Source: Oribacterium parvum ACB1
Lineage (GTDB): Bacteria > Bacillota > Clostridia > Lachnospirales > Lachnospiraceae
Reading direction: 5' to 3'
Length of the DNA: 64,000 nucleotides
Assembly: GCF_000238055.2 (NCBI RefSeq)
Contig: NZ_KE148312.1
Location: 813,201-877,200, forward strand
This document shows, piece by piece, positions 1 through 64,000 of the stretch. A program made the translations under genes and the position numbers. Numbering within the stretch: position 1 is the stretch's first letter; the number at the start of each line of letters is the position of its first letter. The notes beneath the pieces are model-generated. The model worked only from the letters and a program-made list of their open reading frames with translations, did not search any database and was not told the origin of the DNA.

Positions 1-842
1 AAGCAAGAAAGGGAAATATGCCAGCGACGCCAGAAATCCCGGATGCTCTTTGCTTCATAAGGATAATGGAAGTTCTCGGGAATGCTAAATCCCACCATTT
101 CACCAATACCGATTGCCATATCCGTATAGGCTGAAAAATCAAGATAAATCTGTAGCATAAAAGCAAGACTTGAAAAAAAGACCGCCAAAAAAGAAGGCGC
201 ATTGCTTCCCTGCACTGCCAGACCTGTCAGTCTCTCCATAGGAAGAAATGAAGTGGAAAGCTTTCCCAGCTCATCCGCCAAAATCATTTTTTTCCACAAT
301 CCGAACGAAAAGCGGAACAATCCCTGAGAAAGGTTGGTGAAATTACTCTCTCTCGATACAATCTCCCCTCTCATCTCTTTATAACGAAGAATCGGTCCTT
401 GGGAAATAACAGGAAAAGCAAAAGCATAAATTGCAAAATGGAAGAAATTCTCCTCCGGCTCCATGCCTTCCTTACAGTCCGCAAGATAAGAAATCAGACG
501 AAAACTGTAAAAAGAAATTCCAAAGGGCATAAGCCCTCTTATCCATTGCGGAAGGAAACGAAAAAATACACTGTACTTAAAAAAGAGAAGTGGTAGTAAA
601 AGGAGAACAATGCTAAAGGGAAAGAAATACTTTTTCTCCGTCTTTAAGCGCTTTGCGGCATAAAAGCTGAACAAACTAAGTAACAGCAAAACACCAAGGG
701 AAATCAACCCCTGAAAAAGCAAAAAAACAATCGAAAAGAAGAGAAAAACTAAATTTTTCCCTCTACTACTCTTACTTATAAAAGAAAAAAATAGAAACAG
801 GGGAAGAAATGCCCCTACAAATATCATTTCCGAAAATTGCAT
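1..842 (-). CDS. MBOAT-family O-acyltransferase (DltB/AlgI-like), 3' part outside window
   Basis: The gene begins with ATG at 842 and runs off the left edge, so about 280 N-terminal residues are visible. The protein is very hydrophobic with many membrane segments. The stretch around residues 235-275 reads DFSAYTDMAIGIGEMVGFS followed by FHYPYEAKS and FWRRWHISLS, the signature of AlgI/DltB membrane-bound O-acyltransferases. The family transfers acyl groups (acetate, D-alanine) to extracellular polymers from the membrane. The second conserved His of the family would lie beyond the window. No dlt or alg partner is visible here, so the substrate is unknown; partners may lie to the left. The upstream 170 bp to the SRP promoter show no gene. 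Family assignment is firm, role is inferred. Confidence 0.88.
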   Translation of the reverse strand, partial: MQFSEMIFVGAFLPLFLFFSFISKSSRGKNLVFLFFSIVFLLFQGLISLGVLLLLSLFSFYAAKRLKTEKKYFFPFSIVLLLLPLLFFKYSVFFRFLPQWIRGLMPFGISFYSFRLISYLADCKEGMEPEENFFHFAIYAFAFPVISQGPILRYKEMRGEIVSRESNFTNLSQGLFRFSFGLWKKMILADELGKLSTSFLPMERLTGLAVQGSNAPSFLAVFFSSLAFMLQIYLDFSAYTDMAIGIGEMVGFSIPENFHYPYEAKSIRDFWRRWHISLSC

Positions 843-988
843 AGTCCCCTCTTACTCTTGATTAAATCATTTCTCTACTTGATGTCTCATTCATCTTTGA
901 CTTTCCATTTTCTATGATCCTAATACCTCTTTCCTATTCAAGCTTTTTTATGTCCTAAATTGAGAAAGTGCGGCAAAACTGCATAGAC

Positions 989-1017
989 TTGCAAAGCCTT
1001 GGAAAATCCGTTATACT
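989..1017 (+). promoter_or_regulatory. Sigma-70-type promoter of the SRP RNA
   Basis: TTGCAA at 989-994 and TATACT at 1012-1017 are separated by exactly 17 bases. Transcription would start about 1024, right at the 5' strand of the closing helix of the SRP RNA. Confidence 0.75.
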
Positions 1018-1023
1018 TCTACT

Positions 1024-1156
1024 ACTTCGGGGGCAATGAAGCTTGGGCCCCACGCAATGGGAGATACCGAACCGTGTCAGGATGGGAACATAGCAGCACT
1101 AAGGTAAACCTTTCATGTGCCGTGGGTCATCCTGGGTGGAGTTCCCGAAGTTTTTT
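1024..1156 (+). ncRNA. ffs: Signal recognition particle RNA (small bacterial type)
   Basis: The RNA binds Ffh and FtsY in co-translational membrane targeting. The conserved domain IV is seen around 1074-1103: GTCAGGATGGGAACATAGCAGC, in which AUG and CAU close a GGAA tetraloop and the CAGG/AGCAG internal loop that binds the Ffh M domain is intact. The ends pair: CTTCGGG at 1025-1031 with CCCGAAG at 1144-1150, followed by a T run at 1151-1156 that acts as terminator. At about 130 nt it lacks the Alu domain of the long Bacillus-type RNA. It is convergent with tatD, whose stop codon is only about 15 bp away. Open frames across it are shadows. Confidence 0.92.
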
Positions 1157-1171
1157 ATTTTCAAAACTCGT

Positions 1172-2029
1172 CTATTGTATCCTATACACTTTTTCCCCAT
1201 TCTCTGCTGTTACACGAATCACTTCCTCAGCAGAAATTCCTTTTAAATCAGCAAGAAAATCCACTACATAACGAAGATTTCCAGAATAATTTCTCGTACC
1301 TCTTACCGGAACAGGAGCCATATAAGGACAGTCCGTTTCAAGCACAATATGCTCCAAGGGAATCTCCTCCGCCACCTGCTTCAGCTTTTTTGCATTGGTA
1401 AAAGTCAATACACCGCCAATCCCAATCATCATACCAAGCGATACAAAGTCCTTAGCCACTTCCAAAGGATAGGAGAAACAATGCACAATGCCTCCGTTTT
1501 TATAGGCCTTATGATCCCTTACAATGCGAAAACTATCCAAGGCCGCATCTCGCGAATGAATCACAATCGGAAGATTTCTCTTTTTCGCAAGTTCAATCAT
1601 GGAAATGAAGCATTCCTTCTGCATTGCGGGCTCCGGGTCAAAGTCCTCAAAAACTTCTTCCCCTCTTTTTTTCTTCTCCTCATCCTGCTCTTTTTCGATA
1701 GGACTTCGCTTATCCAATCTATAGTAATCCAAACCAATCTCTCCGATTGCAACTACACTCTCGGAATAACTCAGCTCTTCCAGCTTTTGGAAAGAATCAG
1801 GATTGAATTCATTGGCATTTTGCGGATGAAAGCCCACAGCGCTATAGACCGAAAGGCCTGTTCCCCGATATTCTTCGGCTAAATGTACGGCTTTCTCCGA
1901 GCTTTCCAAATTGTAACCGATTTCACAAATTCGGTCCACTCCTTCTCCCGGAAGCCCTTTTATTAAGTCATCTCTATCCGAATCAAAAGATTCGTCATTG
2001 TAATGACAGTGCGTGTCAAATATCATCAT
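1172..2029 (-). CDS. tatD: TatD-family metal-dependent hydrolase (DNase)
   Basis: This 285-residue protein has the TatD amidohydrolase fold. The metal-binding motifs are visible: FDTHCHY near residue 5, GEIGLDYY near 98, VIHSRDA near 157, GIVHCFS near 180 and LETDCPYMAP near 232. Family members are Mg-dependent 3'-5' exonucleases/deoxyribonucleases linked to DNA repair and RNA/DNA turnover in the cytoplasm. Between the GLDYY motif and the next helix there is a charged insertion of about 25 residues (Glu/Lys rich) not usual in the family, which likely forms a surface loop. The gene follows a TraX-like gene and metG in the same direction; metG-tatD neighbourhood is common in Firmicutes. Confidence 0.93.
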   Translation of the reverse strand: MMIFDTHCHYNDESFDSDRDDLIKGLPGEGVDRICEIGYNLESSEKAVHLAEEYRGTGLSVYSAVGFHPQNANEFNPDSFQKLEELSYSESVVAIGEIGLDYYRLDKRSPIEKEQDEEKKKRGEEVFEDFDPEPAMQKECFISMIELAKKRNLPIVIHSRDAALDSFRIVRDHKAYKNGGIVHCFSYPLEVAKDFVSLGMMIGIGGVLTFTNAKKLKQVAEEIPLEHIVLETDCPYMAPVPVRGTRNYSGNLRYVVDFLADLKGISAEEVIRVTAENGEKVYRIQ

Positions 2030-2137
2030 CTTCTCCCTACTACTTTTTCTCTACCATCGCAGTTACACTGCCTGATTCCTATTGCAAAATATATTTCGAC
2101 TAAAAGAAAATTTTTAAATAGCATTTATCATGAAATT

Positions 2138-2914
2138 CTACGCTGTGATTTTGGCACCGAAATAAATCAAAAGATAAAACAAAGTTAAATGCAAAGGATA
2201 GTAAAAATAAAAGAGTCTTCCCAAGGGAATACGCCCTTTTTCTCCATTGTAGAAAAAGATAGGAATAAAACTGAGGGCTGCCGCTCCAAAATTAGCCAAG
2301 GACAGTGATATGGAGAAAAATATTCCCGAAGCAATGCGAAGTGCCTTTTCCTTTCGAAAATTATATAAAGAAGCAATAAGAAAAATTCCTAAAGCTCCGT
2401 AATCGCATCGTAGTAGCTCTGCCAAAGCGGCACAGATGAGTACCGAAGTCCATTTCAAAATAGACTTTCTCCGAAATTTCTTCATAAAATACATTGCAGC
2501 AATTCCCAAAGATAAGGTAAAACCGATATTTTGTGCGGAAAAATTATACCATTGATTATAAAGACAAAGATCAAAGGGGACTTCCGAGAAAATAGCCATA
2601 AGAAGTACACGGAAGAAATATTTCTTCCTATCTTTTGTATGAATAAAGCCCTCTGTTAAGAGGAAGGCAAAAATCGGAAAAGCCAGCCTTCCGATGGTCC
2701 GGAAAATATGATACAGCTGCATCAAGCGTTTTCCTTCCGCTGTAGCAATTGCCATTTCATGATACTCTGTAGAAAAGCCATAGAGATTCCCATTGTAAAT
2801 CACGATAGCAGCATAATGATCTATGGTCATGGAAACAAGGGCAAGAAGCTTCAGCAAATCCGCTGAAACCCCTCCCCCTTTTTTCTTTGTGTCCAGTGCA
2901 GTCAATGCAGTCAT
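2138..2914 (-). CDS. TraX-family integral membrane protein
   Basis: The 258-residue protein has about seven hydrophobic segments. TraX features are the MTIDHYAAI motif after the first helix, RTIGRLAFPIFAFLLTEGF near residue 92, and a later YYPLHLTLFY near the C terminus. TraX was named for acetylation of F-pilin, and chromosomal Firmicute homologues are predicted membrane acetyltransferases of unknown substrate. It sits between metG (2 bp after its stop codon) and tatD and is probably co-transcribed with metG. No conjugation gene is nearby, so a pilin role is unlikely here. Confidence 0.85.
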   Translation of the reverse strand: MTALTALDTKKKGGGVSADLLKLLALVSMTIDHYAAIVIYNGNLYGFSTEYHEMAIATAEGKRLMQLYHIFRTIGRLAFPIFAFLLTEGFIHTKDRKKYFFRVLLMAIFSEVPFDLCLYNQWYNFSAQNIGFTLSLGIAAMYFMKKFRRKSILKWTSVLICAALAELLRCDYGALGIFLIASLYNFRKEKALRIASGIFFSISLSLANFGAAALSFIPIFFYNGEKGRIPLGRLFYFYYPLHLTLFYLLIYFGAKITA

Positions 2915-2915
2915 A

Positions 2916-4973
2916 TTATGCGATATCCGCTCCTGCAGGCATATCCCGCAAAGAGGTCATAAGTGATAAAATCTCTTCTCCGTCCTGCTCAAACGCTGCA
3001 GACAGAAGCATACCCTGAGACTCATAGCCGGCAATCATTCTGGGTTTTAAGTTCACAAGAACCATTACCTTCTTTCCAACCAAATCCTCCGGATGGTAGG
3101 CCGACTTGATTCCGGAAAGAATCTGCCGAACTTCTTCTCCAATTTGTACCTTGAAGAGTAGAAGTTTCTTGGATTTCTTCACCTCTTCCGCATGGAGAAT
3201 CTTGCCGATACGGAAATCCAGCTTTTCAAAGTCCTCATAGCTTACTTCGTCTTTATAAGGAAGCACTACAGGATTTGCATCCTTAGCTGCGTCGCCTTCC
3301 GCTACAGGTTCTTCCGTTCTTTCTTTAGCGCCGCTCTTTCCTTCCTGCTTCTCCTCTTCCAAAGAAGCCTTACGAATCTGCTCTTCGGTAATCTTCTCTA
3401 CTTCCTTTTCGATTTCCTTCCAATCTTTTCTGTCAAATAAGGTAGAAGGATTCTCGGAAACCTTTGTTCCGGACGGATAAAGACCAAACTCGCTAAGCTG
3501 TTCAAAGGCTCTCTTTTCCGTAGAGAGTTCTTCTAAAATCGTCTTTGCAGTACCCGGCATAAAGCTCTCCAAGAGAGATGCTCCGATTACAATAGACTCC
3601 GTCAAATTGTAAAGCACAGTCTTAAGGCGTGGAGCAAGCTCCTCTTCTCTTGCCAAAACCCATGGCTCTGTCTCATCAATATATTTGTTGGAACGTCTAA
3701 ATATCTCGAAAATAGCAGTAAGCGCGTCGGCAACCCTGTGCTCTTCCATCTTTTCAGTAGCCACCCTCGCCTGGGAAAGCACTGTATTCTTTAAATCTTC
3801 ATCCACCGGATCTACTGCAGAGGTTTTTTCTACAACTCCCTCAAAATACTTATTGCTCATCGCAATGGTACGCTTCACAAGGTTTCCTAAAATGTTCGCA
3901 AGCTGAGAATTGTAGCGCTCTACCATGAGCTCCCAAGAGATTACGCCATCATTCTCAAAAGGCATCTCATGCAGAACAAAGAAACGAACCGCATCTACAC
4001 CAAAGAGCCGAACGAGGTCGTCCGCATAGATTACATTGCCTCTGGACTTGGACATCTTTGTGCCTTCTTCCGCCTTTCCTGCCGCAGTAAGAAGCCATGG
4101 GTGTCCGAATACCTGTTTGGGTAGAGGAACGTCCAAGCTCATCAGGAAAATAGGCCAGTAAATCGTATGGAAACGAACAATATCCTTTCCGATGAGATGT
4201 AAGTCTGCCGGCCAATATTTTTTGTAGTTCTCACCGTGTGCACCTTCCGTGTCATAGCCGATGCCGGTAATATAGTTTGTAAGCGCGTCAAGCCACACAT
4301 AAACTACGTTTTTCTCATCGAAATCTACAGGGATGCCCCAGGTAAAGGAAGAACGGGAAACACAAAGGTCCTGTAATCCCGGCTTTAAGAAGTTGTTCAC
4401 CATCTCATTTTTACGAGAAACAGGCTGAATAAACTCAGGATGAGACTCGATATGCTCCATTAAGCGGTCCGCATACTTGGACATCTTAAAGAAATAGGCA
4501 TCCTCACTCGCCTTTTCCACAGGACGGCCGCAGTCAGGGCATTTTCCGTCTACAAGCTGGGAATCTGTCCAGAAGGATTCACAGGGAGTGCAGTACCAGC
4601 CCTCATATTTACCCTTGTAAATATCCCCTTTTTCATACATCTTCCGAAACATCCTCTGAACTTGCTTCTCGTGATATGGCTCCGTTGTACGCATGAATTT
4701 ATCGTAGGAAGTATTCATCAAATCAAAAATACTCTGAATCTCTCCTACAACTTCATCGACAAACTCTTTCGGTGTCTTTCCGGCGTCCTTCGCCTTTCCC
4801 TCTATCTTCTGTCCATGCTCATCGGTTCCGGTCATAAAAAACACATCATATCCCTCGTAGCGCTTAAAACGTGCCATCGCATCCGCAAGGATAATTTCAT
4901 AGGTATTTCCGATATGCGGTTTTCCGGATGCATAAGCAATCGCCGTGGTAATGTAGTATGGTTTTCTTTCCAT
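2916..4973 (-). CDS. metG: Methionyl-tRNA synthetase
   Basis: The enzyme charges tRNA-Met with methionine. The 685-residue protein has a class I catalytic core with HIGN near residue 20, a single-knuckle zinc site (C128-P-x-C131 and C145-x2-C148), KMSKS at 306-310, an anticodon-binding helical domain, and a C-terminal EMAP/Trbp111-type tRNA-binding domain from about residue 580. Between the last two is an acidic/Lys-rich linker of about 35 residues. ATG at 4973 is preceded by a purine-rich ribosome site. The upstream region holds a sigma-70 promoter; no T-box leader is recognisable. TraX-like and tatD genes follow, probably in one operon. Confidence 0.97.
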   Translation of the reverse strand: MERKPYYITTAIAYASGKPHIGNTYEIILADAMARFKRYEGYDVFFMTGTDEHGQKIEGKAKDAGKTPKEFVDEVVGEIQSIFDLMNTSYDKFMRTTEPYHEKQVQRMFRKMYEKGDIYKGKYEGWYCTPCESFWTDSQLVDGKCPDCGRPVEKASEDAYFFKMSKYADRLMEHIESHPEFIQPVSRKNEMVNNFLKPGLQDLCVSRSSFTWGIPVDFDEKNVVYVWLDALTNYITGIGYDTEGAHGENYKKYWPADLHLIGKDIVRFHTIYWPIFLMSLDVPLPKQVFGHPWLLTAAGKAEEGTKMSKSRGNVIYADDLVRLFGVDAVRFFVLHEMPFENDGVISWELMVERYNSQLANILGNLVKRTIAMSNKYFEGVVEKTSAVDPVDEDLKNTVLSQARVATEKMEEHRVADALTAIFEIFRRSNKYIDETEPWVLAREEELAPRLKTVLYNLTESIVIGASLLESFMPGTAKTILEELSTEKRAFEQLSEFGLYPSGTKVSENPSTLFDRKDWKEIEKEVEKITEEQIRKASLEEEKQEGKSGAKERTEEPVAEGDAAKDANPVVLPYKDEVSYEDFEKLDFRIGKILHAEEVKKSKKLLLFKVQIGEEVRQILSGIKSAYHPEDLVGKKVMVLVNLKPRMIAGYESQGMLLSAAFEQDGEEILSLMTSLRDMPAGADIA

Positions 4974-5055
4974 GGACTCTCCTTTTTTCTTCCCTTTTCA
5001 ACTGCTCCGCCCCATTCTTTTCTTCTTTAATGGAAAGCGAAAAAATAACGATTCT

Positions 5056-5083
5056 AGTCTAGCATAGATTTTTCGTTAGTCAA
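5056..5083 (-). promoter_or_regulatory. Probable metG promoter
   Basis: On the minus strand TTGACT (5083-5078) and TAGACT (5061-5056) are 16 bases apart, about 80 bases upstream of the metG start codon. The remaining sequence between here and the terminator at 5232 shows no gene. Confidence 0.6.
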
Positions 5084-5231
5084 TCTTTCCCAATTTATCT
5101 AAAGTCAATCTTATAGCCAAAGAAAGGCTTACCTAATAAAAAGTCTTTCTGTTTTGTCTTTTCTTGATTTAAGAGAAAAGATATAGGCTTAAGAAGCATT
5201 CCCTTTGAGAGATGAACATCTCTTCGGTATA

Positions 5232-5257
5232 CAAAAATGGTGCGGAATCCCCGCACC
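5232..5257 (-). terminator. Rho-independent terminator of the coiled-coil protein gene
   Basis: On the minus strand a perfect 7-bp stem (GGTGCGG / CCGCACC, loop of 5) is followed by ATTTTTG. It lies about 55 bases after the stop codon of the gene at 5314-5790. Confidence 0.82.
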
Positions 5258-5313
5258 ACTCAATATATAAACACCCTATACATTATTCCTTTTTAATTTA
5301 TTTCTCTAAAAAA

Positions 5314-5790
5314 CTATTCCTTAGAAAGAGCGTCTGCCGCATCACTTGCAGCATCTTCTACTTTGGCTGCTGCTTCTTCTACCTTGGCTGCAGTCTCTGT
5401 CCCTACGGATTTTGCGTCTTCCGCCACCTGCTCCACAGTACTGCTTGCAACATCCTTTGCCTTCTCAGCAGCATCCTTTGCCTTCTCAGCAACATTCTCT
5501 ACCTTTTCTGTCACGTCAGCCTTCAAAGCCTTCAGCTTTTCCTGGATTTCGGCAATCTTAGCCTGAGCAGCATGAATCTCGTCTACGAAGTCTTTAAACC
5601 CTTCTGCAGGCGCATTCTGAAAATCTTCAAAATACTTCTTACCGATCTTCCCGTAAACAGCAGAAATCTTCCTTTCTTCATCATGAATCATGGAGTTGAA
5701 CTTAGCAGTATCTGCCATTTCCTTTCCCTTTTGCACTACTTCCTGACTTGCACCGGAAATCTTCTTTCCAAGTTCATCAAAAAATCCCAT
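5314..5790 (-). CDS. Small Ala/Lys/Glu-rich helical coiled-coil protein, unknown function
   Basis: The start is taken as ATG at 5790 (MGFFDELGKKI), which sits five bases after AGGAGG; a GTG two codons upstream is less likely. The 158-residue product starts with a conserved-looking block (residues 1-75, with EERKISAVYGKIGKKYFEDF) found in small Clostridial proteins, followed by a long helical region of Ala/Lys/Glu heptads with repeats such as VAEKAKDAAEKAKDVA, resembling late-embryogenesis-abundant-type repeats. It has no signal peptide or membrane segment. It has its own promoter and terminator, so is monocistronic. Function not known; a cytoplasmic structural or stress protein is possible. 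Confidence 0.75.
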   Translation of the reverse strand: MGFFDELGKKISGASQEVVQKGKEMADTAKFNSMIHDEERKISAVYGKIGKKYFEDFQNAPAEGFKDFVDEIHAAQAKIAEIQEKLKALKADVTEKVENVAEKAKDAAEKAKDVASSTVEQVAEDAKSVGTETAAKVEEAAAKVEDAASDAADALSKE

Positions 5791-5827
5791 AGGCACCTCC
5801 TACCGTAACCTCTACAAATACTTCTTC

Positions 5828-5856
5828 ATTCTAACATTTATTTTCTTAAAATTCAA
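5828..5856 (-). promoter_or_regulatory. Promoter of the coiled-coil protein gene
   Basis: On the minus strand TTGAAT (5856-5851), a 17-base spacer and TAGAAT (5833-5828) precede the start codon at 5790 by about 38 bases. The stretch from here to 6057 shows no gene. Confidence 0.65.
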
Positions 5857-6056
5857 ATTAATATGACATTTTTTATTATCCTTAAAAAACGATTAAATTT
5901 AGATACTTTCCTCACTTATCGCTATACATGCTTACGTCTTTATATACCTGATCCTTTGCAAGCTATGTCTTTGCAAGATACTTCTTTAGTAATATGCCTC
6001 TTTGTATGCTATCCCTTTACATTTTCACTTTAAATAGTTTTCCGGAAAGAAATAAT

Positions 6057-6100
6057 AAAAGAACCCGAGAGGGATTCATTTCGATTCCTCTCAGGTTCTT
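6057..6100 (-). terminator. Terminator after eno
   Basis: The arms GAACC-CGAGAGG at about 6061-6072 and CCTCTCA-GGTTC at 6087-6098 pair with a small mismatch, with a T-rich tract on the minus-strand 3' side. The plus strand also ends in TTCTTTATTC, so it may work in both directions. It is about 90 bases after the eno stop codon. Confidence 0.75.
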
Positions 6101-6187
6101 TATTCTTATGAGCTGTCACAGATAAAGCCGAAACAGCATTTACTTTCTATTCATACTCGCAAAATGAGCATCGCATATTCCTAATTA

Positions 6188-7498
<1,311 letters not shown>

Positions 7499-7519
7499 TT
7501 ATGCAAATCCTTTGCATAA
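7499..7519. promoter_or_regulatory. Perfect 21-base palindrome in the eno leader
   Basis: TTATGCAAA-TCC-TTTGCATAA is a perfect 9-3-9 dyad directly before the eno ribosome-binding site. It could be a protein operator or an RNA hairpin that limits translation or stabilises the message. No regulator is suggested by the sequence alone. Confidence 0.5.
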
Positions 7520-7618
7520 ACCACATTTACCTTTTATTTCAAGGCGATATACACCTTAAAACCGTAGACTTATCATGTAGGGAAAATCCTTCTCCCACAT
7601 CATAAAAGAACCTTCCTA

Positions 7619-7647
7619 ATAGTAATGGATTGTCTAATTTGTGTCAA
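7619..7647 (-). promoter_or_regulatory. eno promoter
   Basis: On the minus strand TTGACA (7647-7642), a 17-base spacer and TACTAT (7624-7619) form a near-consensus sigma-70 promoter. It gives a leader of about 130 nt before eno. Confidence 0.8.
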
Positions 7648-7650
7648 GGC

Positions 7651-7741
7651 GGAAAAACCACCTCGGACCTACAGAAAAAACACCTCAGCCCTGCAGGCAA
7701 TTTCCCCGATTACCTACAGAAAAGTTCCTCGAACACCTCGG
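7651..7741. repeat. Degenerate tandem copies of the prmC 3' end
   Basis: Three related units follow one another: 7651-7666, 7667-7689 and 7712-7741. The shared core on the plus strand is ACCTACAGAAAA followed by CACCTCGG/CACCTCAG. The last unit lies in prmC itself and includes its stop codon, so the other copies look like duplications of the gene's end. Confidence 0.7.
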
Positions 7742-8907
7742 TCTCGCCCTTCATAATCTTGAAAAACTTCCACATCGAAAAAACCTTCTTTTTGGAAAAT
7801 GTCTTTCACGCTAGTCCCTTGGTCATAGCCGATTTCCACATAGACTCTTCCTCCCGGAAAAAGAAAACGCTTCCCCTCCTTTGCAATTCTTCTATAAAAA
7901 TCAAGGCCGTCCTCCCCTCCGTCCAGAGCTAAAGCGGGCTCATGAAGAGCAACTTCCGCATCGAGTGTTTCTATTACATCACGCCTTATATAGGGTGGAT
8001 TGGAAACCAAAATGTCAAAAGCGGAAATGTCCTTTTCTTCCATAAAAGATGGAAGCGCATCAAAAAGGTCCGATTCCAGAAAATGCACGGAAGGATTAAG
8101 CCCTTGCTCTCGTATTCGATTAGGATCCGGTTCTCTTCCGCTAGAAAGCACGGAGCATTGCCATTCTTCTTTGGCACTTTCCTGTTCTAAAAAAAGCCTC
8201 CTGTAGTTCTCTTTTGCGACTTCCAGCGCTTTATCCGACTTATCGAGAAGCAGCACAGTTTTGCAGTGCAGATTTTTTGCCAGAGTGAGGCCGATACAGC
8301 CGGAACCGGTACAGAGGTCCAGAATACTAAGTGCTTTGCATCCGGCAACTCCTACACTTTCGTCTGTTAATTCTATTTTCTTACCGCTTCTCTTATCTTG
8401 CTCTCCGAGACTTTTCCATTTTTCTTCTTCCTCCAAAATGCGCTCCACAATGCACTCCGTATCTTGCCTTGGGCTAAGCACATTTTCGTTGACCAAGAAA
8501 GACAGACCGAAGAACTCTTGTCTACCGAGAATTTGAGAGAGCGGAATACGATGAAGTCGCTTTTCGAGAAAAGAGAAAAAACGGTTAAGAGCAGAATCCG
8601 GCTCTTCATCAGCAGAAGAAGAAAGCGCTAAATCTCCGGTAACTCGCGAAGACGAAAGTGCCGGCTTCTCTTCTGCTCTTTTCCTATATAAGGTAAAAAC
8701 CGCCTCTCTTTTTCCTAAAAGATAGTCCTTTGTATCCAAAGAAAAGGCTTCCTGTAAAAGAAGTCTTAAGTCCAACTCTGCCTCTTCTACACCGGCTTCT
8801 TTCAGGAGAGGAAGCGCATATTTTTCCAAATCAAGAAAAGAAAAGGCAGTGCTTTGCCCTTTCTCATCTTGACTCCTTAAAAACTCTTCTTTCAGACTAT
8901 TTGCCAT
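7714..8907 (-). CDS. prmC: Peptide chain release factor N5-glutamine methyltransferase
   Basis: Methylates the Gln of the GGQ motif of release factors with S-adenosylmethionine. The C-terminal half is a Rossmann methyltransferase with LDLCTGSGCIGLTLA and the catalytic NPPYIRRD motif. The N-terminal substrate-binding domain contains AELDLRLLLQEAF and PLSQILGRQEFFGLSF. With nearly 400 residues it is over 100 longer than usual: extra Ser/Glu-rich segments lie between the N-terminal helices, before LDLCTGSG and before NPPY. The start is uncertain: ATG at 8907 is chosen, but TTG at 8934 has a better spaced AAGGA. In related genomes prmC sits between the DUF1385 gene and prfA; here eno follows. Confidence 0.9.
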   Translation of the reverse strand: MANSLKEEFLRSQDEKGQSTAFSFLDLEKYALPLLKEAGVEEAELDLRLLLQEAFSLDTKDYLLGKREAVFTLYRKRAEEKPALSSSRVTGDLALSSSADEEPDSALNRFFSFLEKRLHRIPLSQILGRQEFFGLSFLVNENVLSPRQDTECIVERILEEEEKWKSLGEQDKRSGKKIELTDESVGVAGCKALSILDLCTGSGCIGLTLAKNLHCKTVLLLDKSDKALEVAKENYRRLFLEQESAKEEWQCSVLSSGREPDPNRIREQGLNPSVHFLESDLFDALPSFMEEKDISAFDILVSNPPYIRRDVIETLDAEVALHEPALALDGGEDGLDFYRRIAKEGKRFLFPGGRVYVEIGYDQGTSVKDIFQKEGFFDVEVFQDYEGRDRGVRGTFL

Positions 8908-9045
8908 CTTTTTTTCTTTCCCGTCTTCTCTCAAACCCTGTCCTTCTCTCCGGCAATTTCTGTATCAAGTATTGCCCAAGCCCGATATTTTTCACCTACT
9001 TTTATCAAGTTTCATCCACTTTTTCATCAAAAACTTGCACTTCCT

Positions 9046-9993
9046 TTATGGCTTTTCCGAAAAATGCTCCTTCTGAAAAGCTCTCCAGTCAAAGACCTTT
9101 TCCACAGCAGCAATGGCTACTTCCACCTCTTCGGCATCAGGCTCTTTCGTCGTCAGGCCCTGCATCCACATACCGGGGATAAAGAGAATGCGCGTTAAAG
9201 CATTGTCCACCATACCCACAAGGCGAAGTACTTCATAGCTGATGCCGGCAATCACGGGAATAAGAAGAAGACGCGCCAAAACTTTCATCCACAGACCGTC
9301 AAATTGCAAGAACATAAAGAGAAAAATGGAAATCATCATCACATAAACGATGAAACTCGTTCCGCAGCGTTTATGCTCTTTGGAGGAAAGAAGAACATTT
9401 TCCACGGTTAAATCAAGACCATGCTCCACACAATTGATACATTTATGCTCCGCTCCGTGATACTCAAAGGTTCTTCGGATGTCCTTCGCCCGAGAAATCA
9501 ACTTGATATAAATAATAAATATGAGGATACGAAGCAGTCCCTCCAAAAAGGCGAGCATCGGTGCAATCGGGAGGACTGTCTTTAAGAAATTCAGCAATAT
9601 GGTCGGGAGTGCTACAAAAATAAAAATTGCAGCAGCAAAGGAGAAGACCATCACAAGAGCCGATAAGACCTGCTCAAGCTTATCGCCAAAGATTTTACCC
9701 ATTGCTTTTTCAATAGCTCCCGGTTCCGAGCCTTCATCATCCTCATAAAAACTTGCACTGTGACTTAAGCATTTCATTCCCAAAGCCATGGAGTCGTAAA
9801 AAGAAATGATTCCTCTTAAAAAGGGGAGCTTCAAAAAAGGATATTTATCCGTAAGGGAAAGGTACTCGCTTTCCATAACGTCGATTTCTCCGCTTGGCTT
9901 CCGAACCGCAACGGAGTATTTCTCTCCGTTTTTCATCATGATGCCTTCTATTACAGCCTGACCGCCTATTCCGCTATATACCTGTTTACTCAA
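9046..9993 (-). CDS. DUF1385 membrane protein (YqhQ-like)
   Basis: The 315-residue protein begins with the family signature GGQAVIEGIMMKNGEKYSVA, has several hydrophobic segments from about residue 100 to 160 and 215 to 260, and contains the conserved FEYHGAEHKCINCVEHG block around residue 175. The molecular role of DUF1385 proteins is not established. The gene normally lies beside rpmE, prmC and prfA in Clostridia; here prmC is directly downstream (about 110-140 bp) but rpmE is 8 kb upstream, on the other side of an accessory block. Confidence 0.9.
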   Translation of the reverse strand: MSKQVYSGIGGQAVIEGIMMKNGEKYSVAVRKPSGEIDVMESEYLSLTDKYPFLKLPFLRGIISFYDSMALGMKCLSHSASFYEDDEGSEPGAIEKAMGKIFGDKLEQVLSALVMVFSFAAAIFIFVALPTILLNFLKTVLPIAPMLAFLEGLLRILIFIIYIKLISRAKDIRRTFEYHGAEHKCINCVEHGLDLTVENVLLSSKEHKRCGTSFIVYVMMISIFLFMFLQFDGLWMKVLARLLLIPVIAGISYEVLRLVGMVDNALTRILFIPGMWMQGLTTKEPDAEEVEVAIAAVEKVFDWRAFQKEHFSEKP

Positions 9994-10003
9994 TCTTTTC
10001 CTC

Positions 10004-10044
10004 TTTTCTATTTTACTTACACTTTTTTCTATTTTACTTACACT
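10004..10044. repeat. 21-bp tandem duplication upstream of the DUF1385 gene
   Basis: TTTTCTATTTTACTTACACT occurs at 10004-10023 and again at 10025-10044 (period 21). It lies in the leader/promoter region of the DUF1385 gene. The 150 bases beyond it show no gene. Confidence 0.75.
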
Positions 10045-10193
10045 TTTATAAATCTATTTACTTTATAATTCTACCTATACTCTGTAAGCAACGGGTATGC
10101 TGTACAACTTCTTATGCATTTGGTTCTATCTGTTCCTATCATTCTAATGATACTTCTTCCTTCATACAATATAGTCAAGCCATACTATCTCTA

Positions 10194-10267
10194 TTTTATG
10201 AAAAAGAAGTGAACAAAGAAAGAATCGGCGCAAGAAAAAATCGAACAAAAAAAGCAGAGCCAAAGCC
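10194..10267. repeat. Left copy of a direct repeat bounding the accessory block
   Basis: Two segments, TTTTATGAAAAAGAAGTGAA (10194-10213) and a 21-base AT-rich/GCAGAGCCAAAGCC segment (10247-10267), are repeated at 18196-18215 (one mismatch) and 18217-18237 (identical). In the right copy they are adjacent; here 33 bases separate them. The right copy is the rpmE terminator, so this copy may mark where the rpmE downstream region was split by an insertion. Confidence 0.7.
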
Positions 10268-10445
10268 GGTGCTACTAAGGGATTTCCACGCCTGTCCCTT
10301 TGCTTTGAAAATAGCTCTAATCTTTCTTGTCCTTGGCGTAAAACTCATTGAAAATATTGATGAATGGTGTCATGTCGTTTTCTGCCTGATCATCGCTGTC
10401 TGCACCGTTATTAATGGCGTACTTCTGAAGGATTGTATTCTGAGA
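10268..10445 (-). pseudogene. Remnant of a large serine recombinase
   Basis: On the minus strand one frame reads ...NNGADSDDQAENDM then DMTPFINIFNEFYAKD, after which a short deletion shifts frame and the neighbouring frame continues KIRAIFKAKGQ. In intact large serine recombinases (Tn4451 TnpX/phage integrase type) the segment reads NEFYAKDTSKKIRAVFKAKG, in the part of the catalytic domain after the resolvase active site. Only about 60 codons are left, and the active-site Ser region and DNA-binding domains are missing, so it is dead. It lies exactly between the left direct repeat and the terminator of the ABC operon, which fits a decayed mobile element. The overlapping plus-strand open frame is a shadow. 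Confidence 0.75.
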
Positions 10446-10485
10446 CAAGATTTGTCAAGGGGGTTTTCTCCCAAAAATCAATAGT

Positions 10486-10530
10486 AAAGGACAAGGCAGT
10501 GCACGCAAAAAGGGTGCTGCCTTGTCCTTT
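10486..10530 (-). terminator. Terminator of the ECF/ABC operon
   Basis: A perfect 14-bp stem (AAAGGACAAGGCAG at 10486-10499 with its complement at 10517-10530) lies about 30 bases after the stop codon of the 571-residue ABC protein. The following U tract is weak (TTTACTATTGATTTTT), but the stem is very stable. Confidence 0.7.
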
Positions 10531-10558
10531 AACCAATAACATATGACAGATGATCTTA

Positions 10559-12274
10559 TTAGCTTCCCGCCTGCAGCCTTACCATATTGCTGAAAATACC
10601 ACCATGCTTCATCAACTCTTCCGGTCTGCCCTGTTCTGCAACCTTGCCATCTTCTAGCACCACGATTTTGTCTGCCCCTGCCACAGTACGCATACGGTGA
10701 GCAATCACGAGTACAGTTTTGTCGCGCAGAAGTTCAGATAACGCCTCCTGCACCATGCTTTCATTTTCTACATCCATAGATGCGGTAGCTTCATCCAGAA
10801 TAATGACCGGCGCATCCTTCAAAATCGCACGGGCGATGGAAATTCGCTGGCGTTCGCCACCGGAAAGGGTACAGCCGTTTTCTCCGATTCTGCTTTGATA
10901 CCCCTCAGGCAAGCGGGAGACAAATTCCTCACACCTTGCTGCTTTAGCAGCTTTTATCACTTCCTCATCCGTGGCGTTTTGCCGACCAAGCCGGATATTT
11001 TCCATTATGGTATTGTCAAACAGGGTAACATCCTGAAAAACAATGGAGTAGTTTCGATACAACACCTCCGGCTCTATGGTCGTTACATCCACGCCGCCGA
11101 GCAGAACCTTTCCCTTATCTGCATCCCAAAAGCGGGCTGCCAATCGGGATACGGTTGATTTTCCACTGCCGGAATGTCCTACAAGCGCAGTAATTTCCCC
11201 CTGCTTTGCTACAAAGGAAACGCCTTTCAACACAGGGGTATCCTTATAGGAAAATTCCACATTGGAAAATTCAATATCAAAGCCTTGATTATTGCATACA
11301 TTCGCACCGGTCTGTTCCGAAGTAGCCTCCATTTCTTTTGTCCGGCGGATACTGACCAGTGCGGAGAACATTTCAGCCATCAGCATGAAGCAGGAGCCAA
11401 ACGGCTCATAAATCCTGCCTGCTATCAGCAGATAAAGCAGGAACATATTAACAGAGAGGCTTCCCTGTGTCATTAAAACCCCGCCTACAAGCAACACCGT
11501 CACCAGGCCGAAGCGAAGGACAAACTGTGCAAGCGTAACTACTGTACCGGGAACAAGCTCATTGCGAAATGCACACGCAATTACATTGTCCAGTTTTTTT
11601 CTTACTCCGGCTAAATATTCCTGCTCCGTTCCAGAAGAACGAAGTTCAGAAACTACATCAAGATACTCCTGCACACCGTCATAAGCGGCACGATAGGCAT
11701 CGTAATTCTTTTCCTCCGCATTCTGCTGCATCCTTCTTCCGGCAAATACAATCACACCGGCAACAGGAACGGGAAGGACAATGCAAAGTCCCATACGCCA
11801 ATCGACACAGAGCAGGCAGGCGGAAACCACAAGGAACATCACGATTGTTCCAAACAGCCCCGGAACTGCATTTGAGAATATCCGTTCCAGTTTTGAGCAG
11901 TCACCCATCATCGTGGACGTAAGGTCGGAAAGGTCACGCTGCCCAAAGAAAGAGAGCGGAAGCCGCCGCAGCTTTTCTGCCAGAGTAATTCGCCGGTTTG
12001 CGCTTTCTCGATAGGCAACCGTATAGGTAAGATGGTACTGCACCCATTGTGTTAAAAAGATAATTCCACAAAGCCCTATTGCCATCAGCAAAATGACATC
12101 TGACCGGAGGGTAAAACCTTCGCCGCCACATATTTTATCTAAAAGCGCCATCGTTACCATCATTAAAAGCGAAACGGGAGCCATAATCGCTAAATTGGAA
12201 ATCGCTGTGGCAGCGATACCCCTTTTCAGTTCACGCACTCCGTCATCGCTCAATCCGAGTAAATTCTTCAGCAT
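10559..12274 (-). CDS. ABC transporter, fused permease-ATPase (exporter fold; YbtQ/IrtB-like candidate)
   Basis: The 571-residue protein has an N-terminal six-helix transmembrane domain (to about residue 310) and a C-terminal nucleotide-binding domain with Walker A GHSGSGKST, signature LSGGERQR, Walker B VIILDEATASMD and switch His in LVIAHRM. It is a half-transporter and presumably pairs with the second half in the neighbouring gene, whose end it overlaps by 7 bp. Exporter-fold pairs such as YbtPQ, IrtAB and the Eqb proteins import siderophores, and the ECF module and AraC regulator beside it favour that reading over drug export. This is inferred; export of a drug or peptide cannot be excluded. 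Confidence 0.85.
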   Translation of the reverse strand: MLKNLLGLSDDGVRELKRGIAATAISNLAIMAPVSLLMMVTMALLDKICGGEGFTLRSDVILLMAIGLCGIIFLTQWVQYHLTYTVAYRESANRRITLAEKLRRLPLSFFGQRDLSDLTSTMMGDCSKLERIFSNAVPGLFGTIVMFLVVSACLLCVDWRMGLCIVLPVPVAGVIVFAGRRMQQNAEEKNYDAYRAAYDGVQEYLDVVSELRSSGTEQEYLAGVRKKLDNVIACAFRNELVPGTVVTLAQFVLRFGLVTVLLVGGVLMTQGSLSVNMFLLYLLIAGRIYEPFGSCFMLMAEMFSALVSIRRTKEMEATSEQTGANVCNNQGFDIEFSNVEFSYKDTPVLKGVSFVAKQGEITALVGHSGSGKSTVSRLAARFWDADKGKVLLGGVDVTTIEPEVLYRNYSIVFQDVTLFDNTIMENIRLGRQNATDEEVIKAAKAARCEEFVSRLPEGYQSRIGENGCTLSGGERQRISIARAILKDAPVIILDEATASMDVENESMVQEALSELLRDKTVLVIAHRMRTVAGADKIVVLEDGKVAEQGRPEELMKHGGIFSNMVRLQAGS

Positions 12275-15200
12275 GATGCAGCCTCCTGTTCCTGCCCGCT
12301 TTTCAGGGCATCATGGTGCACCCCTGCGGTGTTTCCTGCGTTATCCATCTGCCAGCGAATTGACTTCTGATATTCTGTCCACATACGGGCATATTCGCCC
12401 TGTCTTGCAGCTAATTCCTCATGTCTGCCGTACTCCGCTATCTGTCCGCCCTTCATCACGATGATTTGGTCTGCATCGGTAATGGTAGAGAGACGGTGCG
12501 CAATCATAATTACCGTTTTGTTTTTTGTCAGTTCTTTCAATGCCTGTTGAATCTGTGCTTCATTTTCCGGGTCTGCAAAAGCGGTGGCCTCGTCCAAAAC
12601 GATGATAGGGGCATCCTTCAATATTGCTCTCGCAATAGCGAGCCGCTGTATTTCGCCACCGGAAAGATATACACCTTTTCCTCCAATCATCGTATGGATT
12701 CCATCGGGGAGTTTTTCGAGAATATCATCACATCCAGCTAAATGCAGAGCGTTCAAAATATCCTCTGCGGCTGCGTTCTTTTTCCCGCCCCGGACATTTT
12801 CTTCAATGCTTGCTTTCAGCAGCTTTGGATTTTGAAATACAAAGGCAACTCTTTCCATCAACGCCTTCCTGTTCATGGAAGAAAGTGCTACGCCTCCGAT
12901 GGAAATGCACCCCTCCTGAATATCATAAAACCGTGGAATTAAAGAGCCTATGGTACTTTTGCCTGAGCCGGAATGTCCTACCAAAGCAGTCACGGTTCCG
13001 CCTTTCGCAAGGAAGCTGACATCGGAAATGGCAGGGCCCTCGCCTGTAGGATAAGTAAAAGTCACATGGTCGAATCTTACATCATTACCCTGCGGCAGTT
13101 TGAACTCTCTTGGCTCTGCCTGCTCCCTTGTCAGCAGGATTTCATCAATGCGCCGCATGGATTCCACAGCCTGCATCTTGTAGTTGGTCAAATACATCAA
13201 TTTGTTCAGCATAGCTGCACAGGCAGGTGCAAAAATCAAATAGAATAAAAAGTTTTGTGCAAATGTTTCCAAATCTGCCGCGGCTGCCATACCAATCAAG
13301 GCTGCCGGGATCAAGGCAAGAAACGAGGAGTTTACCACAGTATTAAACGCCACATACCCCGGCTTGCAGGCCATCGTATAGGCTAAGGCGTCATCCCGGT
13401 AGGCATGGATGGCTTCTTTGAAACGGCGCAGCGAATGAACGGACTGACCAAAGATTTTAATGACGGAAATTCCTCTGACGTACTCCACCGCTTCATGGCT
13501 CATGTCCTCTTGCGCATCCTGATAGCGTTTCATAAAATTCATGGTTTCTTCACCCATCATAGACATTTGAAACGCAAAACCGATCATCATAAGCACCAGC
13601 ACAGGAAGTCCAATCCGCCAGTCAACCGCAAGCATGAGAAGCGCCGCAGCAGCCATAGACACCTGTGCCCCTACGAGGTCAGGAAGCTGATGTGCCAGAT
13701 AGCTTTCTGTCTGTTTACTGTTTTCATCTATGATTTTCCGCAGTTTTCCGCTGTTGTTTTCTTCAAAATATCCCAGAGGCAGCCTTGACAGATGTTCCAA
13801 TACTGCCATTTTCAAATTCTGTTCCGTATGAAAAGCAGCTTTGTGAGACAAAAGCAGGGCAATAAAATTGACAATCAAGCCTGCCAGTTCAAACCCAAGC
13901 GCCCAAAGCCCCCAATACGCCAACGCAGACGCATCTATGCTGCCGCCAAGCAGGAAATCCAAAAGCTCCCTTGCGGCAAAATAAACACAAAGAAACGGCG
14001 CTAACAGCAATAATGCACTCGCTCCGGCAAGAAGCTGGGAGAGAAAGAGCATGGGACCAAATGGAGCCGTAAATTCCAACAATCTTGGAATACCGGTTTT
14101 TTGCGGTTTTCTTATCTGTGCATCTTCTCTAAATACTTTCCACATATAGATGTTCCCCCTTTCATCTAATGGCAGGAGCTTTTTTACTTCTCCTGCATGA
14201 ATATGTAAAATATGTGTGGCACAGCGGGCAATCAGCTCCGGGTCATGGGATACGATAAGAGAGCATACGGCATTCTCGTTCGCTTTTCGTATGATTTCTA
14301 CAGTGCGAAGCAGATTGTCCCCATCCTGTCCGCTGGTTGGCTCATCATACAGCATGACCGGACGTCGGTTACAGATCGCTGTTGCAAGAGCAAGCCGCTG
14401 CTGCTGTCCGCCGGAAAGAGAACCGGGGTGTCTGTTTTCCAATCCCGCCAACCCTAACTCACGGAGTACCGCCTGTGCCTGTTCCTCTGTTAAAGAAGGA
14501 TTGTTTAGCGTAAGCTCACCCATTACACTGTCGCTAAAAAGCTGGTGTCCTGCCTCCTGCATGACAAGGAAAGCTGTTTCCGGCAGTCTTTTGTTCGGAA
14601 CTGTTTTTCCTTCTATCATAATCGTTCCGTTATGCCTGAGAAGCCCCGCAAGGCATAAACTCAGCGTGGACTTACCTGCACCGTTCTCGCCAATGACCGC
14701 AACAATCGCTCCTTTTGGAATTGCCAGGTGGCGAATATCCAATACCTGGCGCTGCCCACGGTTAAAGGTCAGACCGTGGATTTCGATTGCCGGTTCCTGA
14801 TTCAAATTTCGATTCGCGGTTTCGGGCATGATATGAAGCTGCTGCGGATTGACTGCGCGAAGCCCCAAAGCAGTCCTTTCCTGCTGTGTCAGTGCATTTA
14901 TTTCTTTCGGCTCGTATTCCCTGATAATCCGTCCGTTATCCATTAAGATATATCGGTCAGTCATTCCGCTAAGATACCATAGGCGATGTTCGGACATTAA
15001 AATTGTCTTTCCGTCCTCTTTCATGGTGCGAATCAGCTTTTGCAGCTTTTGTATGCTTTCCATGTCCAGATTGGACGAAGGCTCATCCAATACCACCACC
15101 TCTGGCAAGGACGCATAGACAGAGCCACAGGCAATCTGCTGTTTTTCCCCGCCGGACAGTTCAAAAATGTCCCGTTCCAGCAGTTCCTCCAAATGCAGAT

Positions 15201-15597
15201 GATAAGCGACTTCCTCAAGCCGCTTTTTCATTTTCTCCCTTGGCATATTTTGATTTTCCAGATTAAATGCCATTTCCCCTGTGGTATCCATGTGAAAAAA
15301 CTGAGTCCGTGGATTTTGAAAAACACTTCCCACAAATCTTGAGATTTTCGGCAGATCAGACGAGGGGATGTCCATGCCATGTACCCTTACAGCTCCCTGT
15401 AGGTTTCCAGCGTAAAAATGTGGTGCAAGCCCATTGACAAGACGCAGCATTGTGGTTTTTCCACAGCCGCTTTTTCCGCACAGGACAATACATTCGCCCT
15501 TTTTGATGTGCAGATTCACATCTTTTAATACTACAGAGGAAGCAGGCGTTTCCATACCCGTCTGATAGGAAAATGATACATTTTCAAATGTTACCAT
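12268..15597 (-). CDS. Triple-ATPase fusion: ECF dual-ATPase plus ABC exporter-fold half-transporter
   Basis: One open frame of 1109 codons joins two modules. Residues 1-484 carry two ECF/Cbi-type ATPases: first GKSGCGKTT, LSGGEKQQ, VVVLDEPSSNLD; second GENGAGKST, LSGGQQQR, VMLYDEPTSGQD. Residues 485-1109 are a half-transporter with six membrane helices and a third ATPase (GHSGSGKST, LSGGEIQR, IIVLDEATAFAD, AHRLST). At the junction the codons for ERGN form an AGGGGG ribosome site nine bases before an in-frame ATG at 14145 (MWKVFRED), so the second half may also be made alone. The first half should drive the EcfT/S pair upstream, the second should pair with the 571-residue protein. Separate genes are the usual arrangement. 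Confidence 0.88.
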   Translation of the reverse strand: MVTFENVSFSYQTGMETPASSVVLKDVNLHIKKGECIVLCGKSGCGKTTMLRLVNGLAPHFYAGNLQGAVRVHGMDIPSSDLPKISRFVGSVFQNPRTQFFHMDTTGEMAFNLENQNMPREKMKKRLEEVAYHLHLEELLERDIFELSGGEKQQIACGSVYASLPEVVVLDEPSSNLDMESIQKLQKLIRTMKEDGKTILMSEHRLWYLSGMTDRYILMDNGRIIREYEPKEINALTQQERTALGLRAVNPQQLHIMPETANRNLNQEPAIEIHGLTFNRGQRQVLDIRHLAIPKGAIVAVIGENGAGKSTLSLCLAGLLRHNGTIMIEGKTVPNKRLPETAFLVMQEAGHQLFSDSVMGELTLNNPSLTEEQAQAVLRELGLAGLENRHPGSLSGGQQQRLALATAICNRRPVMLYDEPTSGQDGDNLLRTVEIIRKANENAVCSLIVSHDPELIARCATHILHIHAGEVKKLLPLDERGNIYMWKVFREDAQIRKPQKTGIPRLLEFTAPFGPMLFLSQLLAGASALLLLAPFLCVYFAARELLDFLLGGSIDASALAYWGLWALGFELAGLIVNFIALLLSHKAAFHTEQNLKMAVLEHLSRLPLGYFEENNSGKLRKIIDENSKQTESYLAHQLPDLVGAQVSMAAAALLMLAVDWRIGLPVLVLMMIGFAFQMSMMGEETMNFMKRYQDAQEDMSHEAVEYVRGISVIKIFGQSVHSLRRFKEAIHAYRDDALAYTMACKPGYVAFNTVVNSSFLALIPAALIGMAAAADLETFAQNFLFYLIFAPACAAMLNKLMYLTNYKMQAVESMRRIDEILLTREQAEPREFKLPQGNDVRFDHVTFTYPTGEGPAISDVSFLAKGGTVTALVGHSGSGKSTIGSLIPRFYDIQEGCISIGGVALSSMNRKALMERVAFVFQNPKLLKASIEENVRGGKKNAAAEDILNALHLAGCDDILEKLPDGIHTMIGGKGVYLSGGEIQRLAIARAILKDAPIIVLDEATAFADPENEAQIQQALKELTKNKTVIMIAHRLSTITDADQIIVMKGGQIAEYGRHEELAARQGEYARMWTEYQKSIRWQMDNAGNTAGVHHDALKSGQEQEAASC

Positions 15598-15612
15598 AAA
15601 AATCCTCCCCTC

Positions 15613-16314
15613 TCACCAAAGCAGATTCCATACAAGGACAATGACGGAAACTGCAACAAATATCCAATCCAGCGCCTTCATCTTCACTTCAAGGAAACTG
15701 CTTCGGGGATGGTCTTTATCAAATCCACGAGCCATAACTGCTGCGGACATTTCATCCACAATCGCCGAACTTTGCAAAAGAAACGGCACTAACATATTTT
15801 CCAGCATATACAGAGGGCGACGCAGTACATTTTTTATGGATAGAGCCATTCCACGCAGACGCATTGCCTGTGTGATGACCTGCCATTCCTCTGTCAGCGT
15901 GGGCACAAAACGAAACATGACCGCTATGGGAATAATAACCACATTTGGCAGGTGCATCGCCATAAACGCGCTGATATATTGTCCCACGGTTGAGGTTTTC
16001 GTGACAATATAAAAGGCGCCAAACAGAGGAAGCAAAAACCGAAGCACATGGCACAACAACAGGGCTGCATATTGGGGCGGGCCGGACAATCTTCCCACCA
16101 CAAACAAGTCACATAAGAACATAACTGCAAATGTAATAGAAACATTCAACGCCCACCGCCACTTTTTACAAATCAGCATTGTAATACCGCAAAACAGAAG
16201 CAGGGCAATCTCCTGAATATACGTCATACCTGAAAAAGTCGAGAAGCAAGCAGCGACAAATACCGCCAGCTTGCTTCTCGGATCTAACACAGTTCTTGAA
16301 TTTTTCTGCGTCAT
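15613..16314 (-). CDS. ECF transporter transmembrane (T) component, CbiQ/EcfT-like
   Basis: The 233-residue membrane protein has about five to six helices. The two cytoplasmic coupling-helix signatures of T components are visible: AMRLRGMA near residue 150 and AVMARGFDK near 192. It connects the paired ATPases (here residues 1-484 of the triple-ATPase protein, 15 bp downstream) to the substrate-binding S component encoded just upstream, whose stop codon it overlaps by four bases (ATGA). Co-translation with both is likely. Confidence 0.88.
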   Translation of the reverse strand: MTQKNSRTVLDPRSKLAVFVAACFSTFSGMTYIQEIALLLFCGITMLICKKWRWALNVSITFAVMFLCDLFVVGRLSGPPQYAALLLCHVLRFLLPLFGAFYIVTKTSTVGQYISAFMAMHLPNVVIIPIAVMFRFVPTLTEEWQVITQAMRLRGMALSIKNVLRRPLYMLENMLVPFLLQSSAIVDEMSAAVMARGFDKDHPRSSFLEVKMKALDWIFVAVSVIVLVWNLLW

Positions 16315-16898
16315 TACGCAACAATACCGGCTTTCACAAAATGCTTGGTCAGAATACGCTTACCGAACAGACCGCCCAGAAGTCCGCCCAACAGAGCCAG
16401 TGCAATGAATACTACAATAATCCAATTCGGAGTCAGAGAATCGAGTGTAGCAGCATACTCAGCCCCATAATATGTAGTGCAGATGGAAAGAAACGCATCT
16501 TTCGCAATCAAAATTGCAAAGAACGGGCCCATCGAGGTCAGGTTAAACACACAGTAGCTTGCGATAAGAGCTTTGGCAGAATTGCGGCGTTTTCCGGCTA
16601 CGATAAGTTCTGCTATCACGCCCCATACGATAGCGGCAATCAGCGGATAAAATGTAGCCATAGAGGTAATCAGTCCTACAAGCACAGCGAGAATAAAAAT
16701 AGAGCCGGTGCGGGGGACTTTCAATGAATACAGCATATACACCGAGCCTAATATAATGCCGGCAATCAGCGGTGTTGCCAGATAGAGTATTGGAACGATA
16801 GGCAGTATCATTGACGACAATACAGTGAGCAGGACAAGGTAGATTGCTCCGAATGCACCTGCGGAAATTAAGTCTTTTGTAGTAAGTTTTGTTTTCAT
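16314..16898 (-). CDS. ECF transporter S component, Trep_Strep/MptD family
   Basis: Start taken at ATG 16898 (MKTKLTTKDLISAGAFGAIY) with GAAGG upstream; a longer frame to 16973 would run into the promoter and operator. The 194-residue protein has about six helices, the N-terminal TTKDLIxxGxFxAIY motif and PxxxG segments of the TIGR02185 (Trep_Strep) family of putative S components. Such proteins sit in the Streptococcus equi equibactin locus and similar clusters with AraC regulators. The ligand is not proven; an iron-siderophore or other metal chelate is the best guess. First gene of the operon. Confidence 0.85.
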   Translation of the reverse strand: MKTKLTTKDLISAGAFGAIYLVLLTVLSSMILPIVPILYLATPLIAGIILGSVYMLYSLKVPRTGSIFILAVLVGLITSMATFYPLIAAIVWGVIAELIVAGKRRNSAKALIASYCVFNLTSMGPFFAILIAKDAFLSICTTYYGAEYAATLDSLTPNWIIVVFIALALLGGLLGGLFGKRILTKHFVKAGIVA

Positions 16899-16957
16899 AA
16901 CGACACCTTCGCTTTCTTGAAAATGGCAGGGGATTCCAAGCCATTTCATTTTTACGT

Positions 16958-16986
16958 AGTATGCAGTTAGCATCTGCTAACCACAA
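16958..16986 (-). promoter_or_regulatory. Promoter of the ECF/ABC operon with an operator dyad in its spacer
   Basis: On the minus strand TTGTGG (16986-16981) and CATACT (16963-16958) are 17 bases apart. The spacer is almost filled by the perfect dyad GTTAGCATCTGCTAAC (16966-16981). GTTAG...CTAAC resembles the core of DtxR/IdeR iron boxes (TTAGGTTAGSCTAACCTAA). A repressor bound here would block RNA polymerase. Confidence 0.65.
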
Positions 16987-17094
16987 CACATTTTAACCGA
17001 GAAACGATTGCTTCATCTACCCCGAAAAGTCGCAGCAATACAAAAATAATCCAAAAGGTCAAAGAAAATGGAGTGCCATACATGACACTCCAAT

Positions 17095-18036
17095 CTATTG
17101 TTCTTCATTCTGTTTTCGATATTCCAAAGGTCTCTTTCCCATGACGGAGAAAAACGCCTCTGTAAACTTACTTGGATTCTGATACCCCATTGCCGCCGCA
17201 ATTTCGATTACACGCTGCTTTGTTTCCAACAGCAATTTTGCAGCTATGTGCATCTTATATCTTTTCAAATAGACATAAGGGGTTTCGCCATAAACCTGTT
17301 TGAAGCTGGTTTTCAGTTGCGTCAGGCTGATTTCATGCTCTGCCGCCAGCTCCTTGAGGCTGACAGAATGTTCCAAATCTTCAATCAGATGGTTCCTGAC
17401 ATGTTTAATTTTTTCAGTCAATGGTTTCGCCATATATTCGTGATTTTCTTCCAGAACAGTCTGCCTGGCCTGGAAATGATACAGCAGCTCCAATATTTTC
17501 AGGCGCAAATATGGCAACTCCGGTTGAGTAAGGCTACGATACAATTCTCTGTATATATGTTCCACATTCTCATTACGTCGAAACACCATACAACGAGTAT
17601 CCAGGGAATATTTCCTGGTCAAAATATCTGTATCTATGCCGAAGCTGTTCAATTCCGGTACTGTTTTGCATAGCCGTGGATAAAGAATTATGGTGGAACC
17701 GGAGTAATAATTCAAAGGGAAGGATGAGGCAATGGGAGAATGTAAAACATTATTGATTGCAATATCGCCTTCACCCATATACGCACAGTTTCTGTTGTCA
17801 AAAACACATTCAAACCGCCCTTTGAAGCAATGGTTTATGCTGATGACATCCTGCTCCATACCATCCTGATAACAGGTTTCACTTTCAAAAGTTGTTATCA
17901 TCAGTTGAACACCGGGAAACACATCATACAAATGAATATCCGCCCTTCCGTTCTTCATAGGATAAATGATGTCCGTAATGAAGGCTTCCTCTCGCCTTAT
18001 TATTTCCTTATCTATCAAATATTTTAATTCCTGCAT
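17095..18036 (-). CDS. AraC-family regulator (PchR/YbtA-like)
   Basis: Start chosen at ATG 18036 (MQELKYLIDK), six bases after AAGGAG. The 313-residue protein has an unassigned N-terminal sensor domain (to about residue 205) and a C-terminal double helix-turn-helix: VSLKELAAEHEISLTQLKTSFK and VIEIAAAMGYQNPSKFTEAF, ending GKRPLEYRK. The ...NPSKFxxAF form and KQVYGETPYVYLKRYKMHIA are typical of the siderophore-responsive PchR/YbtA group. It lies immediately upstream of the ECF operon in the same direction and probably activates it when a siderophore enters the cell. It has its own promoter with a dyad matching the operon's. Confidence 0.85.
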   Translation of the reverse strand: MQELKYLIDKEIIRREEAFITDIIYPMKNGRADIHLYDVFPGVQLMITTFESETCYQDGMEQDVISINHCFKGRFECVFDNRNCAYMGEGDIAINNVLHSPIASSFPLNYYSGSTIILYPRLCKTVPELNSFGIDTDILTRKYSLDTRCMVFRRNENVEHIYRELYRSLTQPELPYLRLKILELLYHFQARQTVLEENHEYMAKPLTEKIKHVRNHLIEDLEHSVSLKELAAEHEISLTQLKTSFKQVYGETPYVYLKRYKMHIAAKLLLETKQRVIEIAAAMGYQNPSKFTEAFFSVMGKRPLEYRKQNEEQ

Positions 18037-18078
18037 TGTGCTCTCCTTGTTTTGAGAGATTGTGTTCTTAATTCTTGG

Positions 18079-18112
18079 GTTAGATATAACTAATCTCCTG
18101 ACAATGATTATA
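18079..18112 (-). promoter_or_regulatory. araC-type regulator promoter (-10) and second GTTAG-N6-CTAAY dyad
   Basis: The minus strand has TATAAT at 18112-18107 with a poor -35 (TCGAAT at 17 bases), suggesting need for an activator. Just downstream, at 18079-18094, GTTAG-ATATAA-CTAAT matches the geometry of the dyad at 16966-16981 (GTTAG-CATCTG-CTAAC). Both promoters are thus probably bound by one repressor. Confidence 0.55.
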
Positions 18113-18195
18113 GTGCCTTTTGCAGGCAAATTCGATACCGCACAAGCATTTTAAGAAAGCAAAGTTACTATAGAGTCAAAATAATACTATAACTC

Positions 18196-18237
18196 TTTTA
18201 TGAAAAAGTAGTGAATAAAAAAAGCAGAGCCAAAGCC
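18196..18237. repeat. Right copy of the direct repeat bounding the accessory block
   Basis: TTTTATGAAAAAGTAGTGAA (18196-18215) and the 21-base segment at 18217-18237 match the left copy at 10194-10267. The right copy is embedded in the rpmE terminator. Confidence 0.7.
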
Positions 18238-18242
18238 CTGCT
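18217..18242 (-). terminator. rpmE terminator
   Basis: On the minus strand AGCAGGGC and GCTCTGCT form an 8-bp stem (one G-U) with a UUUG loop, followed by seven T residues. It lies 10 bases after the rpmE stop codon. Confidence 0.88.
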
Positions 18243-18251
18243 CTTTTCATC

Positions 18252-18455
18252 TTATTGCTGAATTCCAAAACGCTTATTGAACTTATCAATTCTACCCTTA
18301 GCAGCTGCTGCCTTCTGGTTTCCTGTGTAGAACGGATGGCACTTGGAGCAAATTTCCACGTGAATTTCCGGCTTTGTGGAACCGGTTACGAAGGTGTTTC
18401 CACAGTTGCAGGTTACGGTTGCCTGGTAGTAGCTTGGATGAATGTCTTCTCTCAT
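18252..18455 (-). CDS. rpmE: 50S ribosomal protein L31 (zinc-binding form)
   Basis: The 67-residue protein has the four zinc-ligand Cys residues of type A L31 (C16, C18, C36, C39, in CNCGN and [10 protein letters not shown]). Family length is normal. It is monocistronic with a strong terminator 10 bases after the stop codon. In most Clostridia the next gene is the DUF1385 protein; here that gene is 8 kb away beyond the ECF/ABC block. Confidence 0.97.
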
Positions 18456-18584
18456 AATTTCCCTCTTTCTGCATGGTTTCCAACCATGCGCATTCGTCTA
18501 TCCGCAATCGGATTACTTGGTTTTCATAAAGCTAAATCGTTTTAGCCAAAATACGATACCACAGAAAAGAAAAAGACGCAAGAG

Positions 18585-18648
18585 TTGTTTTCATATTCTC
18601 TTGTTTTCATATTCTCTTGTTTTCATATTTTCATATTCTCTTGTTTTC
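18585..18648. repeat. 16-bp tandem array downstream of guaB
   Basis: TTGTTTTCATATTCTC is repeated at 18585-18600 and 18601-18616, then in an expanded copy to 18640 and a partial copy to 18648. It starts about 10 bases after the guaB stop codon. Confidence 0.8.
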
Positions 18649-18658
18649 CGCCTTGGCC

Positions 18659-20125
<1,467 letters not shown>

Positions 20126-20175
20126 TCACCTCTTTTCTTTAGCCAAATGAACCCACAGAAAAATATTTTTTCAGT

Positions 20176-20204
20176 ACTATAGCATAGACTTTTTTGAAAA
20201 ACAA
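20176..20204 (-). promoter_or_regulatory. guaB promoter
   Basis: On the minus strand TTGTTT (20204-20199), a 17-base spacer and TATAGT (20181-20176) lie about 55 bases before the guaB start codon. Confidence 0.6.
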
Positions 20205-20259
20205 ACGTCGCAGCAGACTTTAGCGCAATGCCCCGAGTTCAGACCTAAAATAGCTTTTC

Positions 20260-21504
20260 CTATTTTACCGGAATCCCGATATCCTTCCGATAGCAGGCTC
20301 CCTCAAATTGGATTTCTCCGATATGGGCATAAATTTTTTCCCTACAGGCGGAAAGGCTGTCTCCCATTGTCGTAACGGATAACACTCTTCCTCCGTCGGA
20401 ATAGGCTGCGCCATCTTCCATGATAGTATTGTTATGGTAAACAAAGACATCCGGATCGGTAATTTCTCCTGTAATTCGCTTATACTTTTCATAGGCATGG
20501 GGATAGCCCTTGGAGGTCATGACCACCGTCATACAGGTGTTTTCCGACCACTGAAAGTCTTCCTCCCGAAGACTATGAGAAATCGCCTTGTCCATAATAC
20601 ACAGCAAATCGCTCTCAAGACGAGGCAAAATCACTTCCGTCTCCGGATCTCCAAAACGGACGTTAAATTCCAGAATCTTCGGCTCTCCCCCCATTATCAT
20701 AAATCCGATAAAAAGAATGCCGCTGTACTCCAGCTCTTCCTGCTCCAGTCCATAGGATATCTTCTTAAGAACCTTTGCAATCTTTGCCTTTAATTCCATG
20801 TTAAACAGCTCGTTGGGAGAATAACAGCCTACGCCACCGGTATTGTCTCCCAGGTCTCCGTCATAAATCCGTTTATAATCTCTCGCCGATTCCAAAGGAA
20901 ATAGCTGATTTCCGGATACCACGCAAAGAAGGGATACCTCTTTTCCATCCAGAAATTCCTCTATGACCACCTTCTTCGCTTCTTCTCCGAAAATCTTTTT
21001 CACAAAAAGATCCTCTAAATACTGCTTTGCTTGTGCTGCCTCCTGAAAAATCCCGACTCCCTTTCCGGCGCAGAGCCCATCCGCCTTAATCACAAGGGGA
21101 TAAGAAAAGTCCTGCAACGCCTTCACGCCTTCTTCATAAGAAAATACCGTTTTGTACCGGGCAGTGGGTAAGTCATATTTCTCCAAAAAGAGCTTCGTAA
21201 AATCCTTGCTTCCCTCTAATTGGGCCGCCTTCTTTTTTGGGCCAAAGGCCTTGATTCTCTCTTTATGGAGCATATCCACAATTCCCTCACACAGCGGTTT
21301 TTCCGGCCCGACAACAACAAAGTCAACGTACTCCTTCGCAAAGCTTACGATTTCCTCGTTACTCCCAAGGGAAAGATTCTCCGCATAGCGGGCTGTCCCC
21401 GCATTTCCCGGACAACAATACAGCTTTTCACAGAGCGGACTTTCCTGTATTTTTTTGCAGAGCGCATCTTCTCGACCGCCATTTCCCACAACCAATACCC
21501 GCAT
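20260..21504 (-). CDS. purD: Phosphoribosylamine-glycine ligase (GAR synthetase)
   Basis: Second step of de novo purine synthesis: joins glycine to phosphoribosylamine with ATP. The 414-residue protein starts with MRVLVVGNGGREDAL and has the ATP-grasp elements PLVIKADGLCAGKGV near residue 137 and FIGFMIMGGEPKILEFNVRFGDPE near 270. It is the last gene of the purine operon; 137 bp separate its start from the purH stop and contain a six-unit 16-bp repeat. Confidence 0.97.
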   Translation of the reverse strand: MRVLVVGNGGREDALCKKIQESPLCEKLYCCPGNAGTARYAENLSLGSNEEIVSFAKEYVDFVVVGPEKPLCEGIVDMLHKERIKAFGPKKKAAQLEGSKDFTKLFLEKYDLPTARYKTVFSYEEGVKALQDFSYPLVIKADGLCAGKGVGIFQEAAQAKQYLEDLFVKKIFGEEAKKVVIEEFLDGKEVSLLCVVSGNQLFPLESARDYKRIYDGDLGDNTGGVGCYSPNELFNMELKAKIAKVLKKISYGLEQEELEYSGILFIGFMIMGGEPKILEFNVRFGDPETEVILPRLESDLLCIMDKAISHSLREEDFQWSENTCMTVVMTSKGYPHAYEKYKRITGEITDPDVFVYHNNTIMEDGAAYSDGGRVLSVTTMGDSLSACREKIYAHIGEIQFEGACYRKDIGIPVK

Positions 21505-21530
21505 GGTCTACCTCCTATTTTAAAGTCATA

Positions 21531-21626
21531 GAATCTTCATTCCTCGATATCTTCATTCCACGAAATCTTAATACCTCAAAAACTTAGTTCCTTGAAATCA
21601 GAATCCCATGGAATCCACATTCCCCC
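21531..21626. repeat. Six-unit, 16-bp degenerate tandem array between purH and purD
   Basis: Six consecutive units of exactly 16 bases start at 21531, 21547, 21563, 21579, 21595 and 21611. The consensus is about RAATCTTMATTCCWCG. Units differ at several positions, so the array is old or diversified. It lies between the purH stop codon and the purD ribosome site. Confidence 0.8.
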
Positions 21627-21641
21627 AACTCTTCTTTTCTC

Positions 21642-23159
21642 TTAATGTCTAAAATGTCGAATATGCGTCATTACCAAAGCAATCCCGTACTGATTGCAGA
21701 GTTCAATCACCTCCGGATCCTTCACGGAGCCTCCCGGCTGGATTGCCGCACGGATGCCGTGTTTCTGCAAAAGCTCCACCGTATCGGCAAAGAAGAAGCC
21801 GTCGGAAGCAAGCACAGCCCCGGAGTGTTTGCCTTCCCCATGAGAAAGGGCATCCTCCACTGCCCAGGTACGCCGTACCTGCCCCTGACCGATTCCCAGA
21901 GTCGCGCCGTCCTTTACCAGTACAGCCCCATTGGAGGCAACCATTTTTACCGCCTTAAAGCCAAAGCAGAGATCCCGCATTTCTTCTTCCGTAGGCTTCC
22001 GCGCACTGACCACTTCCATTTCTTCCGTAAGATCCGCATCATCATAGTCCTGTACCAGAATGCCTCCCAGCACTTCTTTCACCGTCTTCTTCGGAAGGGT
22101 GAAGGAAGCTAAGTTCGGCATCACAATCACACGAAGATTTTTCTTCTCTTCCAGGATGGAAAGAGCCTCTTCCTCATAAGCCGGTGCAATCACAATTTCC
22201 ATAAAGAAGGAATGCAAAACCTCTGCGATATGCTTGGTCACCGGTCGATTCAAGGCGAAAATTCCTCCGAAGAGAGAAGTTTCATCACAGGCATAGGCCT
22301 TATCAAAGGCTTCGTCAATATTTTCCCCGATTCCTATTCCGGCAGGATTGTTATGCTTTGTGCCCACCACTGCCGGCTCGGAAAATTCCTTTACAAAGCG
22401 AACCGCATTGTACATATCCGTATAATTATTGTAGGACAGCTCTTTTCCGTGAAGTTGCTTCCACTCTGCCGGATTCTCCTCGTATACCTTCTCGTAGAAA
22501 GCGGCATTCTGATGGGGATTCTCGCCATAGCGAAGACTTGTCCCCAGGCGATAGCTCAGGCTTAGGTACTCCGGATCAGACACAGAGAGTCGATTATTAA
22601 AGTATTCGGAAATCAGCGCATCGTAATAGGCGGTATAGCGGAAGGCCTTCGCCGCCATGCTTTCCCGATAGGAAAGGTCATTTCTTCCCTCCCGAAGACG
22701 AAGAAGCACCTCTTCATAATCTCCGGCATCGGTCACCACGAGGACATCCCGAAAATTCTTTGCTGCGGCACGAATCATGGAAGGTCCGCCGATATCAATA
22801 TTTTCCACCTGTTCTTCTTCACTTACCCCTTCCTTCCTAAGTACCTTTTCAAAGGGATAAAGATTGTTTACCACAAGGTCAATGGAGTCAATACCCAGTT
22901 CTTCCACGGTTTTTTGATGCTTTGCATCTTCTCTTCGAAACAAAATCCCGGCATGAATACGGGGATGCAGAGTCTTCACCCTCCCATCCAAAATTTCCGG
23001 AAAGTCGGTCAGTTCGGAAACCTCCTTCACTTCCACTTCTTTTTTCATTAATTGATAGGTTCCTCCCGTGGAAATCAGCTGAAAGCCTAAATCCTTTAAG
23101 CCTTTACAAAATTCCACTATGCCGTTCTTGTCAAAAACACTGATTAATGCTGTCTTCAT
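21642..23159 (-). CDS. purH: Bifunctional AICAR transformylase / IMP cyclohydrolase
   Basis: Performs the last two steps to IMP. Start taken as ATG 23159 (MKTALISVFDK), which overlaps the purN stop codon (ATGA); the longer frame has no support. The 505 residues contain the N-terminal cyclohydrolase (ISTGGTYQLMKK, DGRVKTLHPRIHAGIL, NLYPFEKV) and the C-terminal transformylase with the catalytic KHNNPAG near residue 268. The C-terminal region ends VMTHIRHFRH, as expected. Confidence 0.97.
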   Translation of the reverse strand: MKTALISVFDKNGIVEFCKGLKDLGFQLISTGGTYQLMKKEVEVKEVSELTDFPEILDGRVKTLHPRIHAGILFRREDAKHQKTVEELGIDSIDLVVNNLYPFEKVLRKEGVSEEEQVENIDIGGPSMIRAAAKNFRDVLVVTDAGDYEEVLLRLREGRNDLSYRESMAAKAFRYTAYYDALISEYFNNRLSVSDPEYLSLSYRLGTSLRYGENPHQNAAFYEKVYEENPAEWKQLHGKELSYNNYTDMYNAVRFVKEFSEPAVVGTKHNNPAGIGIGENIDEAFDKAYACDETSLFGGIFALNRPVTKHIAEVLHSFFMEIVIAPAYEEEALSILEEKKNLRVIVMPNLASFTLPKKTVKEVLGGILVQDYDDADLTEEMEVVSARKPTEEEMRDLCFGFKAVKMVASNGAVLVKDGATLGIGQGQVRRTWAVEDALSHGEGKHSGAVLASDGFFFADTVELLQKHGIRAAIQPGGSVKDPEVIELCNQYGIALVMTHIRHFRH

Positions 23160-23758
23160 ACTTCCTCCCGAATAAAGGCACGTTCTCCCTGCCAAAACAC
23201 CCGATCTTCCAAACACGCTCTCACTGCAGCCGGTAGAATGCGATGCTCCACTTCCAAGACCTTTCCTGCAATCTCTTCCGGACCGTCTGCTTCCAAAACG
23301 GGAACCACCTCCTGTAGTAGGATTGCCCCGCCGTCCACTACCTCACTGACAAAATGCACCGTCGCGCCGGTCCATTTCACGCCGGCACGATACACCGCTT
23401 CATGCACCCGCATCCCGTAAAACCCGGGCCCGGAGAAGGCCGGAATCAGAGAGGGATGAATATTTACAATATGCCGGGAGAAATGCCGGATAAGCTCCGG
23501 AGAGAGAATCTTCAAAAAGCCGGCGAGCACAATCCACTCCACTTCTCTCTTTTTCAACTCTTCCAAAAGCGCGCTGTCATAGTCCCCTTTCGGAAGCACC
23601 ATAGTCTCTATTCCCCTTATTTTCGCTCTTTCCAGTCCATAGGCATCCCCCCGACTGCTAACCACAAGGCGGATTTCGCCGCTCTTTTCATGCACATTGT
23701 CAATAAGCGACTGTAAATCCGTTCCCCCTCCCGAAATAAATACTGCTATTTTCTTCAT
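23156..23758 (-). CDS. purN: Phosphoribosylglycinamide formyltransferase
   Basis: Transfers the formyl group of 10-formyl-THF to GAR. The 200-residue protein has FISGGGTDLQSLID near the start, the AGFLKILSPELIRHF segment with NIHPSLIPAF near residue 100 (catalytic Asn and His), and a later GATVHFVSEVVDGGAIL containing the catalytic Asp. It overlaps purL upstream by four bases and purH downstream by four bases, indicating coupled translation. Confidence 0.96.
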   Translation of the reverse strand: MKKIAVFISGGGTDLQSLIDNVHEKSGEIRLVVSSRGDAYGLERAKIRGIETMVLPKGDYDSALLEELKKREVEWIVLAGFLKILSPELIRHFSRHIVNIHPSLIPAFSGPGFYGMRVHEAVYRAGVKWTGATVHFVSEVVDGGAILLQEVVPVLEADGPEEIAGKVLEVEHRILPAAVRACLEDRVFWQGERAFIREEV

Positions 23759-26700
23759 TTTGCTCCCTTAAAATACTGTACCCCGCTATAAAACAGATTC
23801 TGGGGATTCGGAATTCGACGATTCCGATACAGTCCCTCGCCATAGCGTTCGCTGTGTCCCATTTTTCCTAAAATCAAGCCGTCTTCCGAAACCATGCCCT
23901 CGATACCGTACAAAGAGCCGTTCGGGTTGAACTTTCCATTCAGACTTGCATTTCCGTCAAAGTCCGCATACTGGAACGCCGCAAGATGCTTCCACTTCTC
24001 AATAGATTTTCCTACGAGCTTCCCTTCGCCATGGGAAAATACCACGTCATGCATCTCTCCTATGCGGAAATGCCGGGTCCACGGACTGTTTGTATTGGAA
24101 ACTCTGGTAAGGGCGGTAGTGGATACATGATGCATACAATCATTATGATACAGCGTTAAATCCTCCTCAGTTAAATCCCGAATCTCTCCATAGGGAAGTA
24201 AGCCGGATTTTAAGAGGGCCTGGAAGCCGTTACAGATTCCGAGGATGAGGCGCTTTTTCTTTAAATGCAGATGAACCGCCTCTTTAACCTTCTCATTTCT
24301 CAGGAAATTCACAATAAACTTGGCAGAGCCATCCGGTTCATCTCCACTGGAAAAGCCCCCAACAAACATCAGGATATGGGCGTCCTTTAACTTCTCCACG
24401 AACTCTTCCATGCTTTCCTTTAAATCATGCTCTCTTTTATTCCGGATAATGACCGTTTCCACCTCTGCTCCCTCCTTTTGGAAGGCGCGGGCACTGTCAT
24501 ACTCGCAGTTCGTTCCCGGGAAGACGGGAATCAGGACTTTCACCTGATCCACCTTTTCCTGAGAGAAAAACTCTCTTTCCGTTTCTGTAGACAGGTTCTC
24601 GCAATTTCCCTTCTCCAAATTCACATACTCCGGATAAAGTGACTCAAAGGTGCCGGTATAGACTCTCCGTAAGGTCTCCTTATCAAACGGCTCTCCATTG
24701 GCCAAAATGTCCTCTTCCACCGTTCCGATCTTACGGAAAGGCAGGTCGGTGACACCGGCTTCAAATACCATGGAGCCCGGCTGAAAGTCTGCAAGGTCTT
24801 CCATTGTGACATGAAAACCTAAGTCATTGCCCACTGCCATCTTGTAAAGGGCGGAAAATGCGGAGCCTTCCTCCAAAACATAGACGGAGCAGACCTTTTT
24901 CTCCTGAATATAGCGGTGCAGGAGATCATACTGTGCTACCGTCTCCCCGATATTTGGAAAGCCCCTCTCATCCTTAAGGACCGGCAGGAAATAAAGGGTA
25001 TTCCCGCAGTTTTTCAGCTCCGGTGTAAGCACCTGATCCACCTTCACCGTACTGCAAGCAAAGGAAATCAAGGTTTCTACCACATGAAGATCATTAAAGG
25101 TACCGGACATACTGTCCTTTCCCCCGATGGCAGAGATTCCCATGGCTCTCTCGGCATGCAATGCGCCGAGCAACGCTTCCGCCGCCATGCCCCACTTCTT
25201 GCTATCTGTTCCCAGCTTTTCAAAGTACTCCTGACAGGAAAGATAGAGGGTCTTTCTGTCTCCTCCTACCGCATAGACCTTTTCCACGGAGAGAAGAACC
25301 GAATAAAGCGCGGATAAAAAGGGAGAATAGTGGGAAATCTTCGGAATAAAGCCGTAAGTCAAAACAGTCGCAATGTCACTATCAAAGCCTAAAGTGGGAA
25401 GCGCCTGTACGGAGGCCTGCACCGGGCTTAATTCTTCTTTTCCCGTAAAGGGCATTAGCACCGTTGTTGCCCCGATACTGCTGTCAAAGTTCGTAGCAAG
25501 TCCCTTCTGAGACGCCACATTTTTCTCCGAAAGCTCTTGTACTGCCTGCTCTTTATGAAAGCTCTTATGGAGAAAGGGATTCTCCTCAGGGTGATCTGTT
25601 AAAACAGCCTCTCTATGCTGCCGTACCCCGGAGGTCTCCAGGAAAGACGCCTTTAAGTCCACCACCTTTTCCTTTCCCATAAACATTTCCAGTCGATTTC
25701 GATCGGTTACCGTCGCCACATGGGCATATTCGATATTTTCCTCTTCACAGGCTTTTACGAATGAAGCGTAGTCCTTTTCCGAAACCACCACCGCCATTCT
25801 TTCCTGAGATTCACTAATCGCAATTTCCGTGGCATTTAAGCCCTGATACTTGAGAAGCACCTTGTCCAGATGAATCTCCATTCCGGGGCTGATTTCTCCG
25901 ATGGCAACGGCAACCCCGCCGGCACCGAAGTCATTACATTTTTTAATCAGACGGGAGACTTCCGGACGGCGGAAAAGTCTTTGTATCTTCCGCTCTTCCG
26001 GGGCATTTCCCTTCTGTACCTGGGACGCCATGGTGTGAAGAGAGGCACTGGTATGCACCACACTGGAGCCGGATGCACCCTGAATGCCGTCCCGGCCGGT
26101 TCGACCACCGATTAACACCACAATATCTCCCGGCACAGGAAGCTCTCTTCGCACATTTTCAACCGGACTCGCCCCCACTACCGCGCCCACTTCCATGTGC
26201 TTTGCCACATAGGAATCATCATACAGTTCCCGTACAAAGCTCGTGGCAAGACCAATTTGATTTCCGTAAGAGGAATAGCCCTGCATGGCTTTCTTCGAAA
26301 TCTCCGCCTGAGGAATCTTATTGGGAAGGGTCTTCTCCCGCCCTTCCAGGACATTTCCCGCTCCGCTGATCCGCATCGCCTGATAAACGAAGCTCCGTCC
26401 GGATAAGGGATCTCGAATCGCTCCGCCGATACAGGTACTGGCTCCCCCAAATGGCTCAATTTCCGTCGGATGATTGTGGGTTTCATTTTTAAACTGAATC
26501 AGCCACTGCTCTTCCTTCCCATCATGCGGGACAGTCGTAAAGAAAGAACAGGCATTGTTCTCGGAACTGACCTCCACGGTCTGATCCTTCAGAATGATCC
26601 GATGATACTTACCCACAATGGTCGCCATATCCATAAGGGTAACGGGCTTCTCCGTCCCCAGTTCTTTTCGAAGACTCAGGTATTCCTGCAGAGCCTCTTC

Positions 26701-27426
26701 CATTTCCTTCTGAAAATGCTCAGACTCCACGGAAATCTTATCCAGCACCGTCTCAAAGGTGGTGTGCCGACAATGGTCACTCCAGTAGCAATCCAATACA
26801 TAAAGCTCCGTTTCGCTTGGGTCTCTTTCTTCTTCCCTGTAAAACTCCTGAATAAAGAGGAGGTCTTCCATCAGAAGGGAAAGATTCATCTCCGTCTTTA
26901 AAGCAGCAAGCGCTTCTGTGCTGAGCCTCCGGAAACCGCTCATATCCCGCATTTCTTTTCTTTCTGCATCCGGTGAGAAAGAAAGAACGGACATATCCTT
27001 CTCTTGGGATTCAATGGGATTTACCAAATACTTAGAAATCTTCTCCAATTCCGAGGGGCTGAGAGCACGGTCGAAAATAAGCAAGGTTCCGGAGCGCACA
27101 AATGCCTTACTTTCCGCATCCAAGAGTCGAATACACTGCATCGCACTGTCTGCCCGCTGGTCAAACTGTGCCGGCAAGGTTTCGTAAGCAAAATAAAAGC
27201 CTTCCTGAAGGGACAGCTCTTCGAAAACTTCATTCACCATCACCTCGGAAAACACGGACTGCTCCGCCCGCTTCAATACTTCTTCTTCAATAGAATACAC
27301 ATCATAGATTTGGTAAATGGCCGCGCTTTTCACCAAGATAGAAAGGCTGCGGAACAATTCCTCTACCAGTTTTTCCTCTTCCTGCCGGTACTGCTCTCTC
27401 TTTCGCACAAAAATACGTTTATCCAT
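23755..27426 (-). CDS. purL: Phosphoribosylformylglycinamidine synthase, single-chain large form
   Basis: Converts FGAR to FGAM with glutamine and ATP. The 1223-residue polypeptide holds the N-terminal domain, two AIRS-like halves (with YWSDHCRHTTFETVL near residue 213 and FKNETHNHPTEIEPFGGA near 310) and a C-terminal glutaminase with VFPGTNCEYDSARAF, GICNGFQALL carrying the nucleophile Cys, and a downstream HxE region. A single-chain enzyme means no purS or purQ is needed, and none is present. Slightly shorter than the E. coli protein. A 123-bp repeat-filled gap separates it from purM. Confidence 0.97.
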   Translation of the reverse strand: MDKRIFVRKREQYRQEEEKLVEELFRSLSILVKSAAIYQIYDVYSIEEEVLKRAEQSVFSEVMVNEVFEELSLQEGFYFAYETLPAQFDQRADSAMQCIRLLDAESKAFVRSGTLLIFDRALSPSELEKISKYLVNPIESQEKDMSVLSFSPDAERKEMRDMSGFRRLSTEALAALKTEMNLSLLMEDLLFIQEFYREEERDPSETELYVLDCYWSDHCRHTTFETVLDKISVESEHFQKEMEEALQEYLSLRKELGTEKPVTLMDMATIVGKYHRIILKDQTVEVSSENNACSFFTTVPHDGKEEQWLIQFKNETHNHPTEIEPFGGASTCIGGAIRDPLSGRSFVYQAMRISGAGNVLEGREKTLPNKIPQAEISKKAMQGYSSYGNQIGLATSFVRELYDDSYVAKHMEVGAVVGASPVENVRRELPVPGDIVVLIGGRTGRDGIQGASGSSVVHTSASLHTMASQVQKGNAPEERKIQRLFRRPEVSRLIKKCNDFGAGGVAVAIGEISPGMEIHLDKVLLKYQGLNATEIAISESQERMAVVVSEKDYASFVKACEEENIEYAHVATVTDRNRLEMFMGKEKVVDLKASFLETSGVRQHREAVLTDHPEENPFLHKSFHKEQAVQELSEKNVASQKGLATNFDSSIGATTVLMPFTGKEELSPVQASVQALPTLGFDSDIATVLTYGFIPKISHYSPFLSALYSVLLSVEKVYAVGGDRKTLYLSCQEYFEKLGTDSKKWGMAAEALLGALHAERAMGISAIGGKDSMSGTFNDLHVVETLISFACSTVKVDQVLTPELKNCGNTLYFLPVLKDERGFPNIGETVAQYDLLHRYIQEKKVCSVYVLEEGSAFSALYKMAVGNDLGFHVTMEDLADFQPGSMVFEAGVTDLPFRKIGTVEEDILANGEPFDKETLRRVYTGTFESLYPEYVNLEKGNCENLSTETEREFFSQEKVDQVKVLIPVFPGTNCEYDSARAFQKEGAEVETVIIRNKREHDLKESMEEFVEKLKDAHILMFVGGFSSGDEPDGSAKFIVNFLRNEKVKEAVHLHLKKKRLILGICNGFQALLKSGLLPYGEIRDLTEEDLTLYHNDCMHHVSTTALTRVSNTNSPWTRHFRIGEMHDVVFSHGEGKLVGKSIEKWKHLAAFQYADFDGNASLNGKFNPNGSLYGIEGMVSEDGLILGKMGHSERYGEGLYRNRRIPNPQNLFYSGVQYFKGAK

Positions 27427-27456
27427 AGTCCACCTTTTCCCACATGTTAAGTGCCG

Positions 27457-27566
27457 GAAGTCCTCCGGCGTCTATTCAATTGTCACTTCTTCGGTGCCTA
27501 CCGAATGTTCACTTTTCCTGCGTCTACTAAATGCTCACTTCTTCGGTGCCTACTGAATGGTCACTT
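27457..27566. repeat. 26-bp tandem copies of the purM 3' end
   Basis: Units beginning TCACTT recur at 27483, 27509, 27535 and 27561 (exact period 26), with a more diverged unit before them from about 27457. The typical plus-strand unit is TCACTTCTTCGGTGCCTACY plus GAATG. The unit at 27535-27560 contains the purM stop codon, so the array seems to have grown from the gene's own end. Confidence 0.8.
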
Positions 27567-28566
27567 CTCCCTTTCCTCTCACCACTTCTCCGATTCGCCG
27601 TGCCTCCGGAAGCATGGATAAAACTTTCTTCTCATCCTCTTTTCTTACAAAGAGGGTAAATCCTACCCCCATATTGAAGGTGCCGAACATTTCCTCCCGA
27701 CTTAATTCTCCCCACTCCTGTAATTTACTGAAAATAGGAAGACGGGGCAAAGCGCTTTCGTCGATAAGCACAGAAAGTCCTTCCGGTAAAACCCGGGGGA
27801 GATTCTCCGGAAGTCCTCCTCCGGTAATGTGGGCCATGGCGTGTACATCTACTGCACTGAGCACGGGAAGCACTTCCCGAACATAGATGCGAGTCGGTTC
27901 CAATAAAATATCTGCTAGGCTTTTTCCGGAAATCTGCTCCTTTTCCAGGTCAAAATGCATCTTGTCAAAAATGATTTTCCGAACCAGAGAAAAACCGTTG
28001 CTGTGGATTCCGGAAGAGGGAAGTGCCAGGATAAGATCCCCTTCCTTCACTTTCTGCTTTCCGTCAATAATCTTCTCCCGATCAACAATCCCCACGGCAA
28101 ATCCGGCAAGATCATAGTCCTCCTCCCGGTACACCCCGGGCATCTCCGCGGTCTCTCCGCCAATTAAAGCCGCTCCTGCCCTTTTACAGCCTTCCGCAAC
28201 CCCTTCCACAATCCCTGCCATCTTCTCGGCATGGAGTTTTCCGCAGGCAATATAATCCAGGAAAAATAAGGGTTTTGCTCCCTGACAAAGAATGTCATTC
28301 ACGCACATGGCCACACAGTCAATCCCGATGGTCTTATGTCTATCGAGCTTCTGCGCGAGTACCACTTTCGTTCCCACACCGTCTGTACCGGACACCAGAA
28401 CAGGATGGGAAAGCTTCTCCTCTTCCAAGGAAAACAGACCTGAAAAGCCCCCCAAATCCGATAACACACCGGGAGTATAGGTCTCCTTGATGAACTTCTT
28501 AATCAGCCCCACCTCTTTATAACCCTGCTCTTTGTCAACTCCCGCCTCCTTATAGCTTAGTGCCAT
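27550..28566 (-). CDS. purM: Phosphoribosylformylglycinamidine cyclo-ligase (AIR synthetase)
   Basis: Closes the imidazole ring to give AIR. The 338-residue protein has the family elements LVSGTDGVGTKVVLAQ near residue 57, DCVAMCVNDILCQGAKPLFFLDY near 82, GGETAEMPGVY near 140 and HITGGGLPENLPRV near 245. The start overlaps the end of purF by ten bases. The final codons are part of a 26-bp tandem repeat. Confidence 0.97.
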   Translation of the reverse strand: MALSYKEAGVDKEQGYKEVGLIKKFIKETYTPGVLSDLGGFSGLFSLEEEKLSHPVLVSGTDGVGTKVVLAQKLDRHKTIGIDCVAMCVNDILCQGAKPLFFLDYIACGKLHAEKMAGIVEGVAEGCKRAGAALIGGETAEMPGVYREEDYDLAGFAVGIVDREKIIDGKQKVKEGDLILALPSSGIHSNGFSLVRKIIFDKMHFDLEKEQISGKSLADILLEPTRIYVREVLPVLSAVDVHAMAHITGGGLPENLPRVLPEGLSVLIDESALPRLPIFSKLQEWGELSREEMFGTFNMGVGFTLFVRKEDEKKVLSMLPEARRIGEVVRGKGEVTIQ

Positions 28567-29846
28567 ACCGCCTCCTCTTGGAAAATATCCACTCCTGTAA
28601 AATATTTTTCATAATAGCCCTTATTGCCGCAACAATCTTCCAGCCCCATAAGACTCAGATAATAAAGGCTGTCGCATCCAATATAGTCCCGAACCTCTTC
28701 TACCGTCTTGTTGTATCCGATAAGCTGCTCGTTCTTCGGAATATCAATGGCATAGATATCATTGGAAAGCACCTTGGGGCTGGCAACCCGGATATGGACC
28801 TCTTTCGCCCCTGCATCCTTTAAGATTTCGATGATTCTCTTTATGGTCGTCCCGCGAACGATGGAATCATCCACCAAGATGACTCGTTTATTTTTCAAAT
28901 TTTCTTTTATGGCATTTAACTTGATATTGACACTGCTGACTCTCTCTTCCTGCGTGGGTTTAATGAAGGTTCTTTGAATGTAGCGATTCTTCAAAATCCC
29001 ATCCACAAAGGGAATCCCCGATGCTTTCGCATAGCCTTTCGCGGAAATTAATCCGGAATCGGGAGAGCCGATAACGATATCCGCCTCTGTCGGACACTCT
29101 TGAAAGAGTCGTTCTCCCATCTTATATCGTGCCTGATAAACGCTCACACCATCGATAATGGAATCCGGACGGGCGATATAAATCATCTCAAAAAGGCAGA
29201 GATGATGGGGTTTTTGCGAAAAACGATGAACGGAATAATCCCCCTTCTCTACAAGAATCATCGCTCCGGGCTCTACATCCTCTAAAAATTCTGCATTCAT
29301 CGCATCCAAGGCACAACTTTCGGAAACGGCAATGAACGTATCCTTCAGCTTCCCGAGACACATCGGTTTTATGCCGTAAGGATCTCTGGCAATCAGCATT
29401 TTCCTTTCATCAATGTAGATCAGATTATAGGTTCCCTTTAGACTTTCTATATAGTCCTGAAAGCTCTCCAAAGGACCGTTTATTTTATTCACGAGTTCGC
29501 AGAAATTAAAATTCCGATTTAAGATGGTGCCGTCCAGAGCAATCATGGAGTTTCCATGGTCTGTCTGATATACGAAGGGCATCATCGGCTCATATTTGGT
29601 ATTATGGGAAAAGAGATATTTCACAAAACCGATGCCGGCCGATCCGCAGATATCTTCGATAATCTGTTGATTCAATACTTCCGAAAGCAGACCCTTTCGC
29701 TTTAATTCACAGACCCTTTGCCCCTCCATGGTGGTGATACCGAATCCCTCCTGTCCTCTGTGCTGTAAGGCATAGAGTCCCACCTCCAGAAGGTCGGTAA
29801 TATCGTTCTTTTTATCAAAAGAAAAAATGCCGCACAGTCCGCTCAC
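28557..29846 (-). CDS. purF: Amidophosphoribosyltransferase
   Basis: Commits PRPP to purine synthesis by making phosphoribosylamine. The N-terminal nucleophile Cys is at position 5 (MSGLCGIF), implying removal of a four-residue propeptide; LQHRGQEGFGI and the PRPP-binding VILVDDSIVRGTT (near residue 310) follow. At 429 residues it is shorter than the usual 465-505, with tighter loops, but no catalytic motif is missing. YIGCDSLYYLS near the C terminus is normal, and an Fe-S cluster Cys set is plausible but not complete from inspection. Confidence 0.95.
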   Translation of the reverse strand: MSGLCGIFSFDKKNDITDLLEVGLYALQHRGQEGFGITTMEGQRVCELKRKGLLSEVLNQQIIEDICGSAGIGFVKYLFSHNTKYEPMMPFVYQTDHGNSMIALDGTILNRNFNFCELVNKINGPLESFQDYIESLKGTYNLIYIDERKMLIARDPYGIKPMCLGKLKDTFIAVSESCALDAMNAEFLEDVEPGAMILVEKGDYSVHRFSQKPHHLCLFEMIYIARPDSIIDGVSVYQARYKMGERLFQECPTEADIVIGSPDSGLISAKGYAKASGIPFVDGILKNRYIQRTFIKPTQEERVSSVNIKLNAIKENLKNKRVILVDDSIVRGTTIKRIIEILKDAGAKEVHIRVASPKVLSNDIYAIDIPKNEQLIGYNKTVEEVRDYIGCDSLYYLSLMGLEDCCGNKGYYEKYFTGVDIFQEEAVWH

Positions 29847-29856
29847 ACTCTACCTC

Positions 29857-30336
29857 CTAGAGACAAATCCGCTCATTCATCTCCTGAACGGACTGCTTCA
29901 TTTTTCCCTTGTATTCTCTTAACTTCTCTTTTAAATCCGGATTGGAGAGCGCCAGCATCTCTATCGCAAGAATGGCTGCATTCTCCGCCCCATTGATGGC
30001 AACGGTGGCAACCGGAACGCCTTTTGGCATCTGTACCGTACTAAGTAACGCATCCATACCGTCCAAGCAGGAGGACTGGACCGGTACGCCAATCACGGGT
30101 TTGATGGACAGTCCCGCAAGCACACCGGCGAGGTGTGCCGCCTTTCCGGCAAAAGCAATGATAATATCAATCTTATTCTGCTCCATACTCTCTACATAAT
30201 CCAAAACAAGATTCAAAGAACGATGGGCAGAAATCACACGGCATTCATAGTCCACGGAAAAATCCTTCAAAACAGCGGCAGACTTTTTTACAATTTCCTC
30301 ATCAGAAATACTTCCCATAATCAAAGCGACTTTCAT
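29857..30336 (-). CDS. purE: N5-carboxyaminoimidazole ribonucleotide mutase
   Basis: Start taken at ATG 30336 (MKVALIMGSISDEE), after GAAAGGAG. The 159-residue protein has the class I features MGSISD, RVISAHRSLN with the catalytic His, IIAFAGKAAHLAGVLAG and a PVQSSCLDGMDALLS loop. Class I mutases need PurK; no purK is seen in the window, so it is elsewhere. The gene is 10 bp from purF. Confidence 0.94.
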   Translation of the reverse strand: MKVALIMGSISDEEIVKKSAAVLKDFSVDYECRVISAHRSLNLVLDYVESMEQNKIDIIIAFAGKAAHLAGVLAGLSIKPVIGVPVQSSCLDGMDALLSTVQMPKGVPVATVAINGAENAAILAIEMLALSNPDLKEKLREYKGKMKQSVQEMNERICL

Positions 30337-30363
30337 ATTTCTCCTTTCAAAAGGGCATAACAA

Positions 30364-30471
30364 GAAAAGAACCGTAAAAAGAGGGCTCGGACAGTCCTTT
30401 GTACAGGCCTTCTCGGGAAGGACTCCCGATATTGACCTGTACAGGAGAAAACTGTTCCTTTATTTCCTCTT
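30364..30471 (-). other. Structured purC-purE intergenic region
   Basis: After purC the minus strand carries CCTGTACAGG, then CGGGAGTCCTTCCCG, then a second GCCTGTAC and AAGGACTGTCC before CTCTTTTT. Several alternative stems can form. It may be a partial terminator or processing site that tunes the purC:purE ratio. No gene is present. Confidence 0.4.
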
Positions 30472-31161
30472 TTATACAGTTCCTTTGTCTAAATACGAAT
30501 ATATTTTTAAGGGCTCTACGTAACTGTCTCCGTCAAAAACACGCATATTTCCGCCTGACAGCTCATCGATTAGAATCACTTCGCCATTACAGCGTCCAAA
30601 TTCCAGCTTAATGTCGTAGAGCGTCAGTCCCCTCTTCGCCAGATCCTCTTTGATGATTCCGGCAATCTCTTTGGTCTTCTCTTTCAGCTCTTTGTACTCT
30701 TCCTTTGTCAAAATCCCGAGCATAGCCAAAGCATCCTTTGAAATCGGCGGGTCATTTCTCTGATCATCCTTCAGAGTAACTTCTACGAAAGTCCCGGGAA
30801 GCACCGTTTTGTCCTCGATATACGCCCCGTACCTGCGGATGAATGACCCTGTTGCAATAAAGCGGGCAATCACCTCCAGCCCCTTTCCGAAGACCTCACA
30901 GGGCAGCACAGTCATGGTTTTTTCCGCTACGTTTGCATCCACATAATGTGTCTTTACGCCGTTCTTTCTTAAGAGCTCAAAAAAGTACTTACTGCACTTC
31001 AAATCCTCTTTTCCAACGCCCTCAATGGTCAAGGCAACGGCATTTGCCCCCGGATCAAATACTCCATTCTCTCCGGTGACATCGTCTTTAAACTTTAAGA
31101 CCAGATTGCCGTCTTCCAGTTTAAAAACATCCTTTGTTTTTCCGGTGTAAATCTTCTGCAT
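30472..31161 (-). CDS. purC: SAICAR synthetase
   Basis: Joins aspartate to CAIR with ATP. The 229-residue protein begins YTGKTKDVFKLEDG and has LKFKDDVTGENG near residue 25, EVIARFIATGSFIRRYG near 96, and the DIKLEFGRCNGEVILIDELSG metal/ATP region near 182. The GKTKDV form rather than GKAKKVY marks the clostridial subtype. It is the first gene of the purine operon, preceded by AAGGAGG and by a riboswitch and terminator in the leader. Confidence 0.95.
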   Translation of the reverse strand: MQKIYTGKTKDVFKLEDGNLVLKFKDDVTGENGVFDPGANAVALTIEGVGKEDLKCSKYFFELLRKNGVKTHYVDANVAEKTMTVLPCEVFGKGLEVIARFIATGSFIRRYGAYIEDKTVLPGTFVEVTLKDDQRNDPPISKDALAMLGILTKEEYKELKEKTKEIAGIIKEDLAKRGLTLYDIKLEFGRCNGEVILIDELSGGNMRVFDGDSYVEPLKIYSYLDKGTV

Positions 31162-31208
31162 AATTTCCTCCTTAAACTCACTGAAATGGTTCTCCAGAAA
31201 TAAATGAA

Positions 31209-31248
31209 GCCTCGGAAGCAGGCTTCAAGTGAAACCTGCCTCCGGGGC
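31209..31248 (-). terminator. Riboswitch-controlled terminator in the purC leader
   Basis: A 14-bp stem is formed by 31248-31235 and 31222-31209 (GCCCCGGAGGCAGG with CCTGCTTCCGAGGC), followed by a U-rich TTCATTTATTT. Its 5' arm overlaps the last conserved element of the aptamer (AAAAGCCCCGG), so ligand binding and terminator formation exclude each other. Confidence 0.75.
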
Positions 31249-31335
31249 TTTTATCCCTAAGGTGTCATACTGCCGTGCAGTATGTGTATCGCTCGGACCA
31301 GCTTTACCGGAACCCTAGATACACTTTCTCTCGTG
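31237..31335 (-). ncRNA. ykkC-type subtype 2 riboswitch, probably PRPP-sensing
   Basis: The minus strand shows the ykkC core: CTAGGGTTCCG, CTGGTCCGAG, ACACATACTGCACGGCAGTA (P-stem with ACGG loop), AGGGATAAAAGCCCCGG. Subtype 1 binds guanidine, 2a ppGpp, 2b PRPP and 2c deoxy-ADP. Position before purC and a full purine operon points to 2b (PRPP), which in known cases prevents termination and raises expression when PRPP is plentiful. Subtype assignment rests on context; key residues for ligand discrimination were not checked against a model. Confidence 0.82.
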
Positions 31336-31370
31336 ATTTATTCTTGGGAATTAGTTCGAATTACGCCACC

Positions 31371-31399
31371 ATCAAACACCATCTGCCTCATTCTGTCAA
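31371..31399 (-). promoter_or_regulatory. Promoter of the purine operon
   Basis: On the minus strand TTGACA (31399-31394), a 17-base spacer and TTTGAT (31376-31371) precede the aptamer by about 35 bases. Between here and the tlyA stop codon no further signal was recognised. Confidence 0.75.
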
Positions 31400-31512
31400 G
31401 GGATTTTTTAGAAAAAACTTTTAATACTTCGTAACACGCAATGGGATTACCGCACGCTACACGAACGATACGCGTTAAGAATAAGAACTTCTCTATTAGG
31501 GGTGCACTGAAG

Positions 31513-32331
31513 CTACAGCATCCTATGTGATTCCTCCGTAACCGCATGAATCCTCTCTTCCATTCCCTCCGGGAGGCTTCCGCTCTCCTCCCCTTCATAT
31601 TTCAGATATGCCAAATACTCAATATTTCCCTCCGGTCCTTTTATCGGAGAGAAGCTGAGTCCCTCTACGGAAAATCCAATGCTTGCCGCAAACTCGAGCA
31701 CCGTCCGAATGACCTCTTCATGTACCTTCGGGTCTCGCACTACACCCTTCTTTCCGACCTGTTCTCTTCCCGCTTCAAACTGCGGTTTAATCAGGCAGAC
31801 CACTTCTCCGGGGAGACTTGCAAGCTTCTTCACCACCGGAAGCACGAGCCTTAAGCTAATAAAAGAAACATCGATAGAGAAAAAGCTCGGTTTTTCTCCG
31901 AGTTCCGTCTCTTCCACGAAACGAATATTGCACTTTTCCATGCAATGCACCCGCTCATCATTTCTTAATTTCCAGTCCAACTGTCCGTGTCCAACGTCTA
32001 CGGCATAAACTTCTTTTGCCCCGTTTTGAAGCATACAATCGGTAAAGCCTCCGGTAGAAGCCCCGATATCCATACAAACTCTGTCTTGCAGTGCAATCGG
32101 GAAGCTCTTCAGTGCTTTTTCCAGCTTCAGTCCTCCACGGGAAACATAGGGAAGGGGATTTCCCTTAACCAGGATTTCCGCCGTAACGGGAAAGGTCGTT
32201 CCCGCCTTATCTTCCTTTTCCCCATTCACAAAAACGAGGCCTGCCATAATGGCACGCTTCGCTTTCTCCCTACTGTCAAAATGTCCTTTCTCCACTAAAA
32301 GTACATCTAAACGCTCTTTCTTCTCGCCCAT
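31513..32331 (-). CDS. tlyA: TlyA-family rRNA 2'-O-methyltransferase
   Basis: The 272-residue protein has an N-terminal S4 RNA-binding domain (RLDVLLVEKGHFDSREKAKR and MAGLVFVNG) and a Rossmann methyltransferase with MDIGASTGGFTDCMLQNGA near residue 90, VYAVDVGHGQLDWKLR, and a catalytic Lys/Asp pair region (FSIDVSFISLRLVLP). It methylates cytidines in 16S/23S rRNA. The usual order dxs-tlyA-nadK-argR-recN is broken on both sides: a TOBE gene and a toxin-like module lie between dxs and tlyA, and the purine operon follows. Confidence 0.93.
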   Translation of the reverse strand: MGEKKERLDVLLVEKGHFDSREKAKRAIMAGLVFVNGEKEDKAGTTFPVTAEILVKGNPLPYVSRGGLKLEKALKSFPIALQDRVCMDIGASTGGFTDCMLQNGAKEVYAVDVGHGQLDWKLRNDERVHCMEKCNIRFVEETELGEKPSFFSIDVSFISLRLVLPVVKKLASLPGEVVCLIKPQFEAGREQVGKKGVVRDPKVHEEVIRTVLEFAASIGFSVEGLSFSPIKGPEGNIEYLAYLKYEGEESGSLPEGMEERIHAVTEESHRML

Positions 32332-32594
32332 TTTCTTTCCTTCTTCTCTATCCTCTTATTCCTACATTTTGTATTATCAAATAGATAGTATCCAATTTAT
32401 ATTATCAATTTAATAACGCCCAGTTTATATTATCCAAACACTATAGCTTCTAAACAGAACCCGATTTTTCATTGCAAATGATTTTCCTATTATATACTAA
32501 ATTTTTATAAATTACGCCGAATAAGCTGGTCTATTTCCCTAAAATCCGATAGACTGTCCTTTGCAAAATGTTTTACACAGAAAGGTAGATAAAA

Positions 32595-33014
32595 ATGATT
32601 AGTGCTAGAAACCATTTTCATGGAATTGTTAAGGAAGTTCGTAAGGGGGCAGTAAATGCCATCGTAAAGCTGGAAACCGCAGGTGGCCACAAGGTAAGCT
32701 CCACCATTTCTTTGGAGGCAGTTGAAGATTTAAAGCTCGTTGAAGGTAAGAAGGCTTGTATCTTTGTAAAAGCCACAGAAGTTATGATGGCAAATGAAAA
32801 CCTTCGTATTTCCGCAAGAAACCAGTGGAAGGGCGTAATAAAGGAAATCAAGGAAGGCGCTGTAAATGCTATCGTGAAGTTGGAAATCGAAGAGGGTGTA
32901 ATCATCAGTTCTACCATTTCCATGGAAGCAGTAAAGGACCTTTCTCTCAGCGTAGGAAGCCACGCCGTAGCCATTGTAAAGTCTACTTCCGTAATGCTTG
33001 GGGAAGAAGAGTAA
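32595..33014 (+). CDS. Tandem TOBE (Mop) molybdate-binding protein
   Basis: The 139-residue protein is two repeats of about 67 residues. Each begins ISARN and has G-x(2)-KE-x(2)-GAVNAIVKLE, then a SSTIS-(L/M)-EAV block and a VKATEVM or VKSTSVM end, the Mop fold. Such di-Mop proteins bind molybdate or tungstate in the cytoplasm as stores or regulators. It is the only clear plus-strand protein gene here, with its own terminator. No mod transporter or molybdopterin gene is in the window. The 255 bp upstream hold AT-rich repeats (three TTATATTATC-like elements) and probably the promoter, but no gene. Confidence 0.9.
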   Translation: MISARNHFHGIVKEVRKGAVNAIVKLETAGGHKVSSTISLEAVEDLKLVEGKKACIFVKATEVMMANENLRISARNQWKGVIKEIKEGAVNAIVKLEIEEGVIISSTISMEAVKDLSLSVGSHAVAIVKSTSVMLGEEE

Positions 33015-33047
33015 TTGCCGTCGGACTTAAAAAGAACACTTAATATA

Positions 33048-33087
33048 AAAAATGAGTACCCCGGTTTTTTAACCGGCACTCATTTTT
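33048..33087 (+). terminator. Terminator of the tandem-TOBE gene
   Basis: AAAAATGAGT at 33048-33057 pairs with ACTCATTTTT at 33078-33087 and the inside CCGGTT/AACCGG extends the stem around a T loop. It ends in a T run and lies about 35 bases after the stop codon. Confidence 0.88.
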
Positions 33088-33090
33088 AAG

Positions 33091-33169
33091 AAAAAGCGCC
33101 CGGATATCAGATGTGCCCTCAAAAGTCTAACTTTTTTGAGGGCAATCATGCAGAATCCGAGCGCTTTTT
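33091..33169. repeat. Nested inverted repeat between convergent genes
   Basis: An outer pair AAAAAGCGC (33091-33099) / GCGCTTTTT (33161-33169), extended by CCGGAT/ATCCGA, encloses an inner perfect 11-bp pair TGCCCTCAAAA (33114-33124) / TTTTGAGGGCA (33134-33144). It follows the stop codon of the DUF3791-like gene and can end transcription on the minus strand, but the two-level form is larger than a simple terminator. Confidence 0.65.
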
Positions 33170-33176
33170 AGTTTCA

Positions 33177-33386
33177 TTATACTTGACTTGATTTTTCTTC
33201 TACGAGCTTGTCTATATCTTCAAATGCATTTTCCAATCGTTCTACATGATAAATATCGTATAAATCATAGATCAACTTTGTAATACCGCTCTGATCCCAC
33301 ATCTTTAAAATCTCACTGGCCTTCTCCTTCTTGTAATCCGCATACCGCTCCAGGAGATAAATAAAAAACTCTGCTTCTTTACTCAT
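33177..33386 (-). CDS. DUF3791-like small protein
   Basis: Start taken as ATG 33386 (MSKEAEFF), eight bases after GAGG; a GTG three codons upstream is possible. The 69-residue acidic helical protein resembles DUF3791 (MSKEAEFFIYLLERYADYKK... IYDLYDIYHVE). Function is unknown. It is the last gene of a three-gene overlapping set with a DUF3990 protein, and could be an antitoxin or accessory component. Confidence 0.7.
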   Translation of the reverse strand: MSKEAEFFIYLLERYADYKKEKASEILKMWDQSGITKLIYDLYDIYHVERLENAFEDIDKLVEEKSSQV

Positions 33387-33633
33387 TTTCTCCACCTCGT
33401 ATATATTGAGAATTACGGGGATTTCCGGTAATCATCTCACTTTCCCACATTTCAAAAACTATCTGCGGGCTAAAGCTATACACTTCCGTCAAGGGATCTA
33501 GGAGCATCTGATAGGTTTCTGAAAATAAAAAAGAGCGAATTGCTTTCATATCTTCCATACCATATTTTGCTTTTATCAGATAGATTACCTGCCGATCAAA
33601 AAAATCTCTTGTTCTGGCATTAACTTCGGTCAC
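33379..33633 (-). CDS. Small conserved-looking protein of the DUF3990 module
   Basis: The 84-residue product starts at GTG 33633, which overlaps the stop codon of the DUF3990 gene (GTGA), and its end overlaps the next gene by about eight bases. I do not recognise the family with certainty; the sequence RTRDFFDRQVIYLIKAKYGM and SPQIVFEMWESEMITGNPR looks like a folded helical protein. Its fixed position between DUF3990 and DUF3791 suggests a partner or antitoxin. Confidence 0.65.
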   Translation of the reverse strand: MTEVNARTRDFFDRQVIYLIKAKYGMEDMKAIRSFLFSETYQMLLDPLTEVYSFSPQIVFEMWESEMITGNPRNSQYIRGGENE

Positions 33634-34106
33634 TCCTTTTCACTCCCTTCAAAAGTCAAAAAACGAATTGCTTTTTCTGTCAAAAATGCATACTGGTCTG
33701 TCAGTTTTTGTGGCAACAATCGCTTAACGGCCTCTTCCTTATCATATTTTCCATCCATATAATCGTCAATAACCGGAAGTGTGGAGTCATTTGCCACAGG
33801 TCCAATCACTAAATCGTAAGAACTCACACGCTTTTCTTTTCTGTTCTGTACTACAAAATCCAGCCATTCCGCATTTGCTGTTGGAAATTCCAAAACAGAC
33901 AGTTTCGAGTAAAACTCATCCTCTAATTCGTAGATATTTACTATACTATCTCCTTCTCCCCTTCTCCTTGCAACAGCTTTCGACCATTTCCTCGCCTGTT
34001 CTTTGCTGGAAGTCAGATAAAACCCTGCGCCAAAATCCAAAGCTCGAAGATTGCTAAGTATGCGAGGTGAATTTACAACAAGATTACTCCCATGATATAG
34101 TTTCAC
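33630..34106 (-). CDS. DUF3990 protein, ADP-ribosyltransferase-like toxin candidate
   Basis: Start taken at GTG 34106 (MKLYHGSN), five bases after AGGAGG; the GTG at 34112 overlaps the ribosome site. The 158-residue protein has LYHGSNLVV and LDFGAGFYLTSSKEQARKWS, matching the beta-strand His and Tyr elements of the ADP-ribosyltransferase fold to which DUF3990 is related, and YDLVIGPVANDST further on. It has no signal peptide. Overlapping reading frames with two small downstream genes suggest a toxin-antitoxin or anti-phage module. Activity and target are unproven. Confidence 0.78.
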   Translation of the reverse strand: MKLYHGSNLVVNSPRILSNLRALDFGAGFYLTSSKEQARKWSKAVARRRGEGDSIVNIYELEDEFYSKLSVLEFPTANAEWLDFVVQNRKEKRVSSYDLVIGPVANDSTLPVIDDYMDGKYDKEEAVKRLLPQKLTDQYAFLTEKAIRFLTFEGSEKE

Positions 34107-34147
34107 ATCCACCTCCTTTTTATACTCTTTCCTTCAAATAATTTTGT

Positions 34148-36118
34148 TTAGTATATCACAAAAAACCCCTTCTTCTCCAGCTCTTCTATAATGCTGTCCG
34201 AATCGATCCTCAGCATTTTTCGCAGAGTGGAAACATCGCCGTGCTCCACATAGGCATCAGGCAGGGTAATATTTTCCACGAAAATATCCTTGTGGTGCGC
34301 TTCCATGTAGGAGAGTACCGCTTCACCGAAACCTCCTGAGCGTACACCCTCTTCCAATGTGAGAATCTTTCTATAGCCTTTTTCGGAAAGTTTGTCCAGC
34401 ATCTCCGTGTCAATCGGCTTTGCAAAGCGGGCATTCACGAGGCTTAAGTTCACGCCTTTTTTTGCCATTTTCTCCACGATATGCTCTCCGGTTGAAACCA
34501 TGGAGCCAAGAGCAAGAAGCGCTATTTTTCCCGTCTTTTTCTCTCTATCTTCGGCTGTCTGTTCTGCTGTCCGTTCCGTTGTCTGTTCCGTTTTCTCTAC
34601 TGTCTGTGTCTCTTCCCTTTTCTTCGACTCTTCTATTAGTATCTCCGCCTTCCCGTACTCTATCGGCTCCTGTTTTTCGGAAAATCCCCGGTAGGCTGTC
34701 CCTCTCGGGTAGCGAATCGCAATCGGTCCCTGAAACTGCAAGGCAAAATGCAGCATTTCCGTGAGCTCCCTTGCATTTTTTGGAGCCATAACCGTCATAT
34801 TCGGAATACTTCTTAGATAGGAAATGTCAAAAATCCCCTGATGCGTTTCTCCGTCCGCTCCAACAAGACCTGCCCTGTCAATGGCAAAAACAACGGGGAG
34901 CTTCTGCAGGCAGACATCGTGCACCAGCTGGTCATAAGCTCTTTGCAGGAAACTCGAGTAAACTGCAAAGACCGGCTTTAAACCTGCACTGGCAAGACCT
35001 GCTGCAGAAGTCACCGCATGGGCCTCCGCAATTCCCACGTCAAAGAAACGCTTCGGAAAGAGCTTTTCAAACTTGTCGAGACCCGTTCCGTCCGGCATAG
35101 CTGCCGTAATCGCTACAATCTTTTTATTTTCTTTTCCTTCTTTTATGAGGCTTTCCGAAAAAATATCCGTATAGCTCTTTTCACTGCTCTCTTTCTTGCT
35201 TTTTCCCGTAGCAATATGGAAAGGCCCCACACCATGAAAGGCACTGGGATTTTTCTCCGCCGGAGCATAGCCCTTTCCTTTTTTGGTAACCACATGCACG
35301 AGTACCGCATGGTCTATACGTTTTGCCTCATGGATGACCTGCTCTAAGGCATGGAGGTTATGCCCGTCCACCGGTCCGAGATACGTCAGTCCCATATTTT
35401 CAAAAAGCATACCGGGCACAAGAAGCTGCTTAATGGAGTTCTTCGTGTTTTTCAAGCGCTCGACCAGATGATTTCCAACTACAGGAATCTTTCCGAGGCC
35501 GGAAGCCAGATTTTCCTTAAAGCGCGTATAGCCCTTATTTGAACGAATACCATTCAAATAGGTGGACATTCCGCCGACATTTTTCGCAATCGACATCTCG
35601 TTGTCATTTAAAATGATGATGAAATTCTTCTTCATCTTGGACGCATTGTTTAAGGCTTCATACGCCATGCCGCCGGTAAGAGCTCCGTCTCCGATTACAG
35701 CAAGAACAGTATAGTCTTCTCCCAAAATATCCCGTCCCTCCGCAATCCCGAGGGCTGCGGAAATGGAAGTGGAACTGTGCCCGGTATTAAAACAGTCATA
35801 AGGACTTTCGTCTCTCTTCGGGAAACCGCTGATTCCCTTATATTTTCGAAGTAAGGCAAAGTCGTCCCTTCTCCCGGAAAGAATCTTATGGGTATAGCAC
35901 TGGTGGCCTACATCCCAGACAATCTTGTCCTTTGGAAGATTCAGTGTATGAAATAAAGCAATGGTCAGCTCCACTACCCCAAGATTTGAGGCAAGGTGCC
36001 CTCCATTGTCGGACATTTTCTCTATAATAAAGCGCCTGACTTCCTTCGCTAAGATTTTTTGCTCTTTTAGGGACAGCTTTCGTACATCCTCCGCCCCGCT
36101 GATATTCTCCAGTAACAT
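34148..36118 (-). CDS. dxs: 1-deoxy-D-xylulose-5-phosphate synthase
   Basis: First step of the MEP isoprenoid pathway, a thiamine-diphosphate enzyme joining pyruvate and glyceraldehyde-3-phosphate. The 656-residue protein shows GHQCYTHKILSGRRD near residue 73, the ThDP motif GDGALTGGMAYEALNNAS near 142, FEHIG-like region as FENMGLTYLGPVDGHN near 238, and DRAGLVGADGETHQG near 415. Between the pyrimidine domain and the C-terminal domain is an insertion of about 30 residues made of Thr/Glu/Gln/Lys, encoded by a 12-bp repeat. Downstream of ispA, xseB and xseA in the usual order. Confidence 0.96.
   Translation of the reverse strand: MLLENISGAEDVRKLSLKEQKILAKEVRRFIIEKMSDNGGHLASNLGVVELTIALFHTLNLPKDKIVWDVGHQCYTHKILSGRRDDFALLRKYKGISGFPKRDESPYDCFNTGHSSTSISAALGIAEGRDILGEDYTVLAVIGDGALTGGMAYEALNNASKMKKNFIIILNDNEMSIAKNVGGMSTYLNGIRSNKGYTRFKENLASGLGKIPVVGNHLVERLKNTKNSIKQLLVPGMLFENMGLTYLGPVDGHNLHALEQVIHEAKRIDHAVLVHVVTKKGKGYAPAEKNPSAFHGVGPFHIATGKSKKESSEKSYTDIFSESLIKEGKENKKIVAITAAMPDGTGLDKFEKLFPKRFFDVGIAEAHAVTSAAGLASAGLKPVFAVYSSFLQRAYDQLVHDVCLQKLPVVFAIDRAGLVGADGETHQGIFDISYLRSIPNMTVMAPKNARELTEMLHFALQFQGPIAIRYPRGTAYRGFSEKQEPIEYGKAEILIEESKKREETQTVEKTEQTTERTAEQTAEDREKKTGKIALLALGSMVSTGEHIVEKMAKKGVNLSLVNARFAKPIDTEMLDKLSEKGYRKILTLEEGVRSGGFGEAVLSYMEAHHKDIFVENITLPDAYVEHGDVSTLRKMLRIDSDSIIEELEKKGFFVIY
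34554..34601. repeat. 12-bp in-frame repeat inside dxs
   Basis: Four 12-base units (GCTGTCTGTTCT, GCTGTCCGTTCC, GTTGTCTGTTCC, GTTTTCTCTACT) encode a Thr/Glu/Gln/Ala-rich linker. The unit keeps frame, so expansion adds four residues each. Confidence 0.75.
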
Positions 36119-36217
36119 AACTCAACCCTTTACCGTTTTAATTCTTCCTCTTTTTAGTCTGCATGATATAGCTCGCAAACGTTCCAAACCATCTCCCAAA
36201 ACAAGATTTTTCAATTT

Positions 36218-37300
36218 TTAGTTCTTTCTGCTCGCAAGATACACCGCAAGTTCCTTTAAGAAAAAATAGGATTCCTCAGCCTGTTTGGAAAGTACCAACT
36301 TCCTCTTAGGCATTATACTTTCGGACTTTTTACCCGCATTTCCCAGTATAGTATTTTCAGCGTTATCCCTATTTACACTAGCATTATCCTTAGTTGTGAA
36401 GGCATGATCTACTTCAACTAAGACTTTCTCCTTAAGGCTTTTCAGCGCAGAAATCGCATCTTCCGTGTATTCCCTTACCTTCTCTTCCGCCTTTTCTCTT
36501 CCATAGAGGGAATAAGCCGTTGTTTTTCCTTCCTCCGTATCGGAATGCACCGGCTTTCCAAGCTCCTCCGTCGTAGAGATTTCGTCTAAAATATCATCCC
36601 GGATTTGAAAGGCAAGTCCGAGCTTTTCTCCGTAAAGCGCAATCTCCTCCTGCACTTTTTCCCCGGCACCGCCCAAGATGGCACCCATGAGGAGAGAAGC
36701 CCGAAGCAGTGCCGCCGTCTTCTTCTCCATAATGAAGAAAAGTTCCTCTTCGGAAAGAGGCTGTCCCTCTTTTTCGAGGTCTACGACCTGACCGCCCACC
36801 ATACCATCTATGCCGGACTCTCTCGAGAGCACAAGAAGCGCCGAGAGCACTCTTCCTTCATAACGGGAAAGCACGGGATTCTTTCTCTTTTCTTTCTGAA
36901 AAGTTTCCAAAACTGCCTGAAAGGCATAGAGCGAGAGGGCGTCTCCGGCAAGAATACCTTGCGCCTCCGAAAAATGTGCCCAGGTGGAGTCCTGCCCTCT
37001 CCGCACGCGGTCATTGTCCATAGCAGGGAGATCATCATGGCAGAGGGAAAAGCTGTGAATCATTTCGATGGCCGCCATAAAGGAGTGTAAAACAGGAAGC
37101 AAAACTTCCTCCTCTTCCCCTTTGCAAAGAGAAAAAGCCTCTCCCACCAAAATCGGGCGAATCCTCTTTCCCGGCGCCATAAGACTGTAGTTCATCGCTT
37201 CTCTTCCGGTCCTGTCAAAGCCCTTTTCTTCCGGTAAGAAACTCTGTAAAATGACTTCCACCGCTTCTTTCTTTTTCCCGAGTGCCTCTTTGATACTCAT
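36218..37300 (-). CDS. ispA: Polyprenyl (farnesyl) diphosphate synthase
   Basis: Condenses isopentenyl diphosphate with allylic diphosphates. Both Asp-rich motifs are present: first CHDDLPAMDNDRVRRGQ near residue 92, second FQIRDDILDEIS near 232; GKRIRPIL near 43 and LCKGEEEE follow the family pattern. The protein is 360 residues, about 60 more than usual: the excess is a Lys/Asn/Ser-rich stretch around residues 295-335 near the C terminus. It overlaps xseB by one base and precedes dxs by 99 bp. Confidence 0.94.
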   Translation of the reverse strand: MSIKEALGKKKEAVEVILQSFLPEEKGFDRTGREAMNYSLMAPGKRIRPILVGEAFSLCKGEEEEVLLPVLHSFMAAIEMIHSFSLCHDDLPAMDNDRVRRGQDSTWAHFSEAQGILAGDALSLYAFQAVLETFQKEKRKNPVLSRYEGRVLSALLVLSRESGIDGMVGGQVVDLEKEGQPLSEEELFFIMEKKTAALLRASLLMGAILGGAGEKVQEEIALYGEKLGLAFQIRDDILDEISTTEELGKPVHSDTEEGKTTAYSLYGREKAEEKVREYTEDAISALKSLKEKVLVEVDHAFTTKDNASVNRDNAENTILGNAGKKSESIMPKRKLVLSKQAEESYFFLKELAVYLASRKN

Positions 37301-37593
37301 TATTTTCCCTCTTCACCGTCTAAAATACGAACCTGCTTTTCGATACGGTCAATGCTGGAATTTGCTTCCTTTAGAAGCGCTACCGCCTTTTCATAAATTG
37401 CAAAGCTCTTTTCCAGACTTTCCTCGCCCTCCATCTTTTGCAAAAGGCTGTCCAAATCCGTAAAAATCTCGCTTAAATCCTTTTTCTGCTCCGCTTTTTT
37501 TGCATTGTCTGCCTTATCCGCCTTTGTATCCGGAGTGAACACCACTTGCCCATCCTCCACTACTACTTTCTTCTCTTCATTTCCCTCTATCAT
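37300..37593 (-). CDS. xseB: Exodeoxyribonuclease VII small subunit
   Basis: The 97-residue protein has the XseB core in its second half (LDSLLQKMEGEESLEKSFAIYEKAVALLKEANSSIDRIEKQV). The first 38 residues are a charged extension (Lys/Asp/Ala-rich) not needed for the fold. It partners XseA encoded just upstream. Confidence 0.9.
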   Translation of the reverse strand: MIEGNEEKKVVVEDGQVVFTPDTKADKADNAKKAEQKKDLSEIFTDLDSLLQKMEGEESLEKSFAIYEKAVALLKEANSSIDRIEKQVRILDGEEGK

Positions 37594-37707
37594 AGCCTAA
37601 GCTCTCCTCTTATTTGTTATTTTATTCCGTAGTAATTCTTAGTTTTTTGACCTATTTTTCTTATCTTCTACTAAAATCGGCTTTCGTAAATCCATGCATC
37701 TTCATCT

Positions 37708-39117
37708 TTACCGAGACTTTTTATTGCTAATCTCTTCCACCCTGGCTTTCGCGGAGCCGTCCGAGAAATGCAGTTCCAAAAGCTCTCCCTTTGTCAGCTT
37801 CCCTGCGCTGCTTATCCTGTGTCCTTCTTCATCTCGAACATAGGAGTAGCCGTTTGAAAGTAGGCGAAGGGGAGAAAGTGCATCAAACTGCTCCGAAAGA
37901 AGCTGCATTCTATGTCTATTTTCCTGCAGCTTCTCCTCCATAAAGCGAGGAAAATCCTGATAAACAGTAAGACTGTGCCTTGCCTTTAAGAGTTTTTCCT
38001 CCATAAGGTGCGGAAAGCTCTGATAACGACTGAGGCGCGCCTTATCTTCACTGAGTCTCCGCTCCATAAGCTTTGCAAAATTGCCGTAATCTTGCAAATT
38101 CTCCTTGGCGCTTTGCAGGGCCTTCATCATCTGATTTTGCAAGCGATTCTGTAAATCCAAGAGCCGATGCTGTTTTCCCTGTAAAATGGCTTTGGGATGC
38201 AGAACAGAGAATTTCAGTTCCTTCTCCTTCAGCCTTTGCCTAAGGAAAAGGATTTTCTTCTCGATTCGCTCGTGAAAACTATAGGTATAGGAACTTAAAT
38301 CATCCACAAACTGCATATAGTCAAAGACCGCAAGCTCCGCCGCGGCAGAGGGAGTCGGTGCGCGTAAATCCGCGACAAAATCCGAAATGGTTGTGTCGGT
38401 CTCATGCCCGACAGCAGAGATAATGGGGGTCTCAGCATTAAATATTGCCTTTGCTACCGCTTCTTCATTGAAGGCCCAGAGATCTTCAATGGAGCCGCCT
38501 CCTCGCCCTACAATGAGAGCGTCCAGACCAAGCTTGTCCAGCCTCTCTATTCCCCTAACAATGGACGCCACAGCGCCTTCTCCTTGCACAAGAGCCGGGA
38601 ACAGCGTAATTTCCACAAAGGGATTTCTCCGTCTTGCAATCTGCACAATGTCTCTTACCGCCGCACCGGAGCTTGCCGTAACCACACCGATACGCCGGGC
38701 ATACTTTGGAATCGGCTTCTTATACATGGGATCAAAGAGTCCCATTTCCATAAGCTCTTTCTTCAGTGCCTCAAATCGAAGGTAAAGGTCCCCCTGCCCT
38801 GCAAGCTGGAAGGAATCCGCATAAATCTGATAGCTTCCCCCCTGCTCATAGAGACCGATTCTTCCCGTGCAGAGCACTTTCATACCATTTTCCAAACGAA
38901 AACCAAGCCCCGCCCTCTTTCCGGCAAACATGATGCCCGAAAGCTGCGAAGCTTGATCCTTAAGCGTAAAATAAATATGTCCCGACGGGTGCATTTTCAG
39001 GTTGGAAATCTCTCCGGATACCGTTAGGTGAGAAAGAAAGAAATCCTCCTGCATCATTCGTGCAAGATAACGATTGACCTGTGAGACCGTATATTCTTTC
39101 TTGGAAGCTCTTTCCAT
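37708..39117 (-). CDS. xseA: Exodeoxyribonuclease VII large subunit
   Basis: Degrades single-stranded DNA from both ends with XseB. The 469-residue protein has an N-terminal OB fold (YTVSQVNRYLARMMQED, SGEISNLKMHPSGHIYFTLKD), the catalytic core with VVTASSGAAVRDIVQIARRRNP and GRGGGSIEDLWAFNEE near residue 205 and GHETDTTISDFVADLRAPTPSAAAE near 235, then a long helical region and the short C-terminal beta domain. Normal length. It overlaps nothing but lies 3 bp from nusB. Confidence 0.97.
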   Translation of the reverse strand: MERASKKEYTVSQVNRYLARMMQEDFFLSHLTVSGEISNLKMHPSGHIYFTLKDQASQLSGIMFAGKRAGLGFRLENGMKVLCTGRIGLYEQGGSYQIYADSFQLAGQGDLYLRFEALKKELMEMGLFDPMYKKPIPKYARRIGVVTASSGAAVRDIVQIARRRNPFVEITLFPALVQGEGAVASIVRGIERLDKLGLDALIVGRGGGSIEDLWAFNEEAVAKAIFNAETPIISAVGHETDTTISDFVADLRAPTPSAAAELAVFDYMQFVDDLSSYTYSFHERIEKKILFLRQRLKEKELKFSVLHPKAILQGKQHRLLDLQNRLQNQMMKALQSAKENLQDYGNFAKLMERRLSEDKARLSRYQSFPHLMEEKLLKARHSLTVYQDFPRFMEEKLQENRHRMQLLSEQFDALSPLRLLSNGYSYVRDEEGHRISSAGKLTKGELLELHFSDGSAKARVEEISNKKSR

Positions 39118-39120
39118 AAA

Positions 39121-39663
39121 CTAATCTTTCTTGTTCAGAACGATGTGGAAAGAAGAATTTCTCTGCTCTTTCTTTCCCTTCTTTTCGCTCTTCTTTTCTT
39201 TCTTTTCAGTAGAGTCGGAAAGTTCCGGAGAAAGCTTTGGAAGAATCCGCGCAAGCACGCCGTTCACAAAAGAGCCGGAATCCGCGCCTCCGTACTTCTT
39301 CGCAATCTCCACCGCCTCATTCAGGACTACCTTCTTCGGAATGTCCTCTTGGAACTTCAGCTCATAAAGAGAAAGGCGAAGCACCGTAAGGTCTGTCTTA
39401 CTCATTCTCTTTGTGGTCCAGCCTTCCGTATCCGCATTAATCATGCTGTCCAGCTCGGGAAGCTGCTCTAAAATCTTCAGCACCTCTGCCTCTAAATATG
39501 CCTTTTCCTCATCGGGAAGACAGTCAAAGGCGATGATACTCTCATCGTCCTCCTCTTTTTCAAAGGAATAGTGGCTGATTCTCTCTGTCTTCTCCTCTCC
39601 CTCATAAAAGAGGGTGGAAAATAAAAGCTTAAACTTATGGCTTCTTTCTTCTCTCTTATTCAT
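39121..39663 (-). CDS. nusB: Transcription antitermination factor NusB
   Basis: The 180-residue protein has the helical NusB fold: KREERSHKFKLLFSTLFYEG at the start, TDLTVLRLSLYEL near residue 96, KVVLNEAVEIAKKYGGADSGSFVNGVLARI near 115. The last 30 residues are a Lys/Glu/Ser-rich tail beyond the normal end. It binds boxA RNA with S10 for rRNA antitermination. Its start overlaps the asp23-like gene by eight bases. Confidence 0.94.
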   Translation of the reverse strand: MNKREERSHKFKLLFSTLFYEGEEKTERISHYSFEKEEDDESIIAFDCLPDEEKAYLEAEVLKILEQLPELDSMINADTEGWTTKRMSKTDLTVLRLSLYELKFQEDIPKKVVLNEAVEIAKKYGGADSGSFVNGVLARILPKLSPELSDSTEKKEKKSEKKGKKEQRNSSFHIVLNKKD

Positions 39664-40033
39664 TCTCTTTATTTACCACTCCGGAAATCCTGATATTTAC
39701 TTCAGAAACATTGAGTCCCGTCATATTGTTGATGCTTGCGGAAACCTTATCCTGCACAAGGTCGGAAACCTTCGGGATAGCATAGCCGTATTCCATATTG
39801 AGGCTTAAGTCCACCTTGACCTCTCCCTCTCTTACCTGTACCTTCACACCTCTTGCAAGATCCTTAATCCCGAGCTTGGAAATGAACTGTCCGGACCAGC
39901 CTCCGTCCATGGAATGCACACCTTCTACCTCGGTTGCCGCAATACCGGCAATAATGGCAAGCACCTCATCGGCAATCACCACATCTCCAAAACTGTTATT
40001 TCTCTCTATCTGAATGTTCTTCTCGTCTTCCAT
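39656..40033 (-). CDS. Asp23/Gls24 family envelope stress protein
   Basis: The 125-residue protein has the Asp23 core: VVIADEVLAIIAGIAATEVEGVHSM, then a KLG...GVKVQVREGEVKVDLSLNMEYG strand-rich block and VNIRISGVV at the end. Members are cytoplasmic proteins often tethered at the membrane and linked to cell-envelope homeostasis. It heads the nusB-xseA-xseB-ispA-dxs operon, a typical Clostridial order. Confidence 0.93.
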   Translation of the reverse strand: MEDEKNIQIERNNSFGDVVIADEVLAIIAGIAATEVEGVHSMDGGWSGQFISKLGIKDLARGVKVQVREGEVKVDLSLNMEYGYAIPKVSDLVQDKVSASINNMTGLNVSEVNIRISGVVNKENE

Positions 40034-40134
40034 ATAGCCCTCCTATCGTCTTTTACAATACTAAGCCTTGGAAAATTCTACCATAAAAAGAGAAAAGGGG
40101 AAAGATGTTTAGACGGAGCAGAGCTCCTTATCTT

Positions 40135-41008
40135 TTATTGATAACAAACATCGAAAGCCGGTCTCATGTCTTCTATTTGTCCATGGGATATTCCATAAGA
40201 TTTTGCTATCTTTTCCCAATTTTCTCTTACAGTCTCCAGGATATTATGGGCCAAATCTACCGCTTCCGACTCCGCTATTCCGAATCGGTAAGCTGTCTGA
40301 ATCGCAAGTTCAATACAAATCCTGTTATCTTGTTCATCTACATTGAGTGAAAGCTCATCTCCGTAGGGAACCGGTATTATTTTCATCATTTTTAGAGGGA
40401 AACTTCGCAATCCAAAGCTGATTCTTGGTATCTTTTACTGTTGCCTTAGGTCTTGCTCCCCCTAGTGAAGAACCGGGCTTGATTAACTGTCTAAGCCACT
40501 TTTCAATCGCCCCTCCATCATCACTTTCAAGCTTTCTTGAAGCTTCCTCCAAAGTTCTTAGAGTAGCCCAAGGAGGAACAACAGCTCCTCGATCAGCAGA
40601 AAGAAAGGGCCCATCCGGGTCTGTTTTTAATCGAATCCCTCCCATTCTGGTTTCATCATATACTCCCAAAAGATAATCACTGTCATATAGCTTCGAAGGC
40701 TTACACCCCTCTTTCTCCGCCAACATTCTTTCACGCTTATTCATCAAAACTCGGCCCCAACGGTCAGGGGAGGAATCTGAAAATAAACCAAAAATAGCCT
40801 TTCCGGAAGGATATTGTCTACCGGAATATGGCATAAGTTCCGGGTCCGGTGTAAATTTTAGGCCGGTTCTTTCCAACCAGATTTTATCAAACTCAAAAGA
40901 GTAGGACTCTTCTCCTTTGAGCACATCTATCCAAAGACATCCCATCAGACTCGTCTTGTCAAAGCTGAAATCATCGTAGACATAAATGGTCTTTTGTTTG
41001 GATGCCAT
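40135..41008 (-). pseudogene. HipA-like kinase toxin with internal deletion
   Basis: The N-terminal part (to 40355) is HipA-like: an N-terminal beta domain, FGLFSDSSPDRWGRVLM, GGARPKATV and LWIAKFPSKNDENNTG. It then jumps, with frame change, to the HipA C terminus found in another frame (LSLNVDEQDNRICIELAI... KIAKSYGISHGQIEDMRPAF, 40135-about 40375). Roughly 120-140 residues, including the catalytic Asp and metal-binding motifs of the kinase, are missing. HipA normally phosphorylates tRNA synthetases and causes dormancy; this copy should be inactive. It directly follows the antitoxin gene. Confidence 0.82.
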
Positions 41009-41328
41009 TAGCCTTTCCTCCTCGGTGCACGCTTTCTTGTAAGTAGATTTAAGTCCTGCAACCGTCTTCCCATTTCATCATCTTTAGCAAGGAAAAGCAG
41101 GTCCTTATCCAGATTGTTTAAGGCATGTAAAACTGCTGCATAAATTCCCATAGCCACAGCCGGTTCCCCTCTTTCCACTTTCCATAAAGACGCTCTGCTG
41201 ATTCCCGCACGTTCTGCCACAAGTTCAGCAGACAGACTTCGTCTGAGTCTGGCAAGCTTTATTTGTTCTCCCATACTTTTTAATATTTCTTCCGTTCCCG
41301 GAAGTATGTTATATGCAGCTTTTTTCAT
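41008..41328 (-). CDS. HipB-like XRE-family antitoxin
   Basis: The 106-residue protein has a helix-turn-helix of the XRE type (IKLARLRRSLSAELVAERAGISRASLWKVERG). It overlaps the hipA remnant by one base and would have neutralised it and repressed the operon. A perfect 7-6-7 dyad lies just upstream of the start codon. Since the toxin is damaged, it may now act only as a repressor. Confidence 0.85.
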   Translation of the reverse strand: MKKAAYNILPGTEEILKSMGEQIKLARLRRSLSAELVAERAGISRASLWKVERGEPAVAMGIYAAVLHALNNLDKDLLFLAKDDEMGRRLQDLNLLTRKRAPRRKG

Positions 41329-41347
41329 TTTTCACGCCTCCTATATA

Positions 41348-41367
41348 ATGTTTACTATTATAAACAT
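41348..41367. promoter_or_regulatory. Operator-like dyad upstream of hipB
   Basis: ATGTTTA-CTATTA-TAAACAT is a perfect inverted repeat 20 bases upstream of the hipB start codon, within an AT-rich promoter region. HipB-type proteins autorepress at such dyads. The following 140 bases to 41510 contain no recognised gene. Confidence 0.6.
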
Positions 41368-41509
41368 ATTTTAGGATTTTGTAAATATTAGAAGCGCTTA
41401 TTTGATGTCGCATAGTACAGATGCAGATGTCTTTACAAGTATGATTCCACTATCTGAAGTTGCAACAACTACAGTGGGACCGACTTACACTCATTCCTCA
41501 AAAAATCCC

Positions 41510-42061
41510 CTACAAATTTTCCCTTAAAATCCCTTCCGCACTTTCCTCGATAAAGCCCGGATCCATATGGGTAAGAAAATGCCAGTCTTCCGTCCCTTTT
41601 TTTCTGTAAAGCATGGCTTCTCCGTCTTCCGAACCGAAGTAGGCTCTGTCCGCCTCATAGCCTTTTTCCTCTAAGAGCCCTTTTATCTTTTTGTACTGAA
41701 GTTCCCGCTTTTCGATATAGTCTTTCACTTCTTCATTGGAAATGGCATAAGCATCCACTCGGGTACAGCCCTCCACCATGCCTTTTCCGGGAGAACTCAA
41801 ATCCGGTATTTCTTTCCAGAAAATGTCGATATCGCCTTCTTCGGTAAACATAAACTTACTAAAGGGAACTATATTTCCTTTATAATGTAGCTCCAAATAC
41901 TCCGGAAGCTTCCGAATATCCAGACTTTCATAGACAAATCCCTCTTCTTCCTCGAAGCGGTAGCCGTCCACTCTAGAAATAAAGTCTCTTCCCTCTTCTA
42001 TCGTATGAAACAAGCCGATTTCCGTTCCTATACCCTCTTGGTTTAGTTCTAAGATAAACAT
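41510..42061 (-). CDS. Hypothetical protein downstream of a two-component system
   Basis: Start taken as ATG 42061 (MFILELNQEG), four bases after AAGGAGG; the frame is open further upstream but overlaps the histidine kinase. The 183-residue acidic, soluble protein is not recognised. It shows WKEIPDLSS and TRVDAYAISNEEVKDYIEKRE but no catalytic motif. It may be co-transcribed with the kinase (53-bp gap). Confidence 0.65.
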   Translation of the reverse strand: MFILELNQEGIGTEIGLFHTIEEGRDFISRVDGYRFEEEEGFVYESLDIRKLPEYLELHYKGNIVPFSKFMFTEEGDIDIFWKEIPDLSSPGKGMVEGCTRVDAYAISNEEVKDYIEKRELQYKKIKGLLEEKGYEADRAYFGSEDGEAMLYRKKGTEDWHFLTHMDPGFIEESAEGILRENL

Positions 42062-42113
42062 CTTTCCTCCTTTATCCCTTACCCGCTCTGATGCAACACT
42101 TTTCCTAAACGCA

Positions 42114-43427
42114 TTAGAGTAAACACTGAATCCGAAAGACAAATTTCCTGTCTCGTTCTAAGCTCTCATAGGGAATCTTATAGTTGTTTAATAAGGTGCT
42201 CACAATATATAAACCCAAACCGTTGCTGTTTTCCTTATTTAAATCAAAGTTCATGGCACAGCGTTTTGGAACGCTGTTCTCCACATACAACCAGCCCTCT
42301 TTGGCATAGATGTCAACAGAGCCGCCTTCCTCCGTATATTTTACCGCATTACTCAGCAAGTTGGATAAAATAATCTTTAGAGCCGGCTTTCCGATATAGA
42401 GCTTTTCCTCCGCTAAGCGATTTTGTAAATGCAGTTTTTTCTGCTGCAGTAAAACCTCGTATTTTTCTAAAACGCTAAGCAGTACAGGCTGAATCTCCAG
42501 ACTTTCTTCATCCTCTTTTAAATTTTCCAAAGAAGACACGGAGAGGATCTGGGAAATATTTTGGCTAAGACTGTCTACAGTGGCGATACATTCCCCGATA
42601 TAGAGGTCTCTATCCTTATACTTTCCGATATTGTACTGCATATTTTCCAAAATGATTTTTAGACTTGCAAGCGGTGTTTTCAGCTCATGGGAAGCCCCCT
42701 TTAAAAAATCATATTTCAGTTTTTCGAGCCTTAAAATTTCCTGATTTTTCTTTTCTACATTTTCAATGGATTGTAAGAGGCTTCGATACAGGGTATTGAT
42801 TTGCGCTTTTAACTCACCAACTTCGTCTTTGGTGTCAACCGGCAAACACGCCTCTTTGTTTAACGCAATCATCTTGTCCGTCTCGTTTTTAATTTCCGAA
42901 ATATTATTTTTAATCACTTTCGCATACACTAAGGAAACCACTATGGAAAACAAAAGAGAAATCGTAAGAGAATAGGGCAAGAATTGGAGACTTAGTGCCT
43001 TCGCTTCCTTTTGCATATCCGCAGTGGAAATAAACAGTAAGCTCAGCCTCTCTCCCGTATTCGTTTTAATCTCCCTTTCTTCTATAATCATCGAGTTCGT
43101 CTTACTGTCAAAATCAATGGGAACCGTATCATCTATGGGAATATTCGCGTCAACGGGAACCGATTGTCTCTCCGCACCATTCTTCACGAAAGCCTGAATA
43201 TCGCTGCTTTTAGAGTAAAGAGCCAAAGTCTTCTCTATTTCTATAAGGGACTTTCCCTCCATGCTGGCGGAAACTTCATTTGCCCGATTCGTAATGGCCT
43301 CCTTCCTCTGCTCTAAGTAGCTAATGGGGAAAATGAAAAAGACCAAGAGATGAATCAAGAGGATAATGATTCCGAGAACAGAAAAAAGCTGTATGAACAT
43401 TTTTGGAAATAGCTTTAGATTTTTCAT
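42114..43427 (-). CDS. Sensor histidine kinase
   Basis: The 437-residue membrane kinase has a transmembrane helix at about 12-35, an extracellular sensor region of about 110 residues, a second helix at about 150-172, a HAMP-like segment, the H box GASHELKTPL (His247) and an ATPase domain with ILSNLLSNAVKYTEEGG and a NGLGLYIVSTLL box. ATG overlaps the stop codon of the response regulator (ATGA). The neighbouring TlpA-like and 4Fe-4S genes suggest that it senses redox or antimicrobial stress at the envelope. This is inferred. Confidence 0.9.
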   Translation of the reverse strand: MKNLKLFPKMFIQLFSVLGIIILLIHLLVFFIFPISYLEQRKEAITNRANEVSASMEGKSLIEIEKTLALYSKSSDIQAFVKNGAERQSVPVDANIPIDDTVPIDFDSKTNSMIIEEREIKTNTGERLSLLFISTADMQKEAKALSLQFLPYSLTISLLFSIVVSLVYAKVIKNNISEIKNETDKMIALNKEACLPVDTKDEVGELKAQINTLYRSLLQSIENVEKKNQEILRLEKLKYDFLKGASHELKTPLASLKIILENMQYNIGKYKDRDLYIGECIATVDSLSQNISQILSVSSLENLKEDEESLEIQPVLLSVLEKYEVLLQQKKLHLQNRLAEEKLYIGKPALKIILSNLLSNAVKYTEEGGSVDIYAKEGWLYVENSVPKRCAMNFDLNKENSNGLGLYIVSTLLNNYKIPYESLERDRKFVFRIQCLL

Positions 43428-44077
43428 TCTCTCTCCAACTTATAGCCCACATTTCTTATGGTGAAAATGCAGTCCAGCTTGAGTTTTTTTCGTAACTCTT
43501 TGATATACACATCAATCACTCTGTCAAAGGGAATTTCTTCCGTTTCTTTCCACACATGGTCCAGTATTTGCGTCCTGCTGAGTGCCCGACCTTCATTTTC
43601 GGAAAGATACTTTAAAATCTCCACTTCCTTGGCATTCATGTCCACAGGCTTTCCATCCAATTTAGCAGTGTAGCCGGAAAAGTCCATCTCTACATTTTTA
43701 TAAAGAAACTTATCCGCCTGCCCGTAACTCTTTTTGATTATAGAATCGATTCTCGCCTTTAAAAGCGGCAGGGAAAAGGGCTTTTCCATATAGCCGTCCG
43801 CAAGGCTTGTAAAGGCATCAATCTTATACTCCTCATCGCTAAAGGCGGTCAGAATGAGGACAGGGAGCTTACTCTGCTTTCGAATCTCCTTTAAGACCTC
43901 GAGACCGTTAACAAAGGGAATCTGAATATCCAAAATAACAAGATGAAGCTCTTTGTTGAATTTCAAGAGAGCTTCCCGGCCGTCTTTCGCTTCCACCATA
44001 GTGTAGCCAAATTCCGAGAGGAAGGCTGCGATGCCCTCTCGGATACTTTGATCATCTTCCACGACAAGGATGTTCAT
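43424..44077 (-). CDS. OmpR-family response regulator
   Basis: Start chosen at ATG 44077 (MNILVVEDD) after GGGAGGG. The 217-residue protein has a receiver domain (acidic pair E7-D8-D9, phospho-acceptor Asp50 in LVILDIQIPF, switch Thr in LILTAFSD, Lys in MEKPFSLP) and a winged-helix DNA-binding domain ending DVYIKELRKKLKLDCIFTIRNVGYKLERE. Partner of the overlapping kinase. Confidence 0.94.
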   Translation of the reverse strand: MNILVVEDDQSIREGIAAFLSEFGYTMVEAKDGREALLKFNKELHLVILDIQIPFVNGLEVLKEIRKQSKLPVLILTAFSDEEYKIDAFTSLADGYMEKPFSLPLLKARIDSIIKKSYGQADKFLYKNVEMDFSGYTAKLDGKPVDMNAKEVEILKYLSENEGRALSRTQILDHVWKETEEIPFDRVIDVYIKELRKKLKLDCIFTIRNVGYKLERE

Positions 44078-44154
44078 AGTCCCTCCCACCTCGTTCATCT
44101 TCTTTCGTGCCATACTCTTAGAGCTTGGGGCAAGACTTTACCCTACTGCCCTCT

Positions 44155-45087
44155 CTAGACCTTTGCTTTTGCCGTTTCTTTCGACACATCCAGCTTCGTT
44201 ACCCCGCAGGCAATGGCATCCACCGGGCAGGCATTCTTACATTTTCCGCAACGGATACACTCCAAATCATTGCAGTTTTGTACCGGATCACATTGCATCT
44301 CGCAAACTGCCTTACATCTTCCGCAATGAATACACTTCTGATGATTCAAAGTATAACGGAAAAAGGACACGGAATTAAAGAGAGAATAAATCGCACCCAA
44401 GGGACAGATGTACTTACAGAAGGGTCTGTAAATGATTATGGAAAGGAGGATAGTAAGAAGCAAAATCAAGCCCTTCCATGCATAGAGAAAGCCTACGGCT
44501 CCCCGCATACTAGTGTTCATCCAAACCAGAGGAATCCCTCCCTCCAGCATTCCCACGGGACAAATCAGTTTACAAAAATAAGGCGCTCCCTGTCCTATAA
44601 TATCCACCAAAAACAGAGGGAGGAGTATTACAAAAACAAGCAAAATAAGATATTTTGCCTTTCGTAAAGCCTTATCCCCCTTAAAGGTTTCTATCTTTTT
44701 CACAAAAGGAATCTTATGCAGTAAATCCTGCACCAAGCCGAACGGACAGAGATAACCACAGACCCCTCTTCCGATAAGTGCTCCCACAAAAAAGAGGAAG
44801 CCTACCACATAGTAGCTAAACTTAAATTTCGGGCTTCCAATGACCGCCTGTAAAGCCCCAATAGGGCAGGAGCCCTTTGCTCCGGGACAGGAATAGCAAT
44901 TCATGCCGGGCACACAAAGTTGTTTCCATTTTCCTCCGTAGATTTTTCCGGTCTTAAATCCCTCAAAGAAGGAATTCGTAAGCAGAAACCAAAAGGATTG
45001 GAAAACATGCCTTACATTGTTTCTTGCTTTATATTTATCTTTTTTTGACTTTCCGTTTATGAGTTCTTTTAACTTATCCAATGCCAA
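44155..45087 (-). CDS. 4Fe-4S membrane protein of the NapH/NosR/YccM type
   Basis: The 310-residue protein has four to six membrane segments and many Cys motifs: CYSCPGAKGSCPIGAL, CGYLCPFG, CKLICPVG, CKYICPLG, then two ferredoxin-type clusters CIHCGRCKAVC and CIRCGKCKNACPVDA. Such proteins pass electrons between the cytoplasm or membrane and extracellular acceptors. The start is TTG at 45087, overlapping the end of the 50-residue CD1871A gene; a TTG at 45081 is an alternative. Gene order (TlpA lipoprotein, CD1871A, this gene) suggests supply of electrons to an extracytoplasmic thiol-disulfide system. Confidence 0.9.
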   Translation of the reverse strand: MALDKLKELINGKSKKDKYKARNNVRHVFQSFWFLLTNSFFEGFKTGKIYGGKWKQLCVPGMNCYSCPGAKGSCPIGALQAVIGSPKFKFSYYVVGFLFFVGALIGRGVCGYLCPFGLVQDLLHKIPFVKKIETFKGDKALRKAKYLILLVFVILLPLFLVDIIGQGAPYFCKLICPVGMLEGGIPLVWMNTSMRGAVGFLYAWKGLILLLTILLSIIIYRPFCKYICPLGAIYSLFNSVSFFRYTLNHQKCIHCGRCKAVCEMQCDPVQNCNDLECIRCGKCKNACPVDAIACGVTKLDVSKETAKAKV

Positions 45088-45226
45088 TACACTCCATGCA
45101 AACTTTGATTGCCTTATTTAAAACTATTAGTACCTCTCCCCGCTGAGCCCCTATGTACATCATAGCGACGCCGAGTGCTACGAGAGCCACGGAAAGGACA
45201 CGAGATTTAAAAATATTTCTGTACAT
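45074..45226 (-). CDS. CD1871A-family small CXXC membrane protein
   Basis: A 50-codon frame starts at ATG 45226 after GAGG. It has one membrane helix (about residues 10-26), then GAQRGEVLIVLNKAIKVCMECIGIG, the conserved tail with the CxxC pair (C43, C46) of CD1871A proteins. It sits between the TlpA-like lipoprotein gene and the 4Fe-4S membrane protein gene, whose start it overlaps. A link in a thiol/electron relay is plausible. Too short for usual ORF calling. Confidence 0.85.
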   Translation of the reverse strand: MYRNIFKSRVLSVALVALGVAMMYIGAQRGEVLIVLNKAIKVCMECIGIG

Positions 45227-45272
45227 TTTTCCTCATTTCAGACTAATGATTTATACTTTTTCCAGTTTAATG

Positions 45273-45412
45273 TTTCATTCATTTCTTTTCTTCCGCTTAT
45301 ACGTTTCTTTAATATTTTTCTTCCGCTTTTACCTTTCGTTCATTTCTTTTCTTCCTACAACGATATACCTTTTAAAATAGTATCTAACTTTCTAAAATAG
45401 TATCTAATGTAA
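45273..45412. repeat. Two tandem arrays downstream of the tlpA-like gene
   Basis: Three units of 29-31 bases sharing TTTCTTTTCTTCCGCTT lie at 45273-45303, 45304-45333 and 45334-45362. Then a 20-base unit starting TAAAATAGTATCTAA occurs at 45373 and 45393. They fill the gap between tlpA and CD1871A. Confidence 0.7.
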
Positions 45413-45425
45413 GCGATAAAGGACT

Positions 45426-46628
45426 TTAGTTCTTCAAAGCGGAAAGTTCCTTCTCGATAATTTCTGTCCAGTCCTTCTTATTGTGAGAACCGGAATAGGT
45501 CTCTCCAACAATCTGTCCGTTCTTATCCACAAAAAAGGTCTCCGGAAGAGCCTGAATCCCGTTTAATCTGCCGTTGAAATTTGTCTTATCTGGCATCAGG
45601 AAGGAGTAATTCGCCTTGGTTTTCTCCTGAATGAGCTTCGCCTTTTCCAGTGCTTCCCGATTCTCTCCTGTATCATCCACGGTATCGGTCACAATTCCGA
45701 TGATATTAACTCCCTTTGCCTGCATTTCCTTTTGCACCTCGACAAGGTCCGGGATTTCCTGAATACAAGCAGTGCACCAAGTTGCGAAAACATTGACCAT
45801 GGTAAGGTCGTAATTTGCAAAGTCTTTACTGCTAAACTCTTTTCCATGAATGTCCTTTGTCTGAAGATGACTTAGGTCGGTCACCGCATTTCCGGAATCC
45901 TCGGAAAAAACCATATCCCCTGCCAAATCGGACTTTTCCGCTAAGACAAAACCATTTTCCGGACGATCTTTTTTTTCCGTAATTTCTACCGACGTCTTTT
46001 TCAATTCCTCAATAGTCTCTGCATCAGCTCCGCTGTTTACACTAAGGTAATAGCTGTATTTTCCGTCTTTGGAATCTCCGAGCTTCGTATGACTGTCGCA
46101 CTTTGTAATCTTCCCGATTTCTTCTTCAGAAAGACTCTTTTCGAACATCCCGATGGTACCGATTCGTTCAAGGCTCTCCTGCCACTTTTCGTAGCCGTCT
46201 CCCATCTTCCCGATTTCCGCATTTTTCTGCTCATCCGTAAGCTTACTGAAGTATAAAAGCGCATACTTTAGGTCCTGATCCAGAGGGCTTTGGTCATCGA
46301 GCATCACGATGTCTTTTGTCTTCATCGCTTCTTTTATTTTTTCGGAAAGACTGAATTGCAGTCCCAAATACTCATAAACATACTCGTCTTTTACAGGAAG
46401 AGTATAGTCTGCAGGCTTAAAACTGTCGCCGTTACTGTCCATATTTACGGAAACACCCGCTTCTTCCGGACTAACTACAAGTCCTTGTTCTCCTGTAGCT
46501 TTTTCCTCTGCCGACTTCGTTTCCGTCGAAGTCGACTCTGCAGCTCCCTTATTTTGACATGCAGTAAAGCTCAAGCTTACACATAAGCCAAGTAAAAGAA
46601 ATGCTCCCTTAAATTGATTCTTAACCAT
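45426..46628 (-). CDS. TlpA-like thioredoxin-fold lipoprotein
   Basis: The 400-residue protein has a lipoprotein signal (LSFTAC, lipidated Cys24), a Ser/Thr/Glu-rich spacer, a helical domain of about 200 residues without known function, and a C-terminal thioredoxin fold (from about residue 250) with the active site WCTAC (C285, C288) and cis-Pro in ALPETFFVD. It works outside the membrane as a thiol-disulfide reductase. Its electrons may come through the CD1871A protein and the 4Fe-4S protein encoded just downstream. Confidence 0.92.
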   Translation of the reverse strand: MVKNQFKGAFLLLGLCVSLSFTACQNKGAAESTSTETKSAEEKATGEQGLVVSPEEAGVSVNMDSNGDSFKPADYTLPVKDEYVYEYLGLQFSLSEKIKEAMKTKDIVMLDDQSPLDQDLKYALLYFSKLTDEQKNAEIGKMGDGYEKWQESLERIGTIGMFEKSLSEEEIGKITKCDSHTKLGDSKDGKYSYYLSVNSGADAETIEELKKTSVEITEKKDRPENGFVLAEKSDLAGDMVFSEDSGNAVTDLSHLQTKDIHGKEFSSKDFANYDLTMVNVFATWCTACIQEIPDLVEVQKEMQAKGVNIIGIVTDTVDDTGENREALEKAKLIQEKTKANYSFLMPDKTNFNGRLNGIQALPETFFVDKNGQIVGETYSGSHNKKDWTEIIEKELSALKN

Positions 46629-46782
46629 AAATCTTCCTCCTTAAATCACTTTATCATTATACGCCCTAATTCTTAAACTATCTCTCTCGAAAAAAGAAAG
46701 AATTCCTTTTCCGGCATAATGTTTCTCTAAACAGAATACAGGGCATTTATAAAATGAATATGAAATGGAAGGAGGGGATTCT

Positions 46783-48006
46783 TTATATCATCCAAACGGG
46801 AACGATGTAGTTTTCTTTATTAAATGCAGATAAGTCTGTCTTTAAGCAGATGACCGCTCCATTTCCCCTTTTTAAAGATGGCTTGTCTAAGACCGGAAAG
46901 ACACGAAGAATTTCCGATGCCGGATTGGCGGACTTTTTGATTTCTATAGGATGGAGCTCTCCGTCCTGCTCCAGAACAAGGTCGATTTCTTTGGCATCTT
47001 TATCCCGATAGTAATAGATAAACGCCTCTTTCCCTTGATTCAAATAGGTCTTTCGTATTTCTGAAACCACGTAATTCTCCAAAATAGACCCGCTCATTGC
47101 GCCGCTTGCAAGTGTTTCCGGACTGCTCCACTTGGTCAGATAGGCAACGAGTCCCGTATCGTAAAAATATACTTTCGGTGTTTTAACAAGACGCTTTAAT
47201 AAATTATTGGAATACGGATACAAGTAAAACAGAATTCCCAAGGTTTCCAAGATACCCAGCCAGTCTTTTACCTGCTTTTGATTCAACTCCGCATCCCTTG
47301 CAAGTTCACTGATATTCAGCATCTGACTGCACCTTGCAGCAAGTGCCGTAATAAAGCGTAAAAACTTTAAGGAATCTATCGCATCCGACAGACTCTTTAC
47401 ATCTCTCTCAATATAGGTACTTAAATAGCTGTTATAGAAAATACCGGGACTGCTTATATCCCCACTCACAATAGCCGGCATGGAGCCTTTAAAAATACGT
47501 TTAAATATCTCTTCTGCATCGGCAAGCTTTCTCCCCTTTTTTCTGGAAAGCAGGCTTTCCGTATCAAGCGTGAACATTTCCTCTTCTCCTCCGTAGGCCT
47601 CCGCTTGAGAAAGTGAAGACAGAGAAAGTAAGGCAACTCTTCCTGCTAAGGATTCTTGTACGCCTCGCATAAGCGAAAAGACCTGCGAGCCCGTTAACCA
47701 AAAATCTCCCTTGTTCTGTTCTTTATCCACTATGAGCTTGATGTAGGGGAAAAGTTCGGGAGCATATTGTACTTCATCAATGAGAATAGGCGGTTTATGC
47801 AACTGTAAAAACAGTTCCGGATCTGTCCTCGCAAGCTCTCTTTCCTGCAAATCATCCAGAGAAACATAATTTCGCACTGTCCCTTCCATCAGTTTCTTAA
47901 GCATGGTGGTTTTTCCCACTTGACGCGGTCCCGAAAGAAGCAGTACCGGATATTCTTTTGTCACTTGCAAAACAATCTTTTCTAAACTTCTTCTGATGTA
48001 GGACAT
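46783..48006 (-). CDS. AAA_14/DUF4143 ATPase
   Basis: The 407-residue protein has Walker A GPRQVGKTTML near residue 26, Walker B PPILIDEVQYAP near 72, a sensor TGSQ in FWLTGSQVF, and the C-terminal DUF4143 domain with ...YYYRDKDAKEIDLVLE, a PD-(D/E)xK-like element. The family is common in Clostridia and spreads often; no function is established, though nuclease-like roles have been suggested. It is monocistronic with an inverted repeat in its promoter. Confidence 0.88.
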   Translation of the reverse strand: MSYIRRSLEKIVLQVTKEYPVLLLSGPRQVGKTTMLKKLMEGTVRNYVSLDDLQERELARTDPELFLQLHKPPILIDEVQYAPELFPYIKLIVDKEQNKGDFWLTGSQVFSLMRGVQESLAGRVALLSLSSLSQAEAYGGEEEMFTLDTESLLSRKKGRKLADAEEIFKRIFKGSMPAIVSGDISSPGIFYNSYLSTYIERDVKSLSDAIDSLKFLRFITALAARCSQMLNISELARDAELNQKQVKDWLGILETLGILFYLYPYSNNLLKRLVKTPKVYFYDTGLVAYLTKWSSPETLASGAMSGSILENYVVSEIRKTYLNQGKEAFIYYYRDKDAKEIDLVLEQDGELHPIEIKKSANPASEILRVFPVLDKPSLKRGNGAVICLKTDLSAFNKENYIVPVWMI

Positions 48007-48085
48007 ATCTTCCTCCTATTTCGAATCGTAAAACGATAGATTCACCGCATTGTTACGGCTATCTTCTTCATTCTTCTTTATCTTA

Positions 48086-48155
48086 TTCGGCTAATTTGTA
48101 ATTTTATTCTATATTAGCCGAAAGTTTGTATTTAGACAATACACAACTTCGGCTA
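48086..48155 (-). promoter_or_regulatory. Promoter and TTCGGCTAAT dyad of the AAA/DUF4143 gene
   Basis: On the minus strand TTGTCT (48139-48134), 17 bases and TAATAT (48116-48111) form a promoter. The dyad TTCGGCTAAT (48086-48095) / ATTAGCCGAA (48113-48122) spans the -10 region and transcription start; a third half-site TTCGGCTA lies at 48148-48155. This fits an operator. Confidence 0.6.
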
Positions 48156-48175
48156 AAATAGAGTCTCTTTCTATT

Positions 48176-48781
48176 CTAGCCTAAGCCACTCTGCGTAAAA
48201 TAAATTACACTTGCGTATTTATAAGATAACTGCTCGCTGGTAAGATCCTTTAAGAGATATTCTTTGATTGCATCTGTATGGATTTTATAGTTAATCTTAG
48301 AAATTTCTCTATTAAGATTCCAACCTAATGATAATTTTGAGTTTTCATCTGCCTTAAGCCTCTTATAATCTTGGATTAGATAGAGCTTAAACTCTGCTGA
48401 AATCCATGAAGCGAACTCCATCGCTATATCAGGATGAGCGAACGTTCCCCCACCTCTCCCGGATTTAGAAACAATCCCGATTGCATTTGTATTTTCAATC
48501 CATCTTTGAGGTGATAATGTAAATGCATTTGTTCCTGCCTCCTTTCTAAAGGAGTCGAATTCGACCCCTTTGAAACTCGGATTATGAATAGTCTCCCAGA
48601 GACCAAGGAATTCAATTGTATCTCTTACTCTCAGCCAGTTTTTAACAACATCTTTAGGTTCATGCACATTTTTGTATCTTGCAATATCCGTTAAACTTAT
48701 ATAGTCATTTTTAAAGTCCTCAGTATAAATTTGAATAGCAAAACCTTTTGCTTCGATCGTGTCTTTTTTCACCATAGACAT
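48176..48781 (-). pseudogene. KilA-N domain protein, C-terminally truncated
   Basis: The 201-residue product starts at ATG 48781 after GGAGG and has the KilA-N signature (YISLTDIARYKN, WLRVRDTIEFLGLWE, GRGGGTFAHPDIAMEFASWIS). Related chromosomal proteins continue after KDLTxxQxxYKYASEAD with a further 60-80 residues; here the sequence breaks after YKYAS and ends 10 residues later. Family members occur on phages and islands; the role is not clear. A 15-base direct repeat lies on each side of it (48152 and 48869). Confidence 0.72.
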
Positions 48782-48822
48782 ATGAGTTCCTCCTTAGTGG
48801 ACGAGCTAAGATCCGCCCTTTC

Positions 48823-49047
48823 CTACAGTGCTGGTTTTTCTCTTTTCGCCGATAGATTTTTGTTTTCAGCTAAAATAGAGTCTTCAATATTCAAGGGCTC
48901 TACGTAATGGCTCCAACTCAATTTTGCAGACACTGTCTGCAAAATTGGGTATAGCGAATAAAACTTTCGCATCTTGTTGATATTGCTCATTCCGAAGCTA
49001 TTACCGTATCGTTCCGTCAAATCTCTGGAAAGCCTTTTCCCCGCCAT
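48823..49047 (-). pseudogene. DUF1016 (YhcG-type nuclease) N-terminal fragment
   Basis: The frame encodes DLTERYGNSFGMSNINKMRKFYSLYPILQ and KLSWSHYVEPLNIED, the N-terminal helical domain of DUF1016 proteins, which have a C-terminal PD-(D/E)xK nuclease domain and often sit in restriction-modification islands. The start of the domain and the entire nuclease part are missing, so it is a remnant. Confidence 0.72.
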
Positions 49048-49098
49048 TTATTTACAAAATGCCTTGCAGCTACTCTCTGTTCTGCATCTGTAATTTTC
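49030..49098 (-). pseudogene. Possible N-terminal scrap of an MmeI-like DNA methyltransferase
   Basis: In another frame just upstream of the DUF1016 fragment the minus strand reads KITDAEQRVAARHFVNKWRGKG, close to the start of class I/IIG MmeI-type methyltransferases (ITDAEQREAARRFYYKWxGKG). Only about 23 codons are seen before it runs into the DUF1016 scrap. The 90 bases beyond to the DUF4411 gene hold nothing I can name. Confidence 0.4.
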
Positions 49099-49189
49099 TT
49101 CTAATCTACCTCTTTTACAATCTAATCCTGTTTTCTCCTTAGAGTCTGATAGTTCAGCAGCATATCTTTTCCCAATAAATTAAGAAGGT

Positions 49190-49708
49190 CTATAAGCTAA
49201 ATTTTAATACTCGCATCATGTAATATAGATTTTGTACTTCTACCTTAAACACCTTAGCCACATCAGGGATTTTAGCATTTTTGCTGGGGTTTCGAGTATT
49301 TAATCCTTTGTTTTCATTTTCAAAAGATACTATAGTATAGTTTCCAACAACTGCTGAAGCTATAAGCCACGGGTCAGCCACTTCCTCACGTGACCACTCC
49401 GTTAATGCTGCGGGCTTATATACAGGATTCTCTTGTATGTGCCGAAGAACTTCTCCATATTTCACTATTATTGCCGGTTCTCGATGATCAATCAACTGTC
49501 CTACTTCTATATTTTCCATCCATTCTTTTAGGCTGTCTTTTCCTTTGAGGACTTCTAATTTCACCAAGTCCAAGATAGCAATACTTCCATTTTGGATATG
49601 CCATTCCATTTGATTCCAAAAAGTTTTTGCTAAATCGAAGGAATAAAATGTTAGATATGGAGTTATCAGCGAGTTCGCATCAATTAAAAACAGTTCCTTT
49701 TCCATCAT
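49190..49708 (-). CDS. DUF4411 PIN-like protein (toxin candidate)
   Basis: The 172-residue protein starts FLIDANSLITPY, with Asp of a PIN-like RNase active site, and has EVADPWLIASAV near residue 125, the second acidic cluster, and IVSFENEN. DUF4411 genes typically follow ImmA/IrrE-type genes and are predicted type II toxins. Its ATG overlaps the stop codon of the upstream ImmA/IrrE gene. RNase activity is predicted, not shown. Confidence 0.82.
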   Translation of the reverse strand: MMEKELFLIDANSLITPYLTFYSFDLAKTFWNQMEWHIQNGSIAILDLVKLEVLKGKDSLKEWMENIEVGQLIDHREPAIIVKYGEVLRHIQENPVYKPAALTEWSREEVADPWLIASAVVGNYTIVSFENENKGLNTRNPSKNAKIPDVAKVFKVEVQNLYYMMRVLKFSL

Positions 49709-50865
49709 CCAACACCCCTCATCTTCTCTGCCATATTAGAAAAAGTCGTTCGATTTGTGTTGGTCAATCGAAATGCATCAGTATATAATGTTCTACCCTC
49801 TGATACGCTTCCAAGGAGTAAATCGAAAAATCTTCTGTCCACCCTGCTGGCAACAGTATTGTAATAATCACCTCCGCCGGTGCCGGTTTGTTTTTTTTCT
49901 AAGTACTGCTGAACGGCTTTTCTCGCAAAATTTTGATAGCTTTGGAAATCAATAAATTTCTGATCATAGGCTCTTCTCGCGAGAACCGTATAACCGCATT
50001 TAAAATATTTTGCCAATTCTCTTATTGTTGCTTCTTCATCTTTTTCTCGGATTTGTTTTTTCCATTTTTCCAAAAAAATATGTTCAGGAACCAGAATCTC
50101 TGCCGCCAATGCATTGCATATTTTCTCCGTAGCAGATACTTTATCTATACTTCCGTAACGATCGTTGAACAGGCTGTTCTCACCTAAACAAATGTGAGCA
50201 AATTCATGTAATAAAGAAAACAGCTTTCCATTAAAAGAATCATTAGAATTAATAAAAATCAGCGGCGCTTTCTTATCCACTAAAGCAAAGGCACGAAATT
50301 CATTCGTATCCAATATTCGGTGGGTATTGTTCCCTACAATTCCGCTCATCATTACCACAACACCTAAGTCACTTATGTAATTCCGGAGCAATTTAAAGCT
50401 TTCCTCACCGGATTTACAGCTTTCATACCAGTTTATTTCAATTTGAAGGCATTTCCGTACAAAAGTAGCGAAATCATTGGTCTGAATATTTTTTTTAATT
50501 CCCCCCACAAAACTTAAATCATCATATCCGGTTGCTTGTAATTCGTTTCTTATCCATTCCTGCACGAATTCCATATCATGCAAAGTATCCATAAGATTCC
50601 TGCTGGGATGTTCAAGCTCTTTGCTATCCACCGTCCTGTATTCCACAAAAGAAGACTCCTCAACAGGAGGTTTTTCCAAAAAAAAGTATCCTAAAGGAAT
50701 GCCTGTCACCTTACTCATTTTTTCTATTTGATTATAAGTCGGCACCTTTCTACCTTCTTTCCAAGCATATAGCAGTTCTCCCTGCTTTGAAGAAAGCACA
50801 GACGGACCAACTCTTTTCATTACCCAGTCAAGAATATTTTCAGATACATTGATATTTACTTGCAT
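49705..50865 (-). CDS. XRE helix-turn-helix plus ImmA/IrrE metallopeptidase
   Basis: The 386-residue protein has an N-terminal DNA-binding region (residues 10-62, ending GIPLGYFFLEKPP) and a zinc peptidase domain with LLHEFAHICLG (HEFAH at 220-224). It belongs to the COG2856 group that pairs with DUF4411 and acts as antitoxin-like or regulatory protease. ATG at 50865 follows GGAGGAGG. The pair overlaps by four bases and is likely one operon. Confidence 0.86.
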   Translation of the reverse strand: MQVNINVSENILDWVMKRVGPSVLSSKQGELLYAWKEGRKVPTYNQIEKMSKVTGIPLGYFFLEKPPVEESSFVEYRTVDSKELEHPSRNLMDTLHDMEFVQEWIRNELQATGYDDLSFVGGIKKNIQTNDFATFVRKCLQIEINWYESCKSGEESFKLLRNYISDLGVVVMMSGIVGNNTHRILDTNEFRAFALVDKKAPLIFINSNDSFNGKLFSLLHEFAHICLGENSLFNDRYGSIDKVSATEKICNALAAEILVPEHIFLEKWKKQIREKDEEATIRELAKYFKCGYTVLARRAYDQKFIDFQSYQNFARKAVQQYLEKKQTGTGGGDYYNTVASRVDRRFFDLLLGSVSEGRTLYTDAFRLTNTNRTTFSNMAEKMRGVG

Positions 50866-50994
50866 ACTGTGCCTCCTCCGTTAAAGATGGCTCCATGGTA
50901 TCATATTGCTAAAGGATTTTCTATCGCTCTGAGACTTGTATGGCATAGTTGCCCTTCTCCATAAATCAAAACCCCATTGTTGAAGATCTCAAGT

Positions 50995-51750
50995 CTATCT
51001 TAGCTCCACCCCTTTTTTCTCCAGTTCCTTTTTTTCTTTTTCGGAAAATGTTTTATCCGTAATCAAAACGTCAAATTCCTGAATACCACAGATTGTCATC
51101 ATAGCTTGTTTTTCAAATTTACTCTCATCCGCCAGTAAAACCGCTTTTTTGGACTGTTCCAAAATAGTCTTCTTTAGGGCTACCTTCTCCATAGTCGGCG
51201 TACTCAGCTCCAGCTTACTATTGATAGAAGAAGCCCCGAGAAAAGCGATATCAAAGGAATAATCCTTAAGCTGATTTACGGTATAGCTTCCCAAAGCCGA
51301 GCCCGTGCTTTTTTGAATTTCTCCTCCACAAAAGAAAAGGCGCGCAGTTCCGCTTTGTAAGACCCCTGCAATCATAAGGTCTGTCGTCACCACAGAAAGA
51401 GTCTCTCTATCCTTTAATAAAAAAGCAAGTTCCCTATTCGTTGTACCTGCATCCAAAAAAATCACCTTGACATCATCCAAGAGTTCCAAAGCCTTTTTTG
51501 CGATAAACTTCTTCGCCTCTATATTTTGTATCTCTTTTTCCTGATAAAGCACTTCATCACGTAAAACAGCACCACCATGAAAACGTTCTATCCGGTTCTT
51601 GGCTTCCAAATATTTCAAGTCTCTTCTAATTGTCATTCCACTGACAGAAAACTGCCTTGCCAAATCATCTACGGATACAGAACCGTCCTTCTCCAGAATA
51701 GATAGGATGATTTGCTGCCGTTCTCCCAGTAAAATCTTCTCTCGTCTCAT
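50995..51750 (-). CDS. DeoR-family transcriptional regulator
   Basis: The 251-residue protein has the DeoR N-terminal helix-turn-helix (RQQIILSILEKDGSVSVDDLARQFSVSGMTIRRDLKYLE) and the C-terminal sugar-phosphate sensor domain (FLDAGTTNRELAF, FCGGEIQKSTGSALG, VLLADESKF). It lies downstream of gntP, pdxA2 and the DUF1537 kinase gene and probably regulates them through a phosphorylated intermediate. Confidence 0.92.
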   Translation of the reverse strand: MRREKILLGERQQIILSILEKDGSVSVDDLARQFSVSGMTIRRDLKYLEAKNRIERFHGGAVLRDEVLYQEKEIQNIEAKKFIAKKALELLDDVKVIFLDAGTTNRELAFLLKDRETLSVVTTDLMIAGVLQSGTARLFFCGGEIQKSTGSALGSYTVNQLKDYSFDIAFLGASSINSKLELSTPTMEKVALKKTILEQSKKAVLLADESKFEKQAMMTICGIQEFDVLITDKTFSEKEKKELEKKGVELR

Positions 51751-51848
51751 TTCTTACTCCCTTGTTTCAACAAGAAAACCGTTTTATGGATAAAGTATAT
51801 GGGGATTCTATCTTTAATACAAGAAGGCTATTTATTCTTTTTAACAAC

Positions 51849-51920
51849 TAAGCTTCGCATTCTCTTCGATAAATAAGCTTCGCATTCTTTTCGATAAATA
51901 AGCTATTCCTTCTCGATAAA
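51849..51920. repeat. 25-bp tandem array between gntP and the deoR-type gene
   Basis: Units TAAGCTTCGCATTCTCTTCG plus ATAAA at 51849-51873 and 51874-51898 (one mismatch), then a shorter unit at 51899-51920. The 360-base gap between gntP and the regulator has no credible gene apart from this array. Confidence 0.8.
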
Positions 51921-52112
51921 TAAAATTCCGCTTACTTCCCATTCGTTTCTCTTTGGGAACAAAAAGGAGATGTAAAAACTTTTTTCTAAAGTAGAAGGCT
52001 GAAAGGGGGAAGCAGCCCTTGTACCGATAGAAATCCGTTATTTTTACATCTCCATAAAGGAAACTCTCCCTTGCAAAAAACAAAGGCGAAATTTCTCTTT
52101 TATATTTGTTCT

Positions 52113-53519
52113 TTAGTGCAGGATGAAGCTTAGGATAATAACCTCTAAGCAACCCACTGCCCAGATAATGGTTGTGGTAATGGACCAAACACGAATCTGA
52201 TCCTTTGCCTCACTTACACCAAGAGTTCTGTTTACTACCCAGAAGTAGCTGTCGTTAAAATAACTGAAGAAGCAAGAGCCTACACAGCAAGCCAAAGCGG
52301 AAACAACAGGGTTGGCTCCGGTAGCCAGAATAATCGGTGCGGAAATACTTGCCGCGGTGGTCATTGCCACTGTTCCGGATCCCTGAATGAAACGCATTAC
52401 AGTGGAAATCACAAGCGGAAGAAGGATAATAGGCACATTCATAGCGGTAATGCCCTCTGCCATATAAGTACCGAGACCGGAATCCTTAATAATCTGTCCT
52501 AAAGCTCCGCCACCACCGGTTACGAGCATGATAATACCGGCAGACATCATTCCCTTTTCCATGGACGCCAAGATTTCCTTACGGCTCATATTCCTACCAA
52601 GGATGAAAATAGCTGTTAATAATCCGATTCCTACTGCAACAATAGGCTGTCCCAAGAAAATGAGGACATGGAAGAATCCATCGGTCATCTTCATTGCTGT
52701 AAATACGGTATTCATTAAAATCAAAATGACCGGTAAAACAATGGGAAGGAAGGAAGAAAATGTAGAAGGAAGCTTTTCCGCTCCAAGATTGATCTCTTTT
52801 CCACTCTCTACACCGCCTGCCGGAGCTTCCACGAGCTCATCATTTTCATTTACAATCCAGTTCATTTTCTTTGCGATATACTTTCTCGCATAGAAAATAG
52901 CCACTATGGTCATGGGGATGGAAAGTACTAAAGCCAGTAAGATAAACTGTCCGACATCTACTCCGAAGATTCCGCAGACTCCCAAGGGGCCGGGAGTTGG
53001 CGGCACCATGGTATGCGTGATTACAAGGCCGGCTGCCAGAGCCACTCCCAAAGAAATCAGGGATTTCTTGGCAACCTTGGAAATAGCCTTTGCGATAGGA
53101 GACAGGATAATAAAGCCGGAATCACAGAAGATAGGAATAGAAACCAAGAATCCGGTAAAAGCCAAAGCCTCTTCTTCCTTATTCTTTCCAAAAACCTTTA
53201 AGAAGCAAAGAGCCATTCGCTTAGCCGCTCCCGTTTCCTCGAAAATTGCTCCCAACATAACGCCGAAGCCGATAATGATACCGATACCGGATAAGGTATT
53301 TCCAAAACCGCTGGTAATAGACTGTAAAATACCAAACTTTGTTCCGTTTTCCAAAGTGATTGTGTTCAAAGGCATTCCTCCGATAACCCCAATCACTACT
53401 GTAGTGATAATCAGCGCCAAAAAGGCCTGAATCTTCGTCTTTAAAACCATGAAAATCAGTAAAATGATACCGATTGCCAAGCCCAGGAGCATTTGCTCTC
53501 CATGTAAACCGTTAACCAT
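52113..53519 (-). CDS. GntP-family permease
   Basis: Start taken as ATG 53519 (MVNGLHGEQML) after AAAGGAGG. The 468-residue protein has about 12 membrane segments and GntP motifs (VIGGMPLNTITLENG, FGVMLGAIFEETGAAKRMA, SPIAKAISKVAKK, HTMVPPTPGPLGVCGIFGVD, RFIQGSGTVAMTTAASI). Members import aldonates by proton symport. Next to PdxA2 and a DUF1537 kinase its likely cargo is a four-carbon sugar acid such as D-threonate or D-erythronate. Confidence 0.9.
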   Translation of the reverse strand: MVNGLHGEQMLLGLAIGIILLIFMVLKTKIQAFLALIITTVVIGVIGGMPLNTITLENGTKFGILQSITSGFGNTLSGIGIIIGFGVMLGAIFEETGAAKRMALCFLKVFGKNKEEEALAFTGFLVSIPIFCDSGFIILSPIAKAISKVAKKSLISLGVALAAGLVITHTMVPPTPGPLGVCGIFGVDVGQFILLALVLSIPMTIVAIFYARKYIAKKMNWIVNENDELVEAPAGGVESGKEINLGAEKLPSTFSSFLPIVLPVILILMNTVFTAMKMTDGFFHVLIFLGQPIVAVGIGLLTAIFILGRNMSRKEILASMEKGMMSAGIIMLVTGGGGALGQIIKDSGLGTYMAEGITAMNVPIILLPLVISTVMRFIQGSGTVAMTTAASISAPIILATGANPVVSALACCVGSCFFSYFNDSYFWVVNRTLGVSEAKDQIRVWSITTTIIWAVGCLEVIILSFILH

Positions 53520-53625
53520 ACTTTCCTCCTTTAGAAAAAGTTCTTCCTTTACCCCTTCGTTGTTCAATTAACACTTTAGTTCTTTAATGCCCCATTAAGC
53601 GAAACACTTCAAGGCATTAAAAAAT

Positions 53626-54624
53626 CTAATGTTTAAAAGCCTCTGCATACTTTGCAGCAAGGCGAATTGCTTCTTCCATACTGATGCTGTCCGCAATACC
53701 CGTTCCCGCAATATCAAAAGCCGTTCCATGATCCACGGAAGTTCTCAAGATTGGCATACCGTTGGTAACGGAAATGGTTCTGTCAAAGTCCAGTGTCTTT
53801 GTAGCAATATGCCCCTGATCATGGTAGAGGGAAAGCACGGAGTTGTATCTTCCCTGCGCAGCCTGATGGAAAACCGAATCCGCTCCAATCGGTCCTACTA
53901 CAGGGTATCCTTCTCTTTGCAATTCCTCTACCGCAGGCATAATCTCCCTTACTTCCTCGTCTCCGAACAAACCGTGCTCTCCGCAGTGGGGATTCAGGCC
54001 GGCAATAGCCATTTTCCCATCTGTAACCCCAAGCTTCTTCAGAGCCTCAAGACAGCGTTTCACATAGTCCATGATTCTCTCCTTCGTAATCATATCCAGC
54101 ATTTTCCGAAGAGAAACATGTCTTGTTAAGAAGAACACCCTCATACCGTTACATTCAAACATAGTCAAGGGATCCTCTGTCTGGGTTAATGCCCCAAAAA
54201 TCTCCGTATGACCTATAAAGGGAACGCCTGCCGCCTTCAAAGACTCCTTATTGATGGGTGTGGTAGCCACAGCATCAACCAGCTTTTCATTTGCCAGTTC
54301 AATGGATTTCTTGATATAGGAAAATGCCGCCTGACCGCACATGGCACTCACTTCTCCATAAGCAAATTTCTCTAAAGAAATCTCTCCCTCCTGCATGTAG
54401 TACAGGGTATCTTTTTCCTCTCCCAGTTCTTCTACTTTCTCAATTTGTTGTAAACGAATCGGCAGCTTACAGATTTCCACTGCCTTCTCCAAAATCTTGC
54501 CATCTCCGATAACCAAGACCTTCGCAATATCTTGGATTTCTTTTTTTGAAATTGCTTTGACTACTATTTCCGGACCGATACCGGCAGGGTCTCCCATCGG
54601 CACCGCAATAATTGCTTTAGACAT
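53626..54624 (-). CDS. pdxA2: PdxA2-type 4-phospho-erythronate/threonate dehydrogenase
   Basis: The 332-residue protein is of the PdxA family ([17 protein letters not shown] start, [10 protein letters not shown] near residue 138 and [14 protein letters not shown] near 208 and [38 protein letters not shown] near 268 carrying the metal-binding His residues). Its neighbours (DUF1537 kinase, GntP, DeoR) mark it as PdxA2: it oxidises 4-phospho-D-threonate or -erythronate, with decarboxylation to dihydroxyacetone phosphate. A role in vitamin B6 synthesis is unlikely in this setting. Confidence 0.88.
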
Positions 54625-54777
54625 TTTTATCCTCCTTCTTTCTCTCTTACTTTATGATTCTTTTTGAATATTCGTTTTTTAGATTTCTTTTCTTAGCCCG
54701 GCCACTAATATAGTCGCTTGTACAAAGAACTTTTCGAGCCAAGTAGCTGTAAGTTTCCTTAAAACGAGCATAAGCAC

Positions 54778-56082
54778 TTATACAAAGAGCTTCTCCTTCA
54801 AGAAGGAAATACAACGGATAATGGCATCTCTTCCGCCCTGACTGCCTCCCTTTGTAACCATATGCATCCCGGGAAAATCTCCCATCAACATCTCTCCATG
54901 TGCAGCAAGCGGTAAAACCTCTTCCTTCAGGCTAAGTCCTGCTGTTTGGAAGCGTTTGCAAATGGAAACCGTAACATCTCCTCCACTGCTGTAAATTCCC
55001 TTAAAGCTCTTTTCTCTCTCACAGATTCTATGTGCTATTTCCGCAAAGGCCAAGTTCATCTTGTTGGAAATCTCTTCTATCTGACAGGCTCTACTCTCTG
55101 CAAGTTGAGCAAGGTCAACTCTGTTTTCCGGATAGATACCGTCTCCGGTTACCGTAAATACTCTATCCTTATCCACATCTTTAAGAATTGCGTCTACGAC
55201 TCTCTGCACTTCCTGTTCCCACTGCTCTTCGCCTTCCAAAAGGGCTCTTGTCTCCACAAAAACATTTTTACATCTTTGCGATAGCCAGAGATCTTCCAAC
55301 TGAAGTCTGGTATGCGGATTCACACTTCCCACTACAGCCAGTACCTTGTTTTTCTCCTTCTTTTCACTTGGAGGAACCCGTTTTCTCACAAGACTTGCGG
55401 TAAATACTCCCGGGTCCACCGCCAGAACCTTTAGCTTTGAGGTTTCCACCGCATCCGCAATCAAATCAATATCCTCTTGGGTTACGCAATCCACTACCAG
55501 AATTCGATTTCCCTCTTCCACGAGCCTCTTCATGCAATCCGCCAGATAATGCTTCCCATGAAGTAAATCCTTCATCAAAATGGATGCAATGGAATATTTA
55601 CTCTGCTTTCGGAAAAGCTCCGCCACCTCCGGATTATTTACCGGTGTCTTCGGATCAATCGCAATATCCGTCTTATGTAGAGGAAGTCCCTCTACCAGCA
55701 TGTAGCCACCAAGCACAATACGAGACGAAGTAGGGAAGCAAGCAACCACAATGGCCACATACTCTTCTCCGAGGGACTCCAGCATGGCATCTACTTCCGC
55801 CCCCAGATTTCCTCTTAAGGTACTGTCTATTCGTTTGCTGTATACCTTCGTTTCCTCGTTTTTTAGCAAGTTGCAAACATTGGAAACTCTTCTGTAGGCT
55901 AGGTCCTTGTCAATCCCACGGCTATCTGTGGGATATAAAAGGCAGTCGCAACTTTCCAGCATGGATAGCTCCAAGCGTTCCGTATTGAGCACTGTGTAAG
56001 CGCTATAATTCATCTTTTGCAGTAAAACACCCGTGGCATTGGCTCCCGTTAAATCATCTGCAATGACAATGCACTTTGCCAT
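54778..56082 (-). CDS. dtnK: Four-carbon acid sugar kinase (DUF1537)
   Basis: The 434-residue protein begins CIVIADDLTGANATGVLL, the family's N-terminal substrate domain, has SKRIDSTLRGNLGAEVDAML near residue 82, and a C-terminal nucleotide-binding domain with GIYSSGGDVTVSI and MVTKGGSQGGRDAI. DtnK-type enzymes phosphorylate D-threonate at O4, and DenK-type D-erythronate. It is first in the operon with pdxA2 and gntP; a good promoter and regulator site lie 90-130 bases upstream. Confidence 0.88.
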   Translation of the reverse strand: MAKCIVIADDLTGANATGVLLQKMNYSAYTVLNTERLELSMLESCDCLLYPTDSRGIDKDLAYRRVSNVCNLLKNEETKVYSKRIDSTLRGNLGAEVDAMLESLGEEYVAIVVACFPTSSRIVLGGYMLVEGLPLHKTDIAIDPKTPVNNPEVAELFRKQSKYSIASILMKDLLHGKHYLADCMKRLVEEGNRILVVDCVTQEDIDLIADAVETSKLKVLAVDPGVFTASLVRKRVPPSEKKEKNKVLAVVGSVNPHTRLQLEDLWLSQRCKNVFVETRALLEGEEQWEQEVQRVVDAILKDVDKDRVFTVTGDGIYPENRVDLAQLAESRACQIEEISNKMNLAFAEIAHRICEREKSFKGIYSSGGDVTVSICKRFQTAGLSLKEEVLPLAAHGEMLMGDFPGMHMVTKGGSQGGRDAIIRCISFLKEKLFV

Positions 56083-56145
56083 TCTTTCTCCCCTTTATAA
56101 AACGATTTCTTTGTCGCGATTTTTGAATTTACATGTAAAAGCATA

Positions 56146-56208
56146 GTTCATAATTGTTCATTTATGTTCCATTAACGTGAATATAAACATATAGTGCACA
56201 AGTGTCAA
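56146..56208 (-). promoter_or_regulatory. Promoter of the acid-sugar operon with phased GTTCA repeats
   Basis: On the minus strand TTGACA (56208-56203), a 17-base spacer and TATATT (56185-56180) form a strong promoter. Just downstream on the plus strand GTTCA at 56146, GTTCA at 56156 and GTTCC at 56166 recur every 10 bases, typical of DeoR-type operators on one DNA face. A palindrome TTTACATGTAAA lies at 56128-56139. Confidence 0.7.
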
Positions 56209-56365
56209 GAATATAATGACAGAGATAAACATTTTTGTTTATTCCCTATAAAAATGGATTTGTGATTTTGTGTATAATTGTGGAGAGATTTTAGAAGATT
56301 CATTTTAGGCTCAGTGTATCATTTCATATCAAGCTAGATACTGACAAGATTCCATGAACACTAAA

Positions 56366-56405
56366 ACTCCGGTCAAAATGGAATCACCTTCCCTTTTAAC
56401 CGGAG
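56366..56405 (-). terminator. Terminator after the truncated permease
   Basis: ACTCCGGT at 56366-56373 pairs with ACCGGAG(C) at 56399-56405 and is followed on the minus strand by TTTTAGTG. It is about 50 bases after the permease-fragment stop codon, a relic of the old operon end. The remaining sequence from 56209 to 56365 shows no gene. Confidence 0.65.
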
Positions 56406-56455
56406 CCGCTTTGTCATAACATGAATTTCTCTTATAAAAATCCTACTGAATTATA

Positions 56456-56785
56456 CTATCCTTCCCTCTTTCTACTTTTTGCAATTTCCATTCGTTGCTT
56501 AATTTGAGGACCGGCAACTTGAATTAAAATTACAACAATCAAGATGATTCCTTTTACCGCATCATTGATTAAAGAATTCATCTTTAAGGCGATAATGATT
56601 TTATCGATTACCGTATAAGAAAGAGAGCCGAATAAGATGCCCAGACATTTTCCCTTTCCGCCCGACATACTGATTCCACCTAAAACCACCGCTGCAATAG
56701 CATACATTTCAAAGCTGGATCCGGTAGTCGCAGGATCGGAAGAAGCATTCATAGCTATCCAGAAAAAGGAAGCCAGCCCCACCAT
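56456..56785 (-). pseudogene. Sugar ABC permease (RbsC-like), C-terminal third only
   Basis: The frame matches the C-terminal 100 residues of ribose-type permeases: FEMYAIAAVVLGGISMSGGKG and NDAVKGIILIVVILIQ. The first 200 or more residues are missing; the sequence to the right at 56790 is a LacI C terminus on the other strand. It cannot form a transporter. An intact homologue is encoded at 57064-58023. Confidence 0.82.
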
Positions 56786-56789
56786 AACC

Positions 56790-56939
56790 TACTTTAATCA
56801 GCCTAAGCAACAACTGGAATTTACCGCTTGCGAGATTCTCGTGGAAAATATTTTGAGTTCCGGCCTTTCCCCGCACTCCATGATTCTCTCTACAGAATTA
56901 ATAATCAGAGAGTCTACGGCAGGGACTCCAACCAAATAG
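56790..56939 (+). pseudogene. LacI-family regulator, C-terminal fragment
   Basis: The plus strand encodes YFNQPKQQLEFTACEILVEN and then STELIIRESTAG before a stop codon at 56937, the characteristic end of LacI/PurR-type regulators (xxQPxxxxGxxAxxxLL...LPTELVIRESTA). The DNA-binding domain and most of the sensor domain are missing. It abuts the permease fragment 5' to 5', so one deletion probably removed both gene starts. Confidence 0.78.
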
Positions 56940-56981
56940 ATGGAAAAAAGATGACAGGTTATTTACCATTTACACTTTTTT

Positions 56982-57020
56982 AGGCCTCCCATGATGAAAA
57001 AACATCATAGAAGGCCTTTC
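56982..57020 (+). terminator. Terminator of the former lacI gene
   Basis: AGGCCT...ATGATG pairs with CATCAT...AGGCCT around an A6 loop, followed on the plus strand by TTTCTTTAT. It sits about 45 bases after the LacI stop codon. The minus-strand side has A residues instead of T, so it is not a good terminator for the permease gene at 57064. Confidence 0.65.
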
Positions 57021-57063
57021 TTTATCTATTCCAAAGACTTTGCTTTCTTATATTATCTAAATT

Positions 57064-58023
57064 CTACTTTCTTACCTGGTCAATCACTACCGCAATCAAA
57101 ATAATTACACCCATGGCAACTGTCTGCCAGTAAGCAGAAACTCCTAGTAGACTTAAAGCATTATTTATAATTCCTATTACAATAAGTCCAATAACCGTTT
57201 GTGGAATTCCACCACGGCCTCCGGACATACTCGTTCCCCCCATAGCCACGGCTGCAATCGCATTTAATTCGTAACCGACAGCAGCAGTAGCCTGTCCGTT
57301 CTGAAGCTTAGAAGCAAGAACCAAACCGGCAAGCGCAGACAAAATGCCGGATATTACATACACGGAAAAACGAATCTGATCCACATTGATTCCGGTTAAC
57401 TTTGCAACTTCTTTATTGCTCCCGACTGCATAAACATATCTGCCATAGCATGTCTTAGTCAGAAGAACATAACTTAGTAAGATAATAAGAACCATTAAGA
57501 TAACACAAACCGGAATAATACCAATTTCCTTTAATCCAATGAACCCAAAGCTTTCCGGAAGTCCAAAAACCGGCTTTGCGTCAGTAAAGACATATGCTAA
57601 GCCTCTTGCTACGTTCATCATTGCCATCGTTGCAATAAAAGGAGGCACATTTAACTTCGCAATACAAAATCCATTGATTGCCCCACAAATCGTTCCAATC
57701 ACAAGGGAAGTTAAAATTATAATCAGAATGGACATCGGTACTGATGCATTTGGCATGGTTTTTACAAGAGATGCTCCTGCTACACCTGCAATGGCAGCAA
57801 CGGATCCTACAGAAAGATCAATTCCGTCTGACAAGATGGTAAAAGTCATTCCACAAGCAATTAAAGCGTTGATGGAAATCTGAATCAGAATATTCTTGAT
57901 GTTTCCCCCAGTTGCAAAACGGGGAACAAAAATTAAACAAACTGCAAAGAGTGCAACAGCAAATAGGAGCATGGTATTTTCCCCTTTTAAGACTCCTGCA
58001 ATACCATTTTTCTGTTTATTCAT
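57064..58023 (-). CDS. Sugar ABC transporter permease (RbsC-like)
   Basis: The 319-residue membrane protein has about nine to ten helices, ILSDGIDLSVGSVAAIAG near residue 62, ICGAINGFCIAKLNVPPFIATM near 110 and GYELNAIAAVAMGGTSMSGGRGG near 250, all conserved in ribose/xylose/autoinducer-2 permeases. Overlaps the ATPase gene by eight bases. It forms the membrane channel with the RbsA-like ATPase and the lipoprotein encoded upstream. Confidence 0.94.
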   Translation of the reverse strand: MNKQKNGIAGVLKGENTMLLFAVALFAVCLIFVPRFATGGNIKNILIQISINALIACGMTFTILSDGIDLSVGSVAAIAGVAGASLVKTMPNASVPMSILIIILTSLVIGTICGAINGFCIAKLNVPPFIATMAMMNVARGLAYVFTDAKPVFGLPESFGFIGLKEIGIIPVCVILMVLIILLSYVLLTKTCYGRYVYAVGSNKEVAKLTGINVDQIRFSVYVISGILSALAGLVLASKLQNGQATAAVGYELNAIAAVAMGGTSMSGGRGGIPQTVIGLIVIGIINNALSLLGVSAYWQTVAMGVIILIAVVIDQVRK

Positions 58024-59533
58024 ACGCTACCTCCTCATTTCCCTTGCTTGCAAAGAGCATAACATTTTCCTCCGTTGCCTCTGCACTATCTAAAAATCCT
58101 GTTACATACCCTTCACGCATCACCATAATACGATTCGAGCAACCAAGCACTTCCGGTAACTCCGAAGAGACTAAAATTATACTTCCACCACCTTCTACGA
58201 AATTCTTCATAAGTTCGTATATTTCTGCTTTCGCATTGACATCAATTCCTCTCGTCGGCTCATCCATAATCAGAATTTTAGACTTTGCAAGAAGCCACTT
58301 TGCAATAACCACCTTTTGCTGATTTCCACCTGAAAGATTCTTTGTGACCGCCAAATCGGAAGGTGTTTTGATTCTCAACTTTTCTATATAAGATACGGCT
58401 TCCTGCTTTTCCCACAAAAAGTCAATAAAACCGTTATGACTATTCTCTTTTAAGGAAGCTAAACTGGTATTCTCACGAACTGTTTTCTCCAGTAATAGCC
58501 CCTGTCCTCTTCTATCTTCCGGAATAAGTCCAATTCCTCTTCGGATAATCTCTTTAGGACTCTTCCCTTTAATACTTTCTCCATACAATAGCACGTCACC
58601 ATGCTCATAAGTGTCTGCACCAAAAATAGCACGCATTAACTCTGTTCTTCCTGCACCAATTAAACCTGCAACACCAAGAACTTCACCTTTATATAATTGG
58701 AACGAAACATTTTTAAAGCGATGAGCAGAAGATATCTCTTTTACTTCTAAAACAACTTCTCTTTTCTCTGGCACTTCTGCCTTATAATAGAATTGAGAAA
58801 TTTCTCTACCCACCATCATTTCAACCATTTTCTGTTCTGTTACTGTAGAAACAGGTACCGTTGCAATCTTTGTACCATCTCTAAGAACTGTAAGGGTATC
58901 TCCCATCTCTAGAATTTCTTTTAAACGATGGGAAATGTAGATTACTGCTACATTGTCTTTCTTCAGCTGACGGATGACGCGAAAAAGAGACTGCACTTCA
59001 TGATCTGATAGGGAACTCGTAGGCTCATCCATGATAACCATTTTACTATTCTGCGAAACGGCTCTGGCAATTTCCACCATCTGTTTCTCACCGTTACTTA
59101 GTTTATGGACCGGTGTGGTCGGATCAATCGCTACATCCATTCCATCTAGAATTTTTTTGCATTCGGCAATCATCTTCCCTTTATCCAAAAAACCGGATTT
59201 TTTCTTTTCCCTTCCTAGGAAAACATTTTCGTAAACTTTCAAATCAGGGATGACACTTAACTCCTGGTGAATAACACTGATACCGCGATGCTGGGCTTCA
59301 CGAATATTTTTCGCTCCGGGTGCTCCTTCTATCAGCACTTCACCTTTATCCGGCTGATAAATGCCCGAAATAATCTTAATGATTGTAGACTTTCCTGCAC
59401 CATTTTCCCCTAAAAGCACATGTACTTCTCCAGGATAAAAGGCAATGGAGATATCCTCCAGAACTTTCACGCCGGGAAACTCTTTATGAATATGTTTCAG
59501 CTCTACTAAAGCCTCTCTTTTCTCATCCATCAT
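58016..59533 (-). CDS. Sugar ABC transporter ATPase with two ATPase domains (RbsA-like)
   Basis: The 505-residue protein has two fused ABC domains: the first with GENGAGKSTIIKI, LSNGEKQMVEIARA and VIMDEPTSSLSDHE; the second, degenerate at Walker A (GLIGAGRTELMRAI), with LSGGNQQKVVIAKWL and LIMDEPTRGIDVNAK. This layout is specific to monosaccharide importers of the RbsA/MglA class. It is separated from the binding-protein gene by a hairpin that may limit its expression. Confidence 0.95.
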   Translation of the reverse strand: MMDEKREALVELKHIHKEFPGVKVLEDISIAFYPGEVHVLLGENGAGKSTIIKIISGIYQPDKGEVLIEGAPGAKNIREAQHRGISVIHQELSVIPDLKVYENVFLGREKKKSGFLDKGKMIAECKKILDGMDVAIDPTTPVHKLSNGEKQMVEIARAVSQNSKMVIMDEPTSSLSDHEVQSLFRVIRQLKKDNVAVIYISHRLKEILEMGDTLTVLRDGTKIATVPVSTVTEQKMVEMMVGREISQFYYKAEVPEKREVVLEVKEISSAHRFKNVSFQLYKGEVLGVAGLIGAGRTELMRAIFGADTYEHGDVLLYGESIKGKSPKEIIRRGIGLIPEDRRGQGLLLEKTVRENTSLASLKENSHNGFIDFLWEKQEAVSYIEKLRIKTPSDLAVTKNLSGGNQQKVVIAKWLLAKSKILIMDEPTRGIDVNAKAEIYELMKNFVEGGGSIILVSSELPEVLGCSNRIMVMREGYVTGFLDSAEATEENVMLFASKGNEEVAYE

Positions 59534-59553
59534 CGTTTACTCCATACTCTTTG

Positions 59554-59581
59554 AAAAAGGCGCCCTTCCAGAAGGACGCCT
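59554..59581 (-). terminator. Attenuating terminator between binding protein and ATPase genes
   Basis: On the minus strand AGGCGTCCTTC pairs with GAAGGGCGCCT (one mismatch), followed by TTTTTC. Its place after the binding-protein gene fits partial termination, giving more binding protein than transporter. Confidence 0.75.
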
Positions 59582-59600
59582 CCTTGTAAACAGTCTTTTA

Positions 59601-60614
59601 TTACTTTGCATTCTTCGCATCAATGATATACGGCGCAATCAAAATCTCGGAATCTACCTGCTCTCCTTCCAAATGCTTCTTAATTGCTTCCAGAGTGGAC
59701 TTGCCAATTCCTGCAGGATCCTGTGCTACATCAGCAACCCAGTTTCCACCCTTCTTAATTTCAGCAACACCTTCCGGATTTCCGTCATAGCCAATAATCT
59801 TTGTCTTTGCACCGGCAGCTGTAATGGAAGAAAGTGCTCCTGTTGCTGCAGGGTCACCTACGCAGAAAACAACATCGATGTTGTCATTCTTTAAAAGCAT
59901 ATTCTGCATAACATCTGCAGCTTTCTGCTGGTCTCCGGAGTAGTTCTGTACATCTACAATCTTGATGTCCGGAGCATTTTCTTTCAGATAATCTGTAAAT
60001 CCTTTTTCTCTATCTACACAGCTCTCGATTTCAGAGTATGTGATGACTGCTGCATTTCCTTTCTTGTCGGTAAGAATATTGTTCACTACATATTCAGCAG
60101 CAAGCTGTCCACCCTTCTTGTTATCTGTAGCAACATGGGTAACCGGCTTTCCATCAGAAGCGATATCCATGGTAAATACCGGAATGCCTGCCTTATCAGC
60201 CAAATCAATCATGGACTTGGATCCGGCTGAGTTTGTCGGAGCAATCACGATAGCATCTACCTTCTTGGTGATGAAGTCCTGTACCTGACCAAGCTGCTTG
60301 TTTGCATCTCCGGCTGCATCCTGTACATCCAAGGTCCAGCCATACTCTTTTGCCTGCTCTTCCATAGCAGATTCAATGCTGTTATAGAACACATGTGTAC
60401 TGTTTAGAAGGCTCACACCAATGGTCTTCGCCTCTCCTTTACTTTGCTCTTTTGCAGCTTCTGTCTCACCAGCTTTCTCAGTAGCTTTCTCACTAGCCTG
60501 CTCTGTTTGCTTCTCTGTTCCTGCTGCTGTTGTACTCTTTGCAGCACCGCCACCGCAAGCCATAAGGGACACTGCCATTAAGGCTGCGAGTGCAAAAGAA
60601 ATACCTTTTTTCAT
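59601..60614 (-). CDS. Sugar ABC transporter substrate-binding lipoprotein
   Basis: Start taken as ATG 60614 (MKKGISFALA) after GGAGG. The 337-residue protein has a lipobox (SLMAC), a Thr/Glu/Ala-rich spacer of about 45 residues, and a periplasmic-binding-protein type 1 fold (TIGVSLLNSTHVFYNSIESAM, VDAIVIAPTNSAGSKSMID, NAAVITYSEIESCVDREKGF, DVVFCVGDPAATGALS, IIGYDGNPEGVAEI). The binding pocket belongs to the ribose/autoinducer-type class; the sugar cannot be read from sequence. The catabolic genes upstream suggest a ketose or related sugar. Confidence 0.93.
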   Translation of the reverse strand: MKKGISFALAALMAVSLMACGGGAAKSTTAAGTEKQTEQASEKATEKAGETEAAKEQSKGEAKTIGVSLLNSTHVFYNSIESAMEEQAKEYGWTLDVQDAAGDANKQLGQVQDFITKKVDAIVIAPTNSAGSKSMIDLADKAGIPVFTMDIASDGKPVTHVATDNKKGGQLAAEYVVNNILTDKKGNAAVITYSEIESCVDREKGFTDYLKENAPDIKIVDVQNYSGDQQKAADVMQNMLLKNDNIDVVFCVGDPAATGALSSITAAGAKTKIIGYDGNPEGVAEIKKGGNWVADVAQDPAGIGKSTLEAIKKHLEGEQVDSEILIAPYIIDAKNAK

Positions 60615-60654
60615 CAATTTTTCCTCCTCTTTAAATTAAATTGGTAATATTCAG

Positions 60655-60683
60655 AACGGATGCAGTAAAATTGCATTTCCGTT
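60655..60683 (-). other. Hairpin between the aldolase and binding-protein genes
   Basis: AACGGA-TGCA at 60655-60664 pairs with TGCA-TT-TCCGTT at 60672-60683 with a two-base bulge. No U run follows on the minus strand, so it is more likely an RNA-processing or stabilising element at the 5' side of the binding-protein message than a terminator. Confidence 0.5.
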
Positions 60684-60702
60684 TTGATACAAATTGTAAA
60701 AA

Positions 60703-61557
60703 CTAAGCCTTATTTACGCTATTCAAAACCTGCATCTTATGCATAACAAGCTCTTTCACTTTCGCTCTACCTGCACCATTATATTTCTTAGGATCAAAGG
60801 CATCCGGATTCTCCGCTATAAACGCTTTCACTCCCTTTGTAAATGCATCTCTTAGCTCAGTTGCAAAATTCACCTTGCAAATTCCAAGTCCTGTAGATTT
60901 CTTTACATCCTCATCCGGTATTCCGGATGCTCCATGTAATACGATAGGAATACTTACCAAACCTTTCGTCTTCTCCAAGATATCAAAACGTAGTTTTGGA
61001 ACCCCTTGATAAAAACCATGTGCATTTCCAATTCCAACCGCTAGAAAATCCACCCCCGTCTGCTCTGCAAACGCTTTTGCCTCCTGCGGATCGGTGTAGG
61101 CCTTTTCACTATCCTTCACTTCATGCGTGTCTTCTTTACCTCCGACTGTTCCAAGCTCTCCCTCAACCGGAACTCCCATAGCGTGAGTAAACTCCACAAC
61201 CTTCTTTGTAAGTTCAACATTTTCTGCAAAAGGAAGTTTCGAACCGTCAATCATGATAGAAGTATAGCCGGAGCGAAGCGCCTTCGCACAAAGTTCCGCG
61301 CTGTTCCCATGATCCAAGTGTAATGCTACAGGAACCTTTGCTTTCCCTGCCACCGCATTCACCATTCCAAAAAATAGGTCCGTATCTGCATACTGCAGGC
61401 TTCCCGGAGTTGTTTGAATAATCACCGGAGAGGACGACTCTTCTGCTGCAGACACAATTGCCTGCACCATCTCCATGTTCTCTGCATTAAAAGCGCCTAC
61501 TGCATATCCCTCTCTTTGTGCTTTTAACAAAATATCTTTTGAACTGACTAAACTCAT
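60703..61557 (-). CDS. Class II fructose/tagatose-bisphosphate aldolase
   Basis: The 284-residue protein has the zinc-binding HLDHGNSAE (near residue 80), GVPVEGELGTVGGKED near 132 and IPIVLHGASGIPDEDVKKS near 202, and a conserved KVNFATELRDAF. It is of the GatY/KbaY/FbaA class that cleaves ketose-1,6-bisphosphates to DHAP and glyceraldehyde-3-phosphate. Its operon partners (PfkB kinase, DhaL, DhaK-like) suggest cleavage of a bisphosphate made from the imported sugar; whether fructose or tagatose type is not decided by inspection. Confidence 0.92.
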   Translation of the reverse strand: MSLVSSKDILLKAQREGYAVGAFNAENMEMVQAIVSAAEESSSPVIIQTTPGSLQYADTDLFFGMVNAVAGKAKVPVALHLDHGNSAELCAKALRSGYTSIMIDGSKLPFAENVELTKKVVEFTHAMGVPVEGELGTVGGKEDTHEVKDSEKAYTDPQEAKAFAEQTGVDFLAVGIGNAHGFYQGVPKLRFDILEKTKGLVSIPIVLHGASGIPDEDVKKSTGLGICKVNFATELRDAFTKGVKAFIAENPDAFDPKKYNGAGRAKVKELVMHKMQVLNSVNKA

Positions 61558-61590
61558 TCTGTTCCCCTTTCTCTAACCTATGATGAAATC

Positions 61591-62523
61591 TTACTTTATC
61601 TCCTCTATTTCCACTTTTGAAAGCATCTCTTCCAAATCCTGCCTTTCACATAGCTCTGTCCCGGGGTGAAGAAGAGATCCCGTTGCACAAGCTACCGCAT
61701 AACGAAAAACCTCTTTGTCCGGAAGCCCTTCCATCATAGCAAGACAAGCACCTGCAACCATAGAATCCCCCGCGCCTTGCACACCTTGCACCAAAACCTT
61801 CACTGGCTTTGCCTGATAAACCTTACTTTCTGTTAAGAACACGGCGCCTTCTTCTCCAAGCGAAATACAAAGATAATGGACTCCCCCCTGAATCAAAGTC
61901 TTTCCAAAAGAAAGCATCTCCTCTTTATCTCGGAAAGCTTTCCCATATAGGATTTCCAACTCCCCTCTATTTGGCTTCACAAAAAACGGCTTTGCCGGAA
62001 GCGCCAAAGAAAGTAAATCCCCACTGGCATCCAAAATTGTTTTCACTCCCTTTTCATTGGCCTTTTGGATTAAATCCCGATAAATACTTCTCGGTACTCC
62101 GGGCGGGACTGACCCATCTACAACAAGAATATCCGTTTTATCCCACTCTTTGTCCAATAGAGCAAGAAATCCCTCTACATCTTGTTCTGTAACTTCTCTC
62201 CCTTTATCATTAAACTCACTCATCACTCTTTTTTCCGTGTCAAAAATCTTCACATTGACACGCAATGCTCCCGGAACAGAATATAAAGTATACGGGCAAT
62301 GAATTTCCTTGAAAAATCGTTCTAATTTTTCTTTATCCTCCTGATAAGAAAAACCCGCCGCCTTATTCTGAATTCCCAGATTCTGTAGTGCAAGACTAAC
62401 GTTGATTCCTTTTCCGGAAATATCCTCTTGCGTTCTTAAAACTTTGTTTGTTCCTCCATATAGAAATTTTTCAATTTCAATGGTGCGATCAACGCAAGGG
62501 TTTAACGTTACTGTCAGAATCAC
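61591..62523 (-). CDS. PfkB-family 1-phosphofructokinase / tagatose-6-phosphate kinase type
   Basis: The 310-residue protein begins ILTVTLNPCVDRTIEIEKFL, as in FruK and LacC, has SGKGINVSLALQNLG near residue 36, and the PfkB active-site block VQGVQGAGDSMVAGACLAM near 245 (catalytic Asp in GAGDS). It phosphorylates a ketose monophosphate to a bisphosphate, the substrate of the aldolase encoded next. It overlaps the dhaL gene by four bases. Confidence 0.92.
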   Translation of the reverse strand: MILTVTLNPCVDRTIEIEKFLYGGTNKVLRTQEDISGKGINVSLALQNLGIQNKAAGFSYQEDKEKLERFFKEIHCPYTLYSVPGALRVNVKIFDTEKRVMSEFNDKGREVTEQDVEGFLALLDKEWDKTDILVVDGSVPPGVPRSIYRDLIQKANEKGVKTILDASGDLLSLALPAKPFFVKPNRGELEILYGKAFRDKEEMLSFGKTLIQGGVHYLCISLGEEGAVFLTESKVYQAKPVKVLVQGVQGAGDSMVAGACLAMMEGLPDKEVFRYAVACATGSLLHPGTELCERQDLEEMLSKVEIEEIK

Positions 62524-63164
62524 TGCTCTTCCCCCTTTACAAAATCAGCCATGGCCTGAAAGATAATATACACGGAAGTTGCACCGGCATCCTGCAGTCC
62601 AATTGCCTTTTCCCCAAAATACTTCGCCCTTCCAAAACGTGCCTTAATGGTCTTGGTATATTCCATACCTTTCTTTGCTGCTTCAGCCGCCTTCTGTAAG
62701 CCTTCTGTTAAATCCAAACCGTCTTCACTACCTTCTTTCAAAGCAAGCACAGCCGGCTCCAGCGCATCCACCATGGTCTTGTCTCCCACTTTCGCTTTTC
62801 CTCTTTTCTTTAGAGAAGCAAGGGAAGTGAAGAATACTTCTGCAAAATCCTTCAAAGAGAATGTATCTCTTTCCTCTCGTTTCACAATGCCCGAGATAAA
62901 CACCGTTCCAAAAAGTACACCCGATGCACCGCCCATAGTATCTAACAAACAAGTTCCTACGGCTTGGAAAACCTCTTCACAAGATCGTGGATAGAAGGTC
63001 TCCAACATTCGTTCCACGGCAAGAAACCCTCGCTTCATGCCCGTACCATGGTCACCATCCCCAATCTTTAAATCTATTTCCGTAAGATAAGGCTCTGCTT
63101 CCACAATTCTCTTCGCTACGGACTTCATCATTTCTTTTAGTTGTTCTTTATTCAATTCGTTCAT
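62520..63164 (-). CDS. dhaL: DhaL-type dihydroxyacetone kinase subunit
   Basis: The 214-residue all-helical protein has the Mg-ADP site IDLKIGDGDHGTGMKRGF near residue 30 and DTMGGASGVLFGTVF near 74 and DAGATSVYIIFQAM near the C terminus. DhaL supplies the phosphoryl group to DhaK. In PTS-type systems DhaM recharges bound ADP; no dhaM is in the window, so either it lies to the right or this DhaL uses ATP directly. Confidence 0.93.
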   Translation of the reverse strand: MNELNKEQLKEMMKSVAKRIVEAEPYLTEIDLKIGDGDHGTGMKRGFLAVERMLETFYPRSCEEVFQAVGTCLLDTMGGASGVLFGTVFISGIVKREERDTFSLKDFAEVFFTSLASLKKRGKAKVGDKTMVDALEPAVLALKEGSEDGLDLTEGLQKAAEAAKKGMEYTKTIKARFGRAKYFGEKAIGLQDAGATSVYIIFQAMADFVKGEEQ

Positions 63165-63203
63165 AGTTTATCTACCCTACATCCGCTAAAGTAATCCGAA
63201 TTT

Positions 63204-64000
63204 TCAAATCTTTCTTTTATAGAACAGTGGAGAATATGCCTCTTGCCGATAAAAATCTCTATATTGCTCCTGTATTTTTAAGAAGGTGAGCGATAATCCT
63301 CCGGCTCCCTGTGTCGGAAAAAGAGACTGAACAAAAGTATCAAACACCTTTATCTTTTTACTCTGCAAGAACTCCTGCAAGCTATGTAGTAAGACACACT
63401 CCTCTAAAACGGTAGTTGCCTGAAAGGGATTCACAAAAACTGCAATCTCACTTCCTTCTTCTATCTGTAAGTCATGAATGAGAGGTTCCGCCAACTTTTC
63501 TATCATCTCCTCTGCAAGGGGAAGCTCTGTCCTTTCTTTTCCCATCTCTCCGTTAAATCCCATGCCGTATTCTACAAAACCATCCGGTAAATCATAGGCT
63601 TCTTTTCCTGTTTCAAAGACAAACGCAGGTGATGTTGTGACACTTGCTGTCGCCAGATTCCGGTTTAACTCTTCCCCAAGAGAAACCAGTTCATCCAGAC
63701 TAAGTCCTGCATCCCTCGCAGCGGAAAGAACCTTTAAGACAATGGTAACTCCGGCAATTCCTCGTCTTTCTTCTCTGTCAACAGCAGAATCTACATCATC
63801 TGAAACATAAATTTGTCTCGTTTTTATTCCTTCCAATTCTGCAAGTTCACTAACTAATTCAAAATTCAATACATCTCCGGCATGGTTCGTTGCGATACAC
63901 AGAACGCCTTTCTCATGGGGAAGCGCACGAATCGTCTTCAAAATACTTCCCGCTGCGGGTGCAGTAAAAACGTCCCCTAAAACACAGGCATCTGCCAGTC
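63204..64000 (-). CDS. dhaK: DhaK-like subunit, N terminus outside the window, altered active-site motif
   Basis: The frame is open to the right edge (reading LADACVLGDVFTAPAAGSIL before LKTIRALPHEKG), so roughly the first 70-80 residues are missing. Visible family motifs are CIATNHAGDVLNF (with the catalytic Asp of GD), VSDDVDS and RRGIAGVTIVLKV, and SLGEELNRNLATASV. The segment expected as GIGIHGEPG, whose His binds dihydroxyacetone covalently, reads YGMGFNGEMG: the His is replaced by Asn. So the protein may bind another substrate or not form the hemiaminal. First visible gene of the sugar operon. Confidence 0.88.
   Translation of the reverse strand, partial: LADACVLGDVFTAPAAGSILKTIRALPHEKGVLCIATNHAGDVLNFELVSELAELEGIKTRQIYVSDDVDSAVDREERRGIAGVTIVLKVLSAARDAGLSLDELVSLGEELNRNLATASVTTSPAFVFETGKEAYDLPDGFVEYGMGFNGEMGKERTELPLAEEMIEKLAEPLIHDLQIEEGSEIAVFVNPFQATTVLEECVLLHSLQEFLQSKKIKVFDTFVQSLFPTQGAGGLSLTFLKIQEQYRDFYRQEAYSPLFYKRKI

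Follow-up and report, generated by a model that had tools for sequence, protein, structure and literature searches.

A DhaK-like protein with asparagine at both active-site histidine positions in Oribacterium parvum: candidate subunit of an ATP-dependent ketohexose 1-kinase

Introduction

Dihydroxyacetone (DHA) kinases are the textbook case of covalent substrate capture by histidine. ATP bound to the L part phosphorylates the neighbouring hydroxymethyl group of the triose, with Asp109 as general base, and His56 helps to form the hemiaminal bond in DhaK. The same family includes the L-erythrulose and D-erythrulose kinases, which have C4 ketoses as substrates. A DhaK/L homologue, the triokinase TKFC, also takes part in fructose breakdown in the liver, together with a PfkB-type ketohexokinase and an aldolase. 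The human, Citrobacter and E. coli DHA kinases hold the triose as a hemiaminal on a histidine (PMC6429413). For some haloarchaea, a route consisting of ketohexokinase, fructose-1-phosphate kinase and aldolase has been proposed, at a time when no gene had been assigned to the characterised ketohexokinase (PMC3102087). Among the literature matches listed, compared by titles and abstract openings and with subscription literature outside the scope, none describes a DhaK-family ketohexokinase or a His-less DhaK. Here we report residues, grouping, gene neighbourhood, fusions and genome content, each read directly from the sequences, for a DhaK-like protein encoded at the end of a 64,000-nucleotide stretch of the Oribacterium parvum ACB1 genome (the window) and for its relatives.

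Results

The DhaK-like protein and its active-site residues

The reading frame at 63204-64000 (minus strand) encodes ...EYGMGFNGEMGKER... and includes the motif GMGFNGEMG. It is cut by the end of the window, beyond which lie a further 196 bases of the gene; the whole dhaK (L003:12405-13397, minus strand; G000:C1:876404-877396, taken from the genome) encodes 330 aa and has its ATG start codon at the extrapolated position 64196, outside the window, with a purine-rich leader, AGGGAGGAAGGAA, before the ATG. Pfam Dak1 (PF02733) matches the protein with 251.9 bits against a cut-off of 31.4, over positions 2-310 of the 313 in the profile, and is its sole Pfam match at E<=1e-5, so that homology to ketohexokinases of the PfkB type is absent. 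Its score against the DhaK equivalog model TIGR02363 is 253.2, below the cut-off of 406.25, while another DhaK encoded in this genome reaches 468 and exceeds it; against TIGR02362, the model for the DhaQ coactivator, the window protein reaches 187.3, the cut-off being 413.25. The protein is therefore a member of the Dak1 family by homology, while the equivalog cut-offs applied place it in neither DhaK nor DhaQ, so that labelling it simply "dihydroxyacetone kinase" would mislead metabolic models.

The first-pass annotation of this DNA had read GMGFNGEMG as carrying asparagine in place of the substrate-binding histidine, with the catalytic aspartate of a GD motif retained, and alignment to solved DhaK chains (best chain 3ct4, 188.6 bits) bears out both statements. 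Asn215 (GMGFN; codon 63552-63554) aligns with the histidine that binds DHA, and Asp108 ("AGD"; codon 63873-63875) occupies the position of the catalytic Asp109. Moreover, Asn55 (GAGAGNEP; codon past position 64000) aligns with the second active-site histidine of the GGGSGHEP motif, a change that lies outside the window and hence beyond the reach of the first-pass annotation. In E. coli numbering, the window protein thus differs from DhaK at the hemiaminal His218 and at His56, and agrees with it at Asp109. The solved chain 3pno/3pnq has asparagine at the second histidine position, the same change as in the window protein. This chain is the E. coli H56N mutant of DhaK, which reportedly, in work by Shi et al. 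in 2011, bound DHA without a covalent bond.

A sequencing error, named in the first-pass annotation as what would overturn the observation, is ruled out, as is a pseudogene. Both asparagines recur in Oribacterium sinus, Clostridium porci, [Clostridium] symbiosum, Lachnospiraceae KA00044 and Muricomes. Comparison of the window gene with that of O. sinus gives a dN/dS of about 0.06 (0.133 vs 2.28, with dS near saturation). The double-Asn DhaK is hence confirmed as a real observation, and one larger than first noted.

Distribution and grouping of the double substitution

A scan of GTDB species genomes gave six loci with DhaK relatives of the window gene. Asparagine occupies both histidine positions in the proteins of O. 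sinus (82% identical to the window protein), C. porci and [Clostridium] symbiosum (61% each, the two rows being near-identical), KA00044 (58%) and Muricomes intestini (54%); the sixth locus, from Brucella (30%), encodes two DhaK proteins, each with both histidines. The single-sequence search covered 392 genomes of the order, and profile searches covered overlapping samples of 397 genomes from the family, 391 from the class and 398 from the phylum; 17 genomes of the genus and 10 in the order of G1445 were also searched. Within the family, the profile searches added (residues at the His56/His218 positions) G528 (Leu/Asn), G554 and G588 (both Cys/Asn) and G411 (Asn/Asn), and elsewhere in the phylum G1445, G1273 and G1490 (all Asn/Asn). 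We refer to proteins with asparagine in the GFN motif as the GFN type, which occurs in 2 of the 17 Oribacterium genomes, those of the window and, as we identify it, of O. sinus. The histidine positions were checked in the retrieved loci, so that the number of GFN loci is a lower bound; O. sinus (L005/L100) and Muricomes (L009/L099) were each met twice and counted once. A DNA search for plasmid relatives of the window dhaK found none, and in tblastn against plasmids (659 records) the best 40 of 659 were all at most 37.4% identical, the comparison being by identity alone.

From 159 loci, 160 frames were reduced to 111 distinct homologues by dropping frames shorter than 250 aa, those with fewer than 270 matched residues, and near-copies. 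At the three active-site positions, 99 of these read His-Asp-His, nine Asn-Asp-Asn, two Cys-Asp-Asn and one Leu-Asp-Asn. The aspartate is therefore present in 111/111, and each of the 12 homologues whose His218 position is asparagine has a residue other than histidine at the His56 position too (Asn in 9, Cys in 2, Leu in 1). Since none of the 111 counted sequences is without just one histidine, both appear to have been lost together; an earlier count had held three truncated frames with the aspartate and His218 and a gap at His56. The GFN proteins share other residues as well, namely Ala at position 79 (12/12; Ser in 94/99 of the others), Leu at 114 (12/12; Met in 93/99), Thr at 187 (12/12; Ala in 89/99) and His at 105 (9/12; Tyr in 97/99). 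A separate, very divergent Dak1 protein of the genus (L046; 358-aa frame, end branch 2.71) keeps both histidines within the unusual motifs YGGSGHEP and GAGQHGEGG.

That GFNGE proteins might form a clade of their own had been raised in the first-pass annotation. In a tree computed without the two histidine columns, all 12 GFN rows do fall on one side of a single branch with an SH-aLRT value of 99, the tree having been built by a quick method with midpoint rooting and no bootstrap. Its inner order is unsure because several rows, two GFN proteins among them, have long branches. The thirteenth GFN protein (G1490, L168) was found later and left out of the tree.

The operon and its counterparts

All genes of the operon lie on the minus strand with small gaps, in the order (rpiR, outside the window)-dhaK-dhaL-pfkB-fba-rbsB-rbsA-rbsC. 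A DhaL-type ATP-binding subunit of 214 aa (62520-63164; TIGR02365, 194.7 bits, cut-off 138.3), with its DLKIGDGDHG stretch intact, is followed by a PfkB-family kinase of the 1-phosphofructokinase (1-PFK) type (61591-62523; 310 aa; TIGR03828, 293.4 bits, cut-off 292), whose gene shares 4 bases with the end of dhaL, and by a class II fructose-bisphosphate aldolase (60703-61557; 284 aa; TIGR01859, 359.1 bits, cut-off 343), to which the tagatose model TIGR01858 gives 331.8, under its cut-off of 443.6. Beyond these lie an RbsB-type sugar-binding protein (59601-60617; 338 aa), an RbsA-type ABC ATPase (58016-59533; 505 aa) with two ABC_tran stretches by Pfam and a conserved neighbour set, and an RbsC-type permease (57064-58023; 319 aa; Pfam BPD_transp_2), which marks the end of the conserved core. 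The window therefore holds what a pathway starting with a ketohexose C1 kinase would have beside DhaK, namely 1-PFK, a bisphosphate aldolase and a sugar transporter.

The same order is seen in O. sinus, C. porci, [Clostridium] symbiosum and KA00044; in the other GFN lineages the order and the regulator (RpiR or DeoR) vary and the gene set persists. With neighbours counted by tblastn at >=30% identity over 40% of the window protein, the 13 GFN loci contain DhaL in 13, PfkB in 13, RbsA in 12, RbsC in 12, aldolase in 11 and RbsB in 11. DhaL carries the GDGDHG motif and adjoins or is fused to the K subunit in 13/13, and an RpiR or DeoR regulator is present in 12/13, none being seen in L097, where the contig ends. 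L097 also shows no aldolase in its 11.7 kb, its contig stopping within rbsA, and in Muricomes (L009) the aldolase is a fragment of 92 residues and the Rbs genes have no match nearby. The Muricomes operon (L009:11606-15269) is cut after this fragment, with dhaK, dhaL and pfkB still open. By contrast, 30 His-type control loci, which are higher-scoring relatives and not a random sample, and several of which are short stretches (6.0-16.0 kb), contain no PfkB, no RbsB (weaker matches of 22-29% in three loci), aldolase in 4 (32-40% identity), and RbsA and RbsC in 10 each (31-46% for both). Rbs-like transporters alone are thus not specific to the GFN type, whereas PfkB is (13/13 vs 0/30), in agreement with the suggestion, made from the window alone, that a GFNGE clade might be tied to RbsABC/PfkB/aldolase loci. 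In 13/13 GFN loci PfkB shows the RxNxK stretch found in the three best solved fructose-1-phosphate kinases, the sole comparison made. Of eight PfkB proteins scanned, five (window, L005, L006, L009 and L095) pass the 1-PFK equivalog cut-off, and those of L096, L097 and L098 fall below it (268-283 vs 292).

Several further features of these loci were observed. In L095, two different class II aldolase genes (L095:7880-8767 and 14918-15766; 39% and 56% identical to the window aldolase) flank the kinase and transporter genes, and perhaps serve two stereoisomers. Downstream of rbsC, window positions 50995-56082 encode a kinase of the DUF1537 type, which scores best against the NCBIfam model for D-threonate kinase (240 bits, under the cut-off of 450), together with a dehydrogenase of the PdxA type, a GntP permease and a DeoR regulator, a cassette that is absent after rbsC in the 2.8 kb examined of O. 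sinus. Between this cassette and rbsC, a 109-aa frame (56456-56785) matches only the C-terminal part of BPD_transp_2 (191-268 of 269), with stops upstream in all frames, and appears to be left over from another permease gene.

Fusions and genome content

DhaK and DhaL are joined in a single 593-aa polypeptide in C. porci and [Clostridium] symbiosum (Pfam Dak1+Dak2 in the C. porci chain), and DhaL and PfkB form one chain of 544 aa in KA00044 (Pfam Dak2+PfkB). Together the fusions link K to L to PfkB, as would be expected if two phosphorylations followed one another in a relay. Some His-type proteins are K-L fusions as well, so that this fusion by itself points to a working pair and not to a new substrate.

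The window genome encodes a single PfkB of this type at E<=1e-10, and the one PTS model searched, TIGR01427 for fructose PTS IIC, has no match in it, so a substrate resembling fructose-1-phosphate is without another evident source. The adjoining DhaK-DhaL pair is a candidate source of such a substrate for 1-PFK. DhaM (TIGR02364) likewise has no match in the window genome at E<=0.001, while 3/14 control genomes match, and the phosphate donor would therefore probably be ATP; a PTS-type kinase was rejected for lack of DhaM, though enzyme I is present. A second aldolase, 43% identical to that of the operon, is encoded elsewhere in the genome.

A second DhaK-DhaL pair, in which DhaK has both histidines and scores above the equivalog cut-off, lies about 6 kb upstream. 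A Liv-type ABC transporter, assigned by eye, precedes this pair (L004:2795-6486), and after it come a URO-D family protein and a neighbour that is 37% identical and has no Pfam match; URO-D-like proteins recur beside DhaK families, in L004 and in L096/L097. O. sinus, on the other hand, has no match to the DhaK profile besides the GFN protein at E<=0.001, leaving DhaL there without another known partner and speaking against a second DhaK that the GFN protein would merely assist.

Discussion

Proposed function and alternatives

From these comparisons we infer catalysis, substrate, order of steps, non-covalent binding and use of ATP as follows. The window protein would serve as the K subunit, which binds the substrate, in an ATP-dependent kinase formed with the neighbouring L subunit and derived from dihydroxyacetone kinase. 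In this kinase the covalent hemiaminal on His218 would have been abandoned, His56 has been lost too and the putative general base Asp109 has been kept. Ketohexoses are mostly ring-closed at C2, which leaves no free ketone from which a hemiaminal on histidine could form. The K subunit may thus bind a ketohexose non-covalently, probably in the ring form, a C2 hemiketal with no free carbonyl, and DhaL-bound ATP would donate phosphate to the hydroxyl at C1, the C1 hydroxymethyl being the predicted counterpart of the group phosphorylated in DHA. The resulting ketohexose-1-phosphate would be phosphorylated at C6 by the neighbouring 1-PFK, the class II aldolase would cleave the bisphosphate to two triose phosphates, and RbsBAC would import the sugar. 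The loss of both histidines, the kept aspartate and the DhaL partner fit such a putative non-covalent ketohexose kinase, and we consider it somewhat probable that an ATP-dependent DhaK/L pair acts in this way at C1, ahead of 1-PFK and aldolase. The likeliest substrate is perhaps D-fructose, and psicose, tagatose and sorbose are candidates too; class II aldolases and PfkB enzymes can accept several stereoisomers, and the best solved relative of the window aldolase is of the tagatose type, so that fructose is not singled out. Counting against this reading are the PfkB proteins of L096-L098, which score under the 1-PFK cut-off, the want of a full aldolase in L009 and L097, the presence of enzyme I, and the ROK and PfkA-type kinases in the L098 locus, a second possible point of entry.

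The alternative that survives best, though we regard it as unlikely, is that PfkB makes a ketohexose-1-phosphate, the aldolase splits this to DHAP and D-glyceraldehyde, and DhaK-DhaL phosphorylates the glyceraldehyde as a triokinase. Liver fructose breakdown combines the same three kinds of protein. The model match of the window PfkB and its best-scoring solved chains, which are named fructose 1-phosphate kinase or 1-phosphofructokinase, however, both assign it to the 1-PFK type that accepts phosphosugars, and the aldolase passes the model for bisphosphate aldolases. Human TKFC does phosphorylate glyceraldehyde, but binds the triose covalently on His221 (PMC6429413), and a triokinase role therefore gives no reason for the loss of both histidines.

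Next in rank, and also improbable, is that DhaK-DhaL phosphorylates C6 or another non-C1 hydroxyl, after which PfkB phosphorylates C1 in the way LacC acts on tagatose-6-phosphate. The 1-PFK, LacC and Pfk-2 models all match the window PfkB, and the best solved relative of the aldolase is the tagatose-bisphosphate aldolase AgaY. Nevertheless, 8/8 PfkB proteins scanned score higher with the 1-PFK model than with those for LacC and Pfk-2, and the ancestral DhaK chemistry takes place at the hydroxymethyl beside the carbonyl.

We give still less credence to another substrate class, in which an aldose, polyol or branched sugar would enter through the Rbs-type transporter and PfkB and aldolase would act later in a different route. 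None of the solved binding proteins listed is close to the window RbsB (best match 147.6 bits), which aligns its TMDI with TLDR of ribose-binding protein, hinting that its ligand may be other than ribose; moreover, a URO-D family gene lies between dhaL and pfkB in L096/L097. Against this, the locus set shared by the GFN loci includes no isomerase, dehydrogenase or epimerase among the matched genes.

Finally, a non-catalytic regulatory subunit like Lactococcus DhaQ, a regulating DhaK paralogue whose model the window protein matches with 187 bits, is very improbable, given that this score is below both the cut-off of 413 and the protein's own DhaK-model score of 253, that the protein adjoins or is fused to a GDGDHG-bearing DhaL in 13/13 loci, that in O. 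sinus nothing besides the GFN protein matches a DhaK profile at E<=0.001, that Asp108 is invariant, and that RpiR or DeoR regulators are already present in 12/13 loci. The first-pass annotation had left a changed substrate class and a regulatory subunit side by side; comparison of the clade and its loci supports the former, and the DhaL motif, the fusions and the DhaQ score speak against the latter.

Significance and comparison with known systems

If the non-covalent ketohexose kinase is real, a conserved natural clade shows that phosphoryl transfer on the Dak fold needs no bond to histidine, and a kinase can be named for a PTS-free route to fructose-1-phosphate. The broader proposal, that a Dak-fold clade became an ATP-dependent ketohexose 1-kinase and provides such a route in Oribacterium, some clostridia and other Bacillota, seems to us evenly balanced. 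The candidate would act as a ketohexokinase yet lies outside the PfkB fold.

DhaK of E. coli and Lactococcus (PF02733, TIGR02363) resembles the window protein in near whole-length homology, in the aspartate at the Asp109 position and in an adjoining DhaL with GDGD. The window protein differs in lacking both active-site histidines and in scoring below the TIGR02363 cut-off, its genome is without DhaM, and its gene is linked to those for 1-PFK, aldolase and an ABC transporter for sugar. DhaQ (TIGR02362) is likewise a DhaK paralogue, but the window protein scores below its cut-off, is paired with DhaL and has no DhaM. The L- and D-erythrulose kinases provide a precedent for DhaK-family kinases of a ketose other than DHA, the difference being that theirs are C4 ketoses. 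Human TKFC and the ATP-dependent DHA kinase of Citrobacter share the K and L parts and the ATP donor proposed here, and the K-L fusion of C. porci and [Clostridium] symbiosum resembles their one-chain form; these enzymes differ in binding the triose covalently, on His221 and His220, respectively (PMC6429413). The haloarchaeal fructose route shares the series of an ATP-dependent C1 kinase, a fructose-1-phosphate kinase and a fructose-bisphosphate aldolase. There, however, either another putative sugar kinase is named for the first step or a characterised ketohexokinase is given without an identified gene (PMC3102087), whereas the C1 kinase proposed here is a DhaK/L pair associated with an Rbs-type transporter.
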